A DNA stretch of 64,000 nt. Origin: Streptomonospora mangrovi. GTDB taxonomy: Bacteria > Actinomycetota > Actinomycetes > Streptosporangiales > Streptosporangiaceae. The position numbers and the translations under genes are program-made. Shown one piece after another: positions 1 to 64,000 of this stretch (its first letter is position 1; each line of letters begins with the position of its first letter). A model generated the notes under the pieces. That model ran no database searches and had not been told where the DNA came from. It worked only from the letters and a program-made list of their open reading frames with translations. The DNA is taken from NCBI RefSeq assembly GCF_027604915.1, contig NZ_JAJAQC010000018.1, positions 1 to 64,000 on the forward strand, read 5' to 3'.

Positions 1-137
1 ACGGGTTGTTCGCGCGAAGGCAGGACGTGGTCGTCCAGATGGACGTAGAGTGCGGTCAGAAGGGCGTCAAGGTTGGTCGTCACACACCGATCCTCGACGC
101 CCTTCGCCATGTCCGCAGGAGATTCAGAAAACCCCAT
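1..137 (-). CDS. Transposase N-terminus, partial (runs off window edge)
   Basis: The minus strand from 137 to the window edge is open and reads a short N-terminal segment with the pattern TNLDALLTALYVHLDDHVL. This resembles the start of IS982/IS5-like transposases, which begin with a 'DLDTLLTALYVxIDD' stretch. The catalytic DDE part would lie outside the window. Possible starts are ATG at 137, ATG at 110 or GTG at 83; the last matches the usual family start best. It begins only 8 bp from the end of the DUF4126 gene. The family call rests on about 45 residues and is tentative. Confidence 0.5.
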   Translation of the reverse strand, partial: MGFSESPADMAKGVEDRCVTTNLDALLTALYVHLDDHVLPSREQP

Positions 138-144
138 CAACGAT

Positions 145-756
145 CTAGGGCACGCCGGGTACGGCGGTGCCGCGGTGCTCGGCCTTGCGGCGGCGCCGGC
201 GGCGCCAGGCCCACACGCCGATGAGCGCCAGCAGCGGCACGACCACCAGGATGAGCAGGGGCACCACCACGGCCAGCACGGAGGTGGCCACGCTGGCGAT
301 GTCCTCGAAGGTGCTGACCACGGGGCCGCCCGCGCCGAAGGTCACGGCGTTGAGGACGGGGCGGGCGGCGGACTTGAGCAGGTGGAAGACGAGCGCGATG
401 AGCACGCCGGCGATGACCGGCCACCACGACCCGCCGCCCTCGCCGGCGGCCGCGAGGTCGCCGGCGGTCACGGCCGAGGCGCCGGCGCCGAAGGTGATGC
501 CGCCCGAGGTGGGGCGCACGAAGGTCTGGACGATGTCGTTGACGCTGTCGACGGCCGGGATCTTGTCGGCGGTGACCTCCAGGGCCAGCAGCACGCCCAA
601 AACGACCAGGACGGCCGGGTGCTCCAGCCACTGCCATCCCGGCCCCAGCGGCAGCAGGTCGGTGTAGCGGGCGATCAGGCCCACGGTCAGCAGCGGCACG
701 TAGGCGTTGAGCCCGGCCGCCGAGGCGAGTCCGGTACCGGTGAGTACTTCCAGCAT
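145..756 (-). CDS. DUF4126 family membrane protein
   Basis: A 203-residue protein starting MLEVLTGTGLASAAGLNAYVP, which is typical of the DUF4126 family. It has hydrophobic segments at about residues 5-30, 48-63, 110-128 and 158-188, and an Arg/Lys-rich cytoplasmic tail. The Gly-rich 'GITFGAGAS' and 'AVTFGAGGPV' stretches repeat in the two halves, as expected for this family of integral membrane proteins of unknown function. An upstream extension of the frame is Arg/Pro-rich and unlike the family, so the start at 756 is preferred. No function can be assigned. Confidence 0.8.
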   Translation of the reverse strand: MLEVLTGTGLASAAGLNAYVPLLTVGLIARYTDLLPLGPGWQWLEHPAVLVVLGVLLALEVTADKIPAVDSVNDIVQTFVRPTSGGITFGAGASAVTAGDLAAAGEGGGSWWPVIAGVLIALVFHLLKSAARPVLNAVTFGAGGPVVSTFEDIASVATSVLAVVVPLLILVVVPLLALIGVWAWRRRRRRKAEHRGTAVPGVP

Positions 757-971
757 CGAGGGGCGACCCGATCGTCTCGTGCTCCGGCCGCCGCCCTCGG
801 CGGGCGCTGCCCGCGCGCGGCGGCGGCATGCGTTTGGGGAGTGAGACGCGCCCGACCGCGCGAAGGTTCCGGGTTTGCACCTCCGTGATTGCGGCCGCGC
901 CGGGCGCGGCCGCGCGCACCGCGCGGCGCGCGACCCGTCGTGGGGCGCCGCGCCCCGCCCCGGGGACTCCG

Positions 972-1226
972 CTACTGGCGGTAGCCCTCGACCTCGCCCT
1001 TGGGCCGGACGCTGGCCTCGTCGGGGTTCTCGCCGAACTCCTCGCGGGCACGGCGCTGGCGCAGTAGGTCCCAGCACTGGTCGAGTTCCTGCTCCAGCGC
1101 GCGCATGCGCTGGCGCTCCTCGGGCGTGAGGCGGTGCTCGCTCTGCTCGCGGAGGTCGCGTTCCTCGGTGACCAGATCCTTGATCCGGGTGAGGATGGTG
1201 TTCTCCTGGCTCTTGGAGTCGCTCAT
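972..1226 (-). CDS. DUF2630 family small coiled-coil protein
   Basis: An 84-residue, highly charged helical protein with a pattern typical of DUF2630: an N-terminal 'ILTRIKDLVTEERDLRE' helix, 'LTPEERQRMRALEQELDQCWDLLRQRRA' in the middle, and a C-terminal NPDEASVRP motif. It has no membrane segment or signal peptide and is probably cytoplasmic. It was started at the ATG at 1226 because the preceding sequence is low-complexity Arg/Pro. The family is widespread in actinobacteria and its function is unknown. Confidence 0.85.
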   Translation of the reverse strand: MSDSKSQENTILTRIKDLVTEERDLREQSEHRLTPEERQRMRALEQELDQCWDLLRQRRAREEFGENPDEASVRPKGEVEGYRQ

Positions 1227-1443
1227 GTGATCAATCGTGGGCGGGCGCGGCCCCGATCGCAAGCACGGCCCGCGGGCGCGCACCGCGCGAGGCCGCCGCT
1301 CGCGGGGCGTCCCGTGGCAGGATTTCGCCGCGGCGAGGTCTAAGCGCCGCCGTGCTGGGGACTGCATGGGCGGGGAGACGCCGGACTCCCCCCGGTTCAC
1401 CCCCGATGCTCCGGATGCCCCCTATTCCCCGGCTGGAGACGCC

Positions 1444-2058
1444 ATGACCATCTACGCCGACCGCCCGCTGCGCTTCCTCCTCCAACTGTGCGCCGACACG
1501 GCCACCGCGGCCTGGATCGCCGCCTGGGTGTGGGCGGGCCTGGCCCTGCACGACATGCTGAGCGCGCTGGCGGTGCCGGGCGAGTTGATGGAGTCGGCGG
1601 GCCAGGGGTTCGCGGACAACATGGCCGACGCGGCCGAGCGGGTGCGCGAGGTCCCCCTGGCCGGGGACAGCCTGGCCGCGCCGTTCACCAGCGTGGGCGA
1701 GGCGGGGACCTCGCTCAGCGAGGCGGGGCAGGGCTTCCAGGAGACCATGGGCCTGGTCGCGCTGGTGCTGCCGCTGCTGACGGCGGCCATGCCGGTCCTG
1801 TTCGCGCTGCTGGTGTGGCTGCTGACGCGGGCCCGCTGGATGCGCCGCGCCGGCGGGGCGGCGGCGCTGCGGGCGCTGCCGGAGGAGGCGGGCGCCTCCC
1901 TGCTGGCGCTGCGGGCGATGGCCTCGGCCCAGCCCCGGCGGCTGACCGCCGTGCACCCCGACCCGGTGGGCGCCTGGCGGGCGGGCGACCGCGCCGTCAT
2001 CGCCCAACTCGCCGACCTGGAGTTGAAGCGGGTGGGGCTGCGCTCCCGGCGCCGGTGA
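1444..2058 (+). CDS. Hypothetical membrane protein with two hydrophobic segments
   Basis: A 204-residue protein with one hydrophobic helix near residues 18-35 (AAWIAAWVWAGLAL) and a second near 100-120 (VALVLPLLTAAMPVLFALLVWLL). An intervening domain of about 65 residues, rich in Glu/Ala/Gly, is likely extracytoplasmic. The C-terminal ~80 residues are basic and likely cytoplasmic. Actinomycetes carry many such two-helix proteins of unknown role. The ATG at 1444 is used because the frame upstream is proline-rich and unlike coding sequence. It precedes the csoR operon in the same direction, about 190 bp away, but is probably a separate unit given the operator between them. Confidence 0.65.
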   Translation: MTIYADRPLRFLLQLCADTATAAWIAAWVWAGLALHDMLSALAVPGELMESAGQGFADNMADAAERVREVPLAGDSLAAPFTSVGEAGTSLSEAGQGFQETMGLVALVLPLLTAAMPVLFALLVWLLTRARWMRRAGGAAALRALPEEAGASLLALRAMASAQPRRLTAVHPDPVGAWRAGDRAVIAQLADLELKRVGLRSRRR

Positions 2059-2246
2059 CGCCGGCGCGACCCCGGCGGGACGCAGGCCCGCGCCCGCCCC
2101 GCCACCAGGCACGCCGCCCGGCCCGGCTTGTCCGGAAGATCACCGGTTGGTCCGCCGGGGCGGCCATACTGGAGGCAGCGCTTCCCGGTGCCGTGGCCGG
2201 ACGGTGCGCCGTTCCTCGGGAATGCCGCAGGGGCATACGACGCTTC

Positions 2247-2265
2247 TATACCCGAAGGGGGTATA
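2247..2265. promoter_or_regulatory. Putative CsoR operator upstream of csoR
   Basis: An inverted repeat TATACCC-N5-GGGTATA lies about 40 bp before the csoR start. GC-tract palindromes flanked by TA-rich ends are the known operator type of CsoR copper sensors, so autoregulation of the csoR-copZ pair is inferred. It sits where a -10 region could be, since TATATT follows directly. Confidence 0.75.
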
Positions 2266-2306
2266 TTCTCATGGCTGGAGAGCGGGAAACCCAGGGGAGC
2301 ACCCAG

Positions 2307-2594
2307 ATGGCCACCTACGGGTACCACGACAACAAGCAGAGCCACCTCAACCGGCTCCGCCGGATCGAGGGCCAGGTGCGTGGGCTCCAGCGGATGGTCG
2401 AGGACGACGCCTACTGCATCGACATCCTCACCCAGACCGCCGCGGTCAACAAGGCGCTGCGGTCGTTCGCGCTGTCGATGCTGGACGAGCACCTCAAGCA
2501 CTGCGTGGGCCACGCCGTCGCCAACGGCGGCGAGGAGGCCGACGAGAAGGTGCGCGAGGCCTCCGAGGCGATCGCCCGGCTGGTGCGGTCCTGA
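2307..2594 (+). CDS. csoR: CsoR-type copper-sensing transcriptional repressor
   Basis: A 95-residue all-helical protein of the CsoR/FrmR family. The signature 'LNRLRRIEGQVRGLQRMVEDDAYCIDILTQ' is present. The Cu(I) ligand triad is visible as Cys in AYCIDIL and His plus Cys in LKHC, which separates true copper sensors from nickel or formaldehyde sensors. In known CsoR proteins copper binding releases the operator; a matching palindrome lies upstream. The ATG at 2307 has GGGGAG a few bases upstream, so it is preferred over an in-frame ATG at 2271 that would add 12 residues. copZ follows 42 bp downstream, probably in the same operon. Confidence 0.93.
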   Translation: MATYGYHDNKQSHLNRLRRIEGQVRGLQRMVEDDAYCIDILTQTAAVNKALRSFALSMLDEHLKHCVGHAVANGGEEADEKVREASEAIARLVRS

Positions 2595-2636
2595 CCCCGC
2601 CCCCACTCCGCCACGTCCGCTAGGAAGGGGCCGATC

Positions 2637-2843
2637 ATGGCCGGCACCACTGTCACCGTCAAGGGCATGACCTGCGAGCACTGCGTCAAGGCCGTCACCG
2701 AGGAGGTCTCGGCGCTGCCCGGTGTGACCACCGTCGACGTCGACCTGGCCAGCGGGCGGGTGCACGTCGAGAGCGAGGCCCCGCTGAGCGACGCCCAACT
2801 CGACGCCGCCGTCGACGAGGCCGGCTACGAGATCGTCCGCTGA
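2637..2843 (+). CDS. copZ: CopZ-like copper chaperone (heavy-metal-associated domain)
   Basis: A single HMA domain of 68 residues with the metal-binding motif MTCEHC near the N-terminus and the expected beta-alpha-beta-beta-alpha-beta pattern (VTVKGMTC, TVDVDLASGRVHVES, AGYEIV). Such proteins carry Cu(I) in the cytosol to a P-type ATPase or to CsoR. It has the ribosome site AGGAAGGG upstream and lies in tandem with csoR. No copA ATPase follows: the next gene is convergent ndh, behind a strong terminator. The export pump must therefore be encoded elsewhere. Confidence 0.9.
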   Translation: MAGTTVTVKGMTCEHCVKAVTEEVSALPGVTTVDVDLASGRVHVESEAPLSDAQLDAAVDEAGYEIVR

Positions 2844-2872
2844 GGTCCCGCCCGCCGGGCGGTGTCCGGCGC

Positions 2873-2914
2873 AACGGGGGCGGGGCGCACCGCGCGGTGC
2901 GCCCCGCCCCCGTT
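2873..2914. terminator. Bidirectional hairpin terminator between copZ and ndh
   Basis: A perfect 42-bp palindrome with 21-bp arms starting AACGGGGGCGGGG lies between two convergent genes. There is no long T tract, as is common in high-GC actinomycetes. Confidence 0.85.
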
Positions 2915-2937
2915 CTCGTTCCCGTTCCGGCTCGGGG

Positions 2938-4311
2938 CTAGGCCCCCGAGCGGGCGGCGGCGTTGTCCAGCAGCCGGGCGCTCTCCCGGCGGGAGTCCTC
3001 GGGGTCGAGGTAGTGGGCCGCCTCAAGGTCCACGAACGTCGAGGGCTTGCCCTGGTGGAAGCCCAGCCGCGAGACCTCGCCGCCGGTCAGCGCGCGGATC
3101 AGCCAGTTGGCCGCAACTCGGGCGCGCGCCGGGTTGGACGGCAGCGAGTACAGGTGGTAGCCGCGGGTCACGGCGAAGGCGGGCAGGCCGGAGAGGTCGT
3201 AGCCCAGCGGCCGCGCCACCGCGTCGTTGCCGCCGAGGTCCACCACCAGGCCGAGGTCCTTGTGCTCGAAGGGGCGCAGCGCCCGCCGGGTGAGCGAGGC
3301 GATGACGTTGTCGGCGGCCACCACGCCCTGGCGCTCGGCGTACTGGGCGGTGGGCGGGCAGATGGCGCCGGTGTCCTCCTTGCTGAGGTCGGGCACGGCC
3401 GCGGCGTCGCCGATGGCGAAGACGTCGGGGTGGTCGGGCACCGCGAGGTCGGAGCCCACCACCAGCTTGCCGCGGCTGGTCTCGGTGCCCACCGACTCCA
3501 TGAGCGGGCTGGGCGAGGTCCCGGCCGTCCAGATCAGGGTGCGGCAGGGCAGCACCCGGCCGTCGGTGAGGGCGACCTTGTGCTCGGTGACCTCCTTGAC
3601 CGACACCTCCAGGCTGACCTCCACCCCCATGCGGCGCAGCAGGTCCAGCGCGTTCTCACCGAGCTTGGTGCCCAGTTCGGGCAGCAGCCGGGGCGCGATG
3701 TCGACCAGGTGCCAGGAGATCGCCGATCCCAGGGAGGGGTAGAGCCGCGCGGCCTCGTCGGTGAGGCGGCGCAGCGACGCGGCGGTCTCGACCCCGGTGT
3801 AGCCGCCGCCCACCACGATGAACCGGCAGCGCTCCTCGCGCTCGACGGGGTCGGAGGTGGCGTTGGCCAGCTCCAACTGGGCCAGCACGTGGTCGCGCAG
3901 CACGGTCGCCTCGGCGAGGTTCTTGTTGCCGTAGGCGTACTCGGTGAGCCCAGGGATGTCGAAGACGCGGGTGAGGCTGCCCGGCGCGAGGATGAGCCGG
4001 TCGTAGCGCTCCACGGTCAGCTCGTCGGAGATCTTGCGCACCAGCACGGCCTTGGCGTCGGTGTCGATGCCGATGGCCGAGCCGGGCACCATGCGGGTGC
4101 GGCGCAGGCAGCGGTGCAGGGACACCGCCACCGACTGGGGGGTGAGCAGGCCCGAGGCCACCTGCGGCAGCAGGGGGCTGTAGAGCATGTAGTCGTTGGG
4201 GGCGATGAGCACGAGGTCGGCCGCCTGCTTGGGAACGCGCTTCTCCAGTCGGCGCAGCGCGTGCAGGCCCGCGAAGCCCGCGCCGATCACCACAATGCGA
4301 GGCCGTGCCAT
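2938..4311 (-). CDS. ndh: Type II NADH dehydrogenase (NDH-2)
   Basis: A 457-residue FAD-dependent oxidoreductase that passes electrons from NADH to the quinone pool at the inner face of the membrane without pumping protons. The N-terminal FAD-binding Rossmann motif is IVVIGAGFAGL (residues 5-15). The second nucleotide-binding motif is FIVVGGGYTGVETA around residue 165, and the FAD-closing motif 'VFAIGDAAAVPDL' is near residue 300. The C-terminal region after 'AQYAERQGVVAADN' should hold the membrane-contact helices. The length fits actinobacterial NDH-2. The start has AAGGAGTGG in front. It lies downstream of the divergent TetR gene but is probably transcribed separately. Confidence 0.9.
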   Translation of the reverse strand: MARPRIVVIGAGFAGLHALRRLEKRVPKQAADLVLIAPNDYMLYSPLLPQVASGLLTPQSVAVSLHRCLRRTRMVPGSAIGIDTDAKAVLVRKISDELTVERYDRLILAPGSLTRVFDIPGLTEYAYGNKNLAEATVLRDHVLAQLELANATSDPVEREERCRFIVVGGGYTGVETAASLRRLTDEAARLYPSLGSAISWHLVDIAPRLLPELGTKLGENALDLLRRMGVEVSLEVSVKEVTEHKVALTDGRVLPCRTLIWTAGTSPSPLMESVGTETSRGKLVVGSDLAVPDHPDVFAIGDAAAVPDLSKEDTGAICPPTAQYAERQGVVAADNVIASLTRRALRPFEHKDLGLVVDLGGNDAVARPLGYDLSGLPAFAVTRGYHLYSLPSNPARARVAANWLIRALTGGEVSRLGFHQGKPSTFVDLEAAHYLDPEDSRRESARLLDNAAARSGA

Positions 4312-4343
4312 CGTCGCTCCACTCCTTGTCGACGCCTACGGCG

Positions 4344-4380
4344 GCCCGCCCCGCCCCGCTGGTGCGGGGCGCCGGCGGGC
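4344..4380 (-). terminator. Hairpin downstream of the TetR gene
   Basis: GCCCGCC-CCGCCCCGC, a TGGT loop, then GCGGGGCG-CC-GGCGGGC form a long, nearly perfect stem between the TetR stop and the ndh start. It is likely the terminator for the TetR transcript, although the ndh promoter must share this 183-bp gap. Confidence 0.5.
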
Positions 4381-4494
4381 GCAACTGTCCGTCTGGTGCA
4401 GGGCTGCCCGAGGCCGGTGCGGTCAAACGTCGGCGCCGGTGCGCCCGGACCTGCGGCGGCGCGGGATCAGCGGGCGCCCCGGGGCCGGCCGGGC

Positions 4495-5067
4495 TCAGCT
4501 CTCGGCGAGCAGGGCTGCGGTGGCCATCTCCAGCAGCAGCGCGCCCATGCGCTCGGGCGGCAGTTCCCCGGCGCTGTGCGGGGTGGAGTTGAGCAGGCCG
4601 AACGCGGCGTGCACGGCCGCGCGCAGGACGGGCGCGCCGGCGCCGGGGCGCAGCCGCGCCAGCACCGCCACCCACTGCTCGACGTAGCCGCGCTGGAGGC
4701 GGCGCACGCGGCGGCGCTCGGGCTCGGGGACGTTGCCGAGTTCGCGGTCGTGCACGGTGATCAGCGCGGGTTCGGTGAGGGCGAAGTCGATGTGGCCGCG
4801 CAGCATGGCGCGCAGCGCCTCGCGGGGGTCGGGCTCGGCGGCGGCGCGGGCGCGGGCGTCGGCGGCCAGGCGCTCGCTGACGTCGATCAGCACGGCCGCC
4901 AGCAGCGCCTCCTTGCCGGGGAAGTGCCGGTAGAGGGCGGGGCCGCTGGTGCCCACCGCGCGGCCGAGGTCGTCGATGGTGACCCCGTGGAACCCGCGCT
5001 CGGCGAACAGGACGGCGGCGGCGCGCAGGATCTCGGCGCGGCGGGCGCCCGCGGGGCGCTGGGCCAT
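4495..5067 (-). CDS. TetR/AcrR family regulator of the divergent acyl-CoA operon
   Basis: A 190-residue TetR-type repressor. The N-terminal helix-turn-helix reads 'AAAVLFAERGFHGVTIDDLGRAVGTSGPALYRHFPGKEALL', the canonical form. The C-terminal ligand domain is alpha-helical, as usual. The ATG at 5067 has a strong AAGGGAGG site and is preferred to one 15 codons upstream. It is divergent from accD, with two palindromic sites in the ~100-bp gap, so it most likely represses the accD-accA-acdH operon and itself. Streptomyces has a TetR gene at the equivalent place beside its leucine/acyl-CoA operon. The effector is probably an acyl-CoA, but that is inference. Confidence 0.85.
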   Translation of the reverse strand: MAQRPAGARRAEILRAAAVLFAERGFHGVTIDDLGRAVGTSGPALYRHFPGKEALLAAVLIDVSERLAADARARAAAEPDPREALRAMLRGHIDFALTEPALITVHDRELGNVPEPERRRVRRLQRGYVEQWVAVLARLRPGAGAPVLRAAVHAAFGLLNSTPHSAGELPPERMGALLLEMATAALLAES

Positions 5068-5116
5068 GGCGGCGCCTCCCTTCGCGAACCGGCGCGGCGT
5101 GACGCTGGACACCCAC

Positions 5117-5158
5117 GTTAACGGTCACTAACATCGCCGATGTTAACGGTCATTAACA
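5117..5158. promoter_or_regulatory. Two tandem palindromic operators for the TetR regulator
   Basis: Two 17-bp copies, GTTAACGGTCACTAACA at 5117 and GTTAACGGTCATTAACA at 5142, are spaced 25 bp apart start to start. Each is itself an inverted repeat (GTTAA-N6-TTAAC, the first with one mismatch). They fill the gap between the divergent TetR and accD genes, as TetR operators do. Confidence 0.8.
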
Positions 5159-5171
5159 GCGGAGGCGAACC

Positions 5172-6797
5172 ATGCGCGCGGCACCGGTGCTCACCTCGTC
5201 CGTCGACACCGACGGCCCCGCCTTCGCCCGCAACGCCGAGGCCAACCGGGCGCTGGCCGCCGAACTGCGCGCGCGGTTGGAGACCGCGGCCCTGGGCGGC
5301 CCCGAGAAGACCCGCGTCCGCCACACCGAGCGCGGCAAGCTGCTGCCGCGCGACCGGGTGGACGCGCTGCTGGACCCCGGCTCCCCGTTCCTGGAGCTGT
5401 CGCCGCTGGCCGCATACGGCCTCTACGGCGACGACGGCCAGGACGCCCCCGCCGCCGGGATCATCACCGGCATCGGGCGGGTGAGCGGGCGCGAGGTCGT
5501 GGTGGTCGCCAACGACGCCACCGTCAAGGGCGGCAGCTACTACCCCATGACGGTGAAGAAGCACCTGCGCGCCCAGGAGGTCGCGCTGCACAACCGGCTG
5601 CCGTGCGTCTACCTCGCCGACTCCGGCGGCGCGTTCCTGCCGATGCAGGACGAGGTGTTCCCCGACCGCGAGCACTTCGGGCGGATCTTCTACAACCAGG
5701 CGACGATGTCGCGGCTGGGCATCCCCCAGATCGCGGCGGTGCTGGGCTCCTGCACCGCCGGCGGCGCCTACGTCCCGGCCATGAGCGACGAGGCGGTGAT
5801 CGTGCGGGAGCAGGGCACGATCTTCCTCGGCGGGCCGCCGCTGGTGAAGGCCGCCACCGGCGAGGTCGTCACGGCCGAGGAGCTGGGCGGCGGCGAGGTC
5901 CACGCCCGGGTGTCGGGGGTGGCCGACCACCTCGCCGACGACGACGCCCACGCGCTGGCCCTCGTGCGCCAGATCGCGTCGACCTTCGGCCCGCGCGGCG
6001 AACCCGCCTGGGAGCGCGCCGAGCCCCGGCCCCCGGCCTACGACCCCGCCGAGCTGTACGGGGTGGTGCCCACCGACACCCGCACCCCCTACGACGTGCG
6101 CGAGGTCATCGCCCGCATCGTCGACGCCGGGGAGTTCGCCGAGTTCAAGGCCGAGTACGGCACCACCCTGGTCACCGGGTTCGCCCGCCTGCACGGCCAC
6201 CCGGTGGGGATCGTGGCCAACAACGGGATCCTGTTCGGGGAGTCGGCGCTGAAGGGCGCCCACTTCATCGAACTGTGCGACCGGCGCAGCACCCCGCTGG
6301 TGTTCCTCCAGAACATCTCGGGGTTCATGGTGGGCCGCGACTACGAGGCCGGCGGTATCGCCAAGCACGGCGCGAAGATGGTCACGGCGGTGGCGTGCGC
6401 GCGGGTGCCCAAGTTCACCGTGGTGATCGGCGGGTCCTTCGGGGCCGGCAACTACAGCATGTGCGGCCGGGCCTACTCCCCCCGGTTTCTGTGGATGTGG
6501 CCCAACGCGCGGATCTCGGTGATGGGCGGCGAGCAGGCGGCGTCGGTGCTGGCCACGGTGCGGCGCGACCAGAAGGCGGCGCGCGGCGAGGACTGGCCCG
6601 CCCAGGCCGACGAGGAGTTCAAGGCGCCCATCCGCGACCAGTACGAACGCCAGGGGGACCCCTACTACTCCACGGCCCGGCTCTGGGACGACGGCGTGAT
6701 CGACCCCGCCGACACCCGCACCGTGCTGGCCCTGGGCCTGGAGGCTGCCCGATACGCCCCGCTGGAGCCCGTGGGCTACGGCGTCTTCCGGATGTGA
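5172..6797 (+). CDS. accD: Acyl-CoA carboxylase carboxyltransferase (beta) subunit, methylcrotonyl-type
   Basis: A 541-residue carboxyltransferase with both crotonase-like halves. It transfers carboxyl from biotin on the alpha subunit to an acyl-CoA. The N-terminal half carries '[24 protein letters not shown]' and '[16 protein letters not shown]', and the C-terminal half carries '[29 protein letters not shown]', all typical of methylcrotonyl-CoA carboxylase beta. Start ATG is preceded by GGAGG. The stop lies 9 bp before accA, so the two subunits are co-translated. With accA and acdH this suggests leucine or branched-chain acid breakdown; propionyl- or other acyl-CoA specificity cannot be excluded from sequence alone. 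Confidence 0.9.
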
Positions 6798-6806
6798 GGT
6801 GCGACC

Positions 6807-9374
6807 ATGACCACCGCTGAATCCGCCGCAACCACCGAGGCGGCGGTGCCGCCGGTGCCCGCCGCCACGGGCGCCGACGCGGCCGCCGCCGGCTCCGGGA
6901 CCGGCGCGCCCGCCGGCGCCGCGACCGTGCTCGTGGCCAACCGCGGCGAGATCGCGGTGCGGATCATCCGCACGCTGCGCCGTATGGGCCTGCGCACGGT
7001 CGCCGTCCACAGCACCGCCGACGCCGGCGCCCGGCACGTGCGCGCCGCCGACACCGCCGTGTGCGTCGGGGGTGCCGCGCTCGCCGACAGCTACCTCAAC
7101 GCCGCCGCCATCGTGGCCGCCGCCCGCGACGCGGGAGCGCAGATGGTGCACCCGGGCTACGGGTTCCTCGCCGAGAACGCCGCGTTCGCCCGGCTCTGCG
7201 CGGAGGCCGGCCTGGTGTTCATCGGCCCCCCGCCCGCCGCGATCGAGGCCATGGGCGACAAGATCCGCGCCAAGCGGGAGGTCGCCGCCGCCGGGGTGCC
7301 GCTGCTGCCCGGGTTCTCCGAAAAACCCGGGCAGCCGATGGACGACGCCGCGCTGGCGCGCGCCGCCGCCGAGGTGGGTTACCCGCTGCTGATCAAGCCC
7401 TCGGCGGGCGGCGGCGGCAAGGGCATGCGCGTCGTGGAGTCCCCCGGCGAACTCGCGGCGGCCGCGGCGGCCGCCCGGCGCGAGGCCCGCGCCGCGTTCG
7501 GCGACTCCACCCTGCTGGTGGAGCGGCTGGTGCGGCGGCCCCGGCACATCGAGGTGCAGGTGCTGGCCGACGCGCACGGCAACGTGGTGCACCTGGGCGA
7601 GCGGGAGTGCAGCCTCCAGCGGCGCCACCAGAAGATCGTGGAGGAGGCGCCCTCGCCGCTGCTCACCCCCGCGCAGCGCGCCGCGATGGGCCGCGCCGCG
7701 GTGGCGGCCGCCCGCGCGTGCGGGTATGTGGGCGCGGGGACGGTGGAGTTCATCGTGCAGCCGCCCGAGGAGGCGGGGGGCGAGGGTGAGGCGGCGCCGG
7801 GCGGCGGGCACGCCGCGGCCGAGGCCCCGGGGGAACCCCTTGTCTCAAGTCAACCCCAGGCCGAACCCGCCGCGCCAACCGGATCCGCCCGCCTGTGGAC
7901 GGGCGCGCCCGAGGGTTCCGACGGCGGCGGCCCGGCCGGCTCCGGGCACGGCGAGGCCGAGGCCCCGGGGGAACCCCTTACTTCAAGTCAACAGGAGCCG
8001 CGCTCCCCCGCGCCACACCACTCCCGCCCCCTGGGGACAACCCCGGCCGACACTCCCGGCGACGCCCCCGACGCCGCCCCCGGCGGCTCCCCCACCACGG
8101 CACCCGATCTCTCCTACGCGTTCCTGGAGATGAACACCCGCCTCCAGGTCGAGCACCCGGTCACCGAGGCCGTCGTGACCGTCAACGGGCGGCGCGGCAT
8201 CGACCTGGTCGAACTCCAGGTCCGCGTCGCGCGCGGCGAACCCCTCCCCTTCACCCAGGACGACCTCGCCATGTCCGGCCACGCCGTGGAGTCCCGCGTC
8301 TACGCCGAGGACCCCGCCCAGGGCTTCCTGCCCACCGGCGGCCGCGTCCTGCTGCTGGAGGAGCCCGAGGGCCCCGGCGTCCGCGTCGACTCCGGCCTGG
8401 ACGAGGGCACCGAGATCACCTCCGCCTACGACCCCATGCTCGCCAAGGTCGTCACCTGGGCGCCCGACCGCGCCGCCGCCCTGGACCGCATGGACACCGC
8501 CCTCGCCGGCTACACCCTCCTTGGCTGCGACACCAACGTCGCGTTCCTGCGCCGCCTCCTGCGCGCCCCCCAGGTCCGCGCCGGCGACCTCAGCACCGAC
8601 CTCACCCCCCACCTGGCCCCCGCCCTGGTGCCGGCCGACGGAGCCGACGTCGACGACGGCCTGCTCGCCGCCGCTGCCGCCGACCACCAACTCGGCCTGG
8701 AACCCGACCCCCGCACCGCCGACCGGTTCGCCGTCCCCGACGGATGGCGCCTGGGCGCGCCCGCCTGGACCACCTGGCGGCTGCGCGCACCCCGGCGCGG
8801 CCCCGCCGTCGTCCGGCTGCGCCGCCGCACCCCCTCCCCCGGCACCGCCGCCGCGCCGGACGCGCCGTTCGCCTACGAGGCCAGCGTCGACGGCGCACCG
8901 CCCTTCCCCGTCGACGCCGCCCGCACCCCCGACGGCCGCACCCTCGTCGTCACCGTCCACGGTCGCACCCTGCGCTACGCCCGCGCCGCCGACCCCGCCG
9001 GCCTGTGGCTGGGCCGCGACGGCGCCGCCTGGCGGTTCACCGACGACCCCCGCCTGGCCCCCGTCCGCGGCGCCGGCGCCGCAGCCGACGGCACCGTGCG
9101 CAGCCCCATGCCCGGCACCGTGCTGTCGGTGGCCGTGGCCCCCGGCGACCGCGTCAGCGCGGGCAGCCCGCTCGCCGTGGTCGAGGCGATGAAGATGGAG
9201 CACACCGTCACCGCGCCGGTGGCGGGCACGGTCGCCGAACTGCACGCCCGCCCGGGCCGCCCCGTGGCCATGGACGAGGTCGTGGCCGCCATCACCCCCG
9301 AGGACGCCAAGACCCCGCAGCCCGGGAACGCACCGCCCCTCGCACCCACCACCGTCAAGGAGCCGAAGCCATGA
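6807..9374 (+). CDS. accA: Acyl-CoA carboxylase biotin-carrying (alpha) subunit with internal insert
   Basis: An 855-residue protein that carboxylates its own biotin using ATP and bicarbonate. Biotin carboxylase begins after a ~30-residue Ala-rich leader (VLVANRGEIAVRIIRTLRRMG) and holds the ATP-grasp loop 'KPSAGGGGKGMRVV' and 'EVQVLADAHGNVVHLGERECS'. The core motif 'FLEMNTRLQVEHPVTE' appears only after an unusual Pro/Gly/Ser-rich insert of roughly 110 residues (about 320-430). The biotinyl domain ends the protein with 'VEAMKMEH', Lys being biotinylated. Family members are typically about 650-700 residues, so the insert and the leader explain the extra length. It overlaps acdH by 4 bp (ATGA). 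Confidence 0.9.
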   Translation: MTTAESAATTEAAVPPVPAATGADAAAAGSGTGAPAGAATVLVANRGEIAVRIIRTLRRMGLRTVAVHSTADAGARHVRAADTAVCVGGAALADSYLNAAAIVAAARDAGAQMVHPGYGFLAENAAFARLCAEAGLVFIGPPPAAIEAMGDKIRAKREVAAAGVPLLPGFSEKPGQPMDDAALARAAAEVGYPLLIKPSAGGGGKGMRVVESPGELAAAAAAARREARAAFGDSTLLVERLVRRPRHIEVQVLADAHGNVVHLGERECSLQRRHQKIVEEAPSPLLTPAQRAAMGRAAVAAARACGYVGAGTVEFIVQPPEEAGGEGEAAPGGGHAAAEAPGEPLVSSQPQAEPAAPTGSARLWTGAPEGSDGGGPAGSGHGEAEAPGEPLTSSQQEPRSPAPHHSRPLGTTPADTPGDAPDAAPGGSPTTAPDLSYAFLEMNTRLQVEHPVTEAVVTVNGRRGIDLVELQVRVARGEPLPFTQDDLAMSGHAVESRVYAEDPAQGFLPTGGRVLLLEEPEGPGVRVDSGLDEGTEITSAYDPMLAKVVTWAPDRAAALDRMDTALAGYTLLGCDTNVAFLRRLLRAPQVRAGDLSTDLTPHLAPALVPADGADVDDGLLAAAAADHQLGLEPDPRTADRFAVPDGWRLGAPAWTTWRLRAPRRGPAVVRLRRRTPSPGTAAAPDAPFAYEASVDGAPPFPVDAARTPDGRTLVVTVHGRTLRYARAADPAGLWLGRDGAAWRFTDDPRLAPVRGAGAAADGTVRSPMPGTVLSVAVAPGDRVSAGSPLAVVEAMKMEHTVTAPVAGTVAELHARPGRPVAMDEVVAAITPEDAKTPQPGNAPPLAPTTVKEPKP
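7818..7992 (+). repeat. Pair of 37-bp direct repeats inside accA
   Basis: Copies at 7818-7854 and 7956-7992 differ at only three positions and are 138 bp apart, a multiple of three. Each carries the core CCCCGGGGGAACCCCTT followed by TCAAGTCAAC. Both are read in frame as (A)EAPGEPL-x-SSQ, and similarity extends some 12 bp upstream. They lie in the insert that interrupts the biotin carboxylase domain. Confidence 0.85.
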
Positions 9375-10525
9375 CCCACGGGCTGTCCGCGGAGCACGAG
9401 GAGCTGCGCCGCACCGTCGAGGAGTTCGCGCGCACCGAGGTGGCGCCGGTCATCGGCGACTACTACGAGCGCGGCGCGTTCCCCTACCCCATCGTCGCCA
9501 AGATGGGCCGCATGGGCCTGTTCGGCCTGCCCTTCCCCGAGGAGTACGGCGGCATGGGCGGCGACTACTTCGCGCTGTGCCTGGCCCTGGAGGAGCTGGC
9601 CCGCGCCGACTCCTCCGTGGCCATCACCCTGGAGGCCGGCGTCTCGCTGGGCGCCATGCCGATCCACCGGTTCGGCAGCGAGGAGCAGAAGAGCACCTGG
9701 CTGCCGCGCCTGTGCTCGGGCGAGGCGCTGGGGGCGTTCGGGCTGACCGAGCCCGGCGGCGGCTCCGACGCCGGCGCCACCCGCACCACCGCCGACCTGG
9801 CCGAGGGCCGGTGGACGGTCAACGGCACCAAGTGCTTCATCACCAACTCCGGCACCGACATCACCGCGCTGGTCACCGTCACCGCCGTCACCGGCACCCG
9901 CCCCGACGGCCGCCCCGAGATCTCGGCCATCCTCATCCCCTCGGGCACTCCGGGCATGGCGGTGGGCCAGCACTACTCCAAGGTCGGCTGGAACGCCTCC
10001 GACACCAACGAACTCGTCTTCACCGACTGCCGGGTGCCGGCCGGCAACCTCGTGGGCGAGCGCGGGCGCGGCTACGCCCAGTTCCTGCGGATCCTGGACG
10101 AGGGCCGCATCGCCATCGCCGCGCTGGCGGTCGGCCTGGCCCAGGGGTGCGTGGATGAAAGCGTCCGCTACGCCGGGCAGCGCGAGGCGTTCGGCCACAG
10201 CATCGGCCGCTACCAGGCGATCCAGTTCGCCATCGCCGACATGGAGGCCCGCGCCCACACCGCCCGCCTGGCCTACTACGACGCCGCCGCGCGCATGCTG
10301 GCCGGCGAGCCGTTCAAGAAGGAGGCCGCCATCGCCAAACTGGTCGCCTCCAACGCCGCCATGGACAACGCGCGCGCCGCCACCCAGGTCTTCGGCGGCT
10401 ACGGGTTCATGAACGAGACTCCGGTCGGCCGGTTCTACCGCGACGCCAAGATCCTGGAGATCGGCGAGGGCACCTCGGAGATCCAGCGCATGCTCATCGC
10501 CCGGGAGCTGGGCCTGCCGGCGTGA
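9371..10525 (+). CDS. acdH: Acyl-CoA dehydrogenase, short/branched-chain type
   Basis: A 384-residue flavoprotein that oxidises acyl-CoA to the 2-enoyl form. The usual ACAD order is visible: N-terminal helices, 'AFGLTEPGGGSDAGATRTTA' and 'FITNSGTDI' in the beta domain, and the C-terminal 'TQVFGGYGFMNETPVGRFYRDAKILEIGEGTSEIQRMLIAREL'. The Glu in IGEGTSEI is at the position of the catalytic base in short-chain and branched-chain members. Isovaleryl-CoA dehydrogenases carry Ala there, so this is more likely an AcdH-type 2-methyl-branched or short-chain enzyme. It is the last gene of the accD-accA-acdH operon. No hmgL lyase lies between accA and acdH, unlike the Streptomyces cluster. Confidence 0.9.
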   Translation: MTHGLSAEHEELRRTVEEFARTEVAPVIGDYYERGAFPYPIVAKMGRMGLFGLPFPEEYGGMGGDYFALCLALEELARADSSVAITLEAGVSLGAMPIHRFGSEEQKSTWLPRLCSGEALGAFGLTEPGGGSDAGATRTTADLAEGRWTVNGTKCFITNSGTDITALVTVTAVTGTRPDGRPEISAILIPSGTPGMAVGQHYSKVGWNASDTNELVFTDCRVPAGNLVGERGRGYAQFLRILDEGRIAIAALAVGLAQGCVDESVRYAGQREAFGHSIGRYQAIQFAIADMEARAHTARLAYYDAAARMLAGEPFKKEAAIAKLVASNAAMDNARAATQVFGGYGFMNETPVGRFYRDAKILEIGEGTSEIQRMLIARELGLPA

Positions 10526-11342
10526 CCCGGCCCGCCCGCGTGCGGTCGTCGGGGCGCCGCGCAGGGGCGGGCAGCGAGCGCTTCAGGAACCGCTCCGCCG
10601 AGGGGCCGGGGCCAAGGGCGCCCCGGTGGGCGGCCTCGGCGGCGCTTTTCACCGCCCGGCCGATCCCCGGCACCCGGGCCGCCTCCCGCACCTTCTGCTC
10701 CGATGCGGCCCGCTCGCCCCGGTCGGCGCGCGCGGGGGGATTCGGGATGGCGGCCGCGCGGGCGACCCCGTGGCGCTCCAGCACCTGGCGGATGTAGTCG
10801 CCCGGCACCGCGATCCGGACCGGCCGCACGCGACGCCGCGGCACGTCGCGCATCACGTCGAGCACGAGTTCCGCCAGTGCGCCGCGCATCTCCGGCTGCG
10901 CGAGGGCTCCCTCCACGGCGCGGAAGACGGCCGACCGGTCGACGCCGTGCTCCCTTTCCAGCATGGCGATGAACCCGGTGTCGTGGGCCGTGGCCTCGGC
11001 CGTGTCGCGGAAGACGAAGCGGCGTGCGTCGTCGCCTCCTCCGCGCAACTGCGCCCACAGATCCTGCGCGAGCACTCCCCCCGCCAATCCCATCGCCGCT
11101 TCGAACGGACCGGCCCCGTCCCGCCGGATACGGGCGTGCCCGGCCGGGTAGGCGACACTGCCGTCGTGGGCCGCGAACTCCAGGCTGAAACCCAGGGTGG
11201 TCATACCGGCCACCTCACCGAGGAGCGCGTGGCCGAGTTCGTGCGCCACCACCAGTTCGTCCTTGAGCCGCTGGACGGCCTCTGAGCCCGGAGCGCTCCA
11301 CCGCTCCACCTGAGCGGAGGACCCGCTCGTCCGTTCCGACAC
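10494..11342 (-). CDS. HExxH-motif protein, possible zinc metallopeptidase
   Basis: A 282-residue protein with 'LVVAHELGHALLGEVAGM' at about residues 30-47, giving the zinc-binding HELGH signature. The surroundings resemble the peptidase part of FtsH/M41 proteins in form but no AAA domain is present. The C-terminal ~100 residues are basic and proline-rich, probably disordered. It has no signal peptide, so it is likely cytoplasmic. GTG start at 11342 is preceded by GAGGAG. The 3' end overlaps convergent acdH by 32 bp. The third zinc ligand is not obvious, so catalytic activity is uncertain. Confidence 0.65.
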   Translation of the reverse strand: MSERTSGSSAQVERWSAPGSEAVQRLKDELVVAHELGHALLGEVAGMTTLGFSLEFAAHDGSVAYPAGHARIRRDGAGPFEAAMGLAGGVLAQDLWAQLRGGGDDARRFVFRDTAEATAHDTGFIAMLEREHGVDRSAVFRAVEGALAQPEMRGALAELVLDVMRDVPRRRVRPVRIAVPGDYIRQVLERHGVARAAAIPNPPARADRGERAASEQKVREAARVPGIGRAVKSAAEAAHRGALGPGPSAERFLKRSLPAPARRPDDRTRAGRVTPAGPAPGR

Positions 11343-11554
11343 GGCGTTCTCCTCGCGTCGATGCTGCTGGGCGCCAGGATGCTAGCAACCCCGCGCACAA
11401 CATCCCCGCCTCACCCGGGGAGCTCGTCCCCATCTCACACCGCCTTGGCGAAAACCCCTCCACGCGGTCACCTTCCGTAGTTGAATGGCCTCGTTCCGGC
11501 AGAGGCTCCCGCTCAGCCTCCCCCGCACGGCCACCGCTGAACGGAGTCCTCCGC

Positions 11555-12328
11555 ATGCCCCGACCCCTCCTCGCGCCGGTCGCGGCCGCCGCCGGCGCGG
11601 TCGTGCTCGCGCTCTGCGCCGCCCCCGCCCCGGCCGCCGCCTCCGGCACCGCCGCCGCGCCGGCGTCCTCCACCGGGCAGTGGCCCGGGTGCACGGTGAC
11701 GGTGCCCCCGCCCACCCCCCAGGAGCGCGACCTCTACCTGTGCGGCGACCCGCGCCTGGGCCCGGCCGAACTCCCGCGCGGGGGCGTGGTCGGCGAACTC
11801 CTGACCGAGTACGACCGCCTGGGCGCGCTGACCCCCGTCGCGTTCGTCGCCCGCCACCGCGAGACCGGCGTCGACAACGCCACCGGCGAGGTCACCGAGA
11901 GCTGGCGCTACCCCGCCCACGACGGGTTCGCCGTGGAGAACGGCGAGGTCCAGCGGGCGGTGGAGACCGTGCGCGAGGGCACCCTGCTGGACCGGTTCGG
12001 CTCGGCCCGCGGCTCCTTCCTCGCCCCCGCCGACACCCCGTTCCCCGAGCGCGCCCTGCCGCCGGACTCCCTGAACACCTGGCCGGGCGGCCCCGAGCAC
12101 AACTACCGCTGCTACGCGGTCACCGAGGACTTCGCCGCCGAGGTCGGCCCGATCGCCCCGGCCTTCGAGCAGCCCGGCGGCGGCGAGCAGGTCCTGCTCG
12201 GCCCCGACCTGGTGCCCGAGGCGGGCGGCCTGGACCGCCTGGGCGCCGACTCCATGGTCGAGTGGGGCTACCTGGACGTCCGCCCGGCCCGCGAGTGCGA
12301 CGTGGACGGCGCGGCGCCTGCCCGCTAG
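11555..12328 (+). CDS. Secreted TNT-domain protein (NAD+ glycohydrolase toxin family)
   Basis: A 257-residue protein with a cleavable signal peptide (MPRPLLAPVAAAAGAVVLALCAAPAPAAA). The C-terminal half matches the TNT (tuberculosis necrotizing toxin, DUF4237) fold: 'RYPAHDGFAV' early, 'GTLLDRFGSARGSFLAPADTPFPERALPP' in the centre, a Tyr-Arg-Cys-Tyr strand, then 'GPIAPAFEQPGGGEQVLL' and a final 'VEWGYLDV'. The Arg of DRFG and the Gln of GGGEQ match family positions linked to NAD hydrolysis. Cys pairs suggest disulfides outside the cell. No gene resembling the TNT immunity factor is adjacent, so if active the enzyme must be harmless inside until exported. ATG has a CGGAG site upstream. Confidence 0.75.
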   Translation: MPRPLLAPVAAAAGAVVLALCAAPAPAAASGTAAAPASSTGQWPGCTVTVPPPTPQERDLYLCGDPRLGPAELPRGGVVGELLTEYDRLGALTPVAFVARHRETGVDNATGEVTESWRYPAHDGFAVENGEVQRAVETVREGTLLDRFGSARGSFLAPADTPFPERALPPDSLNTWPGGPEHNYRCYAVTEDFAAEVGPIAPAFEQPGGGEQVLLGPDLVPEAGGLDRLGADSMVEWGYLDVRPARECDVDGAAPAR

Positions 12329-12665
12329 TCGGGCGCCCGACCCGCGGGGCCGCACGCGTCAGCTCCCCCGGTCCACGACGCCCCGCCGGCGCGCCGGCCG
12401 TCCCACGGGGGCGGCCGGTGCGCCTCCGGGCGCGCGGCCGCACTCCGGCGGGCGGCGAACAGGGGACAGTGGACAGCCCGCGGAGTGACGCCGACCACAT
12501 CCGCCCCACGCCCGGCCGACGGCGTGGCTCACCGCACACCGCGTCTTGGCCCCGCCGTCGCCGCAGGACGCGCCGCACGCGCCCCTCCCGCCGCACGGGC
12601 CACGCGGGCCACGGCGCGGGCGGCGGCGAGGTAACGCACCCGCGAATCGGGTACATCTGGTGTTC
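12329..12665. other. Intergenic, no gene recognised
   Basis: This stretch of about 340 bp between the TNT gene and the hydrolase is very GC-rich. Frames on both strands are proline/arginine-rich and unlike coding sequence. Nothing else was recognised; the hydrolase promoter must lie at its right end. Confidence 0.6.
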
Positions 12666-13508
12666 ATGGAGACGTCGCACATCGTCTACGACCGCCGGGG
12701 AAACGGCTCCCCCGTGCTGCTGCTGCACGGGCTGGGCCACCACCGCCGCGGCTGGCAGCGCGTGGCCCCCGTCCTCGCCCGTCACCACGACGTCATCGTG
12801 CCCGACCTGCCCGGGTTCGGTGACTCCGCCGCACCCGGCGCCGACTGCGCCTACGACATCTCCTGGCTGGCCGACACCGTGGCCGCGTTCTGCGAGCGCA
12901 TCGGGGTGGAGCGCCCGCACGTGGCGGGCAACTCCCTGGGCGGGGCGGTGGCGCTGGAACTGGGCGTCCGGGGCCGCGCCGCCTCGGTGACCGCGCTTTC
13001 GCCCATCGGGTTCGGCACCGGCCCGCGGATCGCGGGCGCCCGGTGCCTATCGCGCGGCGCCCGCTGGGCCGCGCGCATCCCCGCGCCGGTGCTGCGGGCG
13101 GCGGTGGAGACCCCGGCCGCACGGGCGCTGGCCCGGCGGTTCCTGCGCGGCGACCCCGCCTCCGACGCCGCCCGCGCGGTCACCTTCGACGTCTCGGTGC
13201 TCTTTCCCGGGTCCCCGTTCCTGCGGCTGACCCCGCACGTGGCCGGGTACGTGTTCGAGGGCAGCGTGGCGGCCGACGTCCCGGTCACCGTGGCCTGGGG
13301 CGACCGCGACCGGCTGCTGCCGCCCGCCGGGGCGCGCCGGGCGCTGCGCCGCATCCCGCACGCCCGCCAGGTGGCGCTGCTGGGCTGCGGGCACATCCCC
13401 ATGGCCGACAACCCGCGCGCGGTGGCCGCCGAGATCCTCCAGACGTGCCGCCGGGCCGGCGCCGCGCGGCCGGCGCGGGTGCCGGCGGGGGCGGGCGCCG
13501 CCCTCTGA
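12666..13508 (+). CDS. Alpha/beta-fold hydrolase
   Basis: A 280-residue serine hydrolase of the alpha/beta superfamily. The oxyanion-hole motif 'LLLHGLGHHRRGW' is at residues 18-30, and the nucleophile elbow is 'VAGNSLGGAVALELG' (Ser near residue 88). The acid Asp lies in 'VAWGDRDRLLP' and the His in 'LLGCGHIPMADNPRAV', completing the triad. It lacks a signal peptide and is probably cytoplasmic. The substrate is not evident; the family includes esterases, C-C hydrolases and haloperoxidases. The ATG at 12666 fits family length, but the ribosome site is weak. It is convergent with thrS across a hairpin. Confidence 0.85.
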   Translation: METSHIVYDRRGNGSPVLLLHGLGHHRRGWQRVAPVLARHHDVIVPDLPGFGDSAAPGADCAYDISWLADTVAAFCERIGVERPHVAGNSLGGAVALELGVRGRAASVTALSPIGFGTGPRIAGARCLSRGARWAARIPAPVLRAAVETPAARALARRFLRGDPASDAARAVTFDVSVLFPGSPFLRLTPHVAGYVFEGSVAADVPVTVAWGDRDRLLPPAGARRALRRIPHARQVALLGCGHIPMADNPRAVAAEILQTCRRAGAARPARVPAGAGAAL

Positions 13509-13584
13509 CCCCCCGGCGGCCGCACCGGGTGCGGTGGGCGGCCGGGGTTGCGGCCCGGGCGGCGCCGTTCGGCCCGCGACGCGC

Positions 13585-13618
13585 CGCGCCCCCGCACCGC
13601 GGAGGGCGCGGGGGCGCG
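13585..13618. terminator. Hairpin between convergent hydrolase and thrS
   Basis: Perfect 11-bp arms, CGCGCCCCCGC and GCGGGGGCGCG, are separated by 12 bp in the 129-bp gap between two convergent stop codons. It is a likely terminator serving both directions. Confidence 0.65.
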
Positions 13619-13637
13619 TGCGCCGCGGCGGGGGCCG

Positions 13638-15611
13638 CTACCGGCGCTCGCGCACCGCGGTGACGATCTCGGCGACCGCGTCGTCCAGCGGCACCCCGTT
13701 GTTCTGGGAGCCGTCGCGGTAGCGGAAGGACACCGCGCCCTTGCTGATGTCGTCGTCGCCGGCCAGCAGCATGAAGGGGACCTTCTGCTTCTGGGCGTTG
13801 CGGATCTTCTTCTGCATCCGGTCGTCGCTGGAGTCGACCTCGACCCGGATGCCCTCGGCGCGCAGCCGCGCCGCCAACTCCTCCAGGTAGCCGACGTGCT
13901 CGTCGGCGATGGGGATGCCCACGGCCTGCACCGGGGCCAGCCACGCCGGGAACGCGCCCGCGTAGTGCTCCAGCAGCACCCCGAAGAACCGCTCGATGGA
14001 GCCGAACAGCGCCCGGTGGATCATGATGGGCCGCTGCCGGGAGCCGTCGGCGGCGGTGTACTCCAACTCGAACCGCTTGGGCTGCTGGAGGTCGACCTGG
14101 AGGGTGGACATCTGCCAGGTACGCCCGATGGCGTCCTTGGCCTGCACCGAGATCTTGGGGCCGTAGTAGGCGGCGCCGCCGGGGTCCATGACCAGGTCCA
14201 GCCCCTGCTTCTGCGCGGCCTGGCGCAGCAGCTCGGTGGCCTCCTCCCACTCCTCGGGCTCGCCGATGAACTTCGGTGACTCGCCCCGGGTGGACAACTC
14301 CAGGTAAAAATCGCTGAGCCCGTAGTCGCGCAGCAGGTCCAGCACGAAGCGGAGCAGGCTGTCCAGCTCCTCGGGGGCCTGCTCGCGGGTGCAGTAGATG
14401 TGGGAGTCGTCCTGGGTGAACCCCCGGGCCCGGGTGAGGCCGTGCACGACACCGGACTTCTCGTAGCGGTAGACGGTGCCGAACTCGAACAGCCGGAGCG
14501 GCAGCTCGCGGTAGGAGCGCCCGCGCGAGCGGTAGATGAGGTTGTGCATGGGGCAGTTCATGGCCTTGAGGTAGTAGTCCTGGCCGTCGAACCGCATGGG
14601 GGGGAACATGCCCTCGTCGTAGTTGGGCAGGTGCCCCGAGGTCTCGAACAGGTTCGCCTTGGAGATGTGGGGGGTGTTGACGAACTCGTAGCCGGCCTCC
14701 TCGTGGCGGCGGCGGGAGTACTGCTCCATCTCCTTGCGGATCACCCCGCCCTTGGGGTGGAACACCGCCAGGCCCGAGCCGAGTTCGTCGGGGAAGGAGA
14801 ACAGGTCGAGTTCGGCGCCCAGCCGGCGGTGGTCGCGCTTCTCGGCCTCCTCCAGGAAGGCGAGGTACTCCTTGAGCGCGTCGCGGGACTCCCAGGCGGT
14901 GCCGTAGATGCGCTGGAGCTGGGGGTTCTTCTCGCTGCCGCGCCAATAGGCGGCGGCCGAGCGCATCAGCTTGAAGGCGGGGATGGACTTGGTGGTGGGC
15001 AGGTGCGGCCCCCGGCACAGGTCCTTCCAGCACAGCTCGCCGGTGCGCGGGTGGACGTTGTCGTAGATGGTCAGCCCGCCGGCGCCGACCTCGACGCCGG
15101 CGCCTTCGGCGGCCTCGCCGGCGGCGCCCTTGAGGCCGATCAGCTCCAGCTTGTAGGGCTCGCCGGCGAGTTCGGCGCGGGCGTCGTCGTCGCTGACGGC
15201 GCGGCGGACGAACCGCTGGCCCTGCTTGACGATCTCCTGCATGCGCTTCTCGATGCGCTTGAGGTCGTCGGGGGTGAAGGGCTCGGCGACGTCGAAGTCG
15301 TAGTAGAACCCGTTGTCGATGGGCGGGCCGATGCCCAGCTTGGCCTCGGGGAACAGCTCCTGCACCGCCTGGGCCATGACGTGGGCGGCGGAGTGGCGCA
15401 GGATGGCGCGGCCGTCGGCGGAGCCGGCCTCGACGGCTTCGACGGCGTCGCCGTCGGCGAGTTCGTGGGCGAGGTCGCGCAGCTCGCCGTTGACGCGGGC
15501 GGCGACCACGGTCCTGCCGTCGGCCTCCAGCGCCTGGCCGGCGGTCGTCCCGGCCGCCACCGCACGCTCGGTTCCGGCGAGGGTGATGCGCAGCTCAGGG
15601 ACGACGGACAC
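13638..15611 (-). CDS. thrS: Threonyl-tRNA synthetase
   Basis: A 657-residue class II synthetase charging tRNA-Thr. The TGS domain is at residues 1-65 and the editing domain carries HSAAH near residue 74 and '[14 protein letters not shown]'. The catalytic core shows motif 1 ('[16 protein letters not shown]'), '[13 protein letters not shown]', motif 2 ('[35 protein letters not shown]') and motif 3 ('[20 protein letters not shown]'). The anticodon-binding domain ends the protein. The start is GTG at 15611 with TAAGGAG eight bases upstream. No T-box-like leader is apparent. It is the clearest housekeeping gene in the window and marks this part as chromosomal. Confidence 0.97.
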
Positions 15612-15887
15612 GGTGGCACTCCTTAGACGGGTGGCGACTTGGGCGAAGCGGCGCGGGGACGGTGCCGGCGGCCGCGCTGGACGCGGGCCGGTGCGGGCGC
15701 GCCCCGCGCTTCGATGCTATCGGCTCCGCTCCCCACGCTCACCCTGGTTATCGGGCGCGCGCGGTCGGGCGGCCGACACCGCCCCGAAGCGGCGGAACGG
15801 GCCGTGTCGGGCGGAGGCGGACGGATTAGGATCCGGAGGCGGGCGGCGGCGGCCGCCCCGGGTAGGCCGCCGAGTCGAGGCGCGGGG

Positions 15888-17081
15888 GTGCGCGTGCGCG
15901 TTGTGGTGGTAGGTGCCGGCATCGCCGGAACGGCCCTGGCGGCGGCCATGGCCGGCTCGCGCCACGAGGTCGTGGTGCTGGAGCAGGCGCCCGACCCCTC
16001 CCCCGTGGGCGCGGGCGTGGTGCTCACCCCCAACGCGGTACGGCCGCTGCGCCGCCTGGGCCTGGGGCCGGCGCTGGAGCGGGTCGCGGTGGCGGTGGCG
16101 GCCCGCGACGTCCTGCGCTACGACGACGACCTGCTGCTGGGCAGCACCCCCCAGGACGGCGTGCACGCCCAGCGCCACGGCGCGCCCAACCTCGCCCTGC
16201 TGCGGGCCGATCTGCACGCGGCGCTGCTGGCGGCGGCGGGCCCGGGTGCGGTGCGCGGCGGCCACTACGTCACCGACCTGCTGGAGAGCAGCGACGGCGT
16301 GTCGGTGCGCTGCGCCGACGGGCGGTCGGTGCACGGCGACGTCGCCATCGGCGCCGACGGCGCCAACTCCCTGATCCGCAGCCTGGTGAACACCGACCGC
16401 TACCGGCCGGCCCGGCGGGTGCTCTACCGGGGGCTGGCGCCGGCCGAGCGCGCGCCGGCGCTGCTGCGGGAGCCGCGCGTGCGGGTGTGGTCGGGCAGCG
16501 ACCGCTACATCGCCGCCTACCCGGTGGCGGCCGGGCGGCGGGTGGCGTTCACGGCGACCGTGCCGGCGGGGGCGCGCGATCCGGGCTCCTGGACGGCGCG
16601 GGGCCGGGTGGCCGACCTGCTGTCGGCGTTTCAGGGCTGGAGCGCCACCGCCCGGGAGCTGTTCTCGGCGGCGGAGTGGGTGGGCATGTGGGGTGTGCAC
16701 GACCACGGGCCGGTGCCGGTGTGGAGCCGGGGCCGGGTGGCGCTGCTGGGCGACGCGGCCCACCCCACGCTGCCGTTCTTCGCCCAGCCCGCCAACCAGG
16801 CGGTGGAGGACGCGGTGGCGCTGGCGGCGCACCTGCGGGGGGCCACGTCGCTGGAGGCGGGGGCGGCGCTGGAGCGCTACGCGCTGCGGCGGCGGGAACG
16901 CACCGAGCGGCTGCGGAAGGTCAACGAGGAGATCCTGGCGGCGGTGCGGGCGGGCGGCGACCACTCCCCCGAGGCGTGGACGCGCATGGCGGCCGAGGCC
17001 GAGAACGCCCACGGCGACTGGATCTACGGCCACGACCCCGAGGACGAGGGGCCGGGCGGCGCGGACGGGGCGCGGCGCTGA
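15888..17081 (+). CDS. FAD-dependent monooxygenase (salicylate hydroxylase-like)
   Basis: A 397-residue group A flavin monooxygenase. The N-terminal Rossmann motif is VVVGAGIAGTALAAAM, followed by 'GAGVVLTPNAVRPLRRLGL'. The middle 'RADLHAALLAAAG' and 'AIGADGANSLIRS' (DG motif) and the C-terminal 'ALLGDAAHPTLPFFAQPANQAVEDAVALA' (GD motif) are all present. The GDAAHP loop usually continues with GQG-x-Q; here it reads FFAQPANQ, a mild deviation. GTG at 15888 has CGAGG seven bases upstream; a GTG two codons later is possible. It is divergent from thrS and stands alone. The substrate, presumably an aromatic compound, cannot be told from sequence. Confidence 0.85.
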   Translation: MRVRVVVVGAGIAGTALAAAMAGSRHEVVVLEQAPDPSPVGAGVVLTPNAVRPLRRLGLGPALERVAVAVAARDVLRYDDDLLLGSTPQDGVHAQRHGAPNLALLRADLHAALLAAAGPGAVRGGHYVTDLLESSDGVSVRCADGRSVHGDVAIGADGANSLIRSLVNTDRYRPARRVLYRGLAPAERAPALLREPRVRVWSGSDRYIAAYPVAAGRRVAFTATVPAGARDPGSWTARGRVADLLSAFQGWSATARELFSAAEWVGMWGVHDHGPVPVWSRGRVALLGDAAHPTLPFFAQPANQAVEDAVALAAHLRGATSLEAGAALERYALRRRERTERLRKVNEEILAAVRAGGDHSPEAWTRMAAEAENAHGDWIYGHDPEDEGPGGADGARR

Positions 17082-17361
17082 GGCGGCGCGCCGGCGGCGA
17101 CGCGGCAGTGCCGGTGCGGCGCTCCGGCGCGAGGCCGGCGGGAAGCCGGCGGCGCCTGGGAGAGGCGCGGACCCCGGAGCGGGCGGCGCACTGAGAGCGC
17201 CCTGGGGCCCCTGGGAGCCGATCGTGCGGCCAAGGAGCCGGGCGGGGGACGTGGGGCGCGCAGGCGCCGCCTCAGCGCCCGGAGGACGGGGCGAGAAATC
17301 GTTCTGGATTTTCACGGCTTGGCCCGTTACCTCGTCTTGATCCGGCCGATATTGTGACTGC

Positions 17362-17835
17362 ATGTCTCCGAGCCCCATGACCGACCGTCCGGACCCGGCG
17401 GCATCCCCCACCGCGAACCCGCGCACCCACCGGCCGTCGCGGCGGTGGCGCCGGTTCCGCACCCGCCTGCGGGTGTGGCGCCGGCGCATGCACGCCCACC
17501 CGGTGCTGAGCTGGACCTGGCGCGGTGTCGTGGCCACCGTCGGCCTCTTCTTCCTGCTGGCCGGCGTGGTCATGTGCGTGACCCCCGGCCCGGGCGCCGC
17601 CGCCATCGTCCTGGGCCTGGCCGTGCTGGCCACGGAGTTCGCGTGGGCCAAGCACCTGCTGCGCCACGCGCGGCGCTGGGCGCACGCCGCCAAGGAGAAG
17701 GCCAAGGACCGGGCGGTGCGCTCCAACCCCGACTCCCGGCTGGCGCGGCTGCTGGGCGCCCGCCCGGCCCCCGGCGCGGGCGACCGGCCCCGCCGCCGGT
17801 TCTCGCTGCGCCGCCGCGCCCGCTCGCTGGGCTGA
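17362..17835 (+). CDS. TIGR02611/PGPGW family membrane protein
   Basis: A 157-residue protein with an Arg-rich N-terminal region, then a hydrophobic hairpin (about residues 55-95) holding the diagnostic 'PGPGAAAIVLGLAVLATEF' turn. A conserved helix 'AKHLLRHARRWAHAAKEKAK' follows. The PGPGxxxxxxGL pattern defines this small family of bacterial membrane proteins of unknown function. The ATG at 17362 is used; a second ATG six codons later is equally possible. It is a single-gene unit and the C-terminal tail is basic. Confidence 0.8.
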   Translation: MSPSPMTDRPDPAASPTANPRTHRPSRRWRRFRTRLRVWRRRMHAHPVLSWTWRGVVATVGLFFLLAGVVMCVTPGPGAAAIVLGLAVLATEFAWAKHLLRHARRWAHAAKEKAKDRAVRSNPDSRLARLLGARPAPGAGDRPRRRFSLRRRARSLG

Positions 17836-18040
17836 CCCGAGGCGGGCTCCCCAGGTTCCGGCGTATCGGACAGCAGGTTTCCACCGAAGCGGACCTGCCC
17901 CTCAACCATGGCGTCGGCCACACGCTCCGGCTGGTGCCGTCGGCGCGCCGCCGCCCTTGCCTGGGCGCTGACCTGCGATAAAGCCGTCTGCGGCCGGTGG
18001 CCGCGCGCGGGGCGCGGCGAGGTGGGCGCGGCGGTCGGAT

Positions 18041-18081
18041 GAAACAAACAAGGCCGGCTCCTGGTGATCGGAGCCGACCTT
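18041..18081 (-). terminator. Terminator downstream of tRNA-Val(CAC)
   Basis: Read on the minus strand, AAGGTCGGCTCC and GGAGCCGGCCTT form a 12-bp stem with one wobble, followed by TTGTTTGTTTC. It lies directly after the tRNA and is a textbook intrinsic terminator, unusually T-rich for this genome. Confidence 0.85.
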
Positions 18082-18089
18082 GATCGGGG

Positions 18090-18163
18090 TGGGCGATACT
18101 GGACTCGAACCAGTGACCTCGTCGGTGTGAACGACGCGCTCTAGCCAACTGAGCTAATCGCCC
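18090..18163 (-). tRNA. tRNA-Val (anticodon CAC)
   Basis: A 74-nt cloverleaf on the minus strand. The acceptor arm GGGCGAT pairs with ATCGCCC and a discriminator A follows. The D-arm is TTAGCTCAGTTGG-like, the anticodon loop is TTCACAC between CGTCG and CGACG, and the T-arm contains GGTTCGAGTCC. The anticodon CAC reads the valine codon GUG. CCA is not encoded. Confidence 0.95.
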
Positions 18164-18612
18164 GGGGTGTCCGGCGCCTCTCGGCGGGGCGAACACTGAA
18201 GACTCTAGCGCATCCGACGGGGTGGATTGTGCCGTCGTCCCCACCAGGTCGGCGGTACTGTGACCGACGTCTCACCAAACAGGGTCCCAGCGGTGTTCAA
18301 GAGCGCGCAAAACGCGAAACGCCCTCATGGGCGGGCATTCGGACACCCATGAACATCCGGGGCATACCCGCCCCTCCCCCGCGCGTGACGTGGCACACAG
18401 ATCATCCGGAAATTCCTGGTTTCCGCAGCTCATTACAGTGACCGGAGGACCAGGAGGCGGCATAGGGAAACCCAGCCGCACTCCAAGAGGCATCCACCAG
18501 GCAAAGTCTTCCGGTTGCGCGTCATAGACCGCACCCGGCCGCGTTGGAGCGGGCGAGACGGTTAACCTACCCGCGCTTTACGCGGGGCCGGACGAGAAAA
18601 GGTTTGGCGAAC
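18164..18612. other. Intergenic upstream of the SsgB-family gene
   Basis: About 450 bp lie between tRNA-Val(CAC) and the sporulation gene. The tRNA promoter must be at the left end and the developmental promoter of ssgB at the right. Frames are open only as short, low-quality shadows. No clear sigma-factor box or hairpin could be identified by eye. Confidence 0.5.
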
Positions 18613-19032
18613 ATGAACAGTAGCGGCACCACTGCCACCGCCGAGCTGGGCCTTCGGCTCGTGGTCCCCGACCGCACGGCGGTCCCCCTGGTCGCACGGC
18701 TCGACTACACCGCCGACGACCCCTACGCCATCAAGGTGGCGTTCCACACCGGCGAGGACGAGCCCGTCGAGTGGATTTTCGCCCGCGAACTGCTGACGGT
18801 GGGCATCGTGCGCGCCGCCGGCGAGGGCGACGTCCGCGTGTGGCCCGAGGCCGGCAACGGCGAGCGCACCGTGAACATCGCGCTGTCGTCGCCGTTCGGC
18901 CAGGCGCAGTTCGACGCCCCGGTCTCGCCGCTGGCGGAGTTCCTGCACCGCACCTACGAGATCGTGCCGGCCGGGCACGAGGGCGAGTTCGTCAACCTCG
19001 ACGCCGAGATCGAGCAGCACCTCCTGGCCTGA
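18613..19032 (+). CDS. ssgB: SsgA/SsgB-family sporulation and cell division regulator
   Basis: A 139-residue SALP protein. The family pattern is clear: 'LVARLDYTADDPYAIKVAFHTG', then 'VEWIFARELLTVGI', 'GEGDVRVWP' and 'SSPFGQAQFDAPVSPLAEFLHRTYEIVPAGHEGEFVNLDAEIEQHLL'. SsgB helps place FtsZ rings during sporulation septation, and it is the most conserved and widespread SALP; this sequence looks like the SsgB branch, although SsgA-like paralogues cannot be excluded. It implies a sporulating actinomycete. The ATG is preceded by AAAAGGT. The gene is monocistronic. Confidence 0.85.
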   Translation: MNSSGTTATAELGLRLVVPDRTAVPLVARLDYTADDPYAIKVAFHTGEDEPVEWIFARELLTVGIVRAAGEGDVRVWPEAGNGERTVNIALSSPFGQAQFDAPVSPLAEFLHRTYEIVPAGHEGEFVNLDAEIEQHLLA

Positions 19033-19382
19033 CCCGCGTCCGGCGACTCGCGCCGCCCATCGGGCCGGTCCCCTCAGCACGCGGTGGCCAGCACCCGCGA
19101 ACCACGCAAACCCGGCGTCTGGTTTACCCCGCGGCCAACCCCGCAAACCGGACCGGCCCGCGGCCCCTTTGGGCCGCGACCGCATCCGCCGGCGGCCACC
19201 GGTTCCCGTCTCACCGCCGCATTCGGTCACGGCGCGTAGTGGCACCGCCACCGCGCCCGCCGCGGCGCCCTCCGCCTTCGCGGCCCGCTCGGGCGGCACA
19301 TCGGCCGCACCGCACAGCGCGCCCCGGCAGCAGGCTCAGCCCGCCGCAGACACCGCGCGGCCCCGGCACCCGTCTCACACGA
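19033..19382. other. Intergenic after ssgB
   Basis: About 350 bp between ssgB and the terminator of the convergent aminotransferase gene. It is GC-rich with no credible frame on either strand. No repeat or RNA structure was recognised apart from the hairpin annotated next to it. Confidence 0.5.
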
Positions 19383-19424
19383 CGCCGACGGCGCCCGTCC
19401 CCTCCCGGACGGGCGCCGTCGGCG
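19383..19424. terminator. Strong hairpin terminator for the aminotransferase gene
   Basis: Perfect 18-bp arms (CGCCGACGGCGCCCGTCC and its complement) surround a 6-nt loop. It lies 23 bp past the stop codon of the minus-strand aminotransferase gene and may also stop transcription coming from ssgB. Confidence 0.85.
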
Positions 19425-19447
19425 GTTGGTCGCGATCGTCTTCGCCG

Positions 19448-20290
19448 TCAGGGGTCCATGTCGGCGGCGCCGCGCTCGGCGAAGACCTCCATCGCCCGCC
19501 GCGTCACCGGCCCCGGCGCGGCCGGCAGCGCGCGGCCGTCGATCGCGCGGATCGGCTGCACGTCGCGGCCCGAGGAGGTCAGGAACGCCTCGGAGACGCC
19601 CTCCAGCGCCGCCATCGGGATGTCGGCCTCCTGCCCGCCGGCCCACTCCAGCACCAGTTCGCGGGTGATCCCGGCCAGGGGGCCGGCCGACAGCGGCGGG
19701 GTGAGCAGGGCGCCGTCGAGGACCACGAACACGTTGCTGCCGGTGCCCTCGCACAGGTTGCCCGCCGTGTTGGCGAAGACCGCCTCGCCCGCCCCGCGCT
19801 GCTTGGCGTAGTCCAGGGCGACCACATTGTCGGCGTAGGAGGTGGTCTTGAGCCCGGTCAGGACGCCGTTCTCGTTGCGCGTCCAGGGCACCACGGCGAC
19901 GTCGGCCACGGGGGCGATCGGCCCCAGCGGCCCCACGGCCACCACGCACGTCAGTTCGCCGCCCACCCGGTCGGAGCCCAGCGGGCCCACGCCGCCGGTG
20001 ACGGTGATGCGCACCCGCGAGAGGGGGATGTCGGGGTTGGCGTCCAGCGCCTGGCGCACGCCCTCGGCGATGAGGCCGGTGTCGGGCTCGGGCAGGCCGA
20101 TGCCCACGGCCGAGCGGGTCAAGCGGCGCAGGTGCCGGGTGAGCGCGAACGGCTCGCCGGCGACCCCCTTCACGGTCTCGAAGACGCCGTCGCCCACGGT
20201 GATGCCGTGGTCCAGCACGGGGATCCGGGCCTCGTCCGCATCCAGGACCTTGCCCCGTCCGAAACCCGCGCCGGCGATCCACACCCGCAT
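19448..20290 (-). CDS. pabC: Class IV aminotransferase / aminodeoxychorismate lyase-like
   Basis: A 280-residue PLP-dependent enzyme of fold type IV. 'VLDHGITVGDGVFETVK' is the N-terminal signature. The PLP lysine is in 'GLKTTSYADNVVALDYAK' and the phosphate-binding region is 'NLCEGTGSNVFVV'. These features are shared by 4-amino-4-deoxychorismate lyase (folate synthesis) and branched-chain or D-amino acid transaminases. The short length and 'RITVTGG' context favour the PabC-like group, but substrate choice cannot be fixed. The ATG has GGGAGGA upstream. No pabA or pabB is adjacent. Confidence 0.75.
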   Translation of the reverse strand: MRVWIAGAGFGRGKVLDADEARIPVLDHGITVGDGVFETVKGVAGEPFALTRHLRRLTRSAVGIGLPEPDTGLIAEGVRQALDANPDIPLSRVRITVTGGVGPLGSDRVGGELTCVVAVGPLGPIAPVADVAVVPWTRNENGVLTGLKTTSYADNVVALDYAKQRGAGEAVFANTAGNLCEGTGSNVFVVLDGALLTPPLSAGPLAGITRELVLEWAGGQEADIPMAALEGVSEAFLTSSGRDVQPIRAIDGRALPAAPGPVTRRAMEVFAERGAADMDP

Positions 20291-20818
20291 ACTCGCGTCC
20301 TCCCTTGGTTCTCAGGCTGTCGCGGCGCCGTGTGCCCGCGCGCCGGCGAACGCCCCGCCCGGGGTGGTGGGGCGCCGGCGCCCGCGTCCCGGGCGCACCA
20401 CCGGTCACCTGCGTTCCCGCGGGGGGTGCCGGGGTCCTCGCCGCGGCGGGCCGCCGCCTGGTGCGATCCTGCCACCTCAGGGGTCCGCGCGGCAGCCCGA
20501 GCCCCGGCGCGCCGGGCCGTTCGCGCGGGGCGGCCGTCGCTGAAAACCCTTACGGCGCAAGCCTTCTGTCCAATCCCGGCCGATGCCGTATATGCGATGT
20601 AGGCCACGGGTAACGTAACCAACCACACCCGTACCCGCCTCATCGCCGCGAACCACCCACTACTCCGACACGCAGGCGCATATCGGACGCGTGGATCACG
20701 AATGGCTATCATCTGGGCAACGCTATGAGGACCCCTGCCCCGGGGCCCCGCGGACCGGCCCGCGACCCTGCCCCGGGGTCGCCCGGTCCGGCCGAGACGA
20801 CGACGGATCAAGAGAGCT
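20291..20818. other. Divergent intergenic region, no gene recognised
   Basis: About 530 bp between the divergent aminotransferase and roadblock genes. The half nearest the roadblock gene is less GC-rich (about 20560-20720), which fits a promoter region, but no convincing -35/-10 pair was seen. Frames covering it are shadows. Confidence 0.5.
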
Positions 20819-21250
20819 ATGACCTCACAGAGCACCGCCCCAGGCGAGTTGAGCTGGCTGCTTGACGACCTCCTCACGCGCGCGCAGGGCACCCGCCACG
20901 CGATCGTCCTGTCCACCGACGGCCTGCTGATGGCCTCCTCCAGCCGCCTGGACCGCCCCGCCGCCGAACACCTCGCCGCCATCGCCTCCGGTCTGCACAG
21001 CCTGGCCTCGGGCGCCAGCAAGCAGTTCGGCGCCGGCGGCATCCGCCAGAGCATCATCGAGATGGACGACGCCTTCCTGTTCGTCGCCGCGGCCGGGGAG
21101 GGCGCGTGCATGGCGCTGCTGTCCGACACCGAGTGCGACGTCGGCCTGGTGGCCTACGAGATGAACAAGGTGATCCAGCGCGTCGGCCAGTACCTCTCCG
21201 CGCCGCCCCGCCCGGACATGCCCACCACACCCGCCCAAGTCGAGCGCTGA
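20819..21250 (+). CDS. Roadblock/LC7 domain protein (CvnB-like)
   Basis: A 143-residue single-domain protein. 'ELSWLLDDLLTRAQGTRHAIVLSTDGLLMASSSRLDR' and 'ERLAAIASGLHSLA'-like helices match the roadblock proteins of actinomycete conservons. There CvnB works with a sensor kinase-like CvnA, CvnC and a small GTPase CvnD. Here none of those partners is adjacent: the next features are tRNA genes. It is thus an orphan roadblock protein, presumably a dimeric GTPase-regulating scaffold. The ATG is preceded by AAGAGAG. Confidence 0.85.
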   Translation: MTSQSTAPGELSWLLDDLLTRAQGTRHAIVLSTDGLLMASSSRLDRPAAEHLAAIASGLHSLASGASKQFGAGGIRQSIIEMDDAFLFVAAAGEGACMALLSDTECDVGLVAYEMNKVIQRVGQYLSAPPRPDMPTTPAQVER

Positions 21251-21438
21251 GCCGTCCCTGCCACTGCCTCAGCCCCCGTCCGGACGCCCCGACGGCGCCG
21301 CCGCGCTCCGCACCCTGCCCCGCGCACGGCGCCGCCCCGGGATTTCGATTTCGCCCAGGCGCCGCGATCCGCTAAAGTTCAGAGGCAGCGAGAGGGGCAC
21401 CGGGCCGGCGCGAACCGGCCGGGACACCCCCACTCCGC

Positions 21439-21511
21439 GCGGACGTGGCTCAGCTGGTAGAGCATCACCTTGCCAAGGTGAGGGTCGCGGGTTCGAATCC
21501 CGTCGTCCGCT
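21439..21511 (+). tRNA. tRNA-Gly (anticodon GCC), copy 1
   Basis: A 73-nt cloverleaf: acceptor GCGGACG pairs with CGTCCGC, the anticodon stem CACCT/AGGTG holds loop TTGCCAA, and the T-arm contains GGTTCGAATCC. The anticodon GCC reads GGC and GGU. Confidence 0.96.
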
Positions 21512-21548
21512 CGAAGCACCAAACCCCATGGGGCCTCCCATGGACACT

Positions 21549-21621
21549 GCGGACGTGGCTCAGCTGGTAGAGCATCACCTTGCCAAGGTGAGGGTCGCGG
21601 GTTCGAATCCCGTCGTCCGCT
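21549..21621 (+). tRNA. tRNA-Gly (anticodon GCC), copy 2
   Basis: Identical in sequence to the copy 110 bp upstream, with a different spacer. Tandem identical tRNA-Gly(GCC) genes followed by Cys and Val are a common actinomycete cluster, fitting heavy use of GGC codons. Confidence 0.96.
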
Positions 21622-21666
21622 CGGAGAAGCCGTAAGGGACACCCACGCCCCTTGAGCACGGCTCGC

Positions 21667-21738
21667 GGCGGAGTGGCCGAGTGGCTTAGGCAAGGGACTG
21701 CAAATCCCTGTACACGGGTTCGATTCCCGTCTCCGCCT
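21667..21738 (+). tRNA. tRNA-Cys (anticodon GCA)
   Basis: A 72-nt cloverleaf: acceptor GGCGGAG pairs with CTCCGCC, the anticodon stem GGGAC/ATCCC region holds CTGCAAA, and the T-arm contains GGTTCGATTCC. The anticodon GCA reads cysteine codons. Confidence 0.95.
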
Positions 21739-21767
21739 CCCCCGTTCGCACTTCGGTGCGACCCTTC

Positions 21768-21841
21768 GGGCGGTTAGCTCAGTTGGTTAGAGCGCTACCT
21801 TGACACGGTAGAGGTCACAGGTTCGAATCCTGTATCGCCCA
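21768..21841 (+). tRNA. tRNA-Val (anticodon GAC), likely integration site
   Basis: A 74-nt cloverleaf: acceptor GGGCGGT pairs with ATCGCCC, the anticodon stem CTACC/GGTAG holds TTGACAC, and the T-arm is CACAGGTTCGAATCCTGT. The anticodon GAC reads GUC and GUU. CCA follows the discriminator A directly (21842-21844). A tyrosine integrase gene ends 98 bp downstream with its 3' end facing the tRNA, the standard layout of a tRNA-borne attL. Confidence 0.95.
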
Positions 21842-21844
21842 CCA
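21811..21844 (+). other. Putative attL at the 3' end of tRNA-Val(GAC)
   Basis: Inferred from the adjacent integrase and excisionase genes. Integrases of this kind recombine in the T-arm/3' end of tRNA genes, restoring it on insertion. The matching attR repeat was not found to the right in this window, so the core cannot be delimited. Confidence 0.5.
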
Positions 21845-21939
21845 GCATCATCGCAGGTCAGAGACCGTTCATCGGTTCTCTTCAGTTGTCAGCGGCTTCG
21901 GCGATGGAGAGAATCTGGAGACGATCTTGCTCCAGTTCG

Positions 21940-23151
21940 CTACGAAGCCTCTTTCCTGCGGTGCGCACGGTAGTGCTCACCGATCTGCGGAACCATCTCC
22001 ATGAGCCTTTCCCGCTCCTGCGGATGCAGCGCGTCCAGACTCCGCAGCCAGCGCTCCTCGAGCGCACTGCGCACCTGATCCCTCATCGCCGGGGTCACGT
22101 GCTCATAGACGTGGCCCATCCCCCGCATCCGGTGCCCCAGCCGGGCCGCGCGGGCGACCTCGGGGACGCCGTCCTCGGCCAGCCACGTCCGGTGGGTGTG
22201 TCGGCCCTCGTTGAAGGTGAACCCGGGCAGGATCGGCGCGCGCAGCCACGCCTGGTCGCTGCCGGGGCACCCGTCCCAGGCCGGACGCCAGAACCGGGCG
22301 CGGAAGTTGCCCCGACGCAGATACCCGCCCCGACGGCCGGCGAAGACCGGCTGTCCCGGCTCGGCCTGTACCAACAGGTCGGTGTAGAGGGCGGCGAGGA
22401 AGTCGGGGAGCTGGATCCAGCGCTTGCCGGCGGGGGTCTTGGCCCTCTTGGCCTTGGCCACCCGCCCCGCGGTCTCCCGCAGCGGGGTGCGTACCGGGAT
22501 CGCGCGGTTGACCTCGTCGTATTCGTGCGGTTCCAGGCCCGCCAGTTCCGACCAGCGAGCGCCGGTGTAGCCGTTGAGCAGGCACAGCACGAACCCGGCC
22601 CTGCCGCAGGTGTGGTGCAGGCGCATCGCCGCCCGCAGAACTTGGGCGGGGGTGGCCACTTGGCGTTCGGTTTCGTAGTCGCCTGAGGTCACCCGGATAC
22701 CGTTGCAGGGATTGGCCGGGATGCGCCGGGCGCGCACCGCGCTGTTGCAGATCGTGGAGAACAGCGCGAACACCGAGGACACGCTGGGCTCGGCGAGGTC
22801 CTCGTGCAGTTGGCTGACCCAGCCCTGGATGTCGACATGGCTGTTGAAGATGCTGATCAGCGGCCATTTCCCCCATTTGGGAAGGATGTGGGCGTCCAGG
22901 TAGCACCGGTACTTGGCACGCGTGTTGTCGGCCAGACGCGCGCTGGCCATCCACTGCTCGGCGAAAATCTCGAAGGCGATCTCACGGTCCTCAGGCGCGA
23001 TCCAGATGCGCGCCCGCACCTCGGCCTCTTGCTCCTCACCCCAGTTGAGCGCGGCTTCCTTGGTCGCGAACCCCGACTTGGAGCCCCAGGTGCCGTCAGG
23101 TTTCTTGAAGCGGGCCCTCCACGACGCCGGCAATCGCTCGGCATATGCCAT
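21940..23151 (-). CDS. int: Tyrosine recombinase, element integrase
   Basis: A 403-residue phage-type integrase. It has an N-terminal arm-binding part (FATKEAALNWGEEQEAEVRA), a core-binding SAM-like domain (about 60-165) and a C-terminal catalytic domain. Catalytic residues visible are Arg in 'GYTGARWSELAGL', His-x-x-Arg in 'EGRHTHRTWLAEDG', His in 'ARLGHRMRGM' and the nucleophile Tyr in 'GHVYEHVTP'. It should insert and excise the element at tRNA-Val. The xis-like gene lies 27 bp upstream in the same direction. The ATG at 23151 is followed by a family-like 'ASWRARFKKPDGTWGSKSGF'. Confidence 0.92.
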   Translation of the reverse strand: MAYAERLPASWRARFKKPDGTWGSKSGFATKEAALNWGEEQEAEVRARIWIAPEDREIAFEIFAEQWMASARLADNTRAKYRCYLDAHILPKWGKWPLISIFNSHVDIQGWVSQLHEDLAEPSVSSVFALFSTICNSAVRARRIPANPCNGIRVTSGDYETERQVATPAQVLRAAMRLHHTCGRAGFVLCLLNGYTGARWSELAGLEPHEYDEVNRAIPVRTPLRETAGRVAKAKRAKTPAGKRWIQLPDFLAALYTDLLVQAEPGQPVFAGRRGGYLRRGNFRARFWRPAWDGCPGSDQAWLRAPILPGFTFNEGRHTHRTWLAEDGVPEVARAARLGHRMRGMGHVYEHVTPAMRDQVRSALEERWLRSLDALHPQERERLMEMVPQIGEHYRAHRRKEAS

Positions 23152-23178
23152 TTGTACAGCCTCCTTTACTGCGTAGAT

Positions 23179-23499
23179 TCATTCGTTGCCGTTCGCGGCA
23201 CGGCCGGTGACCGGGCGACGCGCCCCCTGCTGCACGATCCGGACGAGGTCAGCGGCACTGAAGCGCAGGTGCTTGCCGATGAACGTGCAGGGGATCGCCT
23301 GCTGGGTCGCCTTCTTCCGCAGCCACGACTCAGGCACTTTGAGCACCTGGGCCGCCTCGGCAGGTGTGTAGACCTCGGGGAGGTGGGGACCGCTGCCGGG
23401 CTTGTCGGTGGCCGGTGCCGGAGCTGTAGGGTAAGGGCTCCTCTGGCGATTGTCATCGCGTTTGAGCTGGTCAGGGCACCTTTCTTTCCTCACCGACAC
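23179..23499 (-). CDS. xis: Excisionase-like helix-turn-helix protein
   Basis: A 106-residue protein with a winged-helix of the excisionase/MerR type: 'VYTPAEAAQVLKVPESWLRKKATQQAIPCTFIGKHLRFSAADLVRIVQQG'. Proteins of this kind sit just upstream of the integrase gene in actinomycete mobile elements and direct excision. The N-terminal 35 residues are charged and not conserved-looking; ATG at 23499 is provisional. The spacing to int suggests one transcript. Confidence 0.8.
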   Translation of the reverse strand: MSVRKERCPDQLKRDDNRQRSPYPTAPAPATDKPGSGPHLPEVYTPAEAAQVLKVPESWLRKKATQQAIPCTFIGKHLRFSAADLVRIVQQGARRPVTGRAANGNE

Positions 23500-23641
23500 G
23501 GCAACCTCACCTCAGGGATAGGAGCCTGCGCCGACAATGAGGGCCGCCCGGGCATGCCGACGCCGACGCATCCATACCGCGGCATGCCACCCCCGGGCCC
23601 GGTCGGTTCCGCGGCGGCCCTTCCGGGGCGGCGCACGCGGA

Positions 23642-24079
23642 TCATGGCGCCTCCCACCGGGTGCGGGCCGGGCCTCGGGTGTGCAGTCCGTGGGGTGGGT
23701 GCCAGTCGGTTCTGGGCGGCATTGCCGCCACGGGGCGCCAGCCGGCCGCGCGAAGGGACGTACCGGGTTCCTCGGCGCGGGTGTAGGTGACCAGGCGCCG
23801 GTAGCCGAGGGCTTTTGCCGCGCGCCAAGCAGCGGCGAGAAGCATGGAGCAGGCGTTGGGGGTGCCGTCGGTCGCCAGGCGGGTGACCTCCAGGGTCCGG
23901 CCGTTGTCGAGGCCGCGCGCCACGGGGCGGCCGACGATCGCGACGGCGACGAGCACGCCGCTGTCGTCGGCGGCACCGAGGCTGAACTTGTGGCCGCGCG
24001 GCGGGCCGAGGTGGCGGTGCCATACCTCAATGAAGGCGCGTGCTTCGGCGAAGGGCACCGGGACCAGGTGAAGGCTCAC
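23642..24079 (-). CDS. XF1762-family protein (GNAT-like)
   Basis: A 145-residue protein with the family's 'EARAFIEVWHRHLGPPRGHKFSLGAADD' start, then 'GVLVAVAIVGRPVARGLDNGRTLEVTRLATDGTPNACSMLLAAAWRAAKALGYRRLVTYT' and 'GTSLRAAGWRPVA'. The pattern of a substrate-binding N-terminus and 'GYRRLVTYT...GTSLRAAGW' is that of a GNAT fold. XF1762-like proteins are found in phages and mobile elements, often beside DNA-modification genes, as here. It overlaps the methyltransferase by 4 bp (ATGA). The target is unknown. Confidence 0.75.
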   Translation of the reverse strand: MSLHLVPVPFAEARAFIEVWHRHLGPPRGHKFSLGAADDSGVLVAVAIVGRPVARGLDNGRTLEVTRLATDGTPNACSMLLAAAWRAAKALGYRRLVTYTRAEEPGTSLRAAGWRPVAAMPPRTDWHPPHGLHTRGPARTRWEAP

Positions 24080-25302
24080 TGGTCGCCTCCCGCGTCGTCA
24101 GCGGCGGCGATGTCGGCGAGCAGGTGGGTGAAGGCGGTGTGGGCCTGCTGGGGCACGACGCCGTTGCCCAGAGCGCGGAGCTGCGCGGTGCGGCTCAGCC
24201 CCAGGGCGGGGCCGGTGACCCAGCCGGTATGCAGGCCCATCATCCATTCGACGAAGACCGGGCTCAGCCGCGGTCGTCCGTGCCTTCCGGGTTCGCTGGG
24301 CGGCGGGGCTTCGCGTCCGAGGACCTGTTCCCATCGGTGGATGGCCTGAGCGTAGGTTCCCCACGCGGTTCGAGGGCTATCGGGACGTCCGGGTTCTGCC
24401 GGGTGTGGGCGCCGGGGCCGACCGTGCGGCTGCCGTCGGAGGGCGCAGCCGTGGGAGTGGACAGCATCGCGGCCACGGAGGACAGTGTGAGGTCGCCGCG
24501 CGAGCCTTTCTGGTTGGGGCTGCCCTTGGTGGCGTCGCTGGCCCGCGGTGTGGGGAGTAGCGGCGGGGATCCCACAGTGCGGGAGAAGGCCGCCGGGACG
24601 GGGCGTGCTCCCCCGGACGGGACCTCCATGTGGCAGATGACATCGGACAGGCGCACCTGTTTGCCGTGCGCACGCCGGTCCTGCGGTCGCGCGGGACCGC
24701 GCGAGGCGTCGCTCGCGCACGGGGTGGGCAGCAAGGAACAACCGTTCCCTGCGGTGGCAGGCGCCGATGTCGCTGGCGCGTAGGCTGCACCATCGCGCGT
24801 CATACCCTGCGCGGGCCAGGTCAGCGAGTACGCGGTCGAGTCCCCGTCCGCGCCATCGGAGGGCCGCCACGTTCTCGACGAGGAGGAGGCGGGGTCGTAG
24901 ACGGCGAATGGCCTCCACCACCAGGTTCCAGACACTGGATCGTGCTCCGTTCTCGATCCCGCCGCCGGGGCCGGCGGCGGAGATGTCCTGGCAGGGGAAG
25001 CCGGCGGTGATCACGTCGACGGTGGGCACGGTGCGCCAGTCGACGTGGGCGAGGTCGCCGAGGTTGGGAGTTGCGGGGAAGCGGGCGGCGAGCAGGCGGC
25101 TGATGTCGGGATCGTGGTCGGCGACCCAGGTTAGGTGGGCCTCCCCCAGCGCGGCGGCGGCTCCCATGTCCAGGCCGCCGTATCCGGTGCACAGCGAACC
25201 GATCGACCATCCCGGTCCGGTCTGTGGGGGCGGCGCCTCCCCTCCGTTGACCGAGGGGCACGGGACCGCGGGTGCCGCTGATGCGGTGCCGGTGGCGGTC
25301 AT
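24076..25302 (-). CDS. C5-cytosine DNA methyltransferase with a frame-displaced middle
   Basis: A 408-residue reading frame. Its N-terminal part has Dcm motifs: 'SLCTGYGGLDMGAAAALG' (motif I), 'VITAGFPCQDISAAGPGGG' (motif IV, catalytic Cys), 'LLLVENVAALRWRGRG' (motif VI) and 'ACHRRERLFLAAHP' (motif VIII). The C-terminal part has 'LSPVFVEWMMGLHTGWVTG' and 'RTAQLRALGNGVVPQQA' (motifs IX/X). Between about 24370 and 24770 this frame is Arg/Pro/His-rich noise. The family's repeated 'LLPTPxASD' target-recognition pattern is read in another frame of the same DNA. The frame stays open overall, but the enzyme is probably altered or dead, unless the base calls are wrong. Confidence 0.8.
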   Translation of the reverse strand: MTATGTASAAPAVPCPSVNGGEAPPPQTGPGWSIGSLCTGYGGLDMGAAAALGEAHLTWVADHDPDISRLLAARFPATPNLGDLAHVDWRTVPTVDVITAGFPCQDISAAGPGGGIENGARSSVWNLVVEAIRRLRPRLLLVENVAALRWRGRGLDRVLADLARAGYDARWCSLRASDIGACHRRERLFLAAHPVRERRLARSRATAGPACARQTGAPVRCHLPHGGPVRGSTPRPGGLLPHCGIPAATPHTAGQRRHQGQPQPERLARRPHTVLRGRDAVHSHGCALRRQPHGRPRRPHPAEPGRPDSPRTAWGTYAQAIHRWEQVLGREAPPPSEPGRHGRPRLSPVFVEWMMGLHTGWVTGPALGLSRTAQLRALGNGVVPQQAHTAFTHLLADIAAADDAGGDQ

Positions 25303-26228
25303 GCGGCACCCCCGTTCCCGGGCGGCTCGGCCGGTTCACCGCTGCGGCACGCCCAGGGTGAGCAGCCCTCCGGCTCGGGGCCGGTGTCGATGCCGAGATC
25401 AACCTGCGCGAGCGGCACTCGGGCGGCGTGGAGGTAGTAGGTGCCGCGCAGCGGCGTGCCACGCGTTGCCGCGGCAGGGTGGCCGTGGCGGATGGCGGCA
25501 TCGAATGCCACCGCGTCCTCCCAGGCGGCCGGGTCGGTGGCTTTCATCTCCGCCCAGGAGGCGTTGGAGCGGTAAGGGCAGCCCACACAGGCCGAGCGGG
25601 GCGTGTCCCCCAGGCCGTGGGCGGCGAGGTAGGCCCGGCAGTCACGGCGCGTCCAGCCGATCTCCAGCAGGGGGAAGCGGTTGCGCAGGTAGCGCACATC
25701 GGCGTCCTTGGCGCGGTGGACCTCGTCCACGCTGATGCCGATGGACTGCTCGGCGTAGACCCCGGTCGGCACCCGGTTGGGATGGGGGTAGCCGAGCAGT
25801 CGCCGCGCCTCGCGCTTGAGCGGCCGGATCTTGTACTCGGCCGTGCACTGGCGCCGCGCCATCTGCCGCTCCCCGTGAGGGCCGCGGATGAACAGCGGCA
25901 TGGAGGCGAATCGATGGTCTTCATCGAGTGCGTCGCGTCGGATGTTGCCGGCGCTGATCCGCAGCAGCGGTATCCCGGCATCGGCGGCAACGGTTTCAAG
26001 CCGCGCCAAGTGCCGGTAGACGGCCGTTGGTTCCCATCCGGTGTCGGCGAAGAGTGCGTAGTCGAAGCGCGGAATCGCGCCTTGTGCCGCGAGAAGCAGC
26101 AGGGTGCTGGACTGCACGCCCGCGCCCAGCGACAGCAGCTTGAGCGCGGGCGGCGGGTGGCCGGGGGTGCGTGGGGCCATTGGCGGTGCCGGCGGCGGCC
26201 GGTGAACGTCCTCACCTAGGAAGGGCAC
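25299..26228 (-). CDS. PAPS reductase/ATP-pyrophosphatase-like protein
   Basis: A 309-residue protein of the adenine nucleotide alpha-hydrolase (PP-loop) group. 'LKLLSLGAGVQSSTLLLLAAQG' is the SGGxxS-type loop and 'DYALFADTGWEPTAVYRHL' follows. Cys residues in 'ARRQCTAEYKIRP' and 'ACVGCPYRSN' could hold an Fe-S cluster, as in DndC-like and PAPS-reductase-like proteins of phages. It overlaps the methyltransferase start by 4 bp (ATGA) and so is coupled to it. Joint occurrence with a C5 methyltransferase suggests a role in DNA modification, but sulfur assimilation-type chemistry on another substrate is possible. The first ~28 residues are proline-rich; ATG within MAPRTPG is an alternative start. 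Confidence 0.75.
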   Translation of the reverse strand: MPFLGEDVHRPPPAPPMAPRTPGHPPPALKLLSLGAGVQSSTLLLLAAQGAIPRFDYALFADTGWEPTAVYRHLARLETVAADAGIPLLRISAGNIRRDALDEDHRFASMPLFIRGPHGERQMARRQCTAEYKIRPLKREARRLLGYPHPNRVPTGVYAEQSIGISVDEVHRAKDADVRYLRNRFPLLEIGWTRRDCRAYLAAHGLGDTPRSACVGCPYRSNASWAEMKATDPAAWEDAVAFDAAIRHGHPAAATRGTPLRGTYYLHAARVPLAQVDLGIDTGPEPEGCSPWACRSGEPAEPPGNGGAA

Positions 26229-26444
26229 CGGAAGAGCGGTTCGCGCTCACGCACGCTGTGCACAGTGGTGCTAAGGCAGGCCCCGGTGCCTCCGCAGCCG
26301 TTTTCGGCCCCCTTCGCATTTCTCCCGATCCGGGTTCGCCGGATGTTCGCCGGATTCTCGCTCCGGGGGATCTGCTTCTGCGCTCATATCCTGCTCACCC
26401 GCTTATGCCTTCATGGGCTCCCCGACGATTTAAGGGAGTTCGCC

Positions 26445-27185
26445 ATGGACGGTTCCGCCTTTTCCACGCTGCGCCGCTCGTTTCGTCTCCTGGCCGATGG
26501 TCCTCGGCCGCCGGTTCTGGATCTGCGAGGTGTGGCCGGCACCGCGTCCCGCATGACCGCGGGCGACCTGGACGGCTGGCTTGTGCAGGCGCCGCAGGAG
26601 ACGGCTGATGCGGTGTGGCGGCGCCTGCTTGTCCCGGTGAGGGGCGGCGATGCCACATGGACGGTCGTGGCCGCCGGATTGGCGCTGCCGGGGCTGTGCG
26701 CGGCGCGTACGCGGCTGCGCTGCGATGACGCCGACCGCGCTGATATCGAGGCGGAGATGCTGGCCGCGTTTGTGGCGGCCATGCGTTCGGCCGATCCCGC
26801 CCCTGAACGGGTGTGCGGGCGACTGGTGAGCGCCGCCCGTGCCGCCGGGCAGCGCCACCAGCGTGCTCTGCGCCGGCTCCGGAGCCGGGAGGTGCCCTGG
26901 GAGTGCGCCGGTCTACGGCACGCAGGCCAGTCGGGGGCGGGGCCGGTGACGCTGCTGGCGCGCGCTCTGCGCACCGGCGTGCTCAGTCCCATCGAGGCCG
27001 AACTGATCGCCCGTACCCACCTGGAGCGCCGTCCCCTAATCCGGGTGGCCGATGAGTTGGGCCTGGCCTACATCACCGCGCGGCGCTACCGCAGGAGCGC
27101 TCAGGGGAGGCTCCTGGCGGCCCTCGGCGGGGTGGAGACCACCTCCCGGGTGAGCGCGATCGGCACTTCGCGCGCCGTTTCTTGA
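26445..27185 (+). CDS. Putative helix-turn-helix regulator of the conjugation module
   Basis: A 246-residue protein not matched to a named family. Its C-terminal ~60 residues read 'LSPIEAELIARTHLERRPLIRVADELGLAYITARRYRRSAQGRLLAAL', which has the form of a sigma-70 region 4-like helix-turn-helix. The N-terminal part is helical with conserved-looking Trp residues (DAVWRRLLVPVRGGDATWTVVAAGLAL). The ATG at 26445 has AAGGGAG seven bases upstream; a longer open frame starting at 26265 reads low-quality sequence. It is first in the + strand transfer module and divergent from the modification genes. A role as activator of the pilus/transfer genes is inferred from position. Confidence 0.6.
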   Translation: MDGSAFSTLRRSFRLLADGPRPPVLDLRGVAGTASRMTAGDLDGWLVQAPQETADAVWRRLLVPVRGGDATWTVVAAGLALPGLCAARTRLRCDDADRADIEAEMLAAFVAAMRSADPAPERVCGRLVSAARAAGQRHQRALRRLRSREVPWECAGLRHAGQSGAGPVTLLARALRTGVLSPIEAELIARTHLERRPLIRVADELGLAYITARRYRRSAQGRLLAALGGVETTSRVSAIGTSRAVS

Positions 27186-27190
27186 GTGAG

Positions 27191-27203
27191 GGCGAAAGTC
27201 GCC
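27191..27203 (+). terminator. Short hairpin after the regulator gene
   Basis: GGCGA-AAG-TCGCC followed by TTTGCCTTT lies 6 bp past the stop codon. The stem is only 5 bp, so it may be a weak terminator or attenuator ahead of the pilin gene. Confidence 0.3.
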
Positions 27204-27330
27204 TTTGCCTTTCGCGGGGCGGGGTGTGTCCGGTGGACGTCCTCGGTTTGGTTTTCCCATCAGAAAGGAGAGACCGGCGCTTCCCCGCCCCGTTTACCAC
27301 CCCCGTTCGGATTCTTTTGAGGTGACGGCC

Positions 27331-27681
27331 ATGCCGATCCCGAATAAACGATTTCGACGCGCCGCCGTCGGTGGTGCGGCGCTCGCTCTGCTCTTTCTCC
27401 TCGGGCCTGATCCGGCGCTGGCTCAGGGCGCTGAGCAGCCGGGGGTATCCAACCTGGGCGAGGTGATCACCAACATCCGCAACTGGATCGTGGGCCTGCT
27501 GGTCGCTCTGGCGACACTCCTGTTAACCATCGGCGGGCTGCGCTACCTCCTGGCCGGCGGTGATCCAGGCGAGGTGAACCGCGCCAAGGACACGCTGAAG
27601 TACGCCGCGCTGGGTTATGGGGTGGCGATCCTGGCCCCGATCCTGGTCGAGATCCTGCGCGGCTTCGTCGGGCTGGACTGA
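27331..27681 (+). CDS. VirB2/TrbC-like pilin or small channel protein
   Basis: A 116-residue protein: signal peptide (AAVGGAALALLFLLGPDPALAQG), then two hydrophobic helices separated by a short polar loop (about 52-72 and 90-112). The loop reads 'GLRYLLAGGDPGEVNRAKDTLKYAALGYG'. This small two-helix layout with 'YLLAGGDPxxVxxAKxxL' is typical of pilin-like proteins in Gram-positive type IV secretion loci. The ATG at 27331 is preceded by GAGGTGACGG; GTG at 27322 is an alternative. It starts the structural transfer genes and is followed 3 bp later by the VirB6-like gene. Confidence 0.8.
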   Translation: MPIPNKRFRRAAVGGAALALLFLLGPDPALAQGAEQPGVSNLGEVITNIRNWIVGLLVALATLLLTIGGLRYLLAGGDPGEVNRAKDTLKYAALGYGVAILAPILVEILRGFVGLD

Positions 27682-27684
27682 CCC

Positions 27685-29400
27685 GTGCCGCCCCGATGCC
27701 GACTCCTCCTGACGGCGGGTGCCGCGGCACTGCTGCTGGGCGCTCCGGTTACCGCGGCAGTACCGGCGGCTGCCGCGGCGGCAGTGCCGGGCGACGCGGT
27801 GCCGCCCGCTCCTTCCTCCGATGCCGAACCGGAGCCGCCCCGGCCGTCCCCGTCCCCTTCGGAGAACCCGCGGCCGTCGCCCGATCCCTCCCCCGGGCCC
27901 GAGCCGGAACCGCCCGCGGAGGAGGGCGGCAGCGCCGAGGAGCCCGCCGACGGAGCGGACTGCGGGACCTTCGACTACGCCTGCCGGATGCGGGCCGCGT
28001 TCAACGGATGGCTCACCGGGCTCGTGGCCGACTTCATCGACGCCCACCTGGTCCTGTTCGCGATGGGCCTGCTGACCACCCCCGACCCCACAACGGGCGT
28101 GCGCCAGGCCCACACGGGTGCGCTGATGGTCGCCAACGCCTCCTTCGTGCTCGTGGTCACTCTGGCCGGGGTCTTGGTGATGGCCAATCCCACCGTGCAG
28201 TCCTCGGCCGGGGTGAAGGAGCTGGCACCGCGCGTGGTGCTCGCGTTCCTCGCCGCCAACGCCTCGTGGCTGGTGTGCTCGGTGCTGGCCGACATGGGCA
28301 ACGCGCTGACGGTGGGGCTCTTGGAGGGCGCCGCCCAGCCCGAGGCGGTGGCCCAGGCGATCGAGCGCACGCTGCAGGACCCGCTGGGCGAGCTGGTGCT
28401 GGTGGTGCTGCTGACCGTGGTCGCGGCGCTGCTGGTGCTGTTCTTCGCTGTCGCGGTGATCGTCCGCGTGATGCTGTGGCTGCTGCTCACCGCAGCCGCG
28501 CCGTTGGCGCTGGTCTGCCATGCCCTGCCTCAGACCGAGGGGGTGGCCCGCCTGTGGTGGCGGGCCATGGGGGCGCTGCTGGTCATCCAGGTCGCCCAGG
28601 CACTGACGCTGCGGGTGCTGACCCAGGTGTTCCTGGTGCGCCGGGAGGCCGACTTCCTCACCGATCCGGCCGGTACGGCCGACTCCATGCTGGACGTGAT
28701 CGTGCTGATCACGGCGATGTATGTGCTGGTGCGCATCCCGTTCTGGGCGTTCCGGCAGGTGTTCAACACGCGCGGCTCCCCGCTGGTGCGCGTAGTGCGG
28801 TTCGCCGTCGGTGCCCTCGTGCTGCGCAACGTCGGCCGGGCGCTGGCCACCGCCGCGGGCCGCACGACGCCGCGCCCGGGCGCCGGACGCGGCGGACGTC
28901 CCGGCCCGCCTCCGCCGCGCGGCGGACCCGGTCGGGGGCCCGCGCCGCGGCCGCCTCGACCTTCTGGTCCGGGACGCGGCCTGGCGCCCCGACCTCGGTG
29001 GGGTGGCGGCGGCGGGCGCCCCATGTGGAGCAGCAGCCCGCCACCCCGGCCGGAGAGCCCCACCGCGCCGGGCAAGGAGACCCCGCCCAACGACCGCTCC
29101 TCCACAGGACGCGGCCAAGGCCGCGGGCCCGTCCGCGCAGAACGGACGTCCTTCGCGGGTACGCCGCGCCACTATGCGGGCGGTGTCTGGGTGCAGCGCC
29201 CCCGGCCCCGCAGCGCTCCCCCTCCGCCCGATCCCCGCCGCTACCGCACGGTGCGGCCATCCGACATCCGCATCACCCCGCCCCGGCCGCCACGGCCCGA
29301 GCCGCCTGAATCCACGCATCCGCCGAACGCGGGCCAGCGGCGCCCGGTCCGTCCCCGGCCCCGCCACTACCGCCGCCGACCGAGAGGAGAGCAGGAGTGA
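27685..29400 (+). CDS. VirB6/TrbL-like conjugation channel membrane protein
   Basis: A 571-residue polytopic membrane protein. It has a signal peptide, a Pro/Glu/Ser-rich spacer (about 45-90), then six or so hydrophobic helices (about 120-370), including 'LVLVVLLTVVAALLVLFFAVAVIVRVMLWLLLTAAAPLALVCHALP', the most conserved block of TrbL/VirB6-like proteins. The last ~190 residues are Pro/Arg/Gly-rich and disordered, likely cytoplasmic. It should form part of the DNA transfer channel. GTG at 27685 follows the pilin stop by 3 bp. Its stop overlaps the next start by one base. Confidence 0.8.
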   Translation: MPPRCRLLLTAGAAALLLGAPVTAAVPAAAAAAVPGDAVPPAPSSDAEPEPPRPSPSPSENPRPSPDPSPGPEPEPPAEEGGSAEEPADGADCGTFDYACRMRAAFNGWLTGLVADFIDAHLVLFAMGLLTTPDPTTGVRQAHTGALMVANASFVLVVTLAGVLVMANPTVQSSAGVKELAPRVVLAFLAANASWLVCSVLADMGNALTVGLLEGAAQPEAVAQAIERTLQDPLGELVLVVLLTVVAALLVLFFAVAVIVRVMLWLLLTAAAPLALVCHALPQTEGVARLWWRAMGALLVIQVAQALTLRVLTQVFLVRREADFLTDPAGTADSMLDVIVLITAMYVLVRIPFWAFRQVFNTRGSPLVRVVRFAVGALVLRNVGRALATAAGRTTPRPGAGRGGRPGPPPPRGGPGRGPAPRPPRPSGPGRGLAPRPRWGGGGGRPMWSSSPPPRPESPTAPGKETPPNDRSSTGRGQGRGPVRAERTSFAGTPRHYAGGVWVQRPRPRSAPPPPDPRRYRTVRPSDIRITPPRPPRPEPPESTHPPNAGQRRPVRPRPRHYRRRPRGEQE

Positions 29401-30332
29401 TGGCGCGTGTGCGCATGCCCGCCGACATCGAACGCGAGGACCGCATCCTGGCCGGGTTGAGCGCCCGACAACTGCTGATCATCGGCCTGCCCGGGATCGG
29501 AGTGTGGGCGGTGTGGACGGCACTGCGCGACGTGGTGCCGCTGCCGGTGCTGGCAGCCGTCGCGGTCCCGCTGATGGGCGCGGCGGTGGCCGCCGCGCTG
29601 GTCCGCCGCGACGGGCTCAACCTGAACCAGTTCCTGTTCGCCGCGCTGCGGTTCCACCGCTCCCCCAAACGCCGCGCCACCACCGCCGCCGAAGACGCCG
29701 CCGAAGTCCCCTCATGGGTCAGCGCCCGACCCGACCCGCTGCCCGCCCCGCTGGCACTGCCGCTGGAGTCCATCGGCGACAGCGGCGTCATCGACCTGGG
29801 CGAGCACGGCTGCGCGGTCGTCCTGTCCTGCTCCACCGTCAATTTCGCGCTGCGCACCCCCGAGGAGCAGGCCTCACTGGTGGCCGGCTTCGCCGCCTAC
29901 CTCAACTCCCTCTCCGCCCCCGTTCAGGTCCTCATCCGCGCGGAGTCGGTGCGCCTGGATCCGCTGATCGCCGCCGTCGACGAGGCGGCACCCGCGCTGC
30001 CGCACCCGGCACTGGAGCGTGCCGCCCGCGACCACGCCGACTACCTGGCCGACCTGGGCCGCACCCGCGATCTCCTCTACCGCAGAGTGCTCGTGGTACT
30101 GCGCGAGCCCGGCGGCACCGGGCGACATGGGGCGGCAACGCTGCTTCGGCGCGCCGAGGACGCCACTCGCGCGCTGGCCGCCGCCGGCAGCACCGCCGCC
30201 GTCCTGCCCGGGGCCGACGCCGCGGCCGTGCTCGCCACCGCCGCCGATCCCGCCCGCGCCGCCGCCCCTCCAGAAGGGCTGGCGCCCCCCGACGCGATCA
30301 TCACCGGCCCCCGCCCCGCTGAGGAGGACTGA
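29400..30332 (+). CDS. PrgI-family (VirB3-like) conjugation protein
   Basis: A 310-residue protein beginning 'VRMPADIEREDRILAGLSARQLLIIGLPGIGVWAVW', the PrgI signature, with two hydrophobic helices at about residues 24-42 and 48-66. The C-terminal 210 residues form a soluble domain, probably cytoplasmic, with 'CSTVNFALRTPEEQASLVAGFAAYLNSL' near the middle. PrgI proteins take the VirB3 place in Gram-positive type IV secretion and partner the VirB4 ATPase, encoded 3 bp downstream. The ATG at 29400 (TGATG overlap) follows AGGAGAGCAGGAG; GTG one codon upstream is possible. Confidence 0.8.
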   Translation: MARVRMPADIEREDRILAGLSARQLLIIGLPGIGVWAVWTALRDVVPLPVLAAVAVPLMGAAVAAALVRRDGLNLNQFLFAALRFHRSPKRRATTAAEDAAEVPSWVSARPDPLPAPLALPLESIGDSGVIDLGEHGCAVVLSCSTVNFALRTPEEQASLVAGFAAYLNSLSAPVQVLIRAESVRLDPLIAAVDEAAPALPHPALERAARDHADYLADLGRTRDLLYRRVLVVLREPGGTGRHGAATLLRRAEDATRALAAAGSTAAVLPGADAAAVLATAADPARAAAPPEGLAPPDAIITGPRPAEED

Positions 30333-30334
30333 CC

Positions 30335-32134
30335 GTGCCTCTACTACGACGTGACAGGAGCCGGCGGCCCGCGCGGCCCTCGGCGGTGGCCGCGGAGGTC
30401 GACATCGCCCCTCGGCGGCTCCGGCTGGGTGGCGGCGTGGCCGCGTCCTTCGCCGTCACCGGCTACCCGGCCGAGGTCGGCGACGCGTGGCTGGAGCCGC
30501 TACTGACCTACCCCGGCCGCCTGGATGTGTCCCTCCACGTCGAGCCCGTCCCGCCCCACACGGCCGCCGACCGGCTGCGCCGGCAGATGGCCCGTCTGGA
30601 GGCCACGTCCCAGACCACCGCCGAGAAAGGGCGGCTGGAGGACTTCGAGGCCGAGATCGCCGCCGAGGACGCCCGCGACATGGCCGCGAGCCTGGCCCGA
30701 GGCGAGGTGAAGCTCTTCCGGGTCGGGCTCTATGCCACCGTCCACGCCGCCACTGAGGACGATCTGGAGGAGGAGGTCGGCCACGTCCAGTCGCTGCTGG
30801 CGTCGATGCTCATCGACGCCCGCCCCGCCTCCTACCGGCAACTTCAGGGCTGGATCTCCTGCCTGCCGCTGGGCGTGGACCTCCTCGGCCAACGCCGCAC
30901 CATGGACACCGCCGCACTGGCCGCCGCCTACCCCTTCGCCAGCCCGGACGTGGCGGTGGAGGCGTCGCCCACCGCGGTCCTCTACGGCCTCAACGCCGAC
31001 TCCTCGGGAGTGGTGGTGTGGGACCGGTGGGCGCTGGACTCCTACAACACGGTCGTGCTGGCGCGCTCGGGGGCGGGCAAGTCCTACTTCTGCAAGCTCG
31101 ACCTGCTGCGATCGCTCTATGCCGGGATCACGGCCGCGGTCATCGATCCTGAGGACGAGTACGCCCGCCTGACCGAGGCCGTCGGCGGAACCGTCATGCG
31201 CCTGGGTGCGCCAGGTGTGCACCTCAATCCCTTGGACCTGGCACTGGACACCGCGGCCACGCGCGACGCGCTGAGCCGGCGCGCGCTGTTCCTGCACACC
31301 CTGATTCCGGTCATGACCGGCGCGCCGCTGGCGCCGCGCCAGCGCGCGGCCCTCGACAAAGCGCTGATCACGACGTACCGCAAGGCCGGGATCACCGCCG
31401 ACGAGCGCACCTGGCCCCGGCCCGCGCCGATGCTCAGCGACCTGGCGGCCGTACTGAAAGCGCAGAAGGACGAGGACGCCCGCGACCTCGCCGTCCAACT
31501 CGCGCCTTACACCACCGGCTCCTACGCCGAGCTTTTTCGCGCCCCCACCACCCGGCGCCCGACCGGGCACCTGGTCACCTGGTCGCTGCGCGCCCTGCCC
31601 GACGAACTGAAGGCCGTGGGCACCCTCATGGCTCTGGACGCCATCTGGCGCGGGGTCGCCGAGGCCGCCCCCGACCACCCCCGCATGGTCGTAGTGGACG
31701 AGGGCTGGCAGCTCATGTCCCAGCCCGAGGGCGCGAGGTTCCTGTTCCGGCTGGCCAAGGCCGCCCGAAAGCGCTGGGTCGGGCTCACCGTCGCCACGCA
31801 GGACGCCGCCGACGTGCTGGGCTCCGAACTGGGCAGAGCCGTCGTCTCCAACGCCACCACGCAGATCCTCATGCGCCAGGCACCCCAGGCCATCGACCAG
31901 GTCGCCGAGGCGTTCGGGCTCTCCGACGGGGAGCGCCGGCACCTGCTCACCGCAGCACCCGGCCAGGCGCTGCTGTGCAGCGGGCAGCAGCGGGTTGCCT
32001 TCCAGGTCGTGGCCAGCGACGCCGAGCACCGCCTGGTCACCACCAACCCCGCTGAAGCCGCCGCCGCAGAAGAGTCCGGCCCGGCGGCGCCCGACCTCGA
32101 CGGCCTCGATGCCGAGGAGGAGGACCTGCTGTGA
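30335..32134 (+). CDS. VirB4/TraC-like conjugation ATPase
   Basis: A 599-residue ATPase that powers assembly or substrate movement of the type IV secretion machine. Walker A is 'VVLARSGAGKSYFCKLDLLRS' at about residues 240-258. Walker B is 'RMVVVDEGWQLMSQPEGARFLFRLAKAARKRWVGLTVATQDAADVLGSELGRAV' from about 450, where the 'ATQ' and the following 'NATTQILMRQ' are VirB4 hallmarks. Other ICE VirB4 proteins have this N-terminal ~200-residue domain. GTG start with GAGGAGG upstream. It overlaps the TraG-like gene by 4 bp (GTGA). Confidence 0.9.
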   Translation: MPLLRRDRSRRPARPSAVAAEVDIAPRRLRLGGGVAASFAVTGYPAEVGDAWLEPLLTYPGRLDVSLHVEPVPPHTAADRLRRQMARLEATSQTTAEKGRLEDFEAEIAAEDARDMAASLARGEVKLFRVGLYATVHAATEDDLEEEVGHVQSLLASMLIDARPASYRQLQGWISCLPLGVDLLGQRRTMDTAALAAAYPFASPDVAVEASPTAVLYGLNADSSGVVVWDRWALDSYNTVVLARSGAGKSYFCKLDLLRSLYAGITAAVIDPEDEYARLTEAVGGTVMRLGAPGVHLNPLDLALDTAATRDALSRRALFLHTLIPVMTGAPLAPRQRAALDKALITTYRKAGITADERTWPRPAPMLSDLAAVLKAQKDEDARDLAVQLAPYTTGSYAELFRAPTTRRPTGHLVTWSLRALPDELKAVGTLMALDAIWRGVAEAAPDHPRMVVVDEGWQLMSQPEGARFLFRLAKAARKRWVGLTVATQDAADVLGSELGRAVVSNATTQILMRQAPQAIDQVAEAFGLSDGERRHLLTAAPGQALLCSGQQRVAFQVVASDAEHRLVTTNPAEAAAAEESGPAAPDLDGLDAEEEDLL

Positions 32135-34443
32135 GTTGGCTCCCCGCCGACCTGAGCGGTCTGCCCGCCGCCCTGGGTGAACTCGTCCTGGCCGCCGTGG
32201 CCGCCCACGGAAGCACCGCGCTGGCCGCCGCGCCCTGTGCCATCGCCGCCGCCGTGGCCCTGCGCACCGCCGTGGCTCTGCTTCGGCACCGCGCCTGGTC
32301 CCGGCACGCCCGCCTGGTGGAGATCCTGCCTCCGCCCGAGACCGATCTGGCCGGTGCCGAGGCTCTGTGGACCAACCTGCTCGGTCTGCTGCGGCCCGCG
32401 TGGAAGCGGGCGCTGCTCGGCCAGCCGCATGTGGTCTGGGAATACGCCGTAGACGGCTCGGGAGTGCGGGTGCGGCTGTGGGTGCCCGGTCCTGTCCCGC
32501 CCGGGATGGTGGAACGCGCCGTGCAGGCCGCCTGGCCCGGCGCGAGCACCACCACGCGCCCTGTTCCGCCCCCGGAGGCCGCGCCCCGCGCGCGCGGCGG
32601 CCACCTGCGCCTCGCCCGCCCCGACCACTACCCCATCGCCACCGGCCACGCCGAGGACCCGATCCGCCCGCTCCTGGGCGCCGCCGGCGGCCTGGCGCCC
32701 GGGGAACGGGTGCTGGTGCAGGTGGCGGTACGCCCGGTGACCGGGCGCCGACTGCGGCGAGCCGCCCAGGCCGCCGCCCGCCTGCGCCAAGGCGTCCGCC
32801 CGACCGGCGGGGTGTTCGACCTGGTCACTCCTGGGGGAGCACACCGAAAGGCCGCACAGGCCGCGCTGCGCCCTGATGTCCCCGGTGAGGTGCGCGCCAT
32901 CCTCGCCAAGGCCATGGCGCCGCGGCTGGAGACCCACGTGCGCTACCTCGTCACCGGGCCCGGCGCCGACACCGCGGCGCGGCAGCGGCGCCGGGGCCGC
33001 TCCCATGCCGTCGCAGGGGCGTTCTCCGTGTTCACCGGCCTTAACCACTACCGGCGCCGCTGGACACCGATCGCCGCACGCCTGGCTGCGACACGATGGC
33101 TGGGCCACGGGGACATGCTCTCGGCCAAAGAACTGGCCGCGGTCGCCCATCTGCCCCTCGACACGGCGGTACCCGGCCTGGAGCGGGCGCCGGCCCGCCC
33201 CACACCGCCCCCGCCCGGTATCACCGGCGACGCCCCCGACACCCGGCTCCTCGGCACGGCCGACGGCCCGGCGGCCCGGCTGGTGGGCCTGCGCGTCGCC
33301 GACGCGCGCCACCACACCCACGTCATCGGCGGCACCGGAACCGGCAAGACCACCTTCCTGCTGAACATGATCCTGGACGACGCCGCCAAGGGCCGCGGCC
33401 TGGTGTTCATCGAGCCCAAGGGCGAATCTGAACTCCTGTTGTCGCGGCTTCCCATGGCGGCGGCCGAGCGGGTGGTGCTGATCGACCCCGACGACAACGC
33501 GCCTCCGCCCGCGCTCAACGTGCTCTCCGCCGACGCTCGGGGCCGGGAACGCGCAGCCGACATGGTCACCGGGATCTTCCGCCGGATCTTCGCCGACTCC
33601 TGGGGACCGCGCACCGAGGACATCCTGCGCTCGGCCTGCCTCACTCTGGCCGGAACCCCCCACGCCGGACTGGCCAACATCCCCCGCCTGCTCGACAACA
33701 CCGCGTTTCGCCGCCGCGCCACCGCCCGTCTCGCCGACCCCGTCCTCAAGGGTTTCTGGAACTGGTACGAGGACCTGTCCGAGCCGGCCCGGGCCCACGC
33801 CACCGCTCCACTGGCCAACAAACTCCGCTCCGTGCTGCTGCGCGGATTCGCCCGCGACCTGCTCGCCACCACCGACCACGGCCTGGACCTCCGCCGCCTG
33901 CTCGACAACCAGGCGATCGTCATCGCCCGCCTGCCCAAGGGCGTCCTCGGGGAGGACACCGCCTCCCTGCTCGGATCCCTGCTGCTGGCCCAGGTGTGGA
34001 ACGCCGTCCTCGCTCGCGCCCGCCAGGCCGAGAATCAGCGCGCCGACATCGCGATCTACCTCGACGAGTGCCAGAACTTCCTGACCCTGCCCTACGGCAT
34101 CGACGACATGCTCGCCGAGGCCCGCGCCTACCGCGCCGGGCTTGTCCTGGCCCACCAGGACCTCTCCCAGCTTCCCCGCGATCTGCGCGAAGCCGTCTCC
34201 GCCAACGCCCGCAACAAGGTGTACTTCGACGTCTCCCCCGAGGACGCCCGCACCCTGGCGCGCCATGTGCACCCCAACCTCGGCGAACACGATCTGAGCC
34301 ACCTGGCCGCCCACCAGGCCGCCGCCCGCCTGGTCTCCCACGGCGCCCTCTCCCCCGCCTTCACCCTGCGCACCCGGCCCCTGCCGCCACCCGTCAAGGG
34401 CCGCGCCACCGCCCTACGCAAAGCCGCCCGCACCCACCGCTGA
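32131..34443 (+). CDS. TraG/VirD4-like type IV coupling protein
   Basis: A 770-residue membrane-associated ATPase that should recruit the relaxase-DNA complex to the channel. One hydrophobic helix is near residues 15-45 (ELVLAAVAAHGSTALAAAPCAIAAAVALRTAVALL). Walker A is 'HVIGGTGTGKTTFLLNMILDDA' around residue 395 and Walker B 'ADIAIYLDECQNFLTLPYGIDDMLAEARAYRAGLVLAHQDLSQLP' near 640, where the 'AHQ' and the TraM-recognition region are typical. It is fused N-terminally to a ~350-residue domain without obvious motifs. GTG start overlaps the VirB4-like stop. Confidence 0.88.
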   Translation: MSWLPADLSGLPAALGELVLAAVAAHGSTALAAAPCAIAAAVALRTAVALLRHRAWSRHARLVEILPPPETDLAGAEALWTNLLGLLRPAWKRALLGQPHVVWEYAVDGSGVRVRLWVPGPVPPGMVERAVQAAWPGASTTTRPVPPPEAAPRARGGHLRLARPDHYPIATGHAEDPIRPLLGAAGGLAPGERVLVQVAVRPVTGRRLRRAAQAAARLRQGVRPTGGVFDLVTPGGAHRKAAQAALRPDVPGEVRAILAKAMAPRLETHVRYLVTGPGADTAARQRRRGRSHAVAGAFSVFTGLNHYRRRWTPIAARLAATRWLGHGDMLSAKELAAVAHLPLDTAVPGLERAPARPTPPPPGITGDAPDTRLLGTADGPAARLVGLRVADARHHTHVIGGTGTGKTTFLLNMILDDAAKGRGLVFIEPKGESELLLSRLPMAAAERVVLIDPDDNAPPPALNVLSADARGRERAADMVTGIFRRIFADSWGPRTEDILRSACLTLAGTPHAGLANIPRLLDNTAFRRRATARLADPVLKGFWNWYEDLSEPARAHATAPLANKLRSVLLRGFARDLLATTDHGLDLRRLLDNQAIVIARLPKGVLGEDTASLLGSLLLAQVWNAVLARARQAENQRADIAIYLDECQNFLTLPYGIDDMLAEARAYRAGLVLAHQDLSQLPRDLREAVSANARNKVYFDVSPEDARTLARHVHPNLGEHDLSHLAAHQAAARLVSHGALSPAFTLRTRPLPPPVKGRATALRKAARTHR

Positions 34444-34461
34444 ACCAGGGAGAACACCCCC

Positions 34462-35334
34462 ATGCGCACACCCACACGCCCCGACCGCTCGGCACCCGTG
34501 CGCCCGCGCACCACGGCCGAGGCCGTCCACCGGCTGGTCTCCCGCCTCACCCCGCGCGACCTGCGCGTCATGCGGCTGGTGTGGGACCACCGCGTCCTCA
34601 CCACCGACCAGATCGCCCGGTGCGAGTTCTCCTCCTACGCCACCGCCAAGCGCCGACTGCCCATCCTGTACCGACTGCGGGCCTTGGAGCGGTTCCGCCC
34701 CTGGACTCCGGTGGGCACCGCCCCCTGGCACTACATCCTCGACGCCCCCGGCGCCGAGATCCTGGCCGCCGAACACGGTCAGACCGCGAAGGAACTTGGC
34801 TACCGGCGCGACCGCCTCCTGGCCGTCGCCTACCGCTCAAGCCTCGCCCACACCCTCGGAGTCAACGAGTTCTTCGTGGACCTGCACTCCCACACCCGCA
34901 CCCACGACACCCACCTGACCTGGCGCACCGCCCGCGACTGCGAAGCCCTTTGGGGCGACATCGTCCGCCCCGACGCCGCCGGCCGCTGGACCCATGCCGA
35001 CACGGCGGTCGACTTCTTCCTGGAGTACGACCGCGGCACCGAGCCCCTGCGCCGGCTCGAGGCCAAGCTCGACGGCTACCACGAGCTGGCGCGGCTTACC
35101 GGCCAGCAGGGCGTGGTGCTGTTCTACCTGCCCTCCCGGCGCCGGGAGGGCAACCTCCACGAACGCGTTCCCCGTCCGCCGGTCCCGGCCGCCACCGCCG
35201 TCCACGGCCAGCACCCCGCCGACTCGGTGTGGACTCCGCTGGGCGGCTCCTCGCCACGGCGCCTGGCCGCCCTTCCCGGGACCAGCCTGCCGCCGGAGGG
35301 GGGCGTGCGGGGCTGGGAGGCCGGTGATGGCTAG
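34462..35334 (+). CDS. Replication-relaxation family protein
   Basis: A 290-residue protein with 'LTPRDLRVMRLVWDHRVLTTDQIARCEFSSYATAKRRLPILYRLRALERF', the winged-helix opening of the replication-relaxation (Replic_Relax) family found in Gram-positive conjugative plasmids and elements. A second part holds 'LGVNEFFVDLHSHTR' and 'VDFFLEYDRGTEPLRRLEAKLDGYHELAR', a nuclease-like pattern with Glu-Asp/Lys spacing. It probably acts on the transfer origin or element replication. The C-terminal ~50 residues are proline-rich. ATG follows AGGGAG after an 18-bp gap, and its end overlaps the next gene by 8 bp. Confidence 0.75.
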   Translation: MRTPTRPDRSAPVRPRTTAEAVHRLVSRLTPRDLRVMRLVWDHRVLTTDQIARCEFSSYATAKRRLPILYRLRALERFRPWTPVGTAPWHYILDAPGAEILAAEHGQTAKELGYRRDRLLAVAYRSSLAHTLGVNEFFVDLHSHTRTHDTHLTWRTARDCEALWGDIVRPDAAGRWTHADTAVDFFLEYDRGTEPLRRLEAKLDGYHELARLTGQQGVVLFYLPSRRREGNLHERVPRPPVPAATAVHGQHPADSVWTPLGGSSPRRLAALPGTSLPPEGGVRGWEAGDG

Positions 35335-36388
35335 CCCCGGCTTCCTCGCCGGGCTGGTCGCGGCGCTCATGGCGGTGGGGGCGGTGTTCTCCGCCGCCAC
35401 CGCCATACTGGAGAACCCCGCTCCCGCGCACGTGCCCGGAATGCCCGACACCCTGCTGGACGCCTACCTCCGCGCCGCTCACACCTTGCCCGAACTGCAC
35501 CCGCAGTGCGAGGGGATGCGCTGGCAGATCCTCGCCGGCATCGGAAAGGTCGAGTCGTCGCTGCTGGCCGGCCGCGACATCGCCCCCAACGGCGACGTGT
35601 CCCCGCCGATGATCGGCCCCCGCCTCGACGGCTCCGGCGCCGACGGCAACCTCACCCCCCACTACGACACCGACAACGGTCGCTTCGACGGCGACACCGA
35701 ATACGACCGGGCGGTCGGCCCCAACCAGCACCTGCCCTCCGGCTGGGCCGACCACTACGGCGCCGACGGCAACGCCGACGGCGTCAAGAACCCGCACAAC
35801 GCCTATGACAGCGCGCTGGCCAGCGCGCGGGAACTCTGCCTCAGCGCCGGAGAGAGCGGGGTCGACTTCACCGACCGCGACCAGCTCGCCGACGCGCTGT
35901 ACCGCTACAACCGGTCCGACCGCTACGTCGAAGACGTGCTGGCCGCCATCGAGGAGTTCGACGCCTACGCCCCCGCCGGGGGCGGAGGACGCGGCAGCGA
36001 GCAGGGACGGGCCGCCGTGGAGTGGGCCCTGCGCCAGGTCGGCAAACCCTACGTATGGGGCGGTACCGGCCCCTCGGGCTTCGACTGCTCCGGCCTCACC
36101 CAGCAGGCATGGGCCGCCGCCGGTGTCGACATCCCCCGCGTCACCACCGATCAGTACCGAGCGGGCCGCCGCGTCAGCTTGCACCAACTCCAGCCCGGCG
36201 ACCTCCTCTTCTACGACACCACCGACCTCGGCTCCCCCGGCCCTGCCCCCAGCCACGTCACCATGTACATCGGCGAAGGCCGCATGATCAACGCCCCCAG
36301 CAGCGGTCAGACCGTCCGCACCGAACCTGTGGCCAGCGAGACCTACAGCCCGAGGTTCATGGGGGCGGTCCGCCCTCGTGAGCCCTAG
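35327..36388 (+). CDS. Bifunctional SLT/NlpC-P60 cell wall hydrolase of the transfer system
   Basis: A 353-residue secreted or membrane-anchored wall enzyme. A hydrophobic N-terminal helix (GFLAGLVAALMAVGAVFSAATA) is followed by a lytic-transglycosylase-like domain with the catalytic Glu in 'AGIGKVESSLLAG' (about residue 75). After a Gly-rich linker comes an NlpC/P60 domain: Cys in 'FDCSGLTQQAW' (about 253) and His in 'SHVTMYIGEG' (about 310). This order matches CwlT/TcpG-type proteins, the VirB1 counterpart opening peptidoglycan for the transfer channel. ATG at 35327 or GTG at 35324 both fit. It is the last gene of the + strand transfer operon. Confidence 0.88.
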   Translation: MASPGFLAGLVAALMAVGAVFSAATAILENPAPAHVPGMPDTLLDAYLRAAHTLPELHPQCEGMRWQILAGIGKVESSLLAGRDIAPNGDVSPPMIGPRLDGSGADGNLTPHYDTDNGRFDGDTEYDRAVGPNQHLPSGWADHYGADGNADGVKNPHNAYDSALASARELCLSAGESGVDFTDRDQLADALYRYNRSDRYVEDVLAAIEEFDAYAPAGGGGRGSEQGRAAVEWALRQVGKPYVWGGTGPSGFDCSGLTQQAWAAAGVDIPRVTTDQYRAGRRVSLHQLQPGDLLFYDTTDLGSPGPAPSHVTMYIGEGRMINAPSSGQTVRTEPVASETYSPRFMGAVRPREP

Positions 36389-36562
36389 ACGGCGCCGGAC
36401 AGAGCGCTAATGTGGTTGGTGGCCGTCCTGGTTGCTTTGCTTGGTCGCTTTGCACTCACGAACGGCCGGGGCGGTCGGGTCTCACCCGACCGCCCTCTCA
36501 AAGCCCGGTTCTCCCGAAGCTACGGCCGGGGGAAGCTCTAGGGGCAGCGGCGGGAATCGGCC
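36389..36562. other. Non-coding junction after the transfer operon
   Basis: No gene or clear terminator was recognised in this 174-bp piece. It leads into the integrase remnant, and the whole gap up to 37058 (about 670 bp) has no intact gene. Confidence 0.4.
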
Positions 36563-36757
36563 CGACCGAGGACGGGCGAGCCGGTTGGTCCGCACATGCT
36601 GGGCCACACCTTCGGCACCAACCTCATCCGCGGCGGCATCGAACTGGCGCGCGATCCGGTCGACGTGGTCACCGTGGTCGAACTGATGGGCCGCGCCGAT
36701 CTGACCACCCACGACGCTACGCCTTACCTACCAAAGCCGGTAAGGCCGCCTCCCTAG
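36563..36757 (+). pseudogene. Decayed tyrosine integrase C-terminus
   Basis: One frame reads 'GPHMLGHTFGTNLIRGGIEL', 'DVVTVVELMGRADLTTHDATPYLP' and a stop, matching the end of XerC-like integrases ('HxLRHTFGTxLxRxGxDL', 'VxxLLGHxxLxTTxRY'). The catalytic Arg of HxLR is Gly and the next catalytic His (LLGH) is Arg; the N-terminal ~250 residues are missing. It is clearly a dead remnant, with an extra 'ARDP' inserted in the loop. It marks the former end of another insertion or a rearranged copy of this one. Confidence 0.75.
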
Positions 36758-37058
36758 ACCGGCTCACCGTTGACCGGTGAGCAGGCCGGCAGGGGCCTCG
36801 TTGCCGAAGTCTGCAACCTCCCCATGTTCCGGCCGCTGACAGGCGGCGCTAACAGCTCCTATGACCCAAAGTGAGATCGACACGCACATTGAACTGGGGT
36901 TATTCGAACCTGTGTACCAGGCGTCTCATCTGTAGTGCATCATGGACGCACGGACCACTACATGTAGGGGTTCGTGCAGTCTCCGAGGTGACGCTCCGCG
37001 ACCCCGCAGCGGTCAGGAGCCGATCCCGGGGTTGGTGCGCTTGGAAGGAGTTTCACGC

Positions 37059-38180
37059 TTGGCCCGACTCCGTTCGACATCTGCAGCAGCAGAAGACCGG
37101 CGCCGCGTGCAGACGGCTGTCAAAGGCGCGACGGCCGACTCCGAGGACGCCGTCATCCTGCCCATCGAGCACGATGCCGCCATCGAGTTTCGCGAAGAGC
37201 ACCGCGCCACCGGCACCGAATTCTGGTGCGGGAGCGTGAACGGGTGCGGGCGAAAGCTTTTTATCCGCATCGGTGACGACAAGATCCCGCACTTCTACCA
37301 CCAAGGTGAGGCCGAAAGTTCGTGCCGCCTGGCGCAGAGGAGCCGCGGCCGGCACGACATCGAGCCCCCGATCGCCTGGGCCGAACTGCGGCGCTGGCGC
37401 GTGAGCCGAGGCCTTCCCGAGGGCAAGGTCGACTTCATCGATCCCCTCGAGAAACACGACGGCCGCTACCTGCACATCAGCGGGCCGCGTGGTACCCGGG
37501 ATACCCGCATCGTGCTCGGCGACCTCACGATCGTCAAGGTCAAAGACGACGCCAGGTCCCCGCAGGGGCGCGAGTGGGACTGGTTCGTGCACCACAGCAA
37601 CACCGAGTTGCGGGGCATCCTGGATGAGCAGGGAATCCCCTACGGGCCGATCAGGTTCAGCCAGACCAAGGACTCCGCGATCATGCAGGTCTTCTTGGCC
37701 GCTGCGGACAACGTCGGGGACTGGGGTCGGGTCTCCCGCTACGAGCCGGCACCCCATCGGCCGCCCCGGCCGCCCGCCCCCGCCATTCCGGCCCAGGCCG
37801 CCCCGCGACCGGCCCCGGCGCGGCCTTCCGCTTCATCTCGGGCCCCTGTCCCCGGCTCCACGCATGAACGGGCCGACTCCTTGGAGAGCCTGCGGGCACG
37901 AATCGCTCGAATGCGCGGCTCGGACGACGCTCCGACGCCCTCTCGCAAGCAGGCGCCGACCACGAAAACGCCCACACCCGGGTCCGATGGGCAGCTTCCC
38001 GCCGAACTCGCCGAGGCCATGGCGCAATTGAAGGAGGCGCTGGTCTTGGGAGACCGCAGAACCAGGGCCCGGTGCGTACGACGCCTGCGCGCACTCCGCA
38101 GGCGTCACCGGGCGCAACTGGCTTCCGAGGACAACCGGACGATCAAAGCCCTGATCAACCAAGCCAGCACCAGCATCTGA
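37059..38180 (+). CDS. CoiA-like competence-family protein
   Basis: A 373-residue protein with a CoiA-like N-terminal zinc-finger/nuclease-associated region: 'EFWCGSVNGCGRKLFIRIGDDKIPHFYHQGEAESSCRLAQRSRGRHDIE' (C-x5-C then HFYH and a later Cys). 'FIDPLEKHDGRYLHISGPRG' and 'EWDWFVHHSNTELRGILDEQ' follow. The middle is Pro/Ala-rich, and the last ~90 residues are helical and basic. CoiA proteins help recombine incoming DNA; in an ICE that could aid establishment. The best start is TTG at 37059, with GGAAGGAG nine bases upstream; the in-frame ATG at 36942 lacks a ribosome site. Family assignment is moderately sure. Confidence 0.55.
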   Translation: MARLRSTSAAAEDRRRVQTAVKGATADSEDAVILPIEHDAAIEFREEHRATGTEFWCGSVNGCGRKLFIRIGDDKIPHFYHQGEAESSCRLAQRSRGRHDIEPPIAWAELRRWRVSRGLPEGKVDFIDPLEKHDGRYLHISGPRGTRDTRIVLGDLTIVKVKDDARSPQGREWDWFVHHSNTELRGILDEQGIPYGPIRFSQTKDSAIMQVFLAAADNVGDWGRVSRYEPAPHRPPRPPAPAIPAQAAPRPAPARPSASSRAPVPGSTHERADSLESLRARIARMRGSDDAPTPSRKQAPTTKTPTPGSDGQLPAELAEAMAQLKEALVLGDRRTRARCVRRLRALRRRHRAQLASEDNRTIKALINQASTSI

Positions 38181-38238
38181 CCGCTGACCTCCAGAGTCGG
38201 CCTGGCCAGTCGGGGAAGAAACCGGAGTCAGACACCAG

Positions 38239-38267
38239 CCCCCGCCCAACATGTCGTTGCGCGGGGG
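38239..38267 (+). terminator. Hairpin terminator after the CoiA-like gene
   Basis: CCCCCGC and GCGGGGG arms with a 15-nt loop are followed by TCTTCGTTCT. It lies 58 bp past the stop codon. Confidence 0.55.
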
Positions 38268-38530
38268 TCTTCGTTCTCGATGTGGTATCAGGGTCCGTGC
38301 CCGGTTCGGCTTAGGCCACGCTGGCACAAGACCAGCGAGGCGTATTCGCGGCTGCGGCGCACCCGCGTCGGCAACGCTTTCCTCAACCCCCACCGAGACG
38401 AGGAGGCCGACCGGCTTCGGCAGCCAGCAGCGGGCGTAGAACTCGTCATCAGTTTGGACTCGCAGGGGCCGAACCGCTTCCTAGACTTCCCGCGGTGGCT
38501 ACCCTGAGACCGCCTGCTCCTTTCGGTTCT
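38268..38530 (-). other. Gene remnant behind an orphan RNA element
   Basis: On the minus strand the array element at 38531-38583 is followed by AAAGGAG, a good ribosome site, but no start codon is in reach and an in-frame TAG interrupts. Farther down one frame reads protein-like sequence (DEFYARCWLPKPVGLLVSVG and on) without a start. It is probably a decayed last gene of the small-gene array. Confidence 0.4.
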
Positions 38531-38583
38531 GTGAGGGACTGGGGATAGGCGCTCGCGGGGCCGGTCCTGTCCAGACCGGTCCC
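38531..38583 (-). ncRNA. Array RNA element, copy 1 (hairpin plus 14-nt box)
   Basis: The + strand reads GTGAGGGACTGGGG (38531-38544), then a 10-bp stem with one wobble (38557-38566/38574-38583) and the loop CTGTCCA. On the transcribed minus strand the order is stop codon, hairpin, box, ribosome site. It lies 11 bp after the stop of the gene at 38594. Function unknown; see the other copies. Confidence 0.6.
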
Positions 38584-38593
38584 GCTCTCGTTG

Positions 38594-39250
38594 TCAGCGG
38601 GGAAGGCGCCGATCCGCCGGCAGGCTCAAGGTGTGCACTTGGTAGTCCGGGTGGTTCCGTGTGAGCCCTTCGATGTGCGCCAGCACGGTGATGTCTCCAA
38701 CGCGCGCTCCCCCGGCCTTGGGCGGGAACGCGACGATCCAGCGGCGCCCGTACTCGGCGAACGAGTCGTTGACGCACAGTTCGTCCACGTAGACCTCGGT
38801 GATCTCGGTCCGGGTGAAGGCGGGTCGCTGTCCGCGGATACGCAACACCGCATCGTGCCCCGTGTCGGTGAGGCGGGCATGAGCGGTGTCGTTGCGGCCT
38901 TGGGTGGTGATGAAGCCTGCGGCCGCCAACCGCTTGAAGGTGGCGGCGTTGACGGCCCCGGCGGGGCCGACCCGGTCGGCGTCACGGCCGTCGGCCAGCG
39001 CGCACAGCACCGCGCGCAGGGTGGGGGTCAGCCGCTGCCAGGTCAGCGCTGCCGCCTCGTCCCCGGCCAGCGCGGCCCGCCCGGCCGGGGTGATGCGGTT
39101 GGGGTGGCCGTAGGCGGCGGGGCGGGCATACCCGAGGTCCACCAAGGAGTACAGCGTGGCGGGCCGGGTGGTGTCGGGGAACGTGGCGCCGGGCGTTTCC
39201 GCGGCCGCGGTGAGCGCGGCGTGCTGGCGGTCGGTGAGCCGGATTCGCAT
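38594..39250 (-). CDS. Tandem winged-helix-like protein of the small-gene array
   Basis: A 218-residue protein. Its N-terminal 130 residues contain two similar halves: 'RLTDRQHAALTAAA', 'TLYSLVDLGYARP', 'RITPAGRAAL' and 'RLTPTLRAVLCALA', 'TFKRLAAAGFITT', 'RLTDTGHDAVLRI'. Each looks like a winged-helix DNA-binding domain. The C-terminal ~75 residues are beta-rich (EITEVYVDELCVND, RRWIVAFPPKAGG). No named family is recognised. ATG at 39250 has ACGGAGG seven bases upstream. It is the last intact gene of the array and the one most likely to bind DNA. Confidence 0.65.
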   Translation of the reverse strand: MRIRLTDRQHAALTAAAETPGATFPDTTRPATLYSLVDLGYARPAAYGHPNRITPAGRAALAGDEAAALTWQRLTPTLRAVLCALADGRDADRVGPAGAVNAATFKRLAAAGFITTQGRNDTAHARLTDTGHDAVLRIRGQRPAFTRTEITEVYVDELCVNDSFAEYGRRWIVAFPPKAGGARVGDITVLAHIEGLTRNHPDYQVHTLSLPADRRLPR

Positions 39251-39269
39251 GGTCAGCCTCCGTGCTGGT

Positions 39270-39310
39270 GTGCCAGGGCGGGACACCGCCGCCGGTCGAA
39301 GCGGCGTCCC
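39270..39310 (-). terminator. Hairpin between two array genes
   Basis: GGCGGGAC and GTCCCGCC arms plus an inner CCGC/GCGG extension form a stem in the 71-bp gap between the genes at 39322 and 38594. The 14-nt box seen in other gaps is missing here. Confidence 0.45.
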
Positions 39311-39321
39311 GCCGACGGTGG

Positions 39322-39669
39322 TCAGGCGTTGGCCGGGTGGGCGCGGACCTCGGTCACGGTGAAGAACCAGGCGGTAAACGCGGCCCAGCCGCCAGTGCCG
39401 TGGTGGCGCGCCTGGTCGATGACCCGGCTCAGTTCGGCGCGGGCCGCATCGGCGCGGGCGGCGGCGCATTCCACCGTGATCACCAGTCCGCGTGCGTGGG
39501 GGGCTATCTCCCATCGGGTGATGCGGACGGGATCGGTGAGCGGGATGGCTACCGCGGTGGCGTGCAACGCGAGGGCCATCAGATGCGCCACATAGGGGCT
39601 GGTCGTGTCCGTGAGGCGGTCATGGGTGCGAGGAGTCCGGGCGTCGACGGTGACGCTGTAGCGGTTCAC
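39322..39669 (-). CDS. Small array protein, paralogue A
   Basis: A 115-residue cytoplasmic protein of no named family. It starts with a beta strand 'YSVTVDARTP', has a helix around 'PYVAHLMALALHATAVAIPL', then 'ITRWEIAPHARGLVITVECAA', a helix 'ADAARAELSRVIDQAR' and ends 'GWAAFTAWFFTVTEV'. The pattern strand-helix-strand-'G..I...C.A'-helix-'GW....V' recurs in the proteins at 41752, 42171 and 42597, suggesting a divergent paralogue family. GTG at 39669 overlaps the upstream stop (GTGA) and has GGGAGGAG in front, so it is coupled to the methyltransferase-like gene. Confidence 0.6.
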   Translation of the reverse strand: MNRYSVTVDARTPRTHDRLTDTTSPYVAHLMALALHATAVAIPLTDPVRITRWEIAPHARGLVITVECAAARADAARAELSRVIDQARHHGTGGWAAFTAWFFTVTEVRAHPANA

Positions 39670-40568
39670 GTCGGCTCCTCCCGGTCCCGGTTCCGCGCTT
39701 CCGGTGCGGCGGCGTCGGTGAGGCGCCGAAGTTGCGCGAGCGCGTTCCGCAGTTCCGCCAGTCGACGCACGTCAGCGGCCACGCCGAGGGTTTCGGTTCG
39801 CTGGGCGCAGGCTCCTTGCATCCAGTCGTCGGTGAGGGTGTCGCCGACGCCGATGAGCACACGCGGGCCCAGTTCCCACAGTTCGGCGTTGACGGCCAGA
39901 CATGCCACCGCCACGGGGTCCACGTCGTTGGCGATCCAGGTGGCTGAGGCGGGATCGCGACCGTGGTCGCGCATGACCTGAGCGGCGGCGCGCAGCATCC
40001 CGCCGGTGCCCGCGGCCGGTTCGGCCACGCGCTCGCCTTCGGTCAAGCCGAGCAGGGCGGCCATGGCATAGGCCACCGGCGCCGGCGTGTAGTAGAGACC
40101 TCGGGCCTGCTTGGCGGTGCCGTGAGTGAGCACGGTCAGCACCACGCCGAGCAGGTCGACCTCCCATCGCGTCTTTCGATCCCCCGTCAGATCGAGTTGC
40201 CCACGATTCAGAGCGGCGCGAGCGGTGGCGTGGGCGCCGGTCAGCGCGGAGTCGGTGACCGGGTGATCCCCCAGCCAGCACCGCACGAGCGGCCACACGG
40301 GATTGGCCAGGTCGGGGCGGGCGCAGAGGAATTCCGCCCACAGGTGCCGCATGAATGCGGCCAAGCCGTTCTCCGACAGGTGAGTGATGTGGTGGGCGAC
40401 GTGCTCGCGCCGCCCAGGGGGCGGGCCCAGCAGCGCGAGACCGGCGACCACCGACAAAGGGACCTCAATGCGGCCATGGCCGTGGACGCCGTGCCAGGCG
40501 GTGTCAACCGCGTTTGCCACAGCGTGGGCGTGCGCCTCGAGGCTCGAACGCCTTCGGCTTTCAGGCAT
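39666..40568 (-). CDS. N6-adenine methyltransferase-like protein lacking the catalytic motif
   Basis: A 300-residue protein. The SAM-binding motif I region 'GLYYTPAPVAYAMAALLGLTEGERVAEPAAGTGGMLRAAAQVM' is that of type I (HsdM-like) N6 methyltransferases, and 'ANDVDPVAVACLAVNAELWELG' follows. The expected (N/D)PP(Y/F) catalytic motif after 'VGDTL' is absent: it continues 'TDDWMQGACAQRTETLG' into a helical tail. It therefore probably binds SAM or DNA without methylating. Proteins of this shape occur in other actinomycete mobile elements. ATG at 40568 has GGAGG upstream. Confidence 0.7.
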   Translation of the reverse strand: MPESRRRSSLEAHAHAVANAVDTAWHGVHGHGRIEVPLSVVAGLALLGPPPGRREHVAHHITHLSENGLAAFMRHLWAEFLCARPDLANPVWPLVRCWLGDHPVTDSALTGAHATARAALNRGQLDLTGDRKTRWEVDLLGVVLTVLTHGTAKQARGLYYTPAPVAYAMAALLGLTEGERVAEPAAGTGGMLRAAAQVMRDHGRDPASATWIANDVDPVAVACLAVNAELWELGPRVLIGVGDTLTDDWMQGACAQRTETLGVAADVRRLAELRNALAQLRRLTDAAAPEARNRDREEPT

Positions 40569-40588
40569 GGTTGTGCCTCCATCCGGGT

Positions 40589-40714
40589 GTGAGGGACTGG
40601 GACGGCGGTCGTGGGGGGGGGGGGGGGGGCGCCCCCCCCCCCCCCCCCGGCGGGGGGGGGGGGGGGGGGGGGGGGGCCGGGGCGGCCCCCCCCGCCCCCC
40701 ACCGCCGGTGCGGA
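40589..40714 (-). ncRNA. Array RNA element, copy 2, with G/C homopolymer block
   Basis: The box GTGAGGGACTGGGA is at 40589-40602. The expected hairpin region is filled by runs of 17 G, 17 C and 25 G (40613-40676) and further C runs, ending near ACCGCCGGTG. ACGGCGGT at 40602-40609 and ACCGCC at 40701-40706 could be the true stem arms. The runs look like base-calling or assembly damage at a strong hairpin. Confidence 0.5.
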
Positions 40715-40885
40715 TCAGGGTGTGAGGATCGGCATCAGCAGCAGGCGGTAGGCCGTGGACTTGTCGGGGACACGGCCGCCGCCGGTCACTACGACAGTGT
40801 TGGCCGGCAAGTTCGGGTGCCCGGGGATGCGCCTGGGCGTGCTTTCTTGGCGCCAGCCGGGCGACAGCGCGCCCGAGTCAGTCAC
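40715..40885 (-). CDS. Small 56-residue array protein
   Basis: A GTG start at 40885 overlaps the upstream stop by 8 bp (GTGACTGA), and the frame runs 57 codons to TGA at 40715, just before the hairpin of copy 2. The protein reads 'DSGALSPGWRQESTPRRIPG', 'NLPANTVVVTGGGRVP' and 'YRLLLMPILTP'. It resembles no known family and has no membrane helix. Overlap with the previous stop implies translational coupling. Coding status is inferred from context and codon use. Confidence 0.45.
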   Translation of the reverse strand: MTDSGALSPGWRQESTPRRIPGHPNLPANTVVVTGGGRVPDKSTAYRLLLMPILTP

Positions 40886-41348
40886 CGACGGGGCCGGAGC
40901 CGAGTAGGTAGGTCCCCGGGTGGACTTCGGTCAGTGCCACATGCGGGTACGGGTCGCCGGGCTGGGGGACGTGGAGGATGAGCCGCCCGGCCGCCGGGCC
41001 GTGTGCGTCGTCGGGCACACGCCGCACGGTGAAGGCGAAGGCGCCCCGGGGGTCACCCACCGACAGGGTGACGGTGACCGCGTCGTCGTCCTCGTCGGTG
41101 AGGATGGCGGCGGAGTTGCACCAGGCGAGCGGGGTCGGCTCCGGGTCGTGGTCGGCGTCATCGTTGCCGGGGCACCGGCTGTCGCCGTTGCTGTCGACCC
41201 ATCCGGCGGTCTCGCGGGTGAGTCCCTCACCGCAGGAACGGCAGGTGTGGGACGGCCATGCCTGCTCGGGATTGAGGTCGACGTGGCAGGACTCGACACT
41301 TTCACCTGCGTCAACGAGTTCGCCGTTGACGGTCAAGATCGCAAACAT
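40878..41348 (-). CDS. Array protein with zinc-ribbon-like Cys motif
   Basis: A 156-residue acidic protein of no named family. Cysteines in 'SHTCRSCGEGLTRETAGWVDSNGDSRCPGN' form a CxxC-x(n)-C pattern like a zinc ribbon with one ligand uncertain. The C-terminal half is beta-rich ('AVTVTLSVGDPRGAFAFTVRRVPDD', 'GRLILHVPQPGDPYPHVALTEVHPGTYLLG'). ATG at 41348 has ACGGAG nearby. It lies between element copies 2 and 3. Confidence 0.6.
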   Translation of the reverse strand: MFAILTVNGELVDAGESVESCHVDLNPEQAWPSHTCRSCGEGLTRETAGWVDSNGDSRCPGNDDADHDPEPTPLAWCNSAAILTDEDDDAVTVTLSVGDPRGAFAFTVRRVPDDAHGPAAGRLILHVPQPGDPYPHVALTEVHPGTYLLGSGPVGD

Positions 41349-41752
41349 AAGAGGCTCCGTTCAGTACGAGAGGGACCGGGTTGGAGCGGCGGGGCGGGCG
41401 CGGGCCCCCCCCCCCCCCCCGGGGGCGAGTTTTGGCTCAATAGCACCCGGGGTTTGCCAGGGGGACGGCGCCAGCCCTGGGAGACTGCCGGGGTGTCGCC
41501 CATGGCGGCCTCCAGACGGGCGGCGATCATGTCGACCGCCTCGATACCGGAGGCCGCGACGCAGGACAGGGTGATCATGGCCCCGCCCGCGTAGGGCTGC
41601 ACGGTGAAGCCGAGGACCGGCAGCGGCCCATCCAGGGCGTCTTTCAGCGGGGCCAGCGCGCCACCGAGCCTTTGGACCATCCAGCGCTCCGCAAGGCACG
41701 GCGTCAGGTCATCGGGGGCGCAGGCGAAGATTTCAATGGTCAGCACAGCCAT
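41333..41752 (-). CDS. Small array protein, paralogue B, with damaged 3' end
   Basis: Starts at ATG 41752 (GGGAG upstream) with 'VLTIEIFACAPDD', a helix 'MVQRLGGALAPLKDAL', 'LGFTVQPYAGGAMITLSCVAASGIEAVDMIAARLEAAM' and 'SQGW', matching paralogues A, C and D. Beyond 'GWRRPPGKPR' the frame enters a run of 16 C (41405-41420) and ends in proline/glycine-rich sequence, overlapping the next gene. Paralogues end soon after GW, and a stop in another frame at 41437 would fit that. The true protein is probably about 105-110 residues and the annotated end an artefact. Confidence 0.55.
   Translation of the reverse strand: MAVLTIEIFACAPDDLTPCLAERWMVQRLGGALAPLKDALDGPLPVLGFTVQPYAGGAMITLSCVAASGIEAVDMIAARLEAAMGDTPAVSQGWRRPPGKPRVLLSQNSPPGGGGGPAPAPPLQPGPSRTERSLLCLRS
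41367..41425 (-). ncRNA. Array RNA element, copy 3, with C homopolymer
   Basis: The box CGAGAGGGACCGGG is at 41367-41380. The hairpin position is again occupied by GC-rich sequence with a run of 16 C followed by 5 G, so the loop cannot be read. It precedes the gene starting at 41348 by 19 bp. Confidence 0.45.
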
Positions 41753-41772
41753 GCAGAACTCCCGTTCAGAGG

Positions 41773-41824
41773 GTGAGGGACCGGGGAGCGGGTGGGCTGG
41801 ACGCTGTCCCGTTCCAGCCCACCC
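41773..41824 (-). ncRNA. Array RNA element, copy 4 (best preserved)
   Basis: The box GTGAGGGACCGGGG (41773-41786) is followed by a perfect 11-bp stem GGGTGGGCTGG/CCAGCCCACCC (41790-41800/41814-41824) and loop ACGCTGTCCCGTT. On the minus-strand RNA the hairpin starts 6 nt after the stop of paralogue C. The loop's GGGAC can pair with GUCCC of the box, so a pseudoknot is possible. It ends 21 bp before the start of paralogue B. Confidence 0.65.
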
Positions 41825-41829
41825 GGGGG

Positions 41830-42171
41830 TCACGTGCTGGCGTCGTCCTCGGCGGTCACGCCGACCAGGCGCACATGCCAGGCAGTGGTTGCGCTATGGC
41901 GGCGGCTCAGCAGTCCGACTGCGGTCACGATCGCGTCGGCGGCCAGGCACGGCCGGAACGCCTGGCAGGTGATTTCCAGGCGGACACCGTGGGGACCGGT
42001 GTGGACGGCGGCTCCCAGCAGCCGCACGGGGTTTCCCATTGGGAACTCCACAACGTGGATCTGAGCAAGGTGGTCCCCGAGCATGGCGGCGGCCGTCAGC
42101 GCCTCGGATTCCGCGAGAGGCGCGCGTTCGGAAGGGGGCGTCGCCAGCACGGCGACGATGTAGCGAGGCAT
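41830..42171 (-). CDS. Small array protein, paralogue C
   Basis: A 113-residue protein with 'RYIVAVLATPPSE', a helix 'ALTAAAMLGDHLAQI', 'VRLLGAAVHTGPHGVRLEITCQAFRPCLAADAIVTAVGLL' and 'TTAWHVRLVGVTAED'. It shares with A, B and D the order strand, helix, 'G..I.I.C.A', helix, (G/A)W, final strand. ATG at 42171 has GGAGG upstream. No known family; probably cytoplasmic. Confidence 0.6.
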   Translation of the reverse strand: MPRYIVAVLATPPSERAPLAESEALTAAAMLGDHLAQIHVVEFPMGNPVRLLGAAVHTGPHGVRLEITCQAFRPCLAADAIVTAVGLLSRRHSATTAWHVRLVGVTAEDDAST

Positions 42172-42197
42172 CGGTCTACCTCCGAAGGGCGGATGTG

Positions 42198-42237
42198 GCG
42201 GCGGAGCCCAGCCGCTGTCGTGCTCCGGCTCCGCCGC
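42198..42237 (-). ncRNA. Array hairpin without the 14-nt box (copy 6)
   Basis: A perfect 11-bp stem GCGGCGGAGCC/GGCTCCGCCGC encloses an 18-nt loop containing GCTGTC, as in copies 4 and 5. It begins 6 nt after the stop of paralogue D. The box is not recognisable between it and the start of paralogue C. Confidence 0.5.
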
Positions 42238-42243
42238 TCTTGG

Positions 42244-42597
42244 TCAGGAACCGGAATTGGGTCCGGAGGCGCGGGGGCGGCGTTCGACCACCTTCCAGAC
42301 GTAGGGTTTCCACCCGGTGAGCACGTCGGGTCCCAGCAGGTCCAGTGCCGCTCGCAGCACGCCCAGCGCCATGTGCTCGTCATCGGCTTCGCAGTCGTAG
42401 ATGAGATAGACCCCGTACCTGCTTGGCCCCATGCCGACCGGTCGGGGGCGAATAGACCGGTCCGGTGAGACAGCGATGGTGCGGTGGACGTGGAAGAGGT
42501 CGGTGATGACCCGCATCGCGGCGTTGACCTCGCTGAGCGGGACAGGGGTGTATCCGCCCTTATGTGGCGTGACCACCGCAGACACCCGGTACAGCAT
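42244..42597 (-). CDS. Small array protein, paralogue D
   Basis: A 117-residue protein: 'LYRVSAVVTPHKGG', a helix 'SEVNAAMRVITDLFHV', 'SRYGVYLIYDCEADDEHMALGVLRAALDLLG' and 'GWKPYVWKVVERRP'. The same strand-helix-strand-Cys-helix-GW layout as A-C is visible despite low identity. ATG at 42597 has TGGAGAAG upstream and follows element copy 5. Confidence 0.6.
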   Translation of the reverse strand: MLYRVSAVVTPHKGGYTPVPLSEVNAAMRVITDLFHVHRTIAVSPDRSIRPRPVGMGPSRYGVYLIYDCEADDEHMALGVLRAALDLLGPDVLTGWKPYVWKVVERRPRASGPNSGS

Positions 42598-42618
42598 TGT
42601 TCTTCTCCATCATCGGTG

Positions 42619-42673
42619 TGAGGGACCGGGAATGAAGGGGGCGGCGGGTCTGGTCGCTGTCCCGGCCAGACCG
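42619..42673 (-). ncRNA. Array RNA element, copy 5
   Basis: The box GTGAGGGACCGGGA (42619-42632) is followed by a 7-bp stem GGTCTGG/CCAGACC (42648-42654/42667-42673) and loop TCGCTGTCCCGG. The loop shares GCTGTCCCG with copy 4 although the stem sequence is different, which argues for conserved structure. The hairpin starts 13 nt after the stop of the gene at 42686. Confidence 0.65.
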
Positions 42674-42685
42674 CGCCCTGGCGCC

Positions 42686-43198
42686 CTAAGCGGGGGTGAA
42701 GGCCACCCATCCGCGGTCGTCGCCCATCCAGATCTCGGCGCGGACCGCGCCGGCGGGGGCGGTTAGGCGCGGCGCCGCCTTCCAGGCCGCGTTGTAGTCG
42801 ACGCGGCCTGAGCGCAGAGCGAACGTGCCCGAGGTCGGGATGTCCGCCGTGTCGAAGTAGCGGACGACGTGGCGTTTCCGGCGCTCCGCCGACGCGATCT
42901 GGCGGGCATACTCGTGTTCGTCGACAAGGTTGTCGAGTACGTGTTCTTCCGTGAGCGGGGCGCCGTGGCGGTCGCGGCACTGAGTGGCGAAGGCGCTGAA
43001 GGCGCCGTGCGCCTCGTGCGCGGCCCGGAGGTAAGTGGGACCGCCCTGGCCTTCGTTGACGATGGTCCCGACGACGGCGGCGCCCTCACACAGGAGCGCG
43101 GTGAAGGCGACGCCGCAGTCGAGGTCGACTTCGTTCAGGTTGGTGGCGCGCATGCGGTTGTGCGGCGCCTGCATACCGGTGTGCGGAAGCGTGATCAT
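42686..43198 (-). CDS. Array protein of unknown function
   Basis: A 170-residue protein of no named family. It reads 'NEVDLDCGVAFTALLCEGAAVVGTIVNEGQGG', then a helical 'YLRAAHEAHGAFSAFATQCRD' and 'VLDNLVDEHEYARQIASAERRKRHVVRYF'. It ends with the beta-like 'VDYNAAWKAAPRLTAPAGAVRAEIWMGDDRGWVAFTP'. No membrane helix or signal is present. ATG at 43198 has AAAAGGAG upstream, one of the best ribosome sites in the array. Confidence 0.6.
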   Translation of the reverse strand: MITLPHTGMQAPHNRMRATNLNEVDLDCGVAFTALLCEGAAVVGTIVNEGQGGPTYLRAAHEAHGAFSAFATQCRDRHGAPLTEEHVLDNLVDEHEYARQIASAERRKRHVVRYFDTADIPTSGTFALRSGRVDYNAAWKAAPRLTAPAGAVRAEIWMGDDRGWVAFTPA

Positions 43199-43303
43199 GG
43201 ATGCTCCTTTTCTTCAGCCCCTTCAGCAGAGGAATTTGCACCTGAGACGCACAGGGAATGCGAATATTTTCAGGACGGATACCCCTTCAGAAAGGAAGGA
43301 GTT

Positions 43304-43334
43304 GCGTGGGGACGCGCCGCAGGCGCCCCCACGC
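43304..43334 (-). terminator. Hairpin between array genes
   Basis: GCGTGGGG-AC-GCGCC, a GCA loop and GGCGC-C-CCCACGC form a long stem 4 bp after the stop of the minus-strand gene at 43339. It may be a terminator or attenuator; the 14-nt box is absent here. Confidence 0.55.
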
Positions 43335-43338
43335 CCAC

Positions 43339-43722
43339 TTATTGTCCGATTCGGAAATCGGCGAGGTCACGCCGTTCCGTTCCATATTCGTCATAGGTGT
43401 ACATGGCCAGATCCGCTGCGTATTGCTCGCACCACTCGCGCTGTTCAGGCGTGTATCCGGCGAAGTATTCGGGGTCGGTGTCGCCCGGTTCCAGCGTGAG
43501 GAAGATCAGCGCGTGCAGCGCTATTTCGTCCGCGGACCTGCCGGGCGGGCTTCCCAGGTCGGCGCCCTGGAAAATGAGTTGATCGCCCCGAAGGAGTTCG
43601 TAGGACCAGCGCTGGCGTCCGCCGTCCCACGGGCGGCGCTCCTCGTGCACCGGGGATATCTTCAGCGTGTGGACGTCATCGGGGCGCCGCACGGGGCGGT
43701 CACCGAGAACGTAAACAGGCAT
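43339..43722 (-). CDS. Array protein of unknown function
   Basis: A 127-residue protein with 'MPVYVLGDRPVRRPDDVHTL', a central 'QRWSYELLRGDQLIFQGADLGSPPG' and a helical acidic C-terminus 'TPEQREWCEQYAADLAMYTYDEYG'. The middle strand pattern suggests a small alpha/beta domain. No named family was recognised. ATG at 43722 has GAGGTGAG upstream. Confidence 0.6.
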   Translation of the reverse strand: MPVYVLGDRPVRRPDDVHTLKISPVHEERRPWDGGRQRWSYELLRGDQLIFQGADLGSPPGRSADEIALHALIFLTLEPGDTDPEYFAGYTPEQREWCEQYAADLAMYTYDEYGTERRDLADFRIGQ

Positions 43723-43750
43723 GACTCACCTCACGAACAGTCAGGCAGGA

Positions 43751-44062
43751 TTACTCGAAACGCACTCCGCCGCGCGGACCGAAGACGACGCGTCGGTCTA
43801 TGACCGACAGGTCGATAAGCGAGAGGTCCGCATCGGTCGGCCACCGGTACAGGTCGATATAGCTTTCGTGGTCGACACCGGGCGTAAGGACACACTCGGG
43901 GTCGCGAAACACGAAGTTGAACCGCTGGCGCCAACTGCCGCCGTTGTACCGCTCACGCAGAGCGTCGGCCGCATCGGAGAGAGAGCGGAAGCGCTCGAGA
44001 TCAGTGGAAGCCGGGGGAGAATAACCGGACCCACCGTTCCACAGGCCGTACCAGGTTCCCAT
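43751..44062 (-). CDS. Array protein of unknown function (first gene of the array)
   Basis: A 103-residue protein starting 'GTWYGLWNGGSGYSP', followed by a helix 'DLERFRSLSDAADALRERYNGG' and 'RQRFNFVFRDPECVLTPGVDHESYIDLYRW'. The fold may be a small alpha/beta domain, but no family is recognised. ATG at 44062 is preferred; a TTG at 44116 would add 18 residues. It is the most upstream minus-strand gene of the array, so the array promoter should lie just to its right. Confidence 0.55.
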   Translation of the reverse strand: MGTWYGLWNGGSGYSPPASTDLERFRSLSDAADALRERYNGGSWRQRFNFVFRDPECVLTPGVDHESYIDLYRWPTDADLSLIDLSVIDRRVVFGPRGGVRFE

Positions 44063-44708
44063 ATCAGGTTCCCGATCTTGGTTGTGCTTTGCTTGGTCTA
44101 TTTGAATAATACCCAAACCCGGCCGCTAATTAACCGCCATTCGATGATTTCATGGCGGCTTTTTGACAGCAGCCCAGCTCCCCCGAACAGGAACGCGCAC
44201 CCATCAGGAGACACCGAGAACCCGCCCCAATCTGAGAACCAACTGAACAAGAAGAACGAGAATCAAAAAATGTCGACTAGAGCAGTCAAGGCAAATGCAG
44301 TCAGGAGAATTCGAACGCGCACGACGACCAACGCCGCACCAGAGACTCCTTCGCCCTACCCGCAGAGTTTGCATGGGTGCCGCGCACCTGTCGGGAGGCG
44401 CATGGGATCACCCTGCAGTTCGCTGACCTGGCGTTTTCGAGCCTCGAGGTGGAGCGCTCATAGCGACGCAGGGACGGGAACACGGATCGGAACCCCGTTG
44501 GCGCCACCCAGCAGGACACTCGAAGTGACGCATACGAATAAAGGGAGGAGGATTGGCGACAGGTGCGGAAAAACCAAAGCAGGGGAGAAGGCGCCCGTGC
44601 ACCCTGAAGGCCATAGCCGAGTTCACAAGCAGATCCGCATTAGAGGTATCCGCCGTTCACCTTGGCCGAACCCTTTCGTATTCTATACACCCTGGAATCA
44701 CGCATCCG
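44063..44708. other. Intergenic, lower GC, no intact gene
   Basis: About 650 bp between the array and the Tad operon. The left part is AT-richer (TATTATTCAAATAG on the minus strand) and probably holds the array promoter. A long + strand frame here continues antisense into real genes on both sides and is judged a shadow. A short + frame ending 'REAHGITLQFADLAFSSLEV' looks faintly protein-like and may be a remnant. Confidence 0.45.
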
Positions 44709-47093
44709 TCAATTCTGCGGCGCGGAACTGAGCAAGGCTCGGATCTCCGGGTCCGGAGAAGCACCAATGTCAGCGAGGGCGCTCTCGTAGGCGCGGTAAG
44801 CGGTCGTGGCGGCGTCGCGGTCGCCGTTGTCGAGATGGCGGCGGATGAGCGCGCAATGGGCCTCGTCGTTGGTGGGGTCGACGGCGATGGCGCGGTCGAG
44901 CAGGGCGCTGGCGGTGTCGAAGGCAGCGTGCTCGGCCGCGCTCAGCGCTGCGCGGCGGACTCGGTCGCGGATGCGTACGCGGTGGTGTTCAGCCCAGAGG
45001 TAGTCCTCTTCGGCCGCGAAGTCGGCGAATCCGGTGAGAGTACGCAGGAGGCGCTGCTGGGTGGCCGAGTCCCCGGGCTCGGCTTCAGCGGCGCCCAGGG
45101 TGTCCTCCAGCGTCCACAGGTCCACGCTGAGGGCGTGGGGATTGAGGCGGTAGCGACCGTTGTGGTGGAGGACGGCGGTGCTGCCGTCGTCGGCGGTGTG
45201 GGGGCGCAGGGCGGTGCGCAGGGCGCTGGTGGCGTCGTGGAAGCGGCGGGTGGCGCGCTGCGGGCTCTCCTGGGGCCACAGGTCCTCGATGGCGCGGTCC
45301 AGGGTGACGCCGTCGCGGTGGAGGGTGAGGTAGGCGGCGACCTCGGCTGCTGAGCGACGACGCAGCACTGCGGGCTCGCCGTCGGCGGTGAGGAGCACGT
45401 GTCCGAGGACGTGCAGCCGCACCTGCGGTTTACCGCTGCGGTCGGGGCCCGGCGTTGCCCCTCCGGCCGCGCCGGTTCGCGGCGGCAGCGCGCTGATTAG
45501 GCGGTGCAGCACCTCGGGTGTGGTGGGGGCCCAGCGGGCTCCTGCCAGGTGCGCCAGGTACGGGGCCGCGGCGGTGACGGTGTGGTCGGGGCCGAGGGTG
45601 CAGGTGCCGGCGGGCCAGTGGCCGAGGGCCACCGCACTCGCGGCGCCGTCTGGATTGGTGCGCAGGAGCGCGTGCACCTCGTCGGCGGTGGAGCCGTCCA
45701 GCTCGGCGAGGAGAACGGTGGTGGGCGCGGGTTCGGCCGCGGGGCTACCGTCGTGACTCTCCTCGGCGCCGGCGAGGATGCGGGTGTGCAGCTCGGTGAC
45801 GGCGTCGGGGAGGGTGGGGGCGATCGTGAGGGCGGGGGCGTGGCGCTGGGCGAGCAGTTCGACGGTGTCGGTGCCCAGCAGTCGGTCGGCGTCGGCGGCG
45901 GGGATTACCACGCGCAACGCCGGCTGGGCGGAAGCACGCAGCGCGGCGGCGATCAGGCTCCGGGCAGCTCCCGGGGCCCCGGGACCGACGAGGCCGATGC
46001 CGTCGCGCAGGCGTGCCACGTTGTGGACGTCGACGGGTGGCGGTTGGGTTCCGGTGCCACCGGCGGCGGCGGGGTCGGGCGGATCGTGCGCTGCCCCGTC
46101 CGCGTTGGGGCGGCGGCTTCGGCGGCCCAGGGCGAAGCCGCCGCCGACGCCTCCTGCGGCTGCGGCGGTGAGCAGGACGCCGGTGGGCAGTTCCAGCACG
46201 ATGACCGCCTGGGATGGTGCTGTGGTGTCGGGGGAGGACTCGTCCTCGGGAGGCTCCGCAGGCGTGTCGATGGATGGTGAGGGTGCGGCCGGGGGCCGCG
46301 GCGTGAGGGTGTAGGAGATGTCGACGCGCCGCTGGGCGTCGTCCGATTGCCCGGGGAGAAGTTCGGTGGCCCCGGCTCCCTGCGGCTCGATCGGGGGTGC
46401 CCCCTCCCCCAGGTGCGTACGCAGGTGGTTCGCCACGGCTTCGGCGCGGCGCAGGGACAGGTCCTCGTTGTAGTCGGGGGCTCCGGCGGCGTCGGTGTGG
46501 CCGGTGACGACGACCGGGTGGTCGGGGTCGCCGTGGGCGCGCAGCATCGCCCCGACCCTGTCGAGGTCGGCCTTCATCTCGGGTGTCAGCTCGGCAGAGT
46601 CGAAGCCGAAGCCGTCGATCACGCGTTCCCGCGCGACGGGGCCGCCGCCGGTGGTGGGATCGGCGGGCGGGCGCGGTTCTGCGGTCGGCGCGACCGGGAG
46701 CGGTGAGGGCGGTGTCTGCGGCGAAACGGGTTCGGCCGCGGGCGGGGAGGGAGCGGTGGCGGCGTGGACGGCCGGATGGGTGAGGGTGGCGCCGAGGGCG
46801 GTGGCGGCCACGATCTGGAGGGGACCGAGCAGCCGGCGGCGCGGCGGTCGGCCGTGCAGGAGCGCGGCGGCCTCGGCGGCCAGCGCGGCCACGTAGAGTC
46901 CCCAGACCGCCCACAGCGCGCAGATGAGGAGCGCGGTGCCGATGCCGGGCGGTAGCGTACCGCCGCGCAGGTGGGCGGCCAGGCTGGTGGCGGAGAGGTC
47001 GAGGGCGGGCCAGTGCAGTCGGGCGGTGGCCAGGTAGGGCAGCCCCAGCAGCAGGGCGGCGGTGGCCAGGAGGGCGCCGGTGCGGCGGACCAT
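44709..47093 (-). CDS. Membrane OmpA-like/SARP (BTAD) fusion protein of the Tad locus
   Basis: A 794-residue fusion. Hydrophobic helices lie near 7-23, 52-78 and 92-105. A Pro-rich linker leads to an OmpA-like peptidoglycan-binding domain at about 160-265 ('FDSAELTPEMKADLDRVGAML', 'VVTGHTDAAGAPDYNEDLSLRRAEAVANHL'). Another hydrophobic segment is at about 296-322. The last ~240 residues form a SARP-type module: an OmpR-like winged helix ('VRLHVLGHVLL', 'LWPQESPQRATRRFHDATSALRTAL', 'YRLNPHALSVDLWTLEDTL') and a helical BTAD domain. ATG at 47093 sits 6 bp after GGAGG. It may link wall sensing to gene control. It is the distal gene of the Tad operon. Confidence 0.8.
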   Translation of the reverse strand: MVRRTGALLATAALLLGLPYLATARLHWPALDLSATSLAAHLRGGTLPPGIGTALLICALWAVWGLYVAALAAEAAALLHGRPPRRRLLGPLQIVAATALGATLTHPAVHAATAPSPPAAEPVSPQTPPSPLPVAPTAEPRPPADPTTGGGPVARERVIDGFGFDSAELTPEMKADLDRVGAMLRAHGDPDHPVVVTGHTDAAGAPDYNEDLSLRRAEAVANHLRTHLGEGAPPIEPQGAGATELLPGQSDDAQRRVDISYTLTPRPPAAPSPSIDTPAEPPEDESSPDTTAPSQAVIVLELPTGVLLTAAAAGGVGGGFALGRRSRRPNADGAAHDPPDPAAAGGTGTQPPPVDVHNVARLRDGIGLVGPGAPGAARSLIAAALRASAQPALRVVIPAADADRLLGTDTVELLAQRHAPALTIAPTLPDAVTELHTRILAGAEESHDGSPAAEPAPTTVLLAELDGSTADEVHALLRTNPDGAASAVALGHWPAGTCTLGPDHTVTAAAPYLAHLAGARWAPTTPEVLHRLISALPPRTGAAGGATPGPDRSGKPQVRLHVLGHVLLTADGEPAVLRRRSAAEVAAYLTLHRDGVTLDRAIEDLWPQESPQRATRRFHDATSALRTALRPHTADDGSTAVLHHNGRYRLNPHALSVDLWTLEDTLGAAEAEPGDSATQQRLLRTLTGFADFAAEEDYLWAEHHRVRIRDRVRRAALSAAEHAAFDTASALLDRAIAVDPTNDEAHCALIRRHLDNGDRDAATTAYRAYESALADIGASPDPEIRALLSSAPQN

Positions 47094-47095
47094 GC

Positions 47096-47488
47096 TCAAC
47101 CTCCGGTGTGTGGGCTGGCTGTGGCGCTGGCCGAGAGCGAGCGGGTGCCCAGGGGCAGCAGGGCGAAGGTGTGGTCGATGCGGGCGGTGACGGTGACCTG
47201 GTCTCCCTCGATGCGAGCGGTCCCCCCGGCCCCCGCCTCGCGCAGGAAGGCGGTGGCAGCCTGCCGGGCTGCGGGGGCGTCGAGGGCGGTTTCCTCACCG
47301 GCGCGGTAGGCGGCCAGGTCCAGGTGCTGGGCGCCGGCGCGGGCGGCTTCCTGGGCGAGCGTCAGGGCTCGGCTGCGGGCGGCCATCGCCCGCCCGCCTT
47401 CCCACACCAGCGCGAACAGCAGCACCAGGACGGCGGCGAGGGTGACGGTGAACGCGGTGGCCTGGCCTCGGTCGGCGCGGCCGCCCAT
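47096..47488 (-). CDS. TadG-like pilus protein (pseudopilin)
   Basis: A 130-residue protein with an N-terminal 'DRGQATAFTVTLAAVLVLLFALVWEGGRAMAARSRALTLAQEAARAGAQHLDL', the pattern of Tad minor pilins and TadG-like Rv3660c-type proteins in actinobacteria (Gly-Gln before the helix, then 'A..EAARAGA'). The rest is a small beta domain. ATG at 47488 overlaps the upstream stop by one base. Probably a surface-exposed or membrane-anchored pilus component. Confidence 0.75.
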   Translation of the reverse strand: MGGRADRGQATAFTVTLAAVLVLLFALVWEGGRAMAARSRALTLAQEAARAGAQHLDLAAYRAGEETALDAPAARQAATAFLREAGAGGTARIEGDQVTVTARIDHTFALLPLGTRSLSASATASPHTGG

Positions 47489-47898
47489 CACGGTGTGCCC
47501 CGGTAGAGGTCGACCACGGCGCTGGAGTCGGCCCACACGGTGTGGGTGCCGGGCACGCCCAGCCCGCTGAGGTCGCCCAGGTCGACACGGCAGGTCAGGC
47601 GTACCCGGACCGTCGCGCCAGGTTCCAGGCCGCCGGTGTCCAGGCGGAGGCTGTGGGCGGCGCAGCTCAGATCGTGCGTGCGCAGGTTGTTCGCCGCGGC
47701 GCGTTGAGCGGCGGCCTCGGCCGCGGCGGGCGTGCGCTCGAGCGTGGCGGCGCGGGCGGCGGCGTGCGCGGTCGCGGTGACGGTGAGGTCGGCGGACGCC
47801 AGGCGTCCGGCCAGCACGATGAGCAGCACGAGGGCGATGAGCAGCGGGGTCAGCAGCGCCGCCTCCACCGCTGCCGCACCTTTGTCCCCGCCGGTCAC
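47488..47898 (-). CDS. TadE-like minor pilin 2
   Basis: A 136-residue protein: 'DKGAAAVEAALLTPLLIALVLLIVLAGRLASADLTVTATAHAAARAATLE' is the TadE signature with the conserved Glu after the prepilin-like Gly. Two Cys in the C-terminal domain (LSCAAHS, LTCRVDLG) may form a disulfide. GTG at 47898 overlaps the upstream stop (GTGA). TadE proteins are processed by the TadV peptidase and needed for Flp pilus assembly. Confidence 0.8.
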   Translation of the reverse strand: MTGGDKGAAAVEAALLTPLLIALVLLIVLAGRLASADLTVTATAHAAARAATLERTPAAAEAAAQRAAANNLRTHDLSCAAHSLRLDTGGLEPGATVRVRLTCRVDLGDLSGLGVPGTHTVWADSSAVVDLYRGTP

Positions 47899-48293
47899 GT
47901 CCCCTCCTCCGCAGGGGTGGTGCGTTCCACGGGGGCGGACCGCTGCTGGTGGACCGGCCAGGACAGGCCGGGAACAAGCGAGGGCACCTGGGCGCTGAGC
48001 GTCACGCGGGCGGTCTCGGGAGTGCGCTCCACGGTGATGGACAGGTCGGTCAGCACCTGGCCGGCGAACTGGTCGGCAGCCTGCTCGGCCGCGGCTTGAC
48101 CGTCGGCTCCGGTGGCCTGGGCGGTGCGCGCGGCGGCCAGCGCGTGGTGGGTGATGGCCTGGGCGGTGTGGTGGGCATGGCCCCACAGCGCCGCCTGGAC
48201 GACCAGCATCACCAGCAGGAGCAGCAGCGGCGCGGCCACGGCGAGTTCAGTGCTGCCCCGGTCGTCTCGGCGCGTTGGGTGTGGGCGGCGCAC
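47895..48293 (-). CDS. TadE-like minor pilin 1
   Basis: A 132-residue protein with 'DDRGSTELAVAAPLLLLLVMLVVQAALWGHAHHTAQAITHHALAAARTAQA', another TadE-type N-terminus with Glu five residues after Gly. The remainder is a soluble domain (TVERTPETARVTLSAQVPSLVPG). GTG start at 48293. It lies 5 bp after the Flp pilin stop, so the pilins and TadE genes form one transcript. Confidence 0.8.
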   Translation of the reverse strand: MRRPHPTRRDDRGSTELAVAAPLLLLLVMLVVQAALWGHAHHTAQAITHHALAAARTAQATGADGQAAAEQAADQFAGQVLTDLSITVERTPETARVTLSAQVPSLVPGLSWPVHQQRSAPVERTTPAEEGT

Positions 48294-48298
48294 GGCTG

Positions 48299-48481
48299 CT
48301 ACTCCAGGGTGATGGTCTGGGCGCGTTCCATCACGGCGTCGCTGATGAGGGCGACCGCGCCCAGAGCGAGTGCGGCCAGCAGCGCGATGACCACGACGGC
48401 TTCGGTGGAGTAGCCGGCCTCGCCGCGGCTGCGCGGTGGGCGCAGGCGAGCGGTGAGGGCGGCGGTGAGGCGGGCGAGCAT
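48299..48481 (-). CDS. flp: Flp-type pilin
   Basis: A 60-residue prepilin: a basic leader ending in Gly, then 'YSTEAVVVIALLAALALGAVALISDAV'. The Glu at position +5 of the mature protein and the hydrophobic helix are typical of type IVb/Flp pilins. ATG at 48481 has GAGGGG seven bases upstream. This is the likely major subunit of the pilus made by the tad genes around it. No tadV prepilin peptidase was seen in the operon. Confidence 0.85.
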   Translation of the reverse strand: MLARLTAALTARLRPPRSRGEAGYSTEAVVVIALLAALALGAVALISDAVMERAQTITLE

Positions 48482-48503
48482 GGCGTATCCCCTCTGCAAG
48501 GTC

Positions 48504-49397
48504 TTAGAGGGTGGTCAGGATCAGGTCGAGTGCCGGGTAGCCGATGAGGACGAGGAAGCCGGCGAACAGCAGCACGACGGGCAGGCTCATGCGTTCAGTG
48601 GCCGACTGTGCTTGGGCGTCGAGGGCGGCGAGGTGCTGGGTGCGCAGGGAGGTGGCTTTGGCCGCCAAGGAGGCGCGAACGCGGGCTCCGTCGGTTCCGG
48701 CCAACTGGAGGCTGGCCGCCAGTTCGGCCAACTCGCCCAGGTGGTACCGCTCCCCCAGCGCGCGCAGGGCCTCCCACGGCGGTTGGCGGCGCACGGCCGC
48801 TCCGCGCAGGGCGGTGCGGATGGTGGCCATCGCGGGGCCGGTGTGGGGTCGGGTGGCGTCGGTCAGGGCGCCGGTGACGCCGGCTCCCCCGGCCAGAGCG
48901 ACCACGACCAGGTCGGCGAAAGCGGCCACGGTGTGGCGCATCTGCTCGCGGCGCCGCTCGGCTTCGTCGCGCAGCGCCAGGTCGGGGGCGAGCCATGCCA
49001 CCGCGGCGAACAGCGCCCAGGCGGGCAGGCCCGCCAGGGAGAAGATGTCGACTCCGGCCGCCAGCAGCGCCGCGCCCAGCACCGGCGGAACACCCAATCC
49101 CAGCAGACCAGCCGTGGTCTTTTCTGCGAGGTAGGCGACAGTGTCCCGCTCGCATATCGCCAGGCTCCGGCGAGTACGCGCGGTGGGTAGCCCGAGAGCG
49201 GCCAAAGCAGGGGCACCGTGGGCGCCCAGGCGCGCCGCCCACCCGGCCCGCCGAGCGCGCGACGGCACGGGAGCGGGAGGGAGGGGATCGGCGAGCAGGT
49301 CGACCAGCCGCGGGCGCGACCAGCGCAGCGCCAGCAGCACCCACAGCCCGGCGGCGGCCACGGCGCCGCCCGCGGTACCCAGCAGCCACGGGCTCAT
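48504..49397 (-). CDS. tadC: TadC-like inner membrane platform protein
   Basis: A 297-residue T2SS GspF-type protein with hydrophobic helices near 4-22, 108-150 and 270-290. 'MRHTVAAFADLVVVALAGGAGVTGALTDATRP' and 'ASLQLAGTDGARVRASLAAKATSLR' match the TadC family. The ATG at 49397 overlaps the TadB stop by 4 bp. Together with TadB it should anchor the TadA ATPase at the membrane. Confidence 0.85.
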   Translation of the reverse strand: MSPWLLGTAGGAVAAAGLWVLLALRWSRPRLVDLLADPLPPAPVPSRARRAGWAARLGAHGAPALAALGLPTARTRRSLAICERDTVAYLAEKTTAGLLGLGVPPVLGAALLAAGVDIFSLAGLPAWALFAAVAWLAPDLALRDEAERRREQMRHTVAAFADLVVVALAGGAGVTGALTDATRPHTGPAMATIRTALRGAAVRRQPPWEALRALGERYHLGELAELAASLQLAGTDGARVRASLAAKATSLRTQHLAALDAQAQSATERMSLPVVLLFAGFLVLIGYPALDLILTTL

Positions 49398-50254
49398 GGC
49401 ACCCTCACCGCCTCCCGGTCCGAAGCAGGCGGGATAAGGACGCGGGGGCCCACATCGGTCCGGGCGAGCCGCCCCAGCCACACCACTGCCGCGGCCCACA
49501 GGGTTCCGATGAAGGCCAGCACGAGTTGGCCGACGGCACTGCCGTAGGGCTCCAGGTAGACCGGGTTGAACAGCAGCAGCCCGACCGCAAGCGCCAGCGT
49601 GACGGTGGTGATGATGCGGGCGGCGGTGCGCACCCGCGCCCGTGCCGCGGCGACGCGCACCAGCATCGCCGCCTGCTCGCGTGCGGCCTGGGCCAGGCTG
49701 CTCAGCAGGGTGCCGAGGTCGGCGGCGTGGCGGCCGGCCGCGCTGGCCAGAGCAGCGGCGACCAGGTCGGAAGTGGGGGTGGCCACCGCGTGGGCGAAGT
49801 CGGCCAGCGCCGCCTCGGGGGCCCGGCCGCCGCGCAACTGGGCGGCCAGCCGCGCCACCTCGTCGCGGATCGGCTCGGGGGCGATGGGCTCGGTCGCGGC
49901 GATGGCGTGCTGCAACCCGGAGGCCGCGGCCATCAGGTCGCGGACCTGCTCGGTCCAGGAGGCCACCGCTTCAATCCGCGCCACCCGGGCGGCATGCGCC
50001 CGGTCGGGGCCCAGCAGTCCTGGCAGCCACCACACACCCGCCCCGGCCAGCACGGCGGCCACCGGCCACCCGGTGAGCGCCCCGGCGGCCACACCGCCTC
50101 CGACGGCACCGGCGAGCCGCCACAGTTTCGGCCGGTCAGCGTGCAGCCGTGCTCGGGCCCCGGGGCGGGCAATCAGCACCCGAAGGATCAGCCAGGCCCC
50201 GGCGCCCAGCGCCAGTCCGCCCAGGACGCCGGTGAGAAGAACGGTGGCGGTCAT
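49394..50254 (-). CDS. tadB: TadB-like inner membrane platform protein
   Basis: A 286-residue GspF-domain protein. Hydrophobic helices are near 5-27, 50-80, 215-235 and 245-268, and the soluble segment holds 'WTEQVRDLMAAASGLQHAIAATEPIAP' and 'TLLSSLAQAAREQAAMLVRVAAARARVRTAA', a usual TadB pattern. ATG at 50254 overlaps the TadA stop by 4 bp. Function is inferred from the Tad family. Confidence 0.85.
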   Translation of the reverse strand: MTATVLLTGVLGGLALGAGAWLILRVLIARPGARARLHADRPKLWRLAGAVGGGVAAGALTGWPVAAVLAGAGVWWLPGLLGPDRAHAARVARIEAVASWTEQVRDLMAAASGLQHAIAATEPIAPEPIRDEVARLAAQLRGGRAPEAALADFAHAVATPTSDLVAAALASAAGRHAADLGTLLSSLAQAAREQAAMLVRVAAARARVRTAARIITTVTLALAVGLLLFNPVYLEPYGSAVGQLVLAFIGTLWAAAVVWLGRLARTDVGPRVLIPPASDREAVRVP

Positions 50255-51597
50255 GGGGCCCACCCTCCTGCCTCGGCGCCGACCAGGCGGGTGATGTCGC
50301 AGCCGTGCGCGGCGAGCAGTTCGATCGTGTCGGGGCTGGGAGGAGCCGCCGGCAGGATCTGCCCGTCGAAGGAGCGCCGATAGATCTCGTTGGTGACCAC
50401 GTGCTGGCCTTCGGCGCCCACGACCTCACGAACGCTGGTCACCACCCGGCGTCCCTGCGGGGTTGCCGAAATGTGCACCACCAGGTGCACTGCGGTGGCG
50501 ATCAGCAGCGCGGTGGCCTCCAGCGGCAGCCGCTCGGCCGCCTGCGCCGCGTAGGCTCCCAGCTTCGCGGCGGCACCGGCCGACGAGGCGGCGTGCAGGG
50601 TGGTGAGGCTGCCGTCGTTGCCCTGGCTCATGGCGTTGAGCAGGGGTACCGTCTCGGCTCCGCGGGTCTCCCCCACGATCACCCGGTCCGGGCTCATGCG
50701 CAGCGCCGTGCGCACCAGCTCGGCCACCGTGATCTCGCCCGCGCCCTCCACGTTGGGCGGGCGGGCGTGCAGGGCGACCGCGTCGGGGTGGGCGGCGGTG
50801 TCGCGGTGCAGGCCGAGTTCGGCGACGTCCTCGATGGTGACGATGCGCTCCGATGATGGGATCTCGGCGGCCAGCGCACGCAGCAGCGTGGTCTTGCCGG
50901 CACCGGTGCCGCCGGTGATGACGATGTTGCGGCGGGCCCGGACGGCGGCGCGCAGCAGCCGCACCAGGTCGGTGTCCACCGTTCCCGCCTCGCGCAACTG
51001 GGCCAGGGCGATGGTGCGGTAGCGGTGGCGGCGGATGGAGACGACCGGGGTGTGGGCGACCTCCATGACGGCGTTGAGGCGGGACCCGTCGGGCAGGGGC
51101 ATGTCCAGGATCGGGGCGGCCGGGTCGAAGCGGCGTTCCCCGGAGGGGGATTCGGCGGCGATGCGGCGCACCAGCGCCACCAACTCTTCCTCGCTGGCGA
51201 CGATGGGCGCCCGGCGCTCACGGGTGCCGTCGGAGTGGCGCACCCAGACCTGGGTTCCGGTCAGGTTGATGTTCTCGATGTCGGGGTCTTCCAGCAGTTC
51301 TTGCAGCGGGCCCAGGCCGCAGACCTGCGCCAGCGCGCGCTGGGCCACCACACGCTCGGTCGATGCGTTCAGCACCGGACGGCCCTGATTCAAGGCGCGC
51401 TGGGCGGCTTCGTCCAGTACCTGGCGGATGGCGCGCTCGGCCCGGCGGCGGTAGTCCTCGCCGCCCAGCGGCCCCTCGTCGTCAGCCGCGGCCGCGCTGA
51501 GGCGGCGCATCGCCTCCCCGGCGGTGAACCGCGCCCACTGGGCCAGCAGGTCGTCGCGATCGAGAGTGGGGACGGGAGCGGTGTGCTCGGTGGTCAT
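50251..51597 (-). CDS. tadA: TadA/CpaF secretion ATPase
   Basis: A 448-residue type II/IV secretion ATPase that drives pilin polymerisation. Walker A is 'NIVITGGTGAGKTTLLRALAAEIP' near residues 222-245. The Asp box 'RIVTIEDVAELGLH', the Walker B region 'RMSPDRVIVGETRGAE' and the His box 'GSLTTLHAASS' are all present. The CpaF-type N-terminal domain includes 'LGPLQELLEDPDIENINLTGTQVWVRH'. ATG overlaps the TadZ stop by 4 bp. Confidence 0.93.
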   Translation of the reverse strand: MTTEHTAPVPTLDRDDLLAQWARFTAGEAMRRLSAAAADDEGPLGGEDYRRRAERAIRQVLDEAAQRALNQGRPVLNASTERVVAQRALAQVCGLGPLQELLEDPDIENINLTGTQVWVRHSDGTRERRAPIVASEEELVALVRRIAAESPSGERRFDPAAPILDMPLPDGSRLNAVMEVAHTPVVSIRRHRYRTIALAQLREAGTVDTDLVRLLRAAVRARRNIVITGGTGAGKTTLLRALAAEIPSSERIVTIEDVAELGLHRDTAAHPDAVALHARPPNVEGAGEITVAELVRTALRMSPDRVIVGETRGAETVPLLNAMSQGNDGSLTTLHAASSAGAAAKLGAYAAQAAERLPLEATALLIATAVHLVVHISATPQGRRVVTSVREVVGAEGQHVVTNEIYRRSFDGQILPAAPPSPDTIELLAAHGCDITRLVGAEAGGWAP

Positions 51598-52364
51598 GCC
51601 GCCCCCGCTCGAAGCGGTGCCGAGGGCGGGGCGGGCACATGGTCGGGGTGGAGCGCGTCTGCCAGTGCCGCGGCGAGCGAGCGCGCGGCGCGCAGCAACG
51701 GGCGGCGGCCGGCGTGCGCGGCCGGTACTCCGCTGCGAACGAAGGCGGCCGCCTTGGGGTCGGTGGGAAGGTGCTCGAGGACGGAGAGGCCGAGGGCTTG
51801 GCCGATCTGGCCGCCGTCGGGGCGGTGCCCGGTGACGACCAGGCCTAGGCGCCGCACTCCCCCGCGCAGGGCCGGCAGCGCCTCCTTGGCGCGCTTGAGC
51901 TGCGCCAAGTCGTCAGCCACCACCAGCAGTGCCGCGTCGGATGCCGCCGCCAGGCGCGCGGCTGGCGAACGCGGCGCCAGGCGCCCCGCGTCCACCATCC
52001 ACACCGCTTCGGTTGATGCCAGTGCCTGGGGATGCCGGGCGAGTATGGCCACAGCGCCGACGGCGCGGTCGGCGGTGGCCGGCGCCGGGCACACGAGTTG
52101 GCCGCCGGGCAGCGTCTGCGTGCAGTCCCGCAGCAGTCGGCCGCTCTGGTCCGGGCCGGGGAGGTCATCGGCGCGGATGGCGGCCGCCAACTCGACCACC
52201 CCGGGTGATGTGGGCATGTGCCGCCAGGCGGCCACAGCGCCGCCGGAGGCGTCGGCTTCCACCATCACCGTGGGCATCTCCTGAGGCCAGGAGGCGGCCA
52301 GCGCCAGAGCCAGGGTGGTGACCCCCGGCGCGCCGCCCAGCGAGAACAGCGTGATCACCGGCAT
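51594..52364 (-). CDS. tadZ: TadZ/CpaE-like ParA-family protein
   Basis: A 256-residue protein of the MinD/ParA type with a degenerate Walker A 'LFSLGGAPGVTTLALALAASWP' (the Lys of GKT is replaced by VTT). 'VMVEADASGGAVAAWRHMP' is the switch I-like Asp, and 'LLVVADDLAQLKRAKEAL' follows. TadZ proteins place the Tad machine at a cell site, and atypical Walker A loops are common in them. It overlaps cpaB by one base. Confidence 0.8.
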   Translation of the reverse strand: MPVITLFSLGGAPGVTTLALALAASWPQEMPTVMVEADASGGAVAAWRHMPTSPGVVELAAAIRADDLPGPDQSGRLLRDCTQTLPGGQLVCPAPATADRAVGAVAILARHPQALASTEAVWMVDAGRLAPRSPAARLAAASDAALLVVADDLAQLKRAKEALPALRGGVRRLGLVVTGHRPDGGQIGQALGLSVLEHLPTDPKAAAFVRSGVPAAHAGRRPLLRAARSLAAALADALHPDHVPAPPSAPLRAGAA

Positions 52365-53065
52365 CAGCCCGCTCCCCCGTCGACCTCGACCACGGTCAGC
52401 GCGTCAGCCGAGGCCGCCCGCGCCACCGCCTCGGCGTCATCCGCCGCCAGCACCAGCTCCACCCTCATCGCGCCGTCCTCAGTGGCCTCCACTGACTGGA
52501 CCCGCGCGGGGACCGCCTCCTGCTCCTGCGGAACACCGGGTTCGCCCGGAGTCGGCGCCTCCTCCACGGACGGCGGCTCTCCCTGGGTGGTGGCGGTGAT
52601 GACCACGGCCACGTCGGCCCCCTGCGCCAGTGACGCCGGGGCCTGGTTGTCGGCCAGCCGCGCGCCGACCACCGCTTCGTCGGGCTCGGGGTAGTCGTCG
52701 GTGCTCCCCAGCGCGTGCGGAGCGATCAGCGTGTCAGCGTGGAGCGGGCTCAGGAGCCGCTGCCCCACCAGGTCGTCCACCTGCCCGGCGGGGACGGCCG
52801 CCAGGTTCTCGGCCCCGGCGATCTCAACGACGTGGAGGTCCTCGGCCGTCAGCACGTGCCCGGCCGGCAGGTCGCGGGCGGCGGCCACCATGCCGCTGCG
52901 CTGGTCGACCTGCCCGAGCGCGGCGGCCACCGCCACCGCTCCCACCACCATCAACGCCGCGCCCAGGGCCAGCCAGCGCCAGCGGCGCGGCCCCGCGCTC
53001 AGCAGCCGCTCGGGTGTCGCTGGTGTACTACTGCGCTTGCTTGTCCGTTCGGCTACTCCTGCCAT
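52364..53065 (-). CDS. cpaB: SAF-domain protein, CpaB/RcpC-like
   Basis: A 233-residue protein with one TM helix (LALGAALMVVGAVAVAAALG, about 33-52) followed by a SAF domain ('MVAAARDLPAGHVLTAEDLHVVEIAG', 'VGQRLLSPLHADTLI'). CpaB/RcpC proteins are Tad assembly factors that may bind the wall through SAF. A Glu/Pro-rich insert (about 170-200) separates it from a last beta element. ATG at 53065. Confidence 0.8.
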   Translation of the reverse strand: MAGVAERTSKRSSTPATPERLLSAGPRRWRWLALGAALMVVGAVAVAAALGQVDQRSGMVAAARDLPAGHVLTAEDLHVVEIAGAENLAAVPAGQVDDLVGQRLLSPLHADTLIAPHALGSTDDYPEPDEAVVGARLADNQAPASLAQGADVAVVITATTQGEPPSVEEAPTPGEPGVPQEQEAVPARVQSVEATEDGAMRVELVLAADDAEAVARAASADALTVVEVDGGAG

Positions 53066-53102
53066 CAGCTCGCTCCGGTTCAGGGTTCAGGGAACTCCTC
53101 GT

Positions 53103-53903
53103 TCAGGGGACGCGGTCCACCAGGCCGTGGGACTCCACCACGTCGACCTCCGCGGCCGCGGTGGTCACCAGCGGCTCCAACGCACCGCCGCTCTCGGCGG
53201 AGGACCACTCCACCTCCCACACCACCGCGACCTCCAGGTCGTAGACCCCCTCGGGCTCGGGCGTGGAGGGACGGGTGAAGGTGTGGCCGCAGTCCGGGGA
53301 GGCCGCCGCCGGGTCATGCCGCCCCGCCACGAAGGGCGTGCCGGGGCCGTCGCAGGACACCGTGGTCCCGTCGCCCATGGACCAGCGCGCCGTGGTCGGC
53401 GTCGCGGTGACCTCCACCGAGCCGCCGGGCACGTCGGCCCGCGCCGACTCCGGCCGCCAGGTGTCCTCCTCCACCCACAACCAGACCGGTACGTGCACCA
53501 GCACCGGCTGACCGGTCGAGGGGGACGTGGTGATCTGCGGGGTGGGCGGCCGCAGTGCGTCACGGGCCGCATCAATGGCCGAGGCCGCCGTGATGACCGC
53601 CGTGTCGCCGAGATCCTCCTGGCCGACGAGCGTCTCGCATTCCTGCGTGCCCAGGCCGGTCTCCTCGCATGTAGGGGCGGCCTGCACGGCCCCGGTGCCC
53701 GGAGCGCTGGTCGCGCCCCCGCCCGCATCGGGGCGGGCGTTGGAGGGATGGGCGCCGGACTCGGCTTGGGCCTCGCACCCCAGCGCGTCGCACCGCGCGT
53801 TGCCGTCGAAGTAGTCGGGGTCGGCCCAGGCGAGGGACCCGCCGGCGGCCACGAAGCCGAGCGCGAGCCCGCCGACGACCACGGTGCGGTCGCGGGTCAG
53901 CAT
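53103..53903 (-). CDS. Secreted Tad-locus protein of unknown function
   Basis: A 266-residue protein with a signal peptide (TVVVGGLALGFVAAGGSLAWA) and four to six Cys in the mature N-terminal half. The C-terminal half is beta-rich with repeated Trp ('PVLVHVPVWLWVEEDTWRP', 'TTARWSMGDGTTVSC', 'VYDLEVAVVWEVEW') and resembles a PKD-like immunoglobulin fold. Proteins like this accompany actinobacterial Tad loci and may be a surface or adhesin subunit, but no function is established. It overlaps the lipoprotein gene by 7 bp. Confidence 0.65.
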   Translation of the reverse strand: MLTRDRTVVVGGLALGFVAAGGSLAWADPDYFDGNARCDALGCEAQAESGAHPSNARPDAGGGATSAPGTGAVQAAPTCEETGLGTQECETLVGQEDLGDTAVITAASAIDAARDALRPPTPQITTSPSTGQPVLVHVPVWLWVEEDTWRPESARADVPGGSVEVTATPTTARWSMGDGTTVSCDGPGTPFVAGRHDPAAASPDCGHTFTRPSTPEPEGVYDLEVAVVWEVEWSSAESGGALEPLVTTAAAEVDVVESHGLVDRVP

Positions 53904-54439
53904 GACCCCGCCTGGCCCAGCAGCAACTCCGAGACCTTCCAGGTCTGGCCGTCGCGGCTGACGGTGGCCTCGGCCTGGCGCCGGATGGGCTCCCGCGGGC
54001 TCTCCTCCACGAGTTCGCCGCTTTCGGCGTCCTCCTGCAACCAGTCGGTGGTGTCGACGCAGTCGCGGATGACGACCGCGGCCGCCTCGGCATCGACATT
54101 GTCGGCCTCCGGCGAGTGGACGGGGGCGCCCCGCGCCACCACACCGTCCTGGGCCCGCGCCTTCAGGCTCTCGCTCGCGAAGTCCAGCGCCTGCCCGGTG
54201 GCGTAGGGCTCAAGCGCCGCGTAATCGGGGTCGGTGGTCCGCGACTGCTCGGCGATCACCGCCCACATGCCCTCGTAGACGGCCAGTGCCTCTTCCTCGG
54301 GCGCAGCGGCACTGGCCGAGGGCGACGGCGAGGCGCTCGTCTCAGTAGGAGGGTCGGCAGACGCGCCCGAACACGACACCAACACCGTGGTCAACAGCAC
54401 CGATACGGCCGCCACCGCCGCACCCCGCCCACGAGTCAT
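53897..54439 (-). CDS. Lipoprotein at the head of the Tad operon
   Basis: A 180-residue lipoprotein. The signal peptide is 'RGRGAAVAAVSVLLTTVLVSC' with a lipobox LVSC and a Ser/Pro-rich linker. The mature domain contains 'LAVYEGMWAVIAEQSRTTDPDYAALEPYATGQAL' and ends 'GQTWKVSELLLGQAGSC'. ATG at 54439 gives a typical short signal peptide; ATG at 54466 is an alternative with AAGAGAG upstream. It is the first gene of the operon and probably sits on the outer face of the membrane. The role in pilus biogenesis is unknown. Confidence 0.65.
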   Translation of the reverse strand: MTRGRGAAVAAVSVLLTTVLVSCSGASADPPTETSASPSPSASAAAPEEEALAVYEGMWAVIAEQSRTTDPDYAALEPYATGQALDFASESLKARAQDGVVARGAPVHSPEADNVDAEAAAVVIRDCVDTTDWLQEDAESGELVEESPREPIRRQAEATVSRDGQTWKVSELLLGQAGSC

Positions 54440-54760
54440 CGGCAACCCCGCTGCGCTCTCGTGCATCACTCTCTTCGGATTACCGAAAGTAATACGACGG
54501 TCACACAAATCCAAGGGGTTGGCATCGCCGAATTCGCGCGGGGGTCAAATGCGCCGTGTTGGGAGCATCGCCACTCCGCGGCCAGGCCGTCTCCTGCCCG
54601 CATCACCGGCGAACTTCTCTATCGAGATGCAAATGGACTGTATCCAGGAATACTATGGGTAACAGCACAGAAGATATTGCAATGCACGCATTTACCCGAT
54701 CTTTCCTGTGCCATCCTTAATGCACCGACATATTCCTGGCAGCGCGGTTCGAGCGGCGAC
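54440..54760. other. Tad operon upstream region
   Basis: About 320 bp of moderate, falling GC content. It should hold the promoter for the minus-strand Tad operon; CGATGTTAGC-like or other operators were not recognised. It includes AT-rich patches around 54640-54720. No other gene was seen. Confidence 0.45.
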
Positions 54761-55060
54761 TTAGGCGTCTGGGGCATGGGCGCTCGGTCGTGGTGCCCCC
54801 TCACGGTGAGGACAGCCCCGAAACAGCATGCCCGCCGTTGGCAGCGTCAACGGCCAGCACGCCGCAGCCAGGATCCCAGCGATCCGGGACAGAGGGTCCT
54901 CCGCTTCCAAGCGCCGCCACTGCCTGTGCAGCCGACGCCGGCACCGGCAACAGAGACCGGCGCCGGTGTGAACACGCAACCGGTGCTGAAGAGCGCAGTC
55001 CACACGCACGCCCGCGGCGACGTAGGCGCCCAGCAGCACAGCGAAAACAGCAGAGAGCAT
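54761..55060 (-). CDS. Small two-helix membrane protein
   Basis: A 99-residue protein beginning 'MLSAVFAVLLGAYVAAGVRVD', then a Cys/Arg-rich middle 'GLCCRCRRRLHRQWRRLEAEDP' and a second hydrophobic stretch 'IAGILAAACWPLTLPTAGMLF'. The layout of helix, basic Cys-rich loop and helix is that of a small membrane protein. Neighbouring frames are shadows. ATG at 55060 has only a weak ribosome site, so the start and the gene are tentative. Confidence 0.45.
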   Translation of the reverse strand: MLSAVFAVLLGAYVAAGVRVDCALQHRLRVHTGAGLCCRCRRRLHRQWRRLEAEDPLSRIAGILAAACWPLTLPTAGMLFRGCPHREGAPRPSAHAPDA

Positions 55061-55173
55061 GACAGTCCAGACCCGGTGGTTGGTCAATGTGGCCTGGTGG
55101 AGCCAGAGCCAGGTGGTGCCGCAGCCGGGAAAGGAAAGCGGCACCACCCTGCAATTGCTCCTCGGCGGTGCGG

Positions 55174-55806
55174 TCACATGCCGAGGACCAGGCGTTCCCT
55201 TTGCAGGCGGAGGCGCACCTGCGCCGACATCGCCGTGAACGAGGGCACGGCAGTGGGAGACAATGCGAACCACACCGCCTTTCCCATCGCTCCTCCCCGA
55301 GGCACAACTCCGCAGCACCCCCCGGCCAGGACCGTGACCAGGTGCAGGCCGCGCCCTCCCTCTTCGGGACTGCCCGCTGCCTCGATCGCCGGAAACGCGG
55401 GAAGGACTGGCGCCCGCACACCGCAGTCGTGCACTTCGATGAGGGCGCACCGGGGCAGCGGCGTCGATGCGCGCACGGTGACCGGGCTACGGCCATGCCG
55501 CCAGGCATTGGTCACCAGTTCGCTGACGATCACGTTCGCGTCCGCCCTCTTGACTTGGTCGAACCCGTGCTGCTCGAGCCAGCAGCCGATCAGCGCACGG
55601 GCTTGAGCGGCGCCTTCGACCGGCAACCTCGCCCAGTGCATCAGGACGTCCGTGGTGTCATTCACGATCTCCTCCAGGGATGACCCCGCGCGGCGGTCGA
55701 CCAACCCCGCGGAACGTGAGGTTGCCGTCGCGCCCAGGAGTTCGATGATGCCTCTCAGGAATATTCCTGGCAAGTGCTCGAAACATTCTCGTCCGCTTTC
55801 TCGCAC
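55174..55806 (-). CDS. HATPase-type ATP-binding regulator (anti-sigma-like)
   Basis: A 210-residue protein with a GHKL ATPase domain: N-box 'VIVSELVTNAWRHG', G1 box 'EVHDCGVRAP' and G2 box 'EEGGRGLHLVTVLAGG'. Such RsbW/SpoIIAB-like single domains occur in large numbers in actinomycetes, usually beside DUF5753 and DUF397 genes, as here. It may act as a kinase or anti-sigma factor. A start at 55641 would give a 155-residue protein closer to family length; GTG at 55806 is used only because the frame stays open. Divergent from the DUF5753 gene. Confidence 0.75.
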   Translation of the reverse strand: MRESGRECFEHLPGIFLRGIIELLGATATSRSAGLVDRRAGSSLEEIVNDTTDVLMHWARLPVEGAAQARALIGCWLEQHGFDQVKRADANVIVSELVTNAWRHGRSPVTVRASTPLPRCALIEVHDCGVRAPVLPAFPAIEAAGSPEEGGRGLHLVTVLAGGCCGVVPRGGAMGKAVWFALSPTAVPSFTAMSAQVRLRLQRERLVLGM

Positions 55807-55881
55807 ATGTCAGGATGGTGATCGGGACGTGAGCCGCCCAGCGCGCCACACTGGTGTCCTCCCTGACTAGAAAGGATCGAC

Positions 55882-56733
55882 GTGCAGCAGCGCAGCCCTG
55901 TCGCAGCCCGCCGCAAGCTCGGTGCTCACCTGCGCGAACTCCGCGGCGCCGCCCGCCTTACCGGCACCAAGGTCGCCCAGCGCCTGGGCTGCGCGCCGTC
56001 CACGGTCAGCAAGATCGAGAGCGGCAACCTCGTCCCCGATTCAGCCCTGCTCGACCGCATGCTCGACCTCTACGGGCTGGAGCCGGCCGCCGAGCGCGCG
56101 GCCTTCCACCGACTACTCGACACGGCCTCGGGCGAGGGGTGGTGGGAGCAGTACGAAGACGTCCTGCCGCCGCGCTTCAACACCTACATCGGCCTCGAAC
56201 TCGACGCCTTGTCGGTGACGGCCTATGAGACCACCCTCGTGCACGGCCTGCTGGAGACCCGGGCCTACGCCGGCTCGCTGATGCACGCGGCCGCCTTCGG
56301 CCAGCGCCCCGACGACATCGAGACGCTGGTCGAGGTCCGCATGCGCCGCAAGGAGAACTTCGACCGCGAGCCGCCGCTGCGGCTGTCGGTGGTGATGGAG
56401 GAAGCCGCCATCCGCCGCCCGGTGGGCGGCCCGGCCGTCATGCGCGAGCAACTGGCCTACCTGCTGGAGGCGCAGGAGAAGCCCTACATCAACATCCAGA
56501 TTCTGCCGTTCTCGCTGGGCGCCCATATCGGCCTCACGGGCCCGGTCGCGCTGCTGGAGTTCCCCGACGACCCGCCCGTGGGCCACGCCGAGGGCACAAC
56601 CGGCAACACCTTCCTCACCAAACCCCGCGATACCAGCCGCTGTAGGATCATCCTCGACAAACTGCACGAGCTGGCCCTGTCTCCTGCCGAGACCTCAGCC
56701 ATGATCAGCGCCGCCCTGGAGGAGCTGCCGTGA
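55882..56733 (+). CDS. XRE-type regulator with DUF5753 domain
   Basis: A 283-residue protein with an N-terminal helix-turn-helix 'LGAHLRELRGAARLTGTKVAQRLGCAPSTVSKIESGNLVP' and a C-terminal DUF5753 domain ('YIGLELDALSVTAYETTLVHGLLETRAYAGSLM', 'EVRMRRKENFDREPPLRLSVVMEEAAIRRPVGG', 'YINIQILPFSLGAHIGLTGPVALLEF'). These are the Scr1-like regulators paired with DUF397 proteins; DUF397 can inhibit Scr1-like factors in Streptomyces. GTG start at 55882 with AAAGGA upstream. It overlaps the DUF397 gene by 4 bp. Confidence 0.9.
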   Translation: MQQRSPVAARRKLGAHLRELRGAARLTGTKVAQRLGCAPSTVSKIESGNLVPDSALLDRMLDLYGLEPAAERAAFHRLLDTASGEGWWEQYEDVLPPRFNTYIGLELDALSVTAYETTLVHGLLETRAYAGSLMHAAAFGQRPDDIETLVEVRMRRKENFDREPPLRLSVVMEEAAIRRPVGGPAVMREQLAYLLEAQEKPYINIQILPFSLGAHIGLTGPVALLEFPDDPPVGHAEGTTGNTFLTKPRDTSRCRIILDKLHELALSPAETSAMISAALEELP

Positions 56734-57095
56734 GGCGTTGGCCTTCGGTCGACACCGAGGACGTCCCGTGGGTGAAGTCCTCCTACAGCACCAACCCCAA
56801 CGGGTGCGTGCAGATCAAACGGCTGGGAGATCACGTCCTCGTCGGCGACTCCAAGCACCCCGACGGCCCGACCCTGACTGTCACAGCCGAGGAGTGGGAC
56901 CGCTTCCTCGACGCGTTCATCGCAGAAGGCCCCGAATCCTCCGGTCGGCTCTGGGCCTCCTTCCACGCCGACGGCGGATTCACCCTGAGCACCACCGACC
57001 CCCGCGATCCAAAGCTGGTCTACACGCAACAGGAGCGCGAGGCCTTCGCCAACGGCGCCCGCGCGGGGGAACTACGAAGCCACATCCGGTCGTAG
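56730..57095 (+). CDS. DUF397 family protein
   Basis: A 121-residue protein: the N-terminal ~60 residues are DUF397 ('WVKSSYSTNPNGCVQIKRLGDHVLVGDSKHPDGPTLTVTAEEWDRFLDAF'). The other half is a charged helical tail ending 'QEREAFANGARAGEL'. DUF397 proteins normally pair with the preceding DUF5753 regulator in one operon, as shown by the GTGA overlap at 56730. Partner binding is inferred from the family. Confidence 0.9.
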   Translation: MRRWPSVDTEDVPWVKSSYSTNPNGCVQIKRLGDHVLVGDSKHPDGPTLTVTAEEWDRFLDAFIAEGPESSGRLWASFHADGGFTLSTTDPRDPKLVYTQQEREAFANGARAGELRSHIRS

Positions 57096-57950
57096 GTCCT
57101 CAGTTTCCGCGACACTGCCTCGCAAGGAGAAGCCATCACTGCCCCCGGGGAAGAAGGCCAGTGTCGGCGGCAGAGAGCACACAACGGCTTCGCAGGAGCC
57201 TGCACCTGCTCCTCTTGCACGCGCGTCTTACTCGGTGTCGTAAGCGCGGCTTCGGTGAGCCAGCGCTGCGTTGCCTTCGTCCGTGATGACAGTCACCCGC
57301 CTCCACATGCATGGAGAGCACCCGACCATCGGATTAGAAGTCCGCCATTTTCCTACCGCCAAGTGCTGAATTAGCCCCTGACGTGCCGTTCTATCCGCGA
57401 GAAGGCGCGCGCTAATACCGATCTGTCGCGCAGTGTGCCGCACAGGTGCCAAACCACCGAGCACCCACGGAGCACCATGGCCGCCACAGCGTCCGCCCTA
57501 GATTTCACCAGCCCCCTCGCACAACCACGCAAATATGAACATATGGACGCACGTCCTAGAAGCCACACACGCGCAGAGACAGCCACCGCCATAGGACTCG
57601 TCCGCAGTGCCCTCACGCCGGGAGACCGTGGCCTCGGCGATCAGGCGGTTCCGTACCAGTGCACCCTGCCGTTCTCCCACCGCGCCTTAGCGCTCAGACT
57701 CTTCCAAGTGGGCCTCGACGAGCCGCCGTCACTGCCATTGCCATCAACGGCAGTGACGATGGGCTCACTCCTATCTTGCGTGGAGAGCACCACGAGACCG
57801 GGGCCGCGAAGCCCTGGCTGCCGAATCATTTTCAGGTGCGTGGAGAGCACGCACGACGAAGGGCCCGACACCTCATGCTGACGAGATTTCCGCGGCTGAC
57901 CAGGCGTTTGAGCTTGGAGCGCCTGTCGTGGGAAACTTAAGGCCGGTTCG
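57096..57950. other. Intergenic region holding repeat R1
   Basis: About 855 bp without a convincing gene. It holds the 198-bp repeat R1, and three copies of GC(A/G)TGGAGAGCAC at 57309, 57778 and 57838. A minus-strand frame over 57228-57464 reads 'MWRRVTVITDEGNAALAHR', like the tail of a small winged-helix protein, and may be a remnant. A + strand frame from ATG 57477 to 57881 starts inside R1 but lacks support. Confidence 0.5.
57362..57559 (+). repeat. 198-bp imperfect direct repeat R1
   Basis: Matches R2 at 62197-62394 without gaps over the same length; by eye about three quarters of positions agree, with blocks such as AAACCACCGAGCACC, ACGGAGCACCATG and GAACATATGG identical. It flanks the giant defence gene on its 3' side (minus strand). 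Each copy has CACGGAGCACCATG or its close match, a ribosome-site-like ATG start for a short peptide beginning M-(A/T)-A-T-A-S. Confidence 0.8.
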
Positions 57951-60900
57951 TCAATCCCATCCGTTTTCAATGTCCTCTTGGTGACGTCGACGATCAGCAT
58001 CGAGGGTGCCCTGCACCAGTTCTATGCCCCGCTCGTAATCGGAACGAAGGTCCGAATCTTGGACTTGGATTGCGGCCTGTCGAGCGCGATCAAGAGTATC
58101 ATTCAATTCAGGGGAATCCCCGTCTAAGTCGCTCCAGTGGCCGGGGTGCATCGTTCCCAGGAGATTTTTTCGGACCTTTGCATGACAGCCTGTTATGCGA
58201 GCGCGCTTCATGATCTTCTCAGCAAGAACCCAGTGACGGAGCGGCCACGTATCGACGCTTCTCAGTACCTCGGTCAGTGCCAAGAGGTAGTCCGCGTCGA
58301 GTTCCGCGACGAGTTCGGCCAGGACTGTCCCCTGAGCCTGGGTCAGGCGGTCGTTGATGGCTGTGGCAACCACGCGACCGAGGCGGTCTTGGATGGCGGG
58401 GTCAAGAGAGAGATTCTGGCGGAGCCAGGACACGAGCGCGCTGGGGTGGTCGTCGTAGACGGCGCCGAGACCGGGCAGGTCGACGCGCAGCGCGATATCT
58501 GCGGCGTCTTTCTCAGCGAGATGGTTCAGTACAAGGTCAGGATGGGAGGACGCGATGCCCACGAGCACCTGCTGAACCTCATAGGACTCGTAGTCGGTGC
58601 GTCCGATGAGCCGGAGGACCGCAATGGCCTCCTCCTTGGTAAGTCCGGCTCCGTAGGCTGATCCGTCGAGGCCGCTGGCTCCCTCTAGAGCACAGGTGGC
58701 GGCAACATCAGTGATGCCTTTATCGAGCATGAACGGGACAGCTTCAAGAGGCTTCGCGCGAAGATAGGGGCCGCCTACACCGAGAAACGTATCCGCGACC
58801 TTTGGATCGGGATCACTGGTGCCAGTTACCCAGAGGACATGCAGGTCGTCGATGTTGTCCCAGGCATTGCGGTCAAATGCGTGAGCGATGGCCGTTTTGA
58901 TGGATCCGCGCTCGTTGACGACAGCACCGTGAAGCCACATTACACCCTCGTCTGGGGTGAAATGCAACATAAGTCTGATGAGATGCCACACACTTCGGTC
59001 GAGTGGCCCGGGTTCTCGGCCAGCGATTTCGCGAACGATGTCAGGGAGGATTTCTGGCGCCCGATGTGCGATGCGCCGCCAGACAGACCATAGATTGCAG
59101 GATCGATCGTGGTGGAGGTTGATAACGTCGCGAGCAGTGCGGTCCAGGAGGTCGAGCATCTCGATGACCGTGCCGAAGTGGAGGAGGCGTCGCACGATGT
59201 CATCAACTATGGTTTCTTCGAGTTCGTGCCGGCCTTGACTTTTCTGTATTAACTGTTGAGCGTGTTCGGCCTGGATTTCACTCTTGGTCAGGCCTGCTGT
59301 ACGCTCATTTTCGGTTGCTCGGGAGGCTTCGAGTTCTTCGAGTGTGGGCACGTCGCCCGGATGGACCCTAGTGGATACGAGCCATCTTTCAAAAAGGACG
59401 TCTGCAAGGTCATCTTCGAGGTGACCAACACCGTCGAGTGTGGCCAGAGTCGTGAGGGCGGCATGCATTACGCGCGACGACTTTGCGCGCTCTGCCGGCC
59501 AGGTGAGGATGTGGCGTACCCGGCGGCGGAGAGCGGGGATGGACGTTCGCCGCGCGATCTCGGTCAGCACGGCGATGGTCGCCAGATCATCATCCTCCCA
59601 AGAAAGAATGATGTCGGGATCGGCTCCCTGGCCAAAATGACCGCGCGGTTGACGCAGGGCGTGCTGCAACAGCGCGATGGCCTGAGAGACGCGGTGGTGA
59701 TTCTGGGAGAGGGCCTGGTCGAGAAGGAGTGCCCGGATTTGGTCGCGTACCGCTCGCATCGCTGTTGCGTCGATAGGTACTCCTTGCATCGAGATCGTAT
59801 GCGGAGCTATCTGGACCGTTGCAACTTCCTCCTTCACAAGTAGGGGTTTGAGGGCGAACAGCGGTGTAGCTTCGTTTTCACCCTGGCCAGGTTCGGTGAG
59901 CCATTCGGTGACTCTCGCGACGATGCGTTCCGGGAAGGAGGAATGGGGAAGTTTGATCAGATTTCCAAGATGCTGCTCAATTGCCCACCGTGCGTTCTCT
60001 GTATTTGAATGGGGCGGGTACGGGGTGTGCTGGTGTAGAGCCCATAGCGCGTCCAAGGCGGTCTCGAGGAGCTCGGGTGCATGGACGGCAGCGCTCGCGT
60101 ACAGGCTAGGAAGTTTGCTGCGAACATCGTCTCGGCCCAGAGCTGGCCGACCACTAAGCTCGCGCCACGATCGTTCACCGCTGTCCTGAGGAACCGGCGT
60201 ATTACACCCGTCCTCCTCGTCCAGCCGGATCCGTAGGCCCTCCAGCACGTCGAGCAGCGCTCGCGGCTGAGTCGCCGCGAGTTGCTGGAAGTGTCCCAAC
60301 TCGTCATACAAGTCGTCATAGGACAACGTCTGCAGGCGATGACGGATCATCGCCCAGATCCGGTTCATGACACGAGGGCCGTTGCGCCTGCATAGGCGCC
60401 AGTCGAGTTCACCGAGGGACATCATCAGCCGGTGCTGATATTGCCCGTGACCAAAGGCTTCCCAGAGAGCGGCGACGAACCCGGTATCGAAGTTTCTGCA
60501 AGCTGCTTGGTCTTCAAGAATGCTGTCAGCCACGATGTCCGGCACGACCCGTAACATGTCCCCTTGTTTTATGAGGACACCGTGGTCAGTCAGCGAGGTG
60601 ATGATCTGCATCAGATCGAGGGGTAGCAAGTCGCAGAAATCCGCGATCTGGCACATCAGTTCATGGTCCTCACAGGGCACTGCTCCGAGTGCTGCATAGG
60701 TGGCCAGAACCTTGCGTGTGGCTCTGCCGTCGAACCCATCGACCTCGGGCTCGCGCAAGCCGCGATACCGCGCAAGGACCGTCTCGCGCAGGTTGGCGTC
60801 GACGGCCAGCGCCGCGGTCAGCTCCCCGTGTCGGATTAGATTGGTGGTGATCACCGCGACGTGTGGACTGTGCTCTGCCTGACCAGCCAGGTAGGACCGT

Positions 60901-62000
60901 AGGTCAAAACTCAGTCCCATTCCGTCAGTAAGCTCCTTCACAAGACGCTGAGCCTGCGTTCTCGTGAGCTCACCAACTGGAACATTAGTCTTCTCCGATG
61001 GCCGAAAACCGGCCAGGATCACCTGTTGAGTGACGGCTTCCAGCGCGCTCGGTCGAGTCGCTAGAACGATCTGGATGTCCTCCCGGCTGCGAGCCAACCT
61101 TAACAGCGGCGCGAGCGCATCGGTGTCGACGTGAGCGTCATCGACTACGACTACCGAGGCGCCAATCCAAAGCTCACTCATCGCCTTCTCACTGAACACC
61201 CATCCGGACCTTAGACAGATGACAAGAAGGTGCGGTTGTCGCTCCCGTAGTTCGAGAAGCGATTCTGTCAAGAGGCGGGACTTCCCCCGGCCACCAGGGC
61301 CGGTCACCACCACAACCTGCCGAAAATCGCCCGAGGTACGATCGAGGGCACGCTTCATCCTGTCCATCTCAGCCGTCCGGCCAACGAGGGGAGCGATATC
61401 GTTCATCACGTCCTCGGGGCTCCGCCGTTCGCCTGCGAACGTCTCAATCGACACGAATGAATCGTCCGGACTTTCCAAAAACAGCCGCCTGACCTCCTGC
61501 CCCCAAAACTCGTCAAGAATTTCGCGCTGGATCTGAACCGGCAGCTCACGTAGCATCACGGTCAAATCCCGTCGATCCCACAGTTGCCAACTTGGATGCT
61601 TCTTGATCTCATTGCGTGCGCCGATCTTCGCGACATCGGAATACACGAGATACAGTTCCTTCGCTTCCTCAAACGTCAACTCGTGTACCGCCTGGATCAC
61701 CCGTGCTGGTGACAAGGACTTTAGGTGCTTGCACTGCCAGGCGGCGGGCACACCGTCATTGAAGTGGCCGAACAAGTCGATGCCGCCCTGCGTGTCACCT
61801 GAAACACCCCAACGAACGATGTTCGCGACGTGTCGCTCGTTCATACCGAGAAACGTCTGAGCCTTCAACAGGCGCTCAACGAAGCTTTCAAAACGCATGG
61901 CTGAAAGCCATGGAGTGGGAAGCAGTTGAGGCTCTCTATCGCCGAGGAACCAGTCACGCGCTGATTGCGATTCCGACTTTTTGGCACGCTTCCCAGCCAT
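57951..62000 (-). CDS. Giant Mrr-nuclease/STAND-type P-loop defence protein
   Basis: A 1,349-residue protein. The N-terminal ~170 residues look like an Mrr/PD-(D/E)XK nuclease: 'RFESFVERLLKAQ', 'GGIDLFGHFNDGVPAAWQCKHLKS' with Asp at 75 and Q-x-K at 89-91. A P-loop NTPase follows: 'VVVVTGPGGRGKSRLL' (Walker A about 229-244), 'ASVVVVDDAH' (Walker B about 281-290) and 'IVLATRP' (sensor). About 1,000 residues of helical, TPR-like repeat sequence follow. This nuclease-STAND-repeat order is that of AVAST/Avs-like antiphage proteins. ATG at 62000 is preferred; the frame opens at 62183. Lower GC suggests recent transfer. Activity is inferred. Confidence 0.75.
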   Translation of the reverse strand: MAGKRAKKSESQSARDWFLGDREPQLLPTPWLSAMRFESFVERLLKAQTFLGMNERHVANIVRWGVSGDTQGGIDLFGHFNDGVPAAWQCKHLKSLSPARVIQAVHELTFEEAKELYLVYSDVAKIGARNEIKKHPSWQLWDRRDLTVMLRELPVQIQREILDEFWGQEVRRLFLESPDDSFVSIETFAGERRSPEDVMNDIAPLVGRTAEMDRMKRALDRTSGDFRQVVVVTGPGGRGKSRLLTESLLELRERQPHLLVICLRSGWVFSEKAMSELWIGASVVVVDDAHVDTDALAPLLRLARSREDIQIVLATRPSALEAVTQQVILAGFRPSEKTNVPVGELTRTQAQRLVKELTDGMGLSFDLRSYLAGQAEHSPHVAVITTNLIRHGELTAALAVDANLRETVLARYRGLREPEVDGFDGRATRKVLATYAALGAVPCEDHELMCQIADFCDLLPLDLMQIITSLTDHGVLIKQGDMLRVVPDIVADSILEDQAACRNFDTGFVAALWEAFGHGQYQHRLMMSLGELDWRLCRRNGPRVMNRIWAMIRHRLQTLSYDDLYDELGHFQQLAATQPRALLDVLEGLRIRLDEEDGCNTPVPQDSGERSWRELSGRPALGRDDVRSKLPSLYASAAVHAPELLETALDALWALHQHTPYPPHSNTENARWAIEQHLGNLIKLPHSSFPERIVARVTEWLTEPGQGENEATPLFALKPLLVKEEVATVQIAPHTISMQGVPIDATAMRAVRDQIRALLLDQALSQNHHRVSQAIALLQHALRQPRGHFGQGADPDIILSWEDDDLATIAVLTEIARRTSIPALRRRVRHILTWPAERAKSSRVMHAALTTLATLDGVGHLEDDLADVLFERWLVSTRVHPGDVPTLEELEASRATENERTAGLTKSEIQAEHAQQLIQKSQGRHELEETIVDDIVRRLLHFGTVIEMLDLLDRTARDVINLHHDRSCNLWSVWRRIAHRAPEILPDIVREIAGREPGPLDRSVWHLIRLMLHFTPDEGVMWLHGAVVNERGSIKTAIAHAFDRNAWDNIDDLHVLWVTGTSDPDPKVADTFLGVGGPYLRAKPLEAVPFMLDKGITDVAATCALEGASGLDGSAYGAGLTKEEAIAVLRLIGRTDYESYEVQQVLVGIASSHPDLVLNHLAEKDAADIALRVDLPGLGAVYDDHPSALVSWLRQNLSLDPAIQDRLGRVVATAINDRLTQAQGTVLAELVAELDADYLLALTEVLRSVDTWPLRHWVLAEKIMKRARITGCHAKVRKNLLGTMHPGHWSDLDGDSPELNDTLDRARQAAIQVQDSDLRSDYERGIELVQGTLDADRRRHQEDIENGWD

Positions 62001-62196
62001 TTGATCATCCAATTCCGTGAACTCGTTGAACCGCCCAACCCGCCGACTCGCGACTTGGTGTTTGTCGTGAGCCCTGACGACGTATACGACACATTCTTGC
62101 AGATGTCGCCGACATCCGGCTGGGGAGACATGGGGCCCGCAGGTGGCAGCCCGGCCAACGGGCCTGGTGTTCCAGTCCGTCATTCTCCTTCCGCCC
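62001..62196. other. Upstream region of the giant defence gene
   Basis: The reading frame of the giant gene stays open here (to 62183), where AAGGAGA sits one base before an ATG. The sequence reads Cys/His-rich and is unlike the family N-terminus. It may therefore be leader or an unusual N-terminal extension. Confidence 0.4.
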
Positions 62197-62394
62197 AGTG
62201 CCGAATCATTCTCTGACGTGCCGTTTTACCCGCGAGGGCGCACCCACCAATACCGTTCGACCCCGCCGTGCACCGCGTAGGCCCGAAACCACCGAGCACC
62301 TACGGAGCACCATGACCGCGACGGCGTCCGTCCTAGACTTCGCCAGCATCCTCGAATAGCCAAGTGAATGTGAACATATGGGTACGCCTCGTAG
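62197..62394 (+). repeat. 198-bp imperfect direct repeat R2
   Basis: Partner of R1, in the same orientation and 4,835 bp away. It lies between the giant gene and the companion nuclease-like gene, ending 2 bp before the latter's stop. Here the short peptide after ATG 62311 ends after 15 codons (MTATASVLDFASILE). Confidence 0.8.
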
Positions 62395-62396
62395 GT

Positions 62397-63269
62397 TCAG
62401 TGGGTGCCCTCTGCACCACCACGTACCCGAGCGATCTTGAAGATGGCCACAGGACCCAAGAACGGTGATGGACCACTAGTAAGGGGATAGTCCTGACCCA
62501 TACCGGCGTAGAGGACGAGCCCGTTCCCTGACAGCTCTTTCAAGATTTCAGTGATGCTCCGCTGCGCGTCCCGTACCTCAGAACGAGAGTACTCGATATC
62601 TGACGATATATCGCTCCAGTCACGGAAGGCTTGCACCGCACTATCAATGACATCCTGTTCCTCGTCTGAGCAGTCGTCTGGCTCGATGTGTTCTAACCAC
62701 CCCAGGCAGCCAGAGAGGATAGGCCAAAGATCCCGCCCCGTCTTCACATGGTTGAGCGCCACGACATGAGGCTCTGGGTCGTCCACCGTAATGACATCGA
62801 TAATTCGATCGACCTGATCCCTTTTCAGCTTGCTGATCACATCGGCAAGCGTCTTGATCCCCCACACTTCAATAATGACGCCCCTGTACAAGGGGCGAAG
62901 TTCGTTGTCGATGAATTGGTCAACTTCGCCTGGTGCCGTATCGTTTGTGAGGAAACGCCATACCCTCACGTCACGGTGCTCCTGGAGGCAGCCCTCCAAA
63001 TCTCTGCGGATCTTTGCCTTGGTTCTATCAATCCGCTCGCCGCGCGTGGCGTGTGCCGCGAAGAACACCCGAGCTTTAGGGCAGTATCCGTCATTCTTGG
63101 TGTCCCCCTTCGGACCGGCGGCCCGCACGGGTTCATAGTCACCCGGGTACAACTCCATGCCGAGACGGTCCATGCAATCCTGGAAGGCGTTGCCCTCAAG
63201 CCGAAGCAACTGGCCTTCAACGAGTTTCCGCAGCGAGTTCTGATCCATAGGAGTCATTATTCCGATCAT
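62397..63269 (-). CDS. Companion nuclease-like protein of the defence segment
   Basis: A 290-residue protein. 'LEGNAFQDCMDRLGMELYPG', 'GPKGDTKNDGYCPKARVFFA', 'AHATRGERIDRTKAKIRRD' and 'VRVWRFLTND' match an N-terminal domain seen in bacterial defence-associated proteins of the PD-(D/E)XK-like kind. The Asp of DTKNDGY is kept, but the usual Gln after FF is Ala, so catalysis is doubtful. The C-terminal half, with 'KSLADVISKLKRDQ'-like helices, resembles the non-ATPase part of ABC-3C-type systems. ATG at 63269 (GGGGCGG upstream) is chosen over 63488; 63248 is also possible. It is transcribed in the same direction as the giant gene, across R2. Confidence 0.55.
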   Translation of the reverse strand: MIGIMTPMDQNSLRKLVEGQLLRLEGNAFQDCMDRLGMELYPGDYEPVRAAGPKGDTKNDGYCPKARVFFAAHATRGERIDRTKAKIRRDLEGCLQEHRDVRVWRFLTNDTAPGEVDQFIDNELRPLYRGVIIEVWGIKTLADVISKLKRDQVDRIIDVITVDDPEPHVVALNHVKTGRDLWPILSGCLGWLEHIEPDDCSDEEQDVIDSAVQAFRDWSDISSDIEYSRSEVRDAQRSITEILKELSGNGLVLYAGMGQDYPLTSGPSPFLGPVAIFKIARVRGGAEGTH

Positions 63270-63811
63270 CCGCCCCACATCCGCTGGGGGCGGACTTACA
63301 GTGACGTGCTCGGCTGTGGAGCCGGGCCGGCGAGTGGCGAGGCAGCCGAGGACCCCGCGCAGCGTGTCGGCGTCCTCGGTGTCCTGCGCGGTCTCGGGGG
63401 CGGCGAACTGGTGCAGAAGCGCGTATGAGGCGGGGTGCGGCTGAACTGGGACGGTTGTGGATGCTGGTGCCGTGGCGGCGCCGGTCAATCAGTCACGCCT
63501 CGGTCAGGATGTTGAGGTCGTGGCTGACGCTGTGCGCGCTCGGGGTAACGCGGCGGCGAGGTCTCCGGCGCGCACGCCCTCGGAGGGGCGGCGCCACGTT
63601 CAAGGCGCGCGCCTTTGCGCGTTCCTCCATAACGAAAGCAATGGAAAGTGCCTTACAAAACCGGTCCAGTTATACGAGAATTGGACTCCACAACATTCTA
63701 AGTACGTGCGGATATTTCTCACGGCACATATTGACTGGTCCTGAAAAGGTGGGTGTAGATGTCGGTGCCCTACCGGGCGTGCCCTGCAACCAGCACAGGG
63801 AGGGAATCCGC
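63270..63811. other. Intergenic region before the final HATPase gene
   Basis: About 540 bp. The part to 63488 continues the frame of the nuclease-like gene but is high-GC and unlike it ('ADTLRGVLGCLATRRPGSTAEHVTVSPP'), perhaps a fragment of another gene. The part from about 63630 to 63750 is AT-rich (TTATACGAGAATTGG, ATATTGACTGG) and may be the promoter for the next gene. Confidence 0.45.
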
Positions 63812-64000
63812 ATGCAGCCCCACCGGCCCACACCCGCCAATCCGCCTCCGAACACCCTCTGCCGCATCCTCGCCACGTCCGATCCCTCCCAGGTCGGCGC
63901 CGTGCGCGCGTGGAACGCCGAGGCCACCGTCGAGGAGGCGCGCAGCCACGACATCCAGCTCGTGGCCGGTGAACTCGTCGCCAATGCTCTAACCCACTCG
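63812..64000 (+). CDS. HATPase-type regulator, partial (runs off window edge)
   Basis: The first 63 residues of another GHKL ATPase-like protein. After a proline-rich start, 'LATSDPSQVGAVRAWNAEAT' leads to the N-box 'IQLVAGELVANALTHS', as in the anti-sigma-like gene at 55174. G1 and G2 boxes lie beyond the window. ATG at 63812 has GGGAGGG upstream. Probably a member of the same regulator family. Confidence 0.75.
   Translation, partial: MQPHRPTPANPPPNTLCRILATSDPSQVGAVRAWNAEATVEEARSHDIQLVAGELVANALTHS

What the first reader, a model, noticed from the sequence alone, without database searches (positions are those of the whole stretch)
57951..63269. Candidate antiphage system: giant Mrr-STAND protein plus companion nuclease-like protein
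The ~1,350-residue protein has an Mrr-like nuclease, a P-loop ATPase with an ATRP sensor and a long repeat region, the architecture of AVAST-type sensors of phage proteins. A second gene with a 'GDTKNDGY' nuclease-like domain is on the same strand. Both are less GC-rich than neighbours and sit on a mobile element beside anti-sigma/DUF397 regulators. No exact known system was recognised.
Basis: partly seen in the sequence, partly recalled or inferred. Interest (0 to 1): 0.75.

Follow-up and report, generated by a model that had tools for sequence, protein, structure and literature searches.

The report
Lone Avs4-like phage-sensor nuclease gene
A rare bacterial gene encodes one large protein that looks like an immune sensor, a DNA-cutting domain fused to an ATP-driven switch and a long helical antenna; it probably kills phage-infected cells, and the neighbouring 'companion' gene does not seem to belong to it.

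Summary
The large protein is real; best start 62000 (1,349 aa). It has an Mrr-type nuclease domain (E38, D75, Q89, K91 invariant in 6 of 6 aligned sequences), a STAND ATPase (nSTAND_NTPase5 above cut-off) and a long, mostly helical C-terminus. Foldseek of an AlphaFold2 model (1,192 of 1,349 residues) ranks Avs4 bound to a phage portal first (E 2.3e-11, but TM-score 0.20) and EfAvs5 second; sequence searches show no Avs match. Relatives are rare (4 of 394 class genomes, two of them with Mrr). Some sit beside type I-G cas, Wadjet, SIR2 or TIR genes; three keep the STAND core without Mrr. dN/dS rises from 0.12-0.13 (Mrr, STAND) to 0.32 (C-terminus). The two-gene reading fails: a same-genus genome lacks 54812-62121, a 7.3-kb insertion holding the STAND gene and a HATPase/XRE/DUF397 trio, while the companion lies in the shared flank. 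Companion and trio are beside 0 of 11 loci with STAND relatives. The companion's N-terminal domain matches ABC-3C proteins, but CTD10 is absent and no middle component or ATPase was found beside it. Verdict: divergent, single-gene, Avs4-like sensor; phage protection is untested.

The parts
57951..62000 (-). Mrr-STAND-solenoid protein, 1,349 aa (open frame extends to ATG 62183, 1,410 aa)
   Evidence: start from frame-breaking indels upstream of 62000 and from homologue starts
61554..61904 (-). Mrr-type PD-(D/E)xK nuclease domain (residues 33-149); E38, D75, Q89, K91 invariant in 6 of 6 aligned sequences
   Evidence: AF2 10-residue blocks 62-90 pLDDT here
60927..61391 (-). STAND NTPase core (residues 204-358): Walker A GPGGRGKS, Walker B VVVVDDAH, sensor ATRP
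   Evidence: AF2 confidence low here
57954..60380 (-). C-terminal, mostly helical region (residues 541-1349), inferred sensor; HEAT-like
   Evidence: (modelled to residue 1215); HEAT_2 matches below the Pfam cut-off in relatives L017 and L038; fastest-evolving part
54812..62121 (.). 7.3-kb insertion against the same-genus genome G754; the junction shares GG; no integrase or transposase found
55174..55806 (-). HATPase_c_2 (anti-sigma-like) protein inside the insertion
55882..56733 (+). XRE HTH_31 - DUF5753 regulator inside the insertion
56730..57095 (+). DUF397 protein inside the insertion
62397..63269 (-). the 'companion' (frame open to 63488): ABC-3C-type N-terminal GDxKxDGY domain; in the flank, NOT part of the insertion

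Best explanation
57951-62000 encodes a single-protein, NLR-like antiphage sensor of the antiviral-STAND (Avs) kind. Inferred mechanism: the C-terminal HEAT-like solenoid holds the protein off until it binds a conserved phage protein; the STAND ATPase then exchanges nucleotide and oligomerises; the N-terminal Mrr-type nuclease domains are brought together and cut DNA, stopping phage replication at the cost of the cell. Shown here: domain order, intact catalytic and nucleotide-binding motifs, purifying selection, patchy distribution, defence-gene neighbours in some relatives, loss or replacement of the effector in three relatives, Avs4 as first structural hit. Inferred: ligand type, oligomerisation, DNA cleavage, cell death. 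The companion and the regulator trio are not required parts.
For: Foldseek first hit 8dgf_B (Avs4 bound to phage portal, E 2.3e-11, prob 1.00), second 9jap_A (EfAvs5, E 3.2e-7); the other 48 of the 50 rows listed (1,187 matches at E up to 10) are mostly HEAT/importin-type solenoids by name (that these are HEAT folds is recalled). Pfam nSTAND_NTPase5 and Mrr_cat. Catalytic E, D, QxK and Walker motifs invariant in 6 of 6. STAND core kept (30-36% identity) but Mrr motifs absent in L007, L016 and L017, whose N-termini are unassigned, EAD1 and NNH1. Neighbours: Cas56g/Cas3g/Cas8g/Cas2g in L004; JetA/JetB/JetC, the first ORF 51 bp after the gene, in L007; SIR2_2 protein on the other strand, ORFs overlapping as called, in L006; TIR_2 protein divergent in L016. 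Mrr + nSTAND5 order on alphaproteobacterial plasmids L038, L039. dN/dS 0.12 Mrr, 0.13 STAND, 0.32 C-terminus. Rare: 4 of 394 class genomes, 2 of 396 phylum genomes, both including the own genome and G081. Empty site in G754.
Against: No sequence match to any Avs or other defence model (best PADLOC E 0.011, to mad8, in 3 of 9 members) or to Avs chains by profile up to E 10. The whole-chain TM-score to Avs4 is only 0.20 over a 1,524-column alignment (rmsd 23), so arrangement and sensor fold are not shown to match. The STAND core of the model has low pLDDT (blocks 48-68), pTM 0.50. nSTAND_NTPase5 is below its cut-off in 8 of the 9 relatives scanned (only L038, 34.1 bits, passes), and unrelated P-loop proteins also give weak matches to it (21-25 bits). 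Neighbour genes were scanned selectively and no background rate was measured. No phage data exist. This copy's own Mrr_cat score is below the Pfam cut-off.
Confidence: 0.8

Rival explanations
1. A two-gene system: the STAND protein senses and the GDTKNDGY protein is a second effector or regulator, co-transcribed from upstream.
For: Same strand, 213 bp apart to the ATG at 62183, similar low G+C. A Shine-Dalgarno-like AAGGAG precedes ATG 62183, which lies in the companion-side flank, so transcription and translation could run from there into the STAND gene.
Against: The companion lies outside the insertion and is 99.7% identical in G754, where the STAND gene is absent from this site. It is beside 0 of 11 loci with STAND relatives, and the STAND gene is beside 0 of 7 loci with companion relatives apart from 21 flank codons in G754.
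Confidence: 0.06
2. A STAND transcription factor or regulatory ATPase of the MalT/AfsR kind, with no role in defence, tied to the XRE/DUF397 regulators next to it.
For: STAND regulators are common in actinobacteria (recalled). [quoted passage not shown] coelicolor (PMC10364602, passages including the abstract). The Rhizobium relative carries an N-terminal HTH.
Against: An intact Mrr catalytic set and no DNA-binding domain found; the trio is beside 0 of 11 relatives; nearest solved folds are Avs4 and Avs5; some relatives sit beside CRISPR and Wadjet genes.
Confidence: 0.07
3. A type IV, modification-dependent restriction enzyme: Mrr-type nuclease plus NTPase that recognises modified DNA directly rather than a phage protein.
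For: Mrr-family catalytic domain; an NTPase in the same chain.
Against: The NTPase is STAND-type and the long C-terminal part is HEAT-like, resembling protein-binding importins and Avs4. Relatives have EAD1 or NNH1 in place of the nuclease while keeping ATPase and C-terminus, which does not fit a DNA-recognising enzyme.
Confidence: 0.07

Closest known systems
Avs4 (AVAST type 4; PDB 8dgf)
   Same: First Foldseek hit. Single large protein with N-terminal nuclease, central STAND ATPase, long C-terminal helical sensor. Avs1-4 nuclease effectors kill after recognising terminase, portal or another phage protein (PMC12931631, passages). That Avs4's nuclease is of the Mrr kind is recalled.
   Different: 11% identity and TM-score 0.20; no hit with PADLOC, NCBIfam or a profile against PDB sequences. 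C-terminus resembles HEAT/importin structures; Avs4's sensor is of the TPR kind (recalled). Ligand unknown.
Avs5 (SIR2-STAND; PDB 9jap)
   Same: Second Foldseek hit: effector-STAND-helical repeat order.
   Different: Effector is a SIR2 NADase in Avs5 (PMC12931631, passages), Mrr-type nuclease here.
STAND conflict systems with exchangeable N-terminal effectors (Kaur et al. 2020, 2021)
   Same: STAND proteins with variable effectors, among them REase and EADs, are described there (PMC7159879, PMC8195603, passages).
   Different: In the passages shown (12 of 19 places, and 9 of 9 places) nSTAND_NTPase5 and this family are not named; the rest of both papers was not read.
ABC-3C systems (CTD10 type), for the companion
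   Same: N-terminal GDxKxDGY domain aligns with the first gene of ABC-3C + MC6 operons on plasmids, 21-26% over the alignment.
   Different: The companion lacks CTD10; no middle component or ABC ATPase was found among the genes scanned beside it; the FQxYAP stretch is changed.

Membership tests
Avs (AVAST) types 1-5 | sequence match to curated Avs/defence models | tested here: not met
   PADLOC and NCBIfam scans of the window protein (E up to 1) and of 9 family members (E up to 0.1): no Avs model listed. That these libraries hold Avs models is recalled; no positive control was run
Avs (AVAST) types 1-5 | N-terminal effector + central STAND NTPase + C-terminal repeat sensor | tested here: met
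   (the sensor role is inferred)
Avs (AVAST) types 1-5 | fold similarity to solved Avs structures | tested here: inconclusive
   8dgf_B and 9jap_A are first and second (E 2.3e-11, 3.2e-7) but TM-scores are 0.20 and 0.25 over the query length
Avs (AVAST) types 1-5 | direct recognition of a phage protein (terminase, portal or other) triggering the effector | not testable with these tools
   needs phage challenge and co-expression
STAND NTPases | P-loop NTPase with STAND-type Walker A/B and sensor; curated STAND model above cut-off | tested here: met
   PF25199 38.3 bits against cut-off 34; Walker A lysine, second Walker B aspartate and sensor arginine in 9 of 9 members. 8 of 9 relatives scanned score below the cut-off
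Mrr-type PD-(D/E)xK nucleases | E / D / QxK catalytic residues | tested here: met
   invariant in 6 of 6; Pfam score of this copy below cut-off, L006, L004 and L039 above
ABC-3C system (companion) | CTD10 or other ABC-3C C-terminal domain | tested here: not met
   no Pfam match for the companion at E 0.01; at E up to 1 only a sub-threshold match to an unrelated family
ABC-3C system (companion) | adjacent middle component and ABC ATPase genes | tested here: inconclusive
   none among the genes scanned on the insertion side or among five ORFs of L015, which reach about 12.5 kb upstream of the companion; other ORFs there were not scanned

The most novel reading that the evidence does not exclude
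This is an undescribed, mainly actinobacterial branch of antiviral STAND receptors: one conserved nSTAND5-HEAT sensor core on which effectors are exchanged. They are fused (Mrr) or recruited through N-terminal adaptors (EAD1, NNH1), and in one relative perhaps through a short sequence shared with a neighbouring TIR protein. The HEAT-like sensor would recognise a phage protein class not yet linked to Avs proteins.
Probability: 0.35. Interest if true: 0.6.

Novelty: new member of a known kind. Interest (0 to 1): 0.42.

Why it matters
It adds a candidate phage sensor that the defence-gene libraries used here do not flag, in a relative of Nocardiopsis. The family supplies a natural comparison: the same sensor core with and without the nuclease. 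The empty site gives a natural with/without pair of genomes, and it shows that proximity and low G+C alone wrongly suggested a two-gene system.

Tried and rejected
Two-gene system: rejected. Companion as an active nuclease: not shown; its GDxKxDGY is there but the FQxYAP stretch is not, and a profile search of PDB sequences gave nothing convincing (best E 0.071). Deletion in G754 instead of insertion here: not excluded, but DNA homology to L002 stops at 62126, within 5 bp of the junction, which favours insertion. Against that, three sister genomes (G250, G752, G753) carry a HATPase/XRE/DUF397 trio near the same place, at about 33-34% identity for HATPase and XRE. The N-terminal 61 residues (62001-62183) as coding: rejected as ancestral; the first 20-21 codons are flank DNA. 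Direct repeat 57339-57559 / 62174-62394 as an RNA family: no Rfam match at E 0.5. Phage or virus-borne relatives: none in 'phages' at E 1e-5; no pattern match in viral contigs for the STAND protein; for the companion four candidates, none confirmed. Literature: nine searches listed no paper that I recognised as describing this protein family; only passages of PMC7159879, PMC8195603, PMC12931631, PMC13236601, PMC10364602 and PMC10286901 were seen, the rest were search listings. The planned fold of the companion was not run.
Full report
What is there. The minus strand holds an open frame from ATG 62183 to the stop at 57951 (1,410 codons). Pfam gives Mrr_cat at residues 94-210 (18.6 bits, below the cut-off of 21), nSTAND_NTPase5 (38.3 bits, above 34) and AAA_16 (35.3, above 32.6). 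The nearest relative, L002 (Nocardiopsis sinuspersici, 77% protein identity), aligns at DNA level from 57943 to 62126. Upstream of the ATG at 62000 that alignment has 1- and 2-nt indels, so the upstream 61 residues are not conserved coding sequence. I take 62000 as the ancestral start (1,349 aa). An AAGGAG-like site does precede ATG 62183, so the longer form could also be made.

Domains. In an alignment of the window protein with five homologues (A1), E38, D75, Q89 and K91 of the Mrr-type site, the Walker A core, both Walker B aspartates and the RP of the ATRP motif are invariant in 6 of 6. Mrr_cat passes Pfam's cut-off in L006 (27.7 bits), L004 (23.2) and the Xanthobacter plasmid relative L039 (27.4), but not in the window (18.6), L003 (18.2) or the Rhizobium plasmid relative L038 (19.2); L002 and L005 were not scanned. 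nSTAND_NTPase5 passes only in the window and L038; the other eight relatives scanned are below its cut-off, and two unrelated P-loop proteins also match it weakly. AlphaFold2 on 1,192 of the 1,349 residues (24-1215) with the six-row alignment gave mean pLDDT 74 and pTM 0.50. Ten-residue blocks are at 62-90 in the Mrr region, 48-68 in the STAND core and mostly above 75 in the almost wholly helical C-terminal half. Foldseek against the PDB ranks Avs4 bound to a phage portal first (E 2.3e-11), EfAvs5 second (3.2e-7), then mostly HEAT-type solenoids such as importins among the 50 rows listed. TM-scores are low (0.20 and 0.25), which flexible long chains could explain but which is no proof of the same arrangement. 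Profile searches of PDB sequences found no Avs chain up to E 10.

Selection and modularity. Against L002, dN/dS (Nei-Gojobori, own script) is 0.22 overall: 0.12 in Mrr, 0.13 in STAND, rising to 0.32 in residues 1101-1349. Identity falls in the same direction, as expected if the C-terminus is the sensor. Three further relatives, L007, L016 and L017, keep the STAND core (30-36% identity) but not the Mrr motifs. Their N-termini are without a Pfam match (L007), EAD1 (L016) and NNH1 (L017). A fourth, partial relative (L060, found by profile) also has no Mrr match. In L016 the STAND protein and a divergent TIR_2 protein share a short Gly/Asn-rich stretch (BLASTP of these two proteins only, without low-complexity filter: E 1.2e-6, 33% over 81 residues), which may be a homotypic coupling motif. 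STAND proteins with exchanged effectors are described for bacterial conflict systems (passages of PMC7159879 and PMC8195603).

Distribution and neighbours. A relative occurs in 4 of 394 class genomes: the window's own, G384, G056 and G081; only the first two matches include the Mrr region. G384 appears to be L002's genome, since its contig has the same length. In a phylum sample it was 2 of 396, the own genome and G081. In the genus it was 2 of 6, the second (G754) with fragments only. A profile search of the class sample found 6 of 394, two of them partial matches. No relative was found in 50,697 phage records. Three plasmid records of 72,556 had a partial match. I scanned chosen neighbours, not all. 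Type I-G cas genes lie about 2 kb before the gene in L004, with a WD40-repeat protein that has a sub-threshold nSTAND1 match on the other side. Wadjet jetA, jetB and jetC follow in L007, the first ORF 51 bp after the gene. A SIR2_2 protein lies on the opposite strand at the start in L006 (ORFs overlap as called). The TIR_2 protein is in L016. That is 4 of the 9 actinobacterial loci held with wide flanks (L002-L007, L016, L017, L060). For L002, L003, L005 and L017 the one to four neighbours scanned gave no known defence system; L060 has a neighbouring AAA/NACHT-like protein below cut-off. Genes of mobile DNA were seen near L003 (TrwC relaxase), L016 (serine recombinase), L017 (Mu-type transposase) and L006 (group II intron). 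No background rate was measured.

The companion. 62397-63269 (open to 63488) has no Pfam match at E 0.01. By tblastn its N-terminal half matches ABC-3C genes on five plasmid records; in the four I opened that gene is followed by middle component 6 and a further ABC-3C protein, which in Yoonia carries DUF2326 and a sub-threshold AAA_23 match. The shared motif is GDxKxDGY. The companion lacks the CTD10 domain found in the Yoonia protein and the FQxYAP stretch. No middle component or ATPase was found among the ORFs scanned beside it. In the class sample 3 of 394 genomes matched it, the own genome and two distant N-terminal matches (26-28%).

The insertion. The same-genus genome G754 matches the window at 54000-54811 (98.4%) and again at 62122-64000 (99.6%), with nothing between. 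The junction shares GG. So 54812-62121 is an insertion here or a deletion there. DNA homology to L002 stops at 62126, within 5 bp of the right junction, which favours insertion. Against this, G250, G752 and G753 carry a HATPase/XRE/DUF397 trio near the same site (33-34% protein identity for HATPase and XRE, 39-44% for DUF397; neighbouring Tad-like genes 51-59% in G250 and G752). The companion lies in the flank and is 99.7% identical in G754. G754 also holds a decayed piece of the STAND gene's 3' end elsewhere (94-98% DNA identity), so the gene has come and gone in this group. By tblastn at E 1e-3 the companion is beside 0 of 11 loci of STAND relatives, and the regulator trio beside 0 of 11.

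Known kinds. Avs1-4 use nuclease effectors and kill after recognising terminase, portal or another phage protein; Avs5 uses SIR2 (PMC12931631, passages). The present protein shares that architecture and its nearest solved folds are Avs4 and Avs5, but it fails every sequence test of membership tried; no Avs protein was run as a positive control. I therefore say that it works like an Avs4-type sensor and do not file it as Avs4. XRE/DUF397 pairs behaved as pleiotropic regulators and not as toxin-antitoxin systems in S. coelicolor (PMC10364602, passages including the abstract), so the trio here is more likely a regulatory passenger than a defence part.

Verdict. A divergent, single-gene, Avs4-like antiphage sensor is the best explanation (0.8). 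Shown: domains, motifs, selection, empty site, lack of conserved partners in the loci examined, fold ranking. Not shown: phage protection, ligand, oligomer, DNA cleavage.

Noticed in passing
57339-57559 and 62174-62394: A 221-bp direct repeat (76-77% identical) lies after the STAND gene and after the companion; on the minus strand both copies carry a Shine-Dalgarno-like site and ATG followed by short frames. No Rfam match; origin unexplained.
   Followed up: partly
L016 8918-12730 and 12938-14104: A STAND protein with EAD1 and a divergent TIR protein share a short Gly/Asn-rich stretch (E 1.2e-6 in a two-sequence comparison), possibly an amyloid-like homotypic signalling motif.
   Followed up: partly
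L003 3958-6679 and L006 518-3208: Both loci seem to carry a similar module: XRE protein, a small protein that looks acyl-carrier-like by eye (no Pfam match in L003), a Peptidase_M78 protein in L003, and a third protein that in L003 is MazG/MazG_C. The L006 copy was judged by eye from its ORFs.
   Followed up: no
L023 9694-10178 (G754): Decayed piece of the STAND gene's 3' end and downstream DNA at another place of the same-genus genome (94-98% DNA identity), showing gain and loss.
   Followed up: partly
L015 6405-10960 (about 69.4-74.0 kb on the window's contig): Lantibiotic dehydratase, a short Cys-rich peptide and a PCMT-type methyltransferase: a probable class I lanthipeptide cluster (the cluster type is recalled).
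   Followed up: no
L050 3623-7084 (G754): G754 has about 3.5 kb that the window's genome lacks, about 2.8 kb to the right of the window's insertion, so the spot beside the Tad-like gene cluster is variable in this genus.
   Followed up: no
L038 7740-11768: Rhizobium conjugative-plasmid relative with HTH, Mrr_cat and HEAT_2 (the last two below cut-off) and nSTAND5, next to AAA ATPase, helicase, HEPN-associated and HNH genes.
   Followed up: partly
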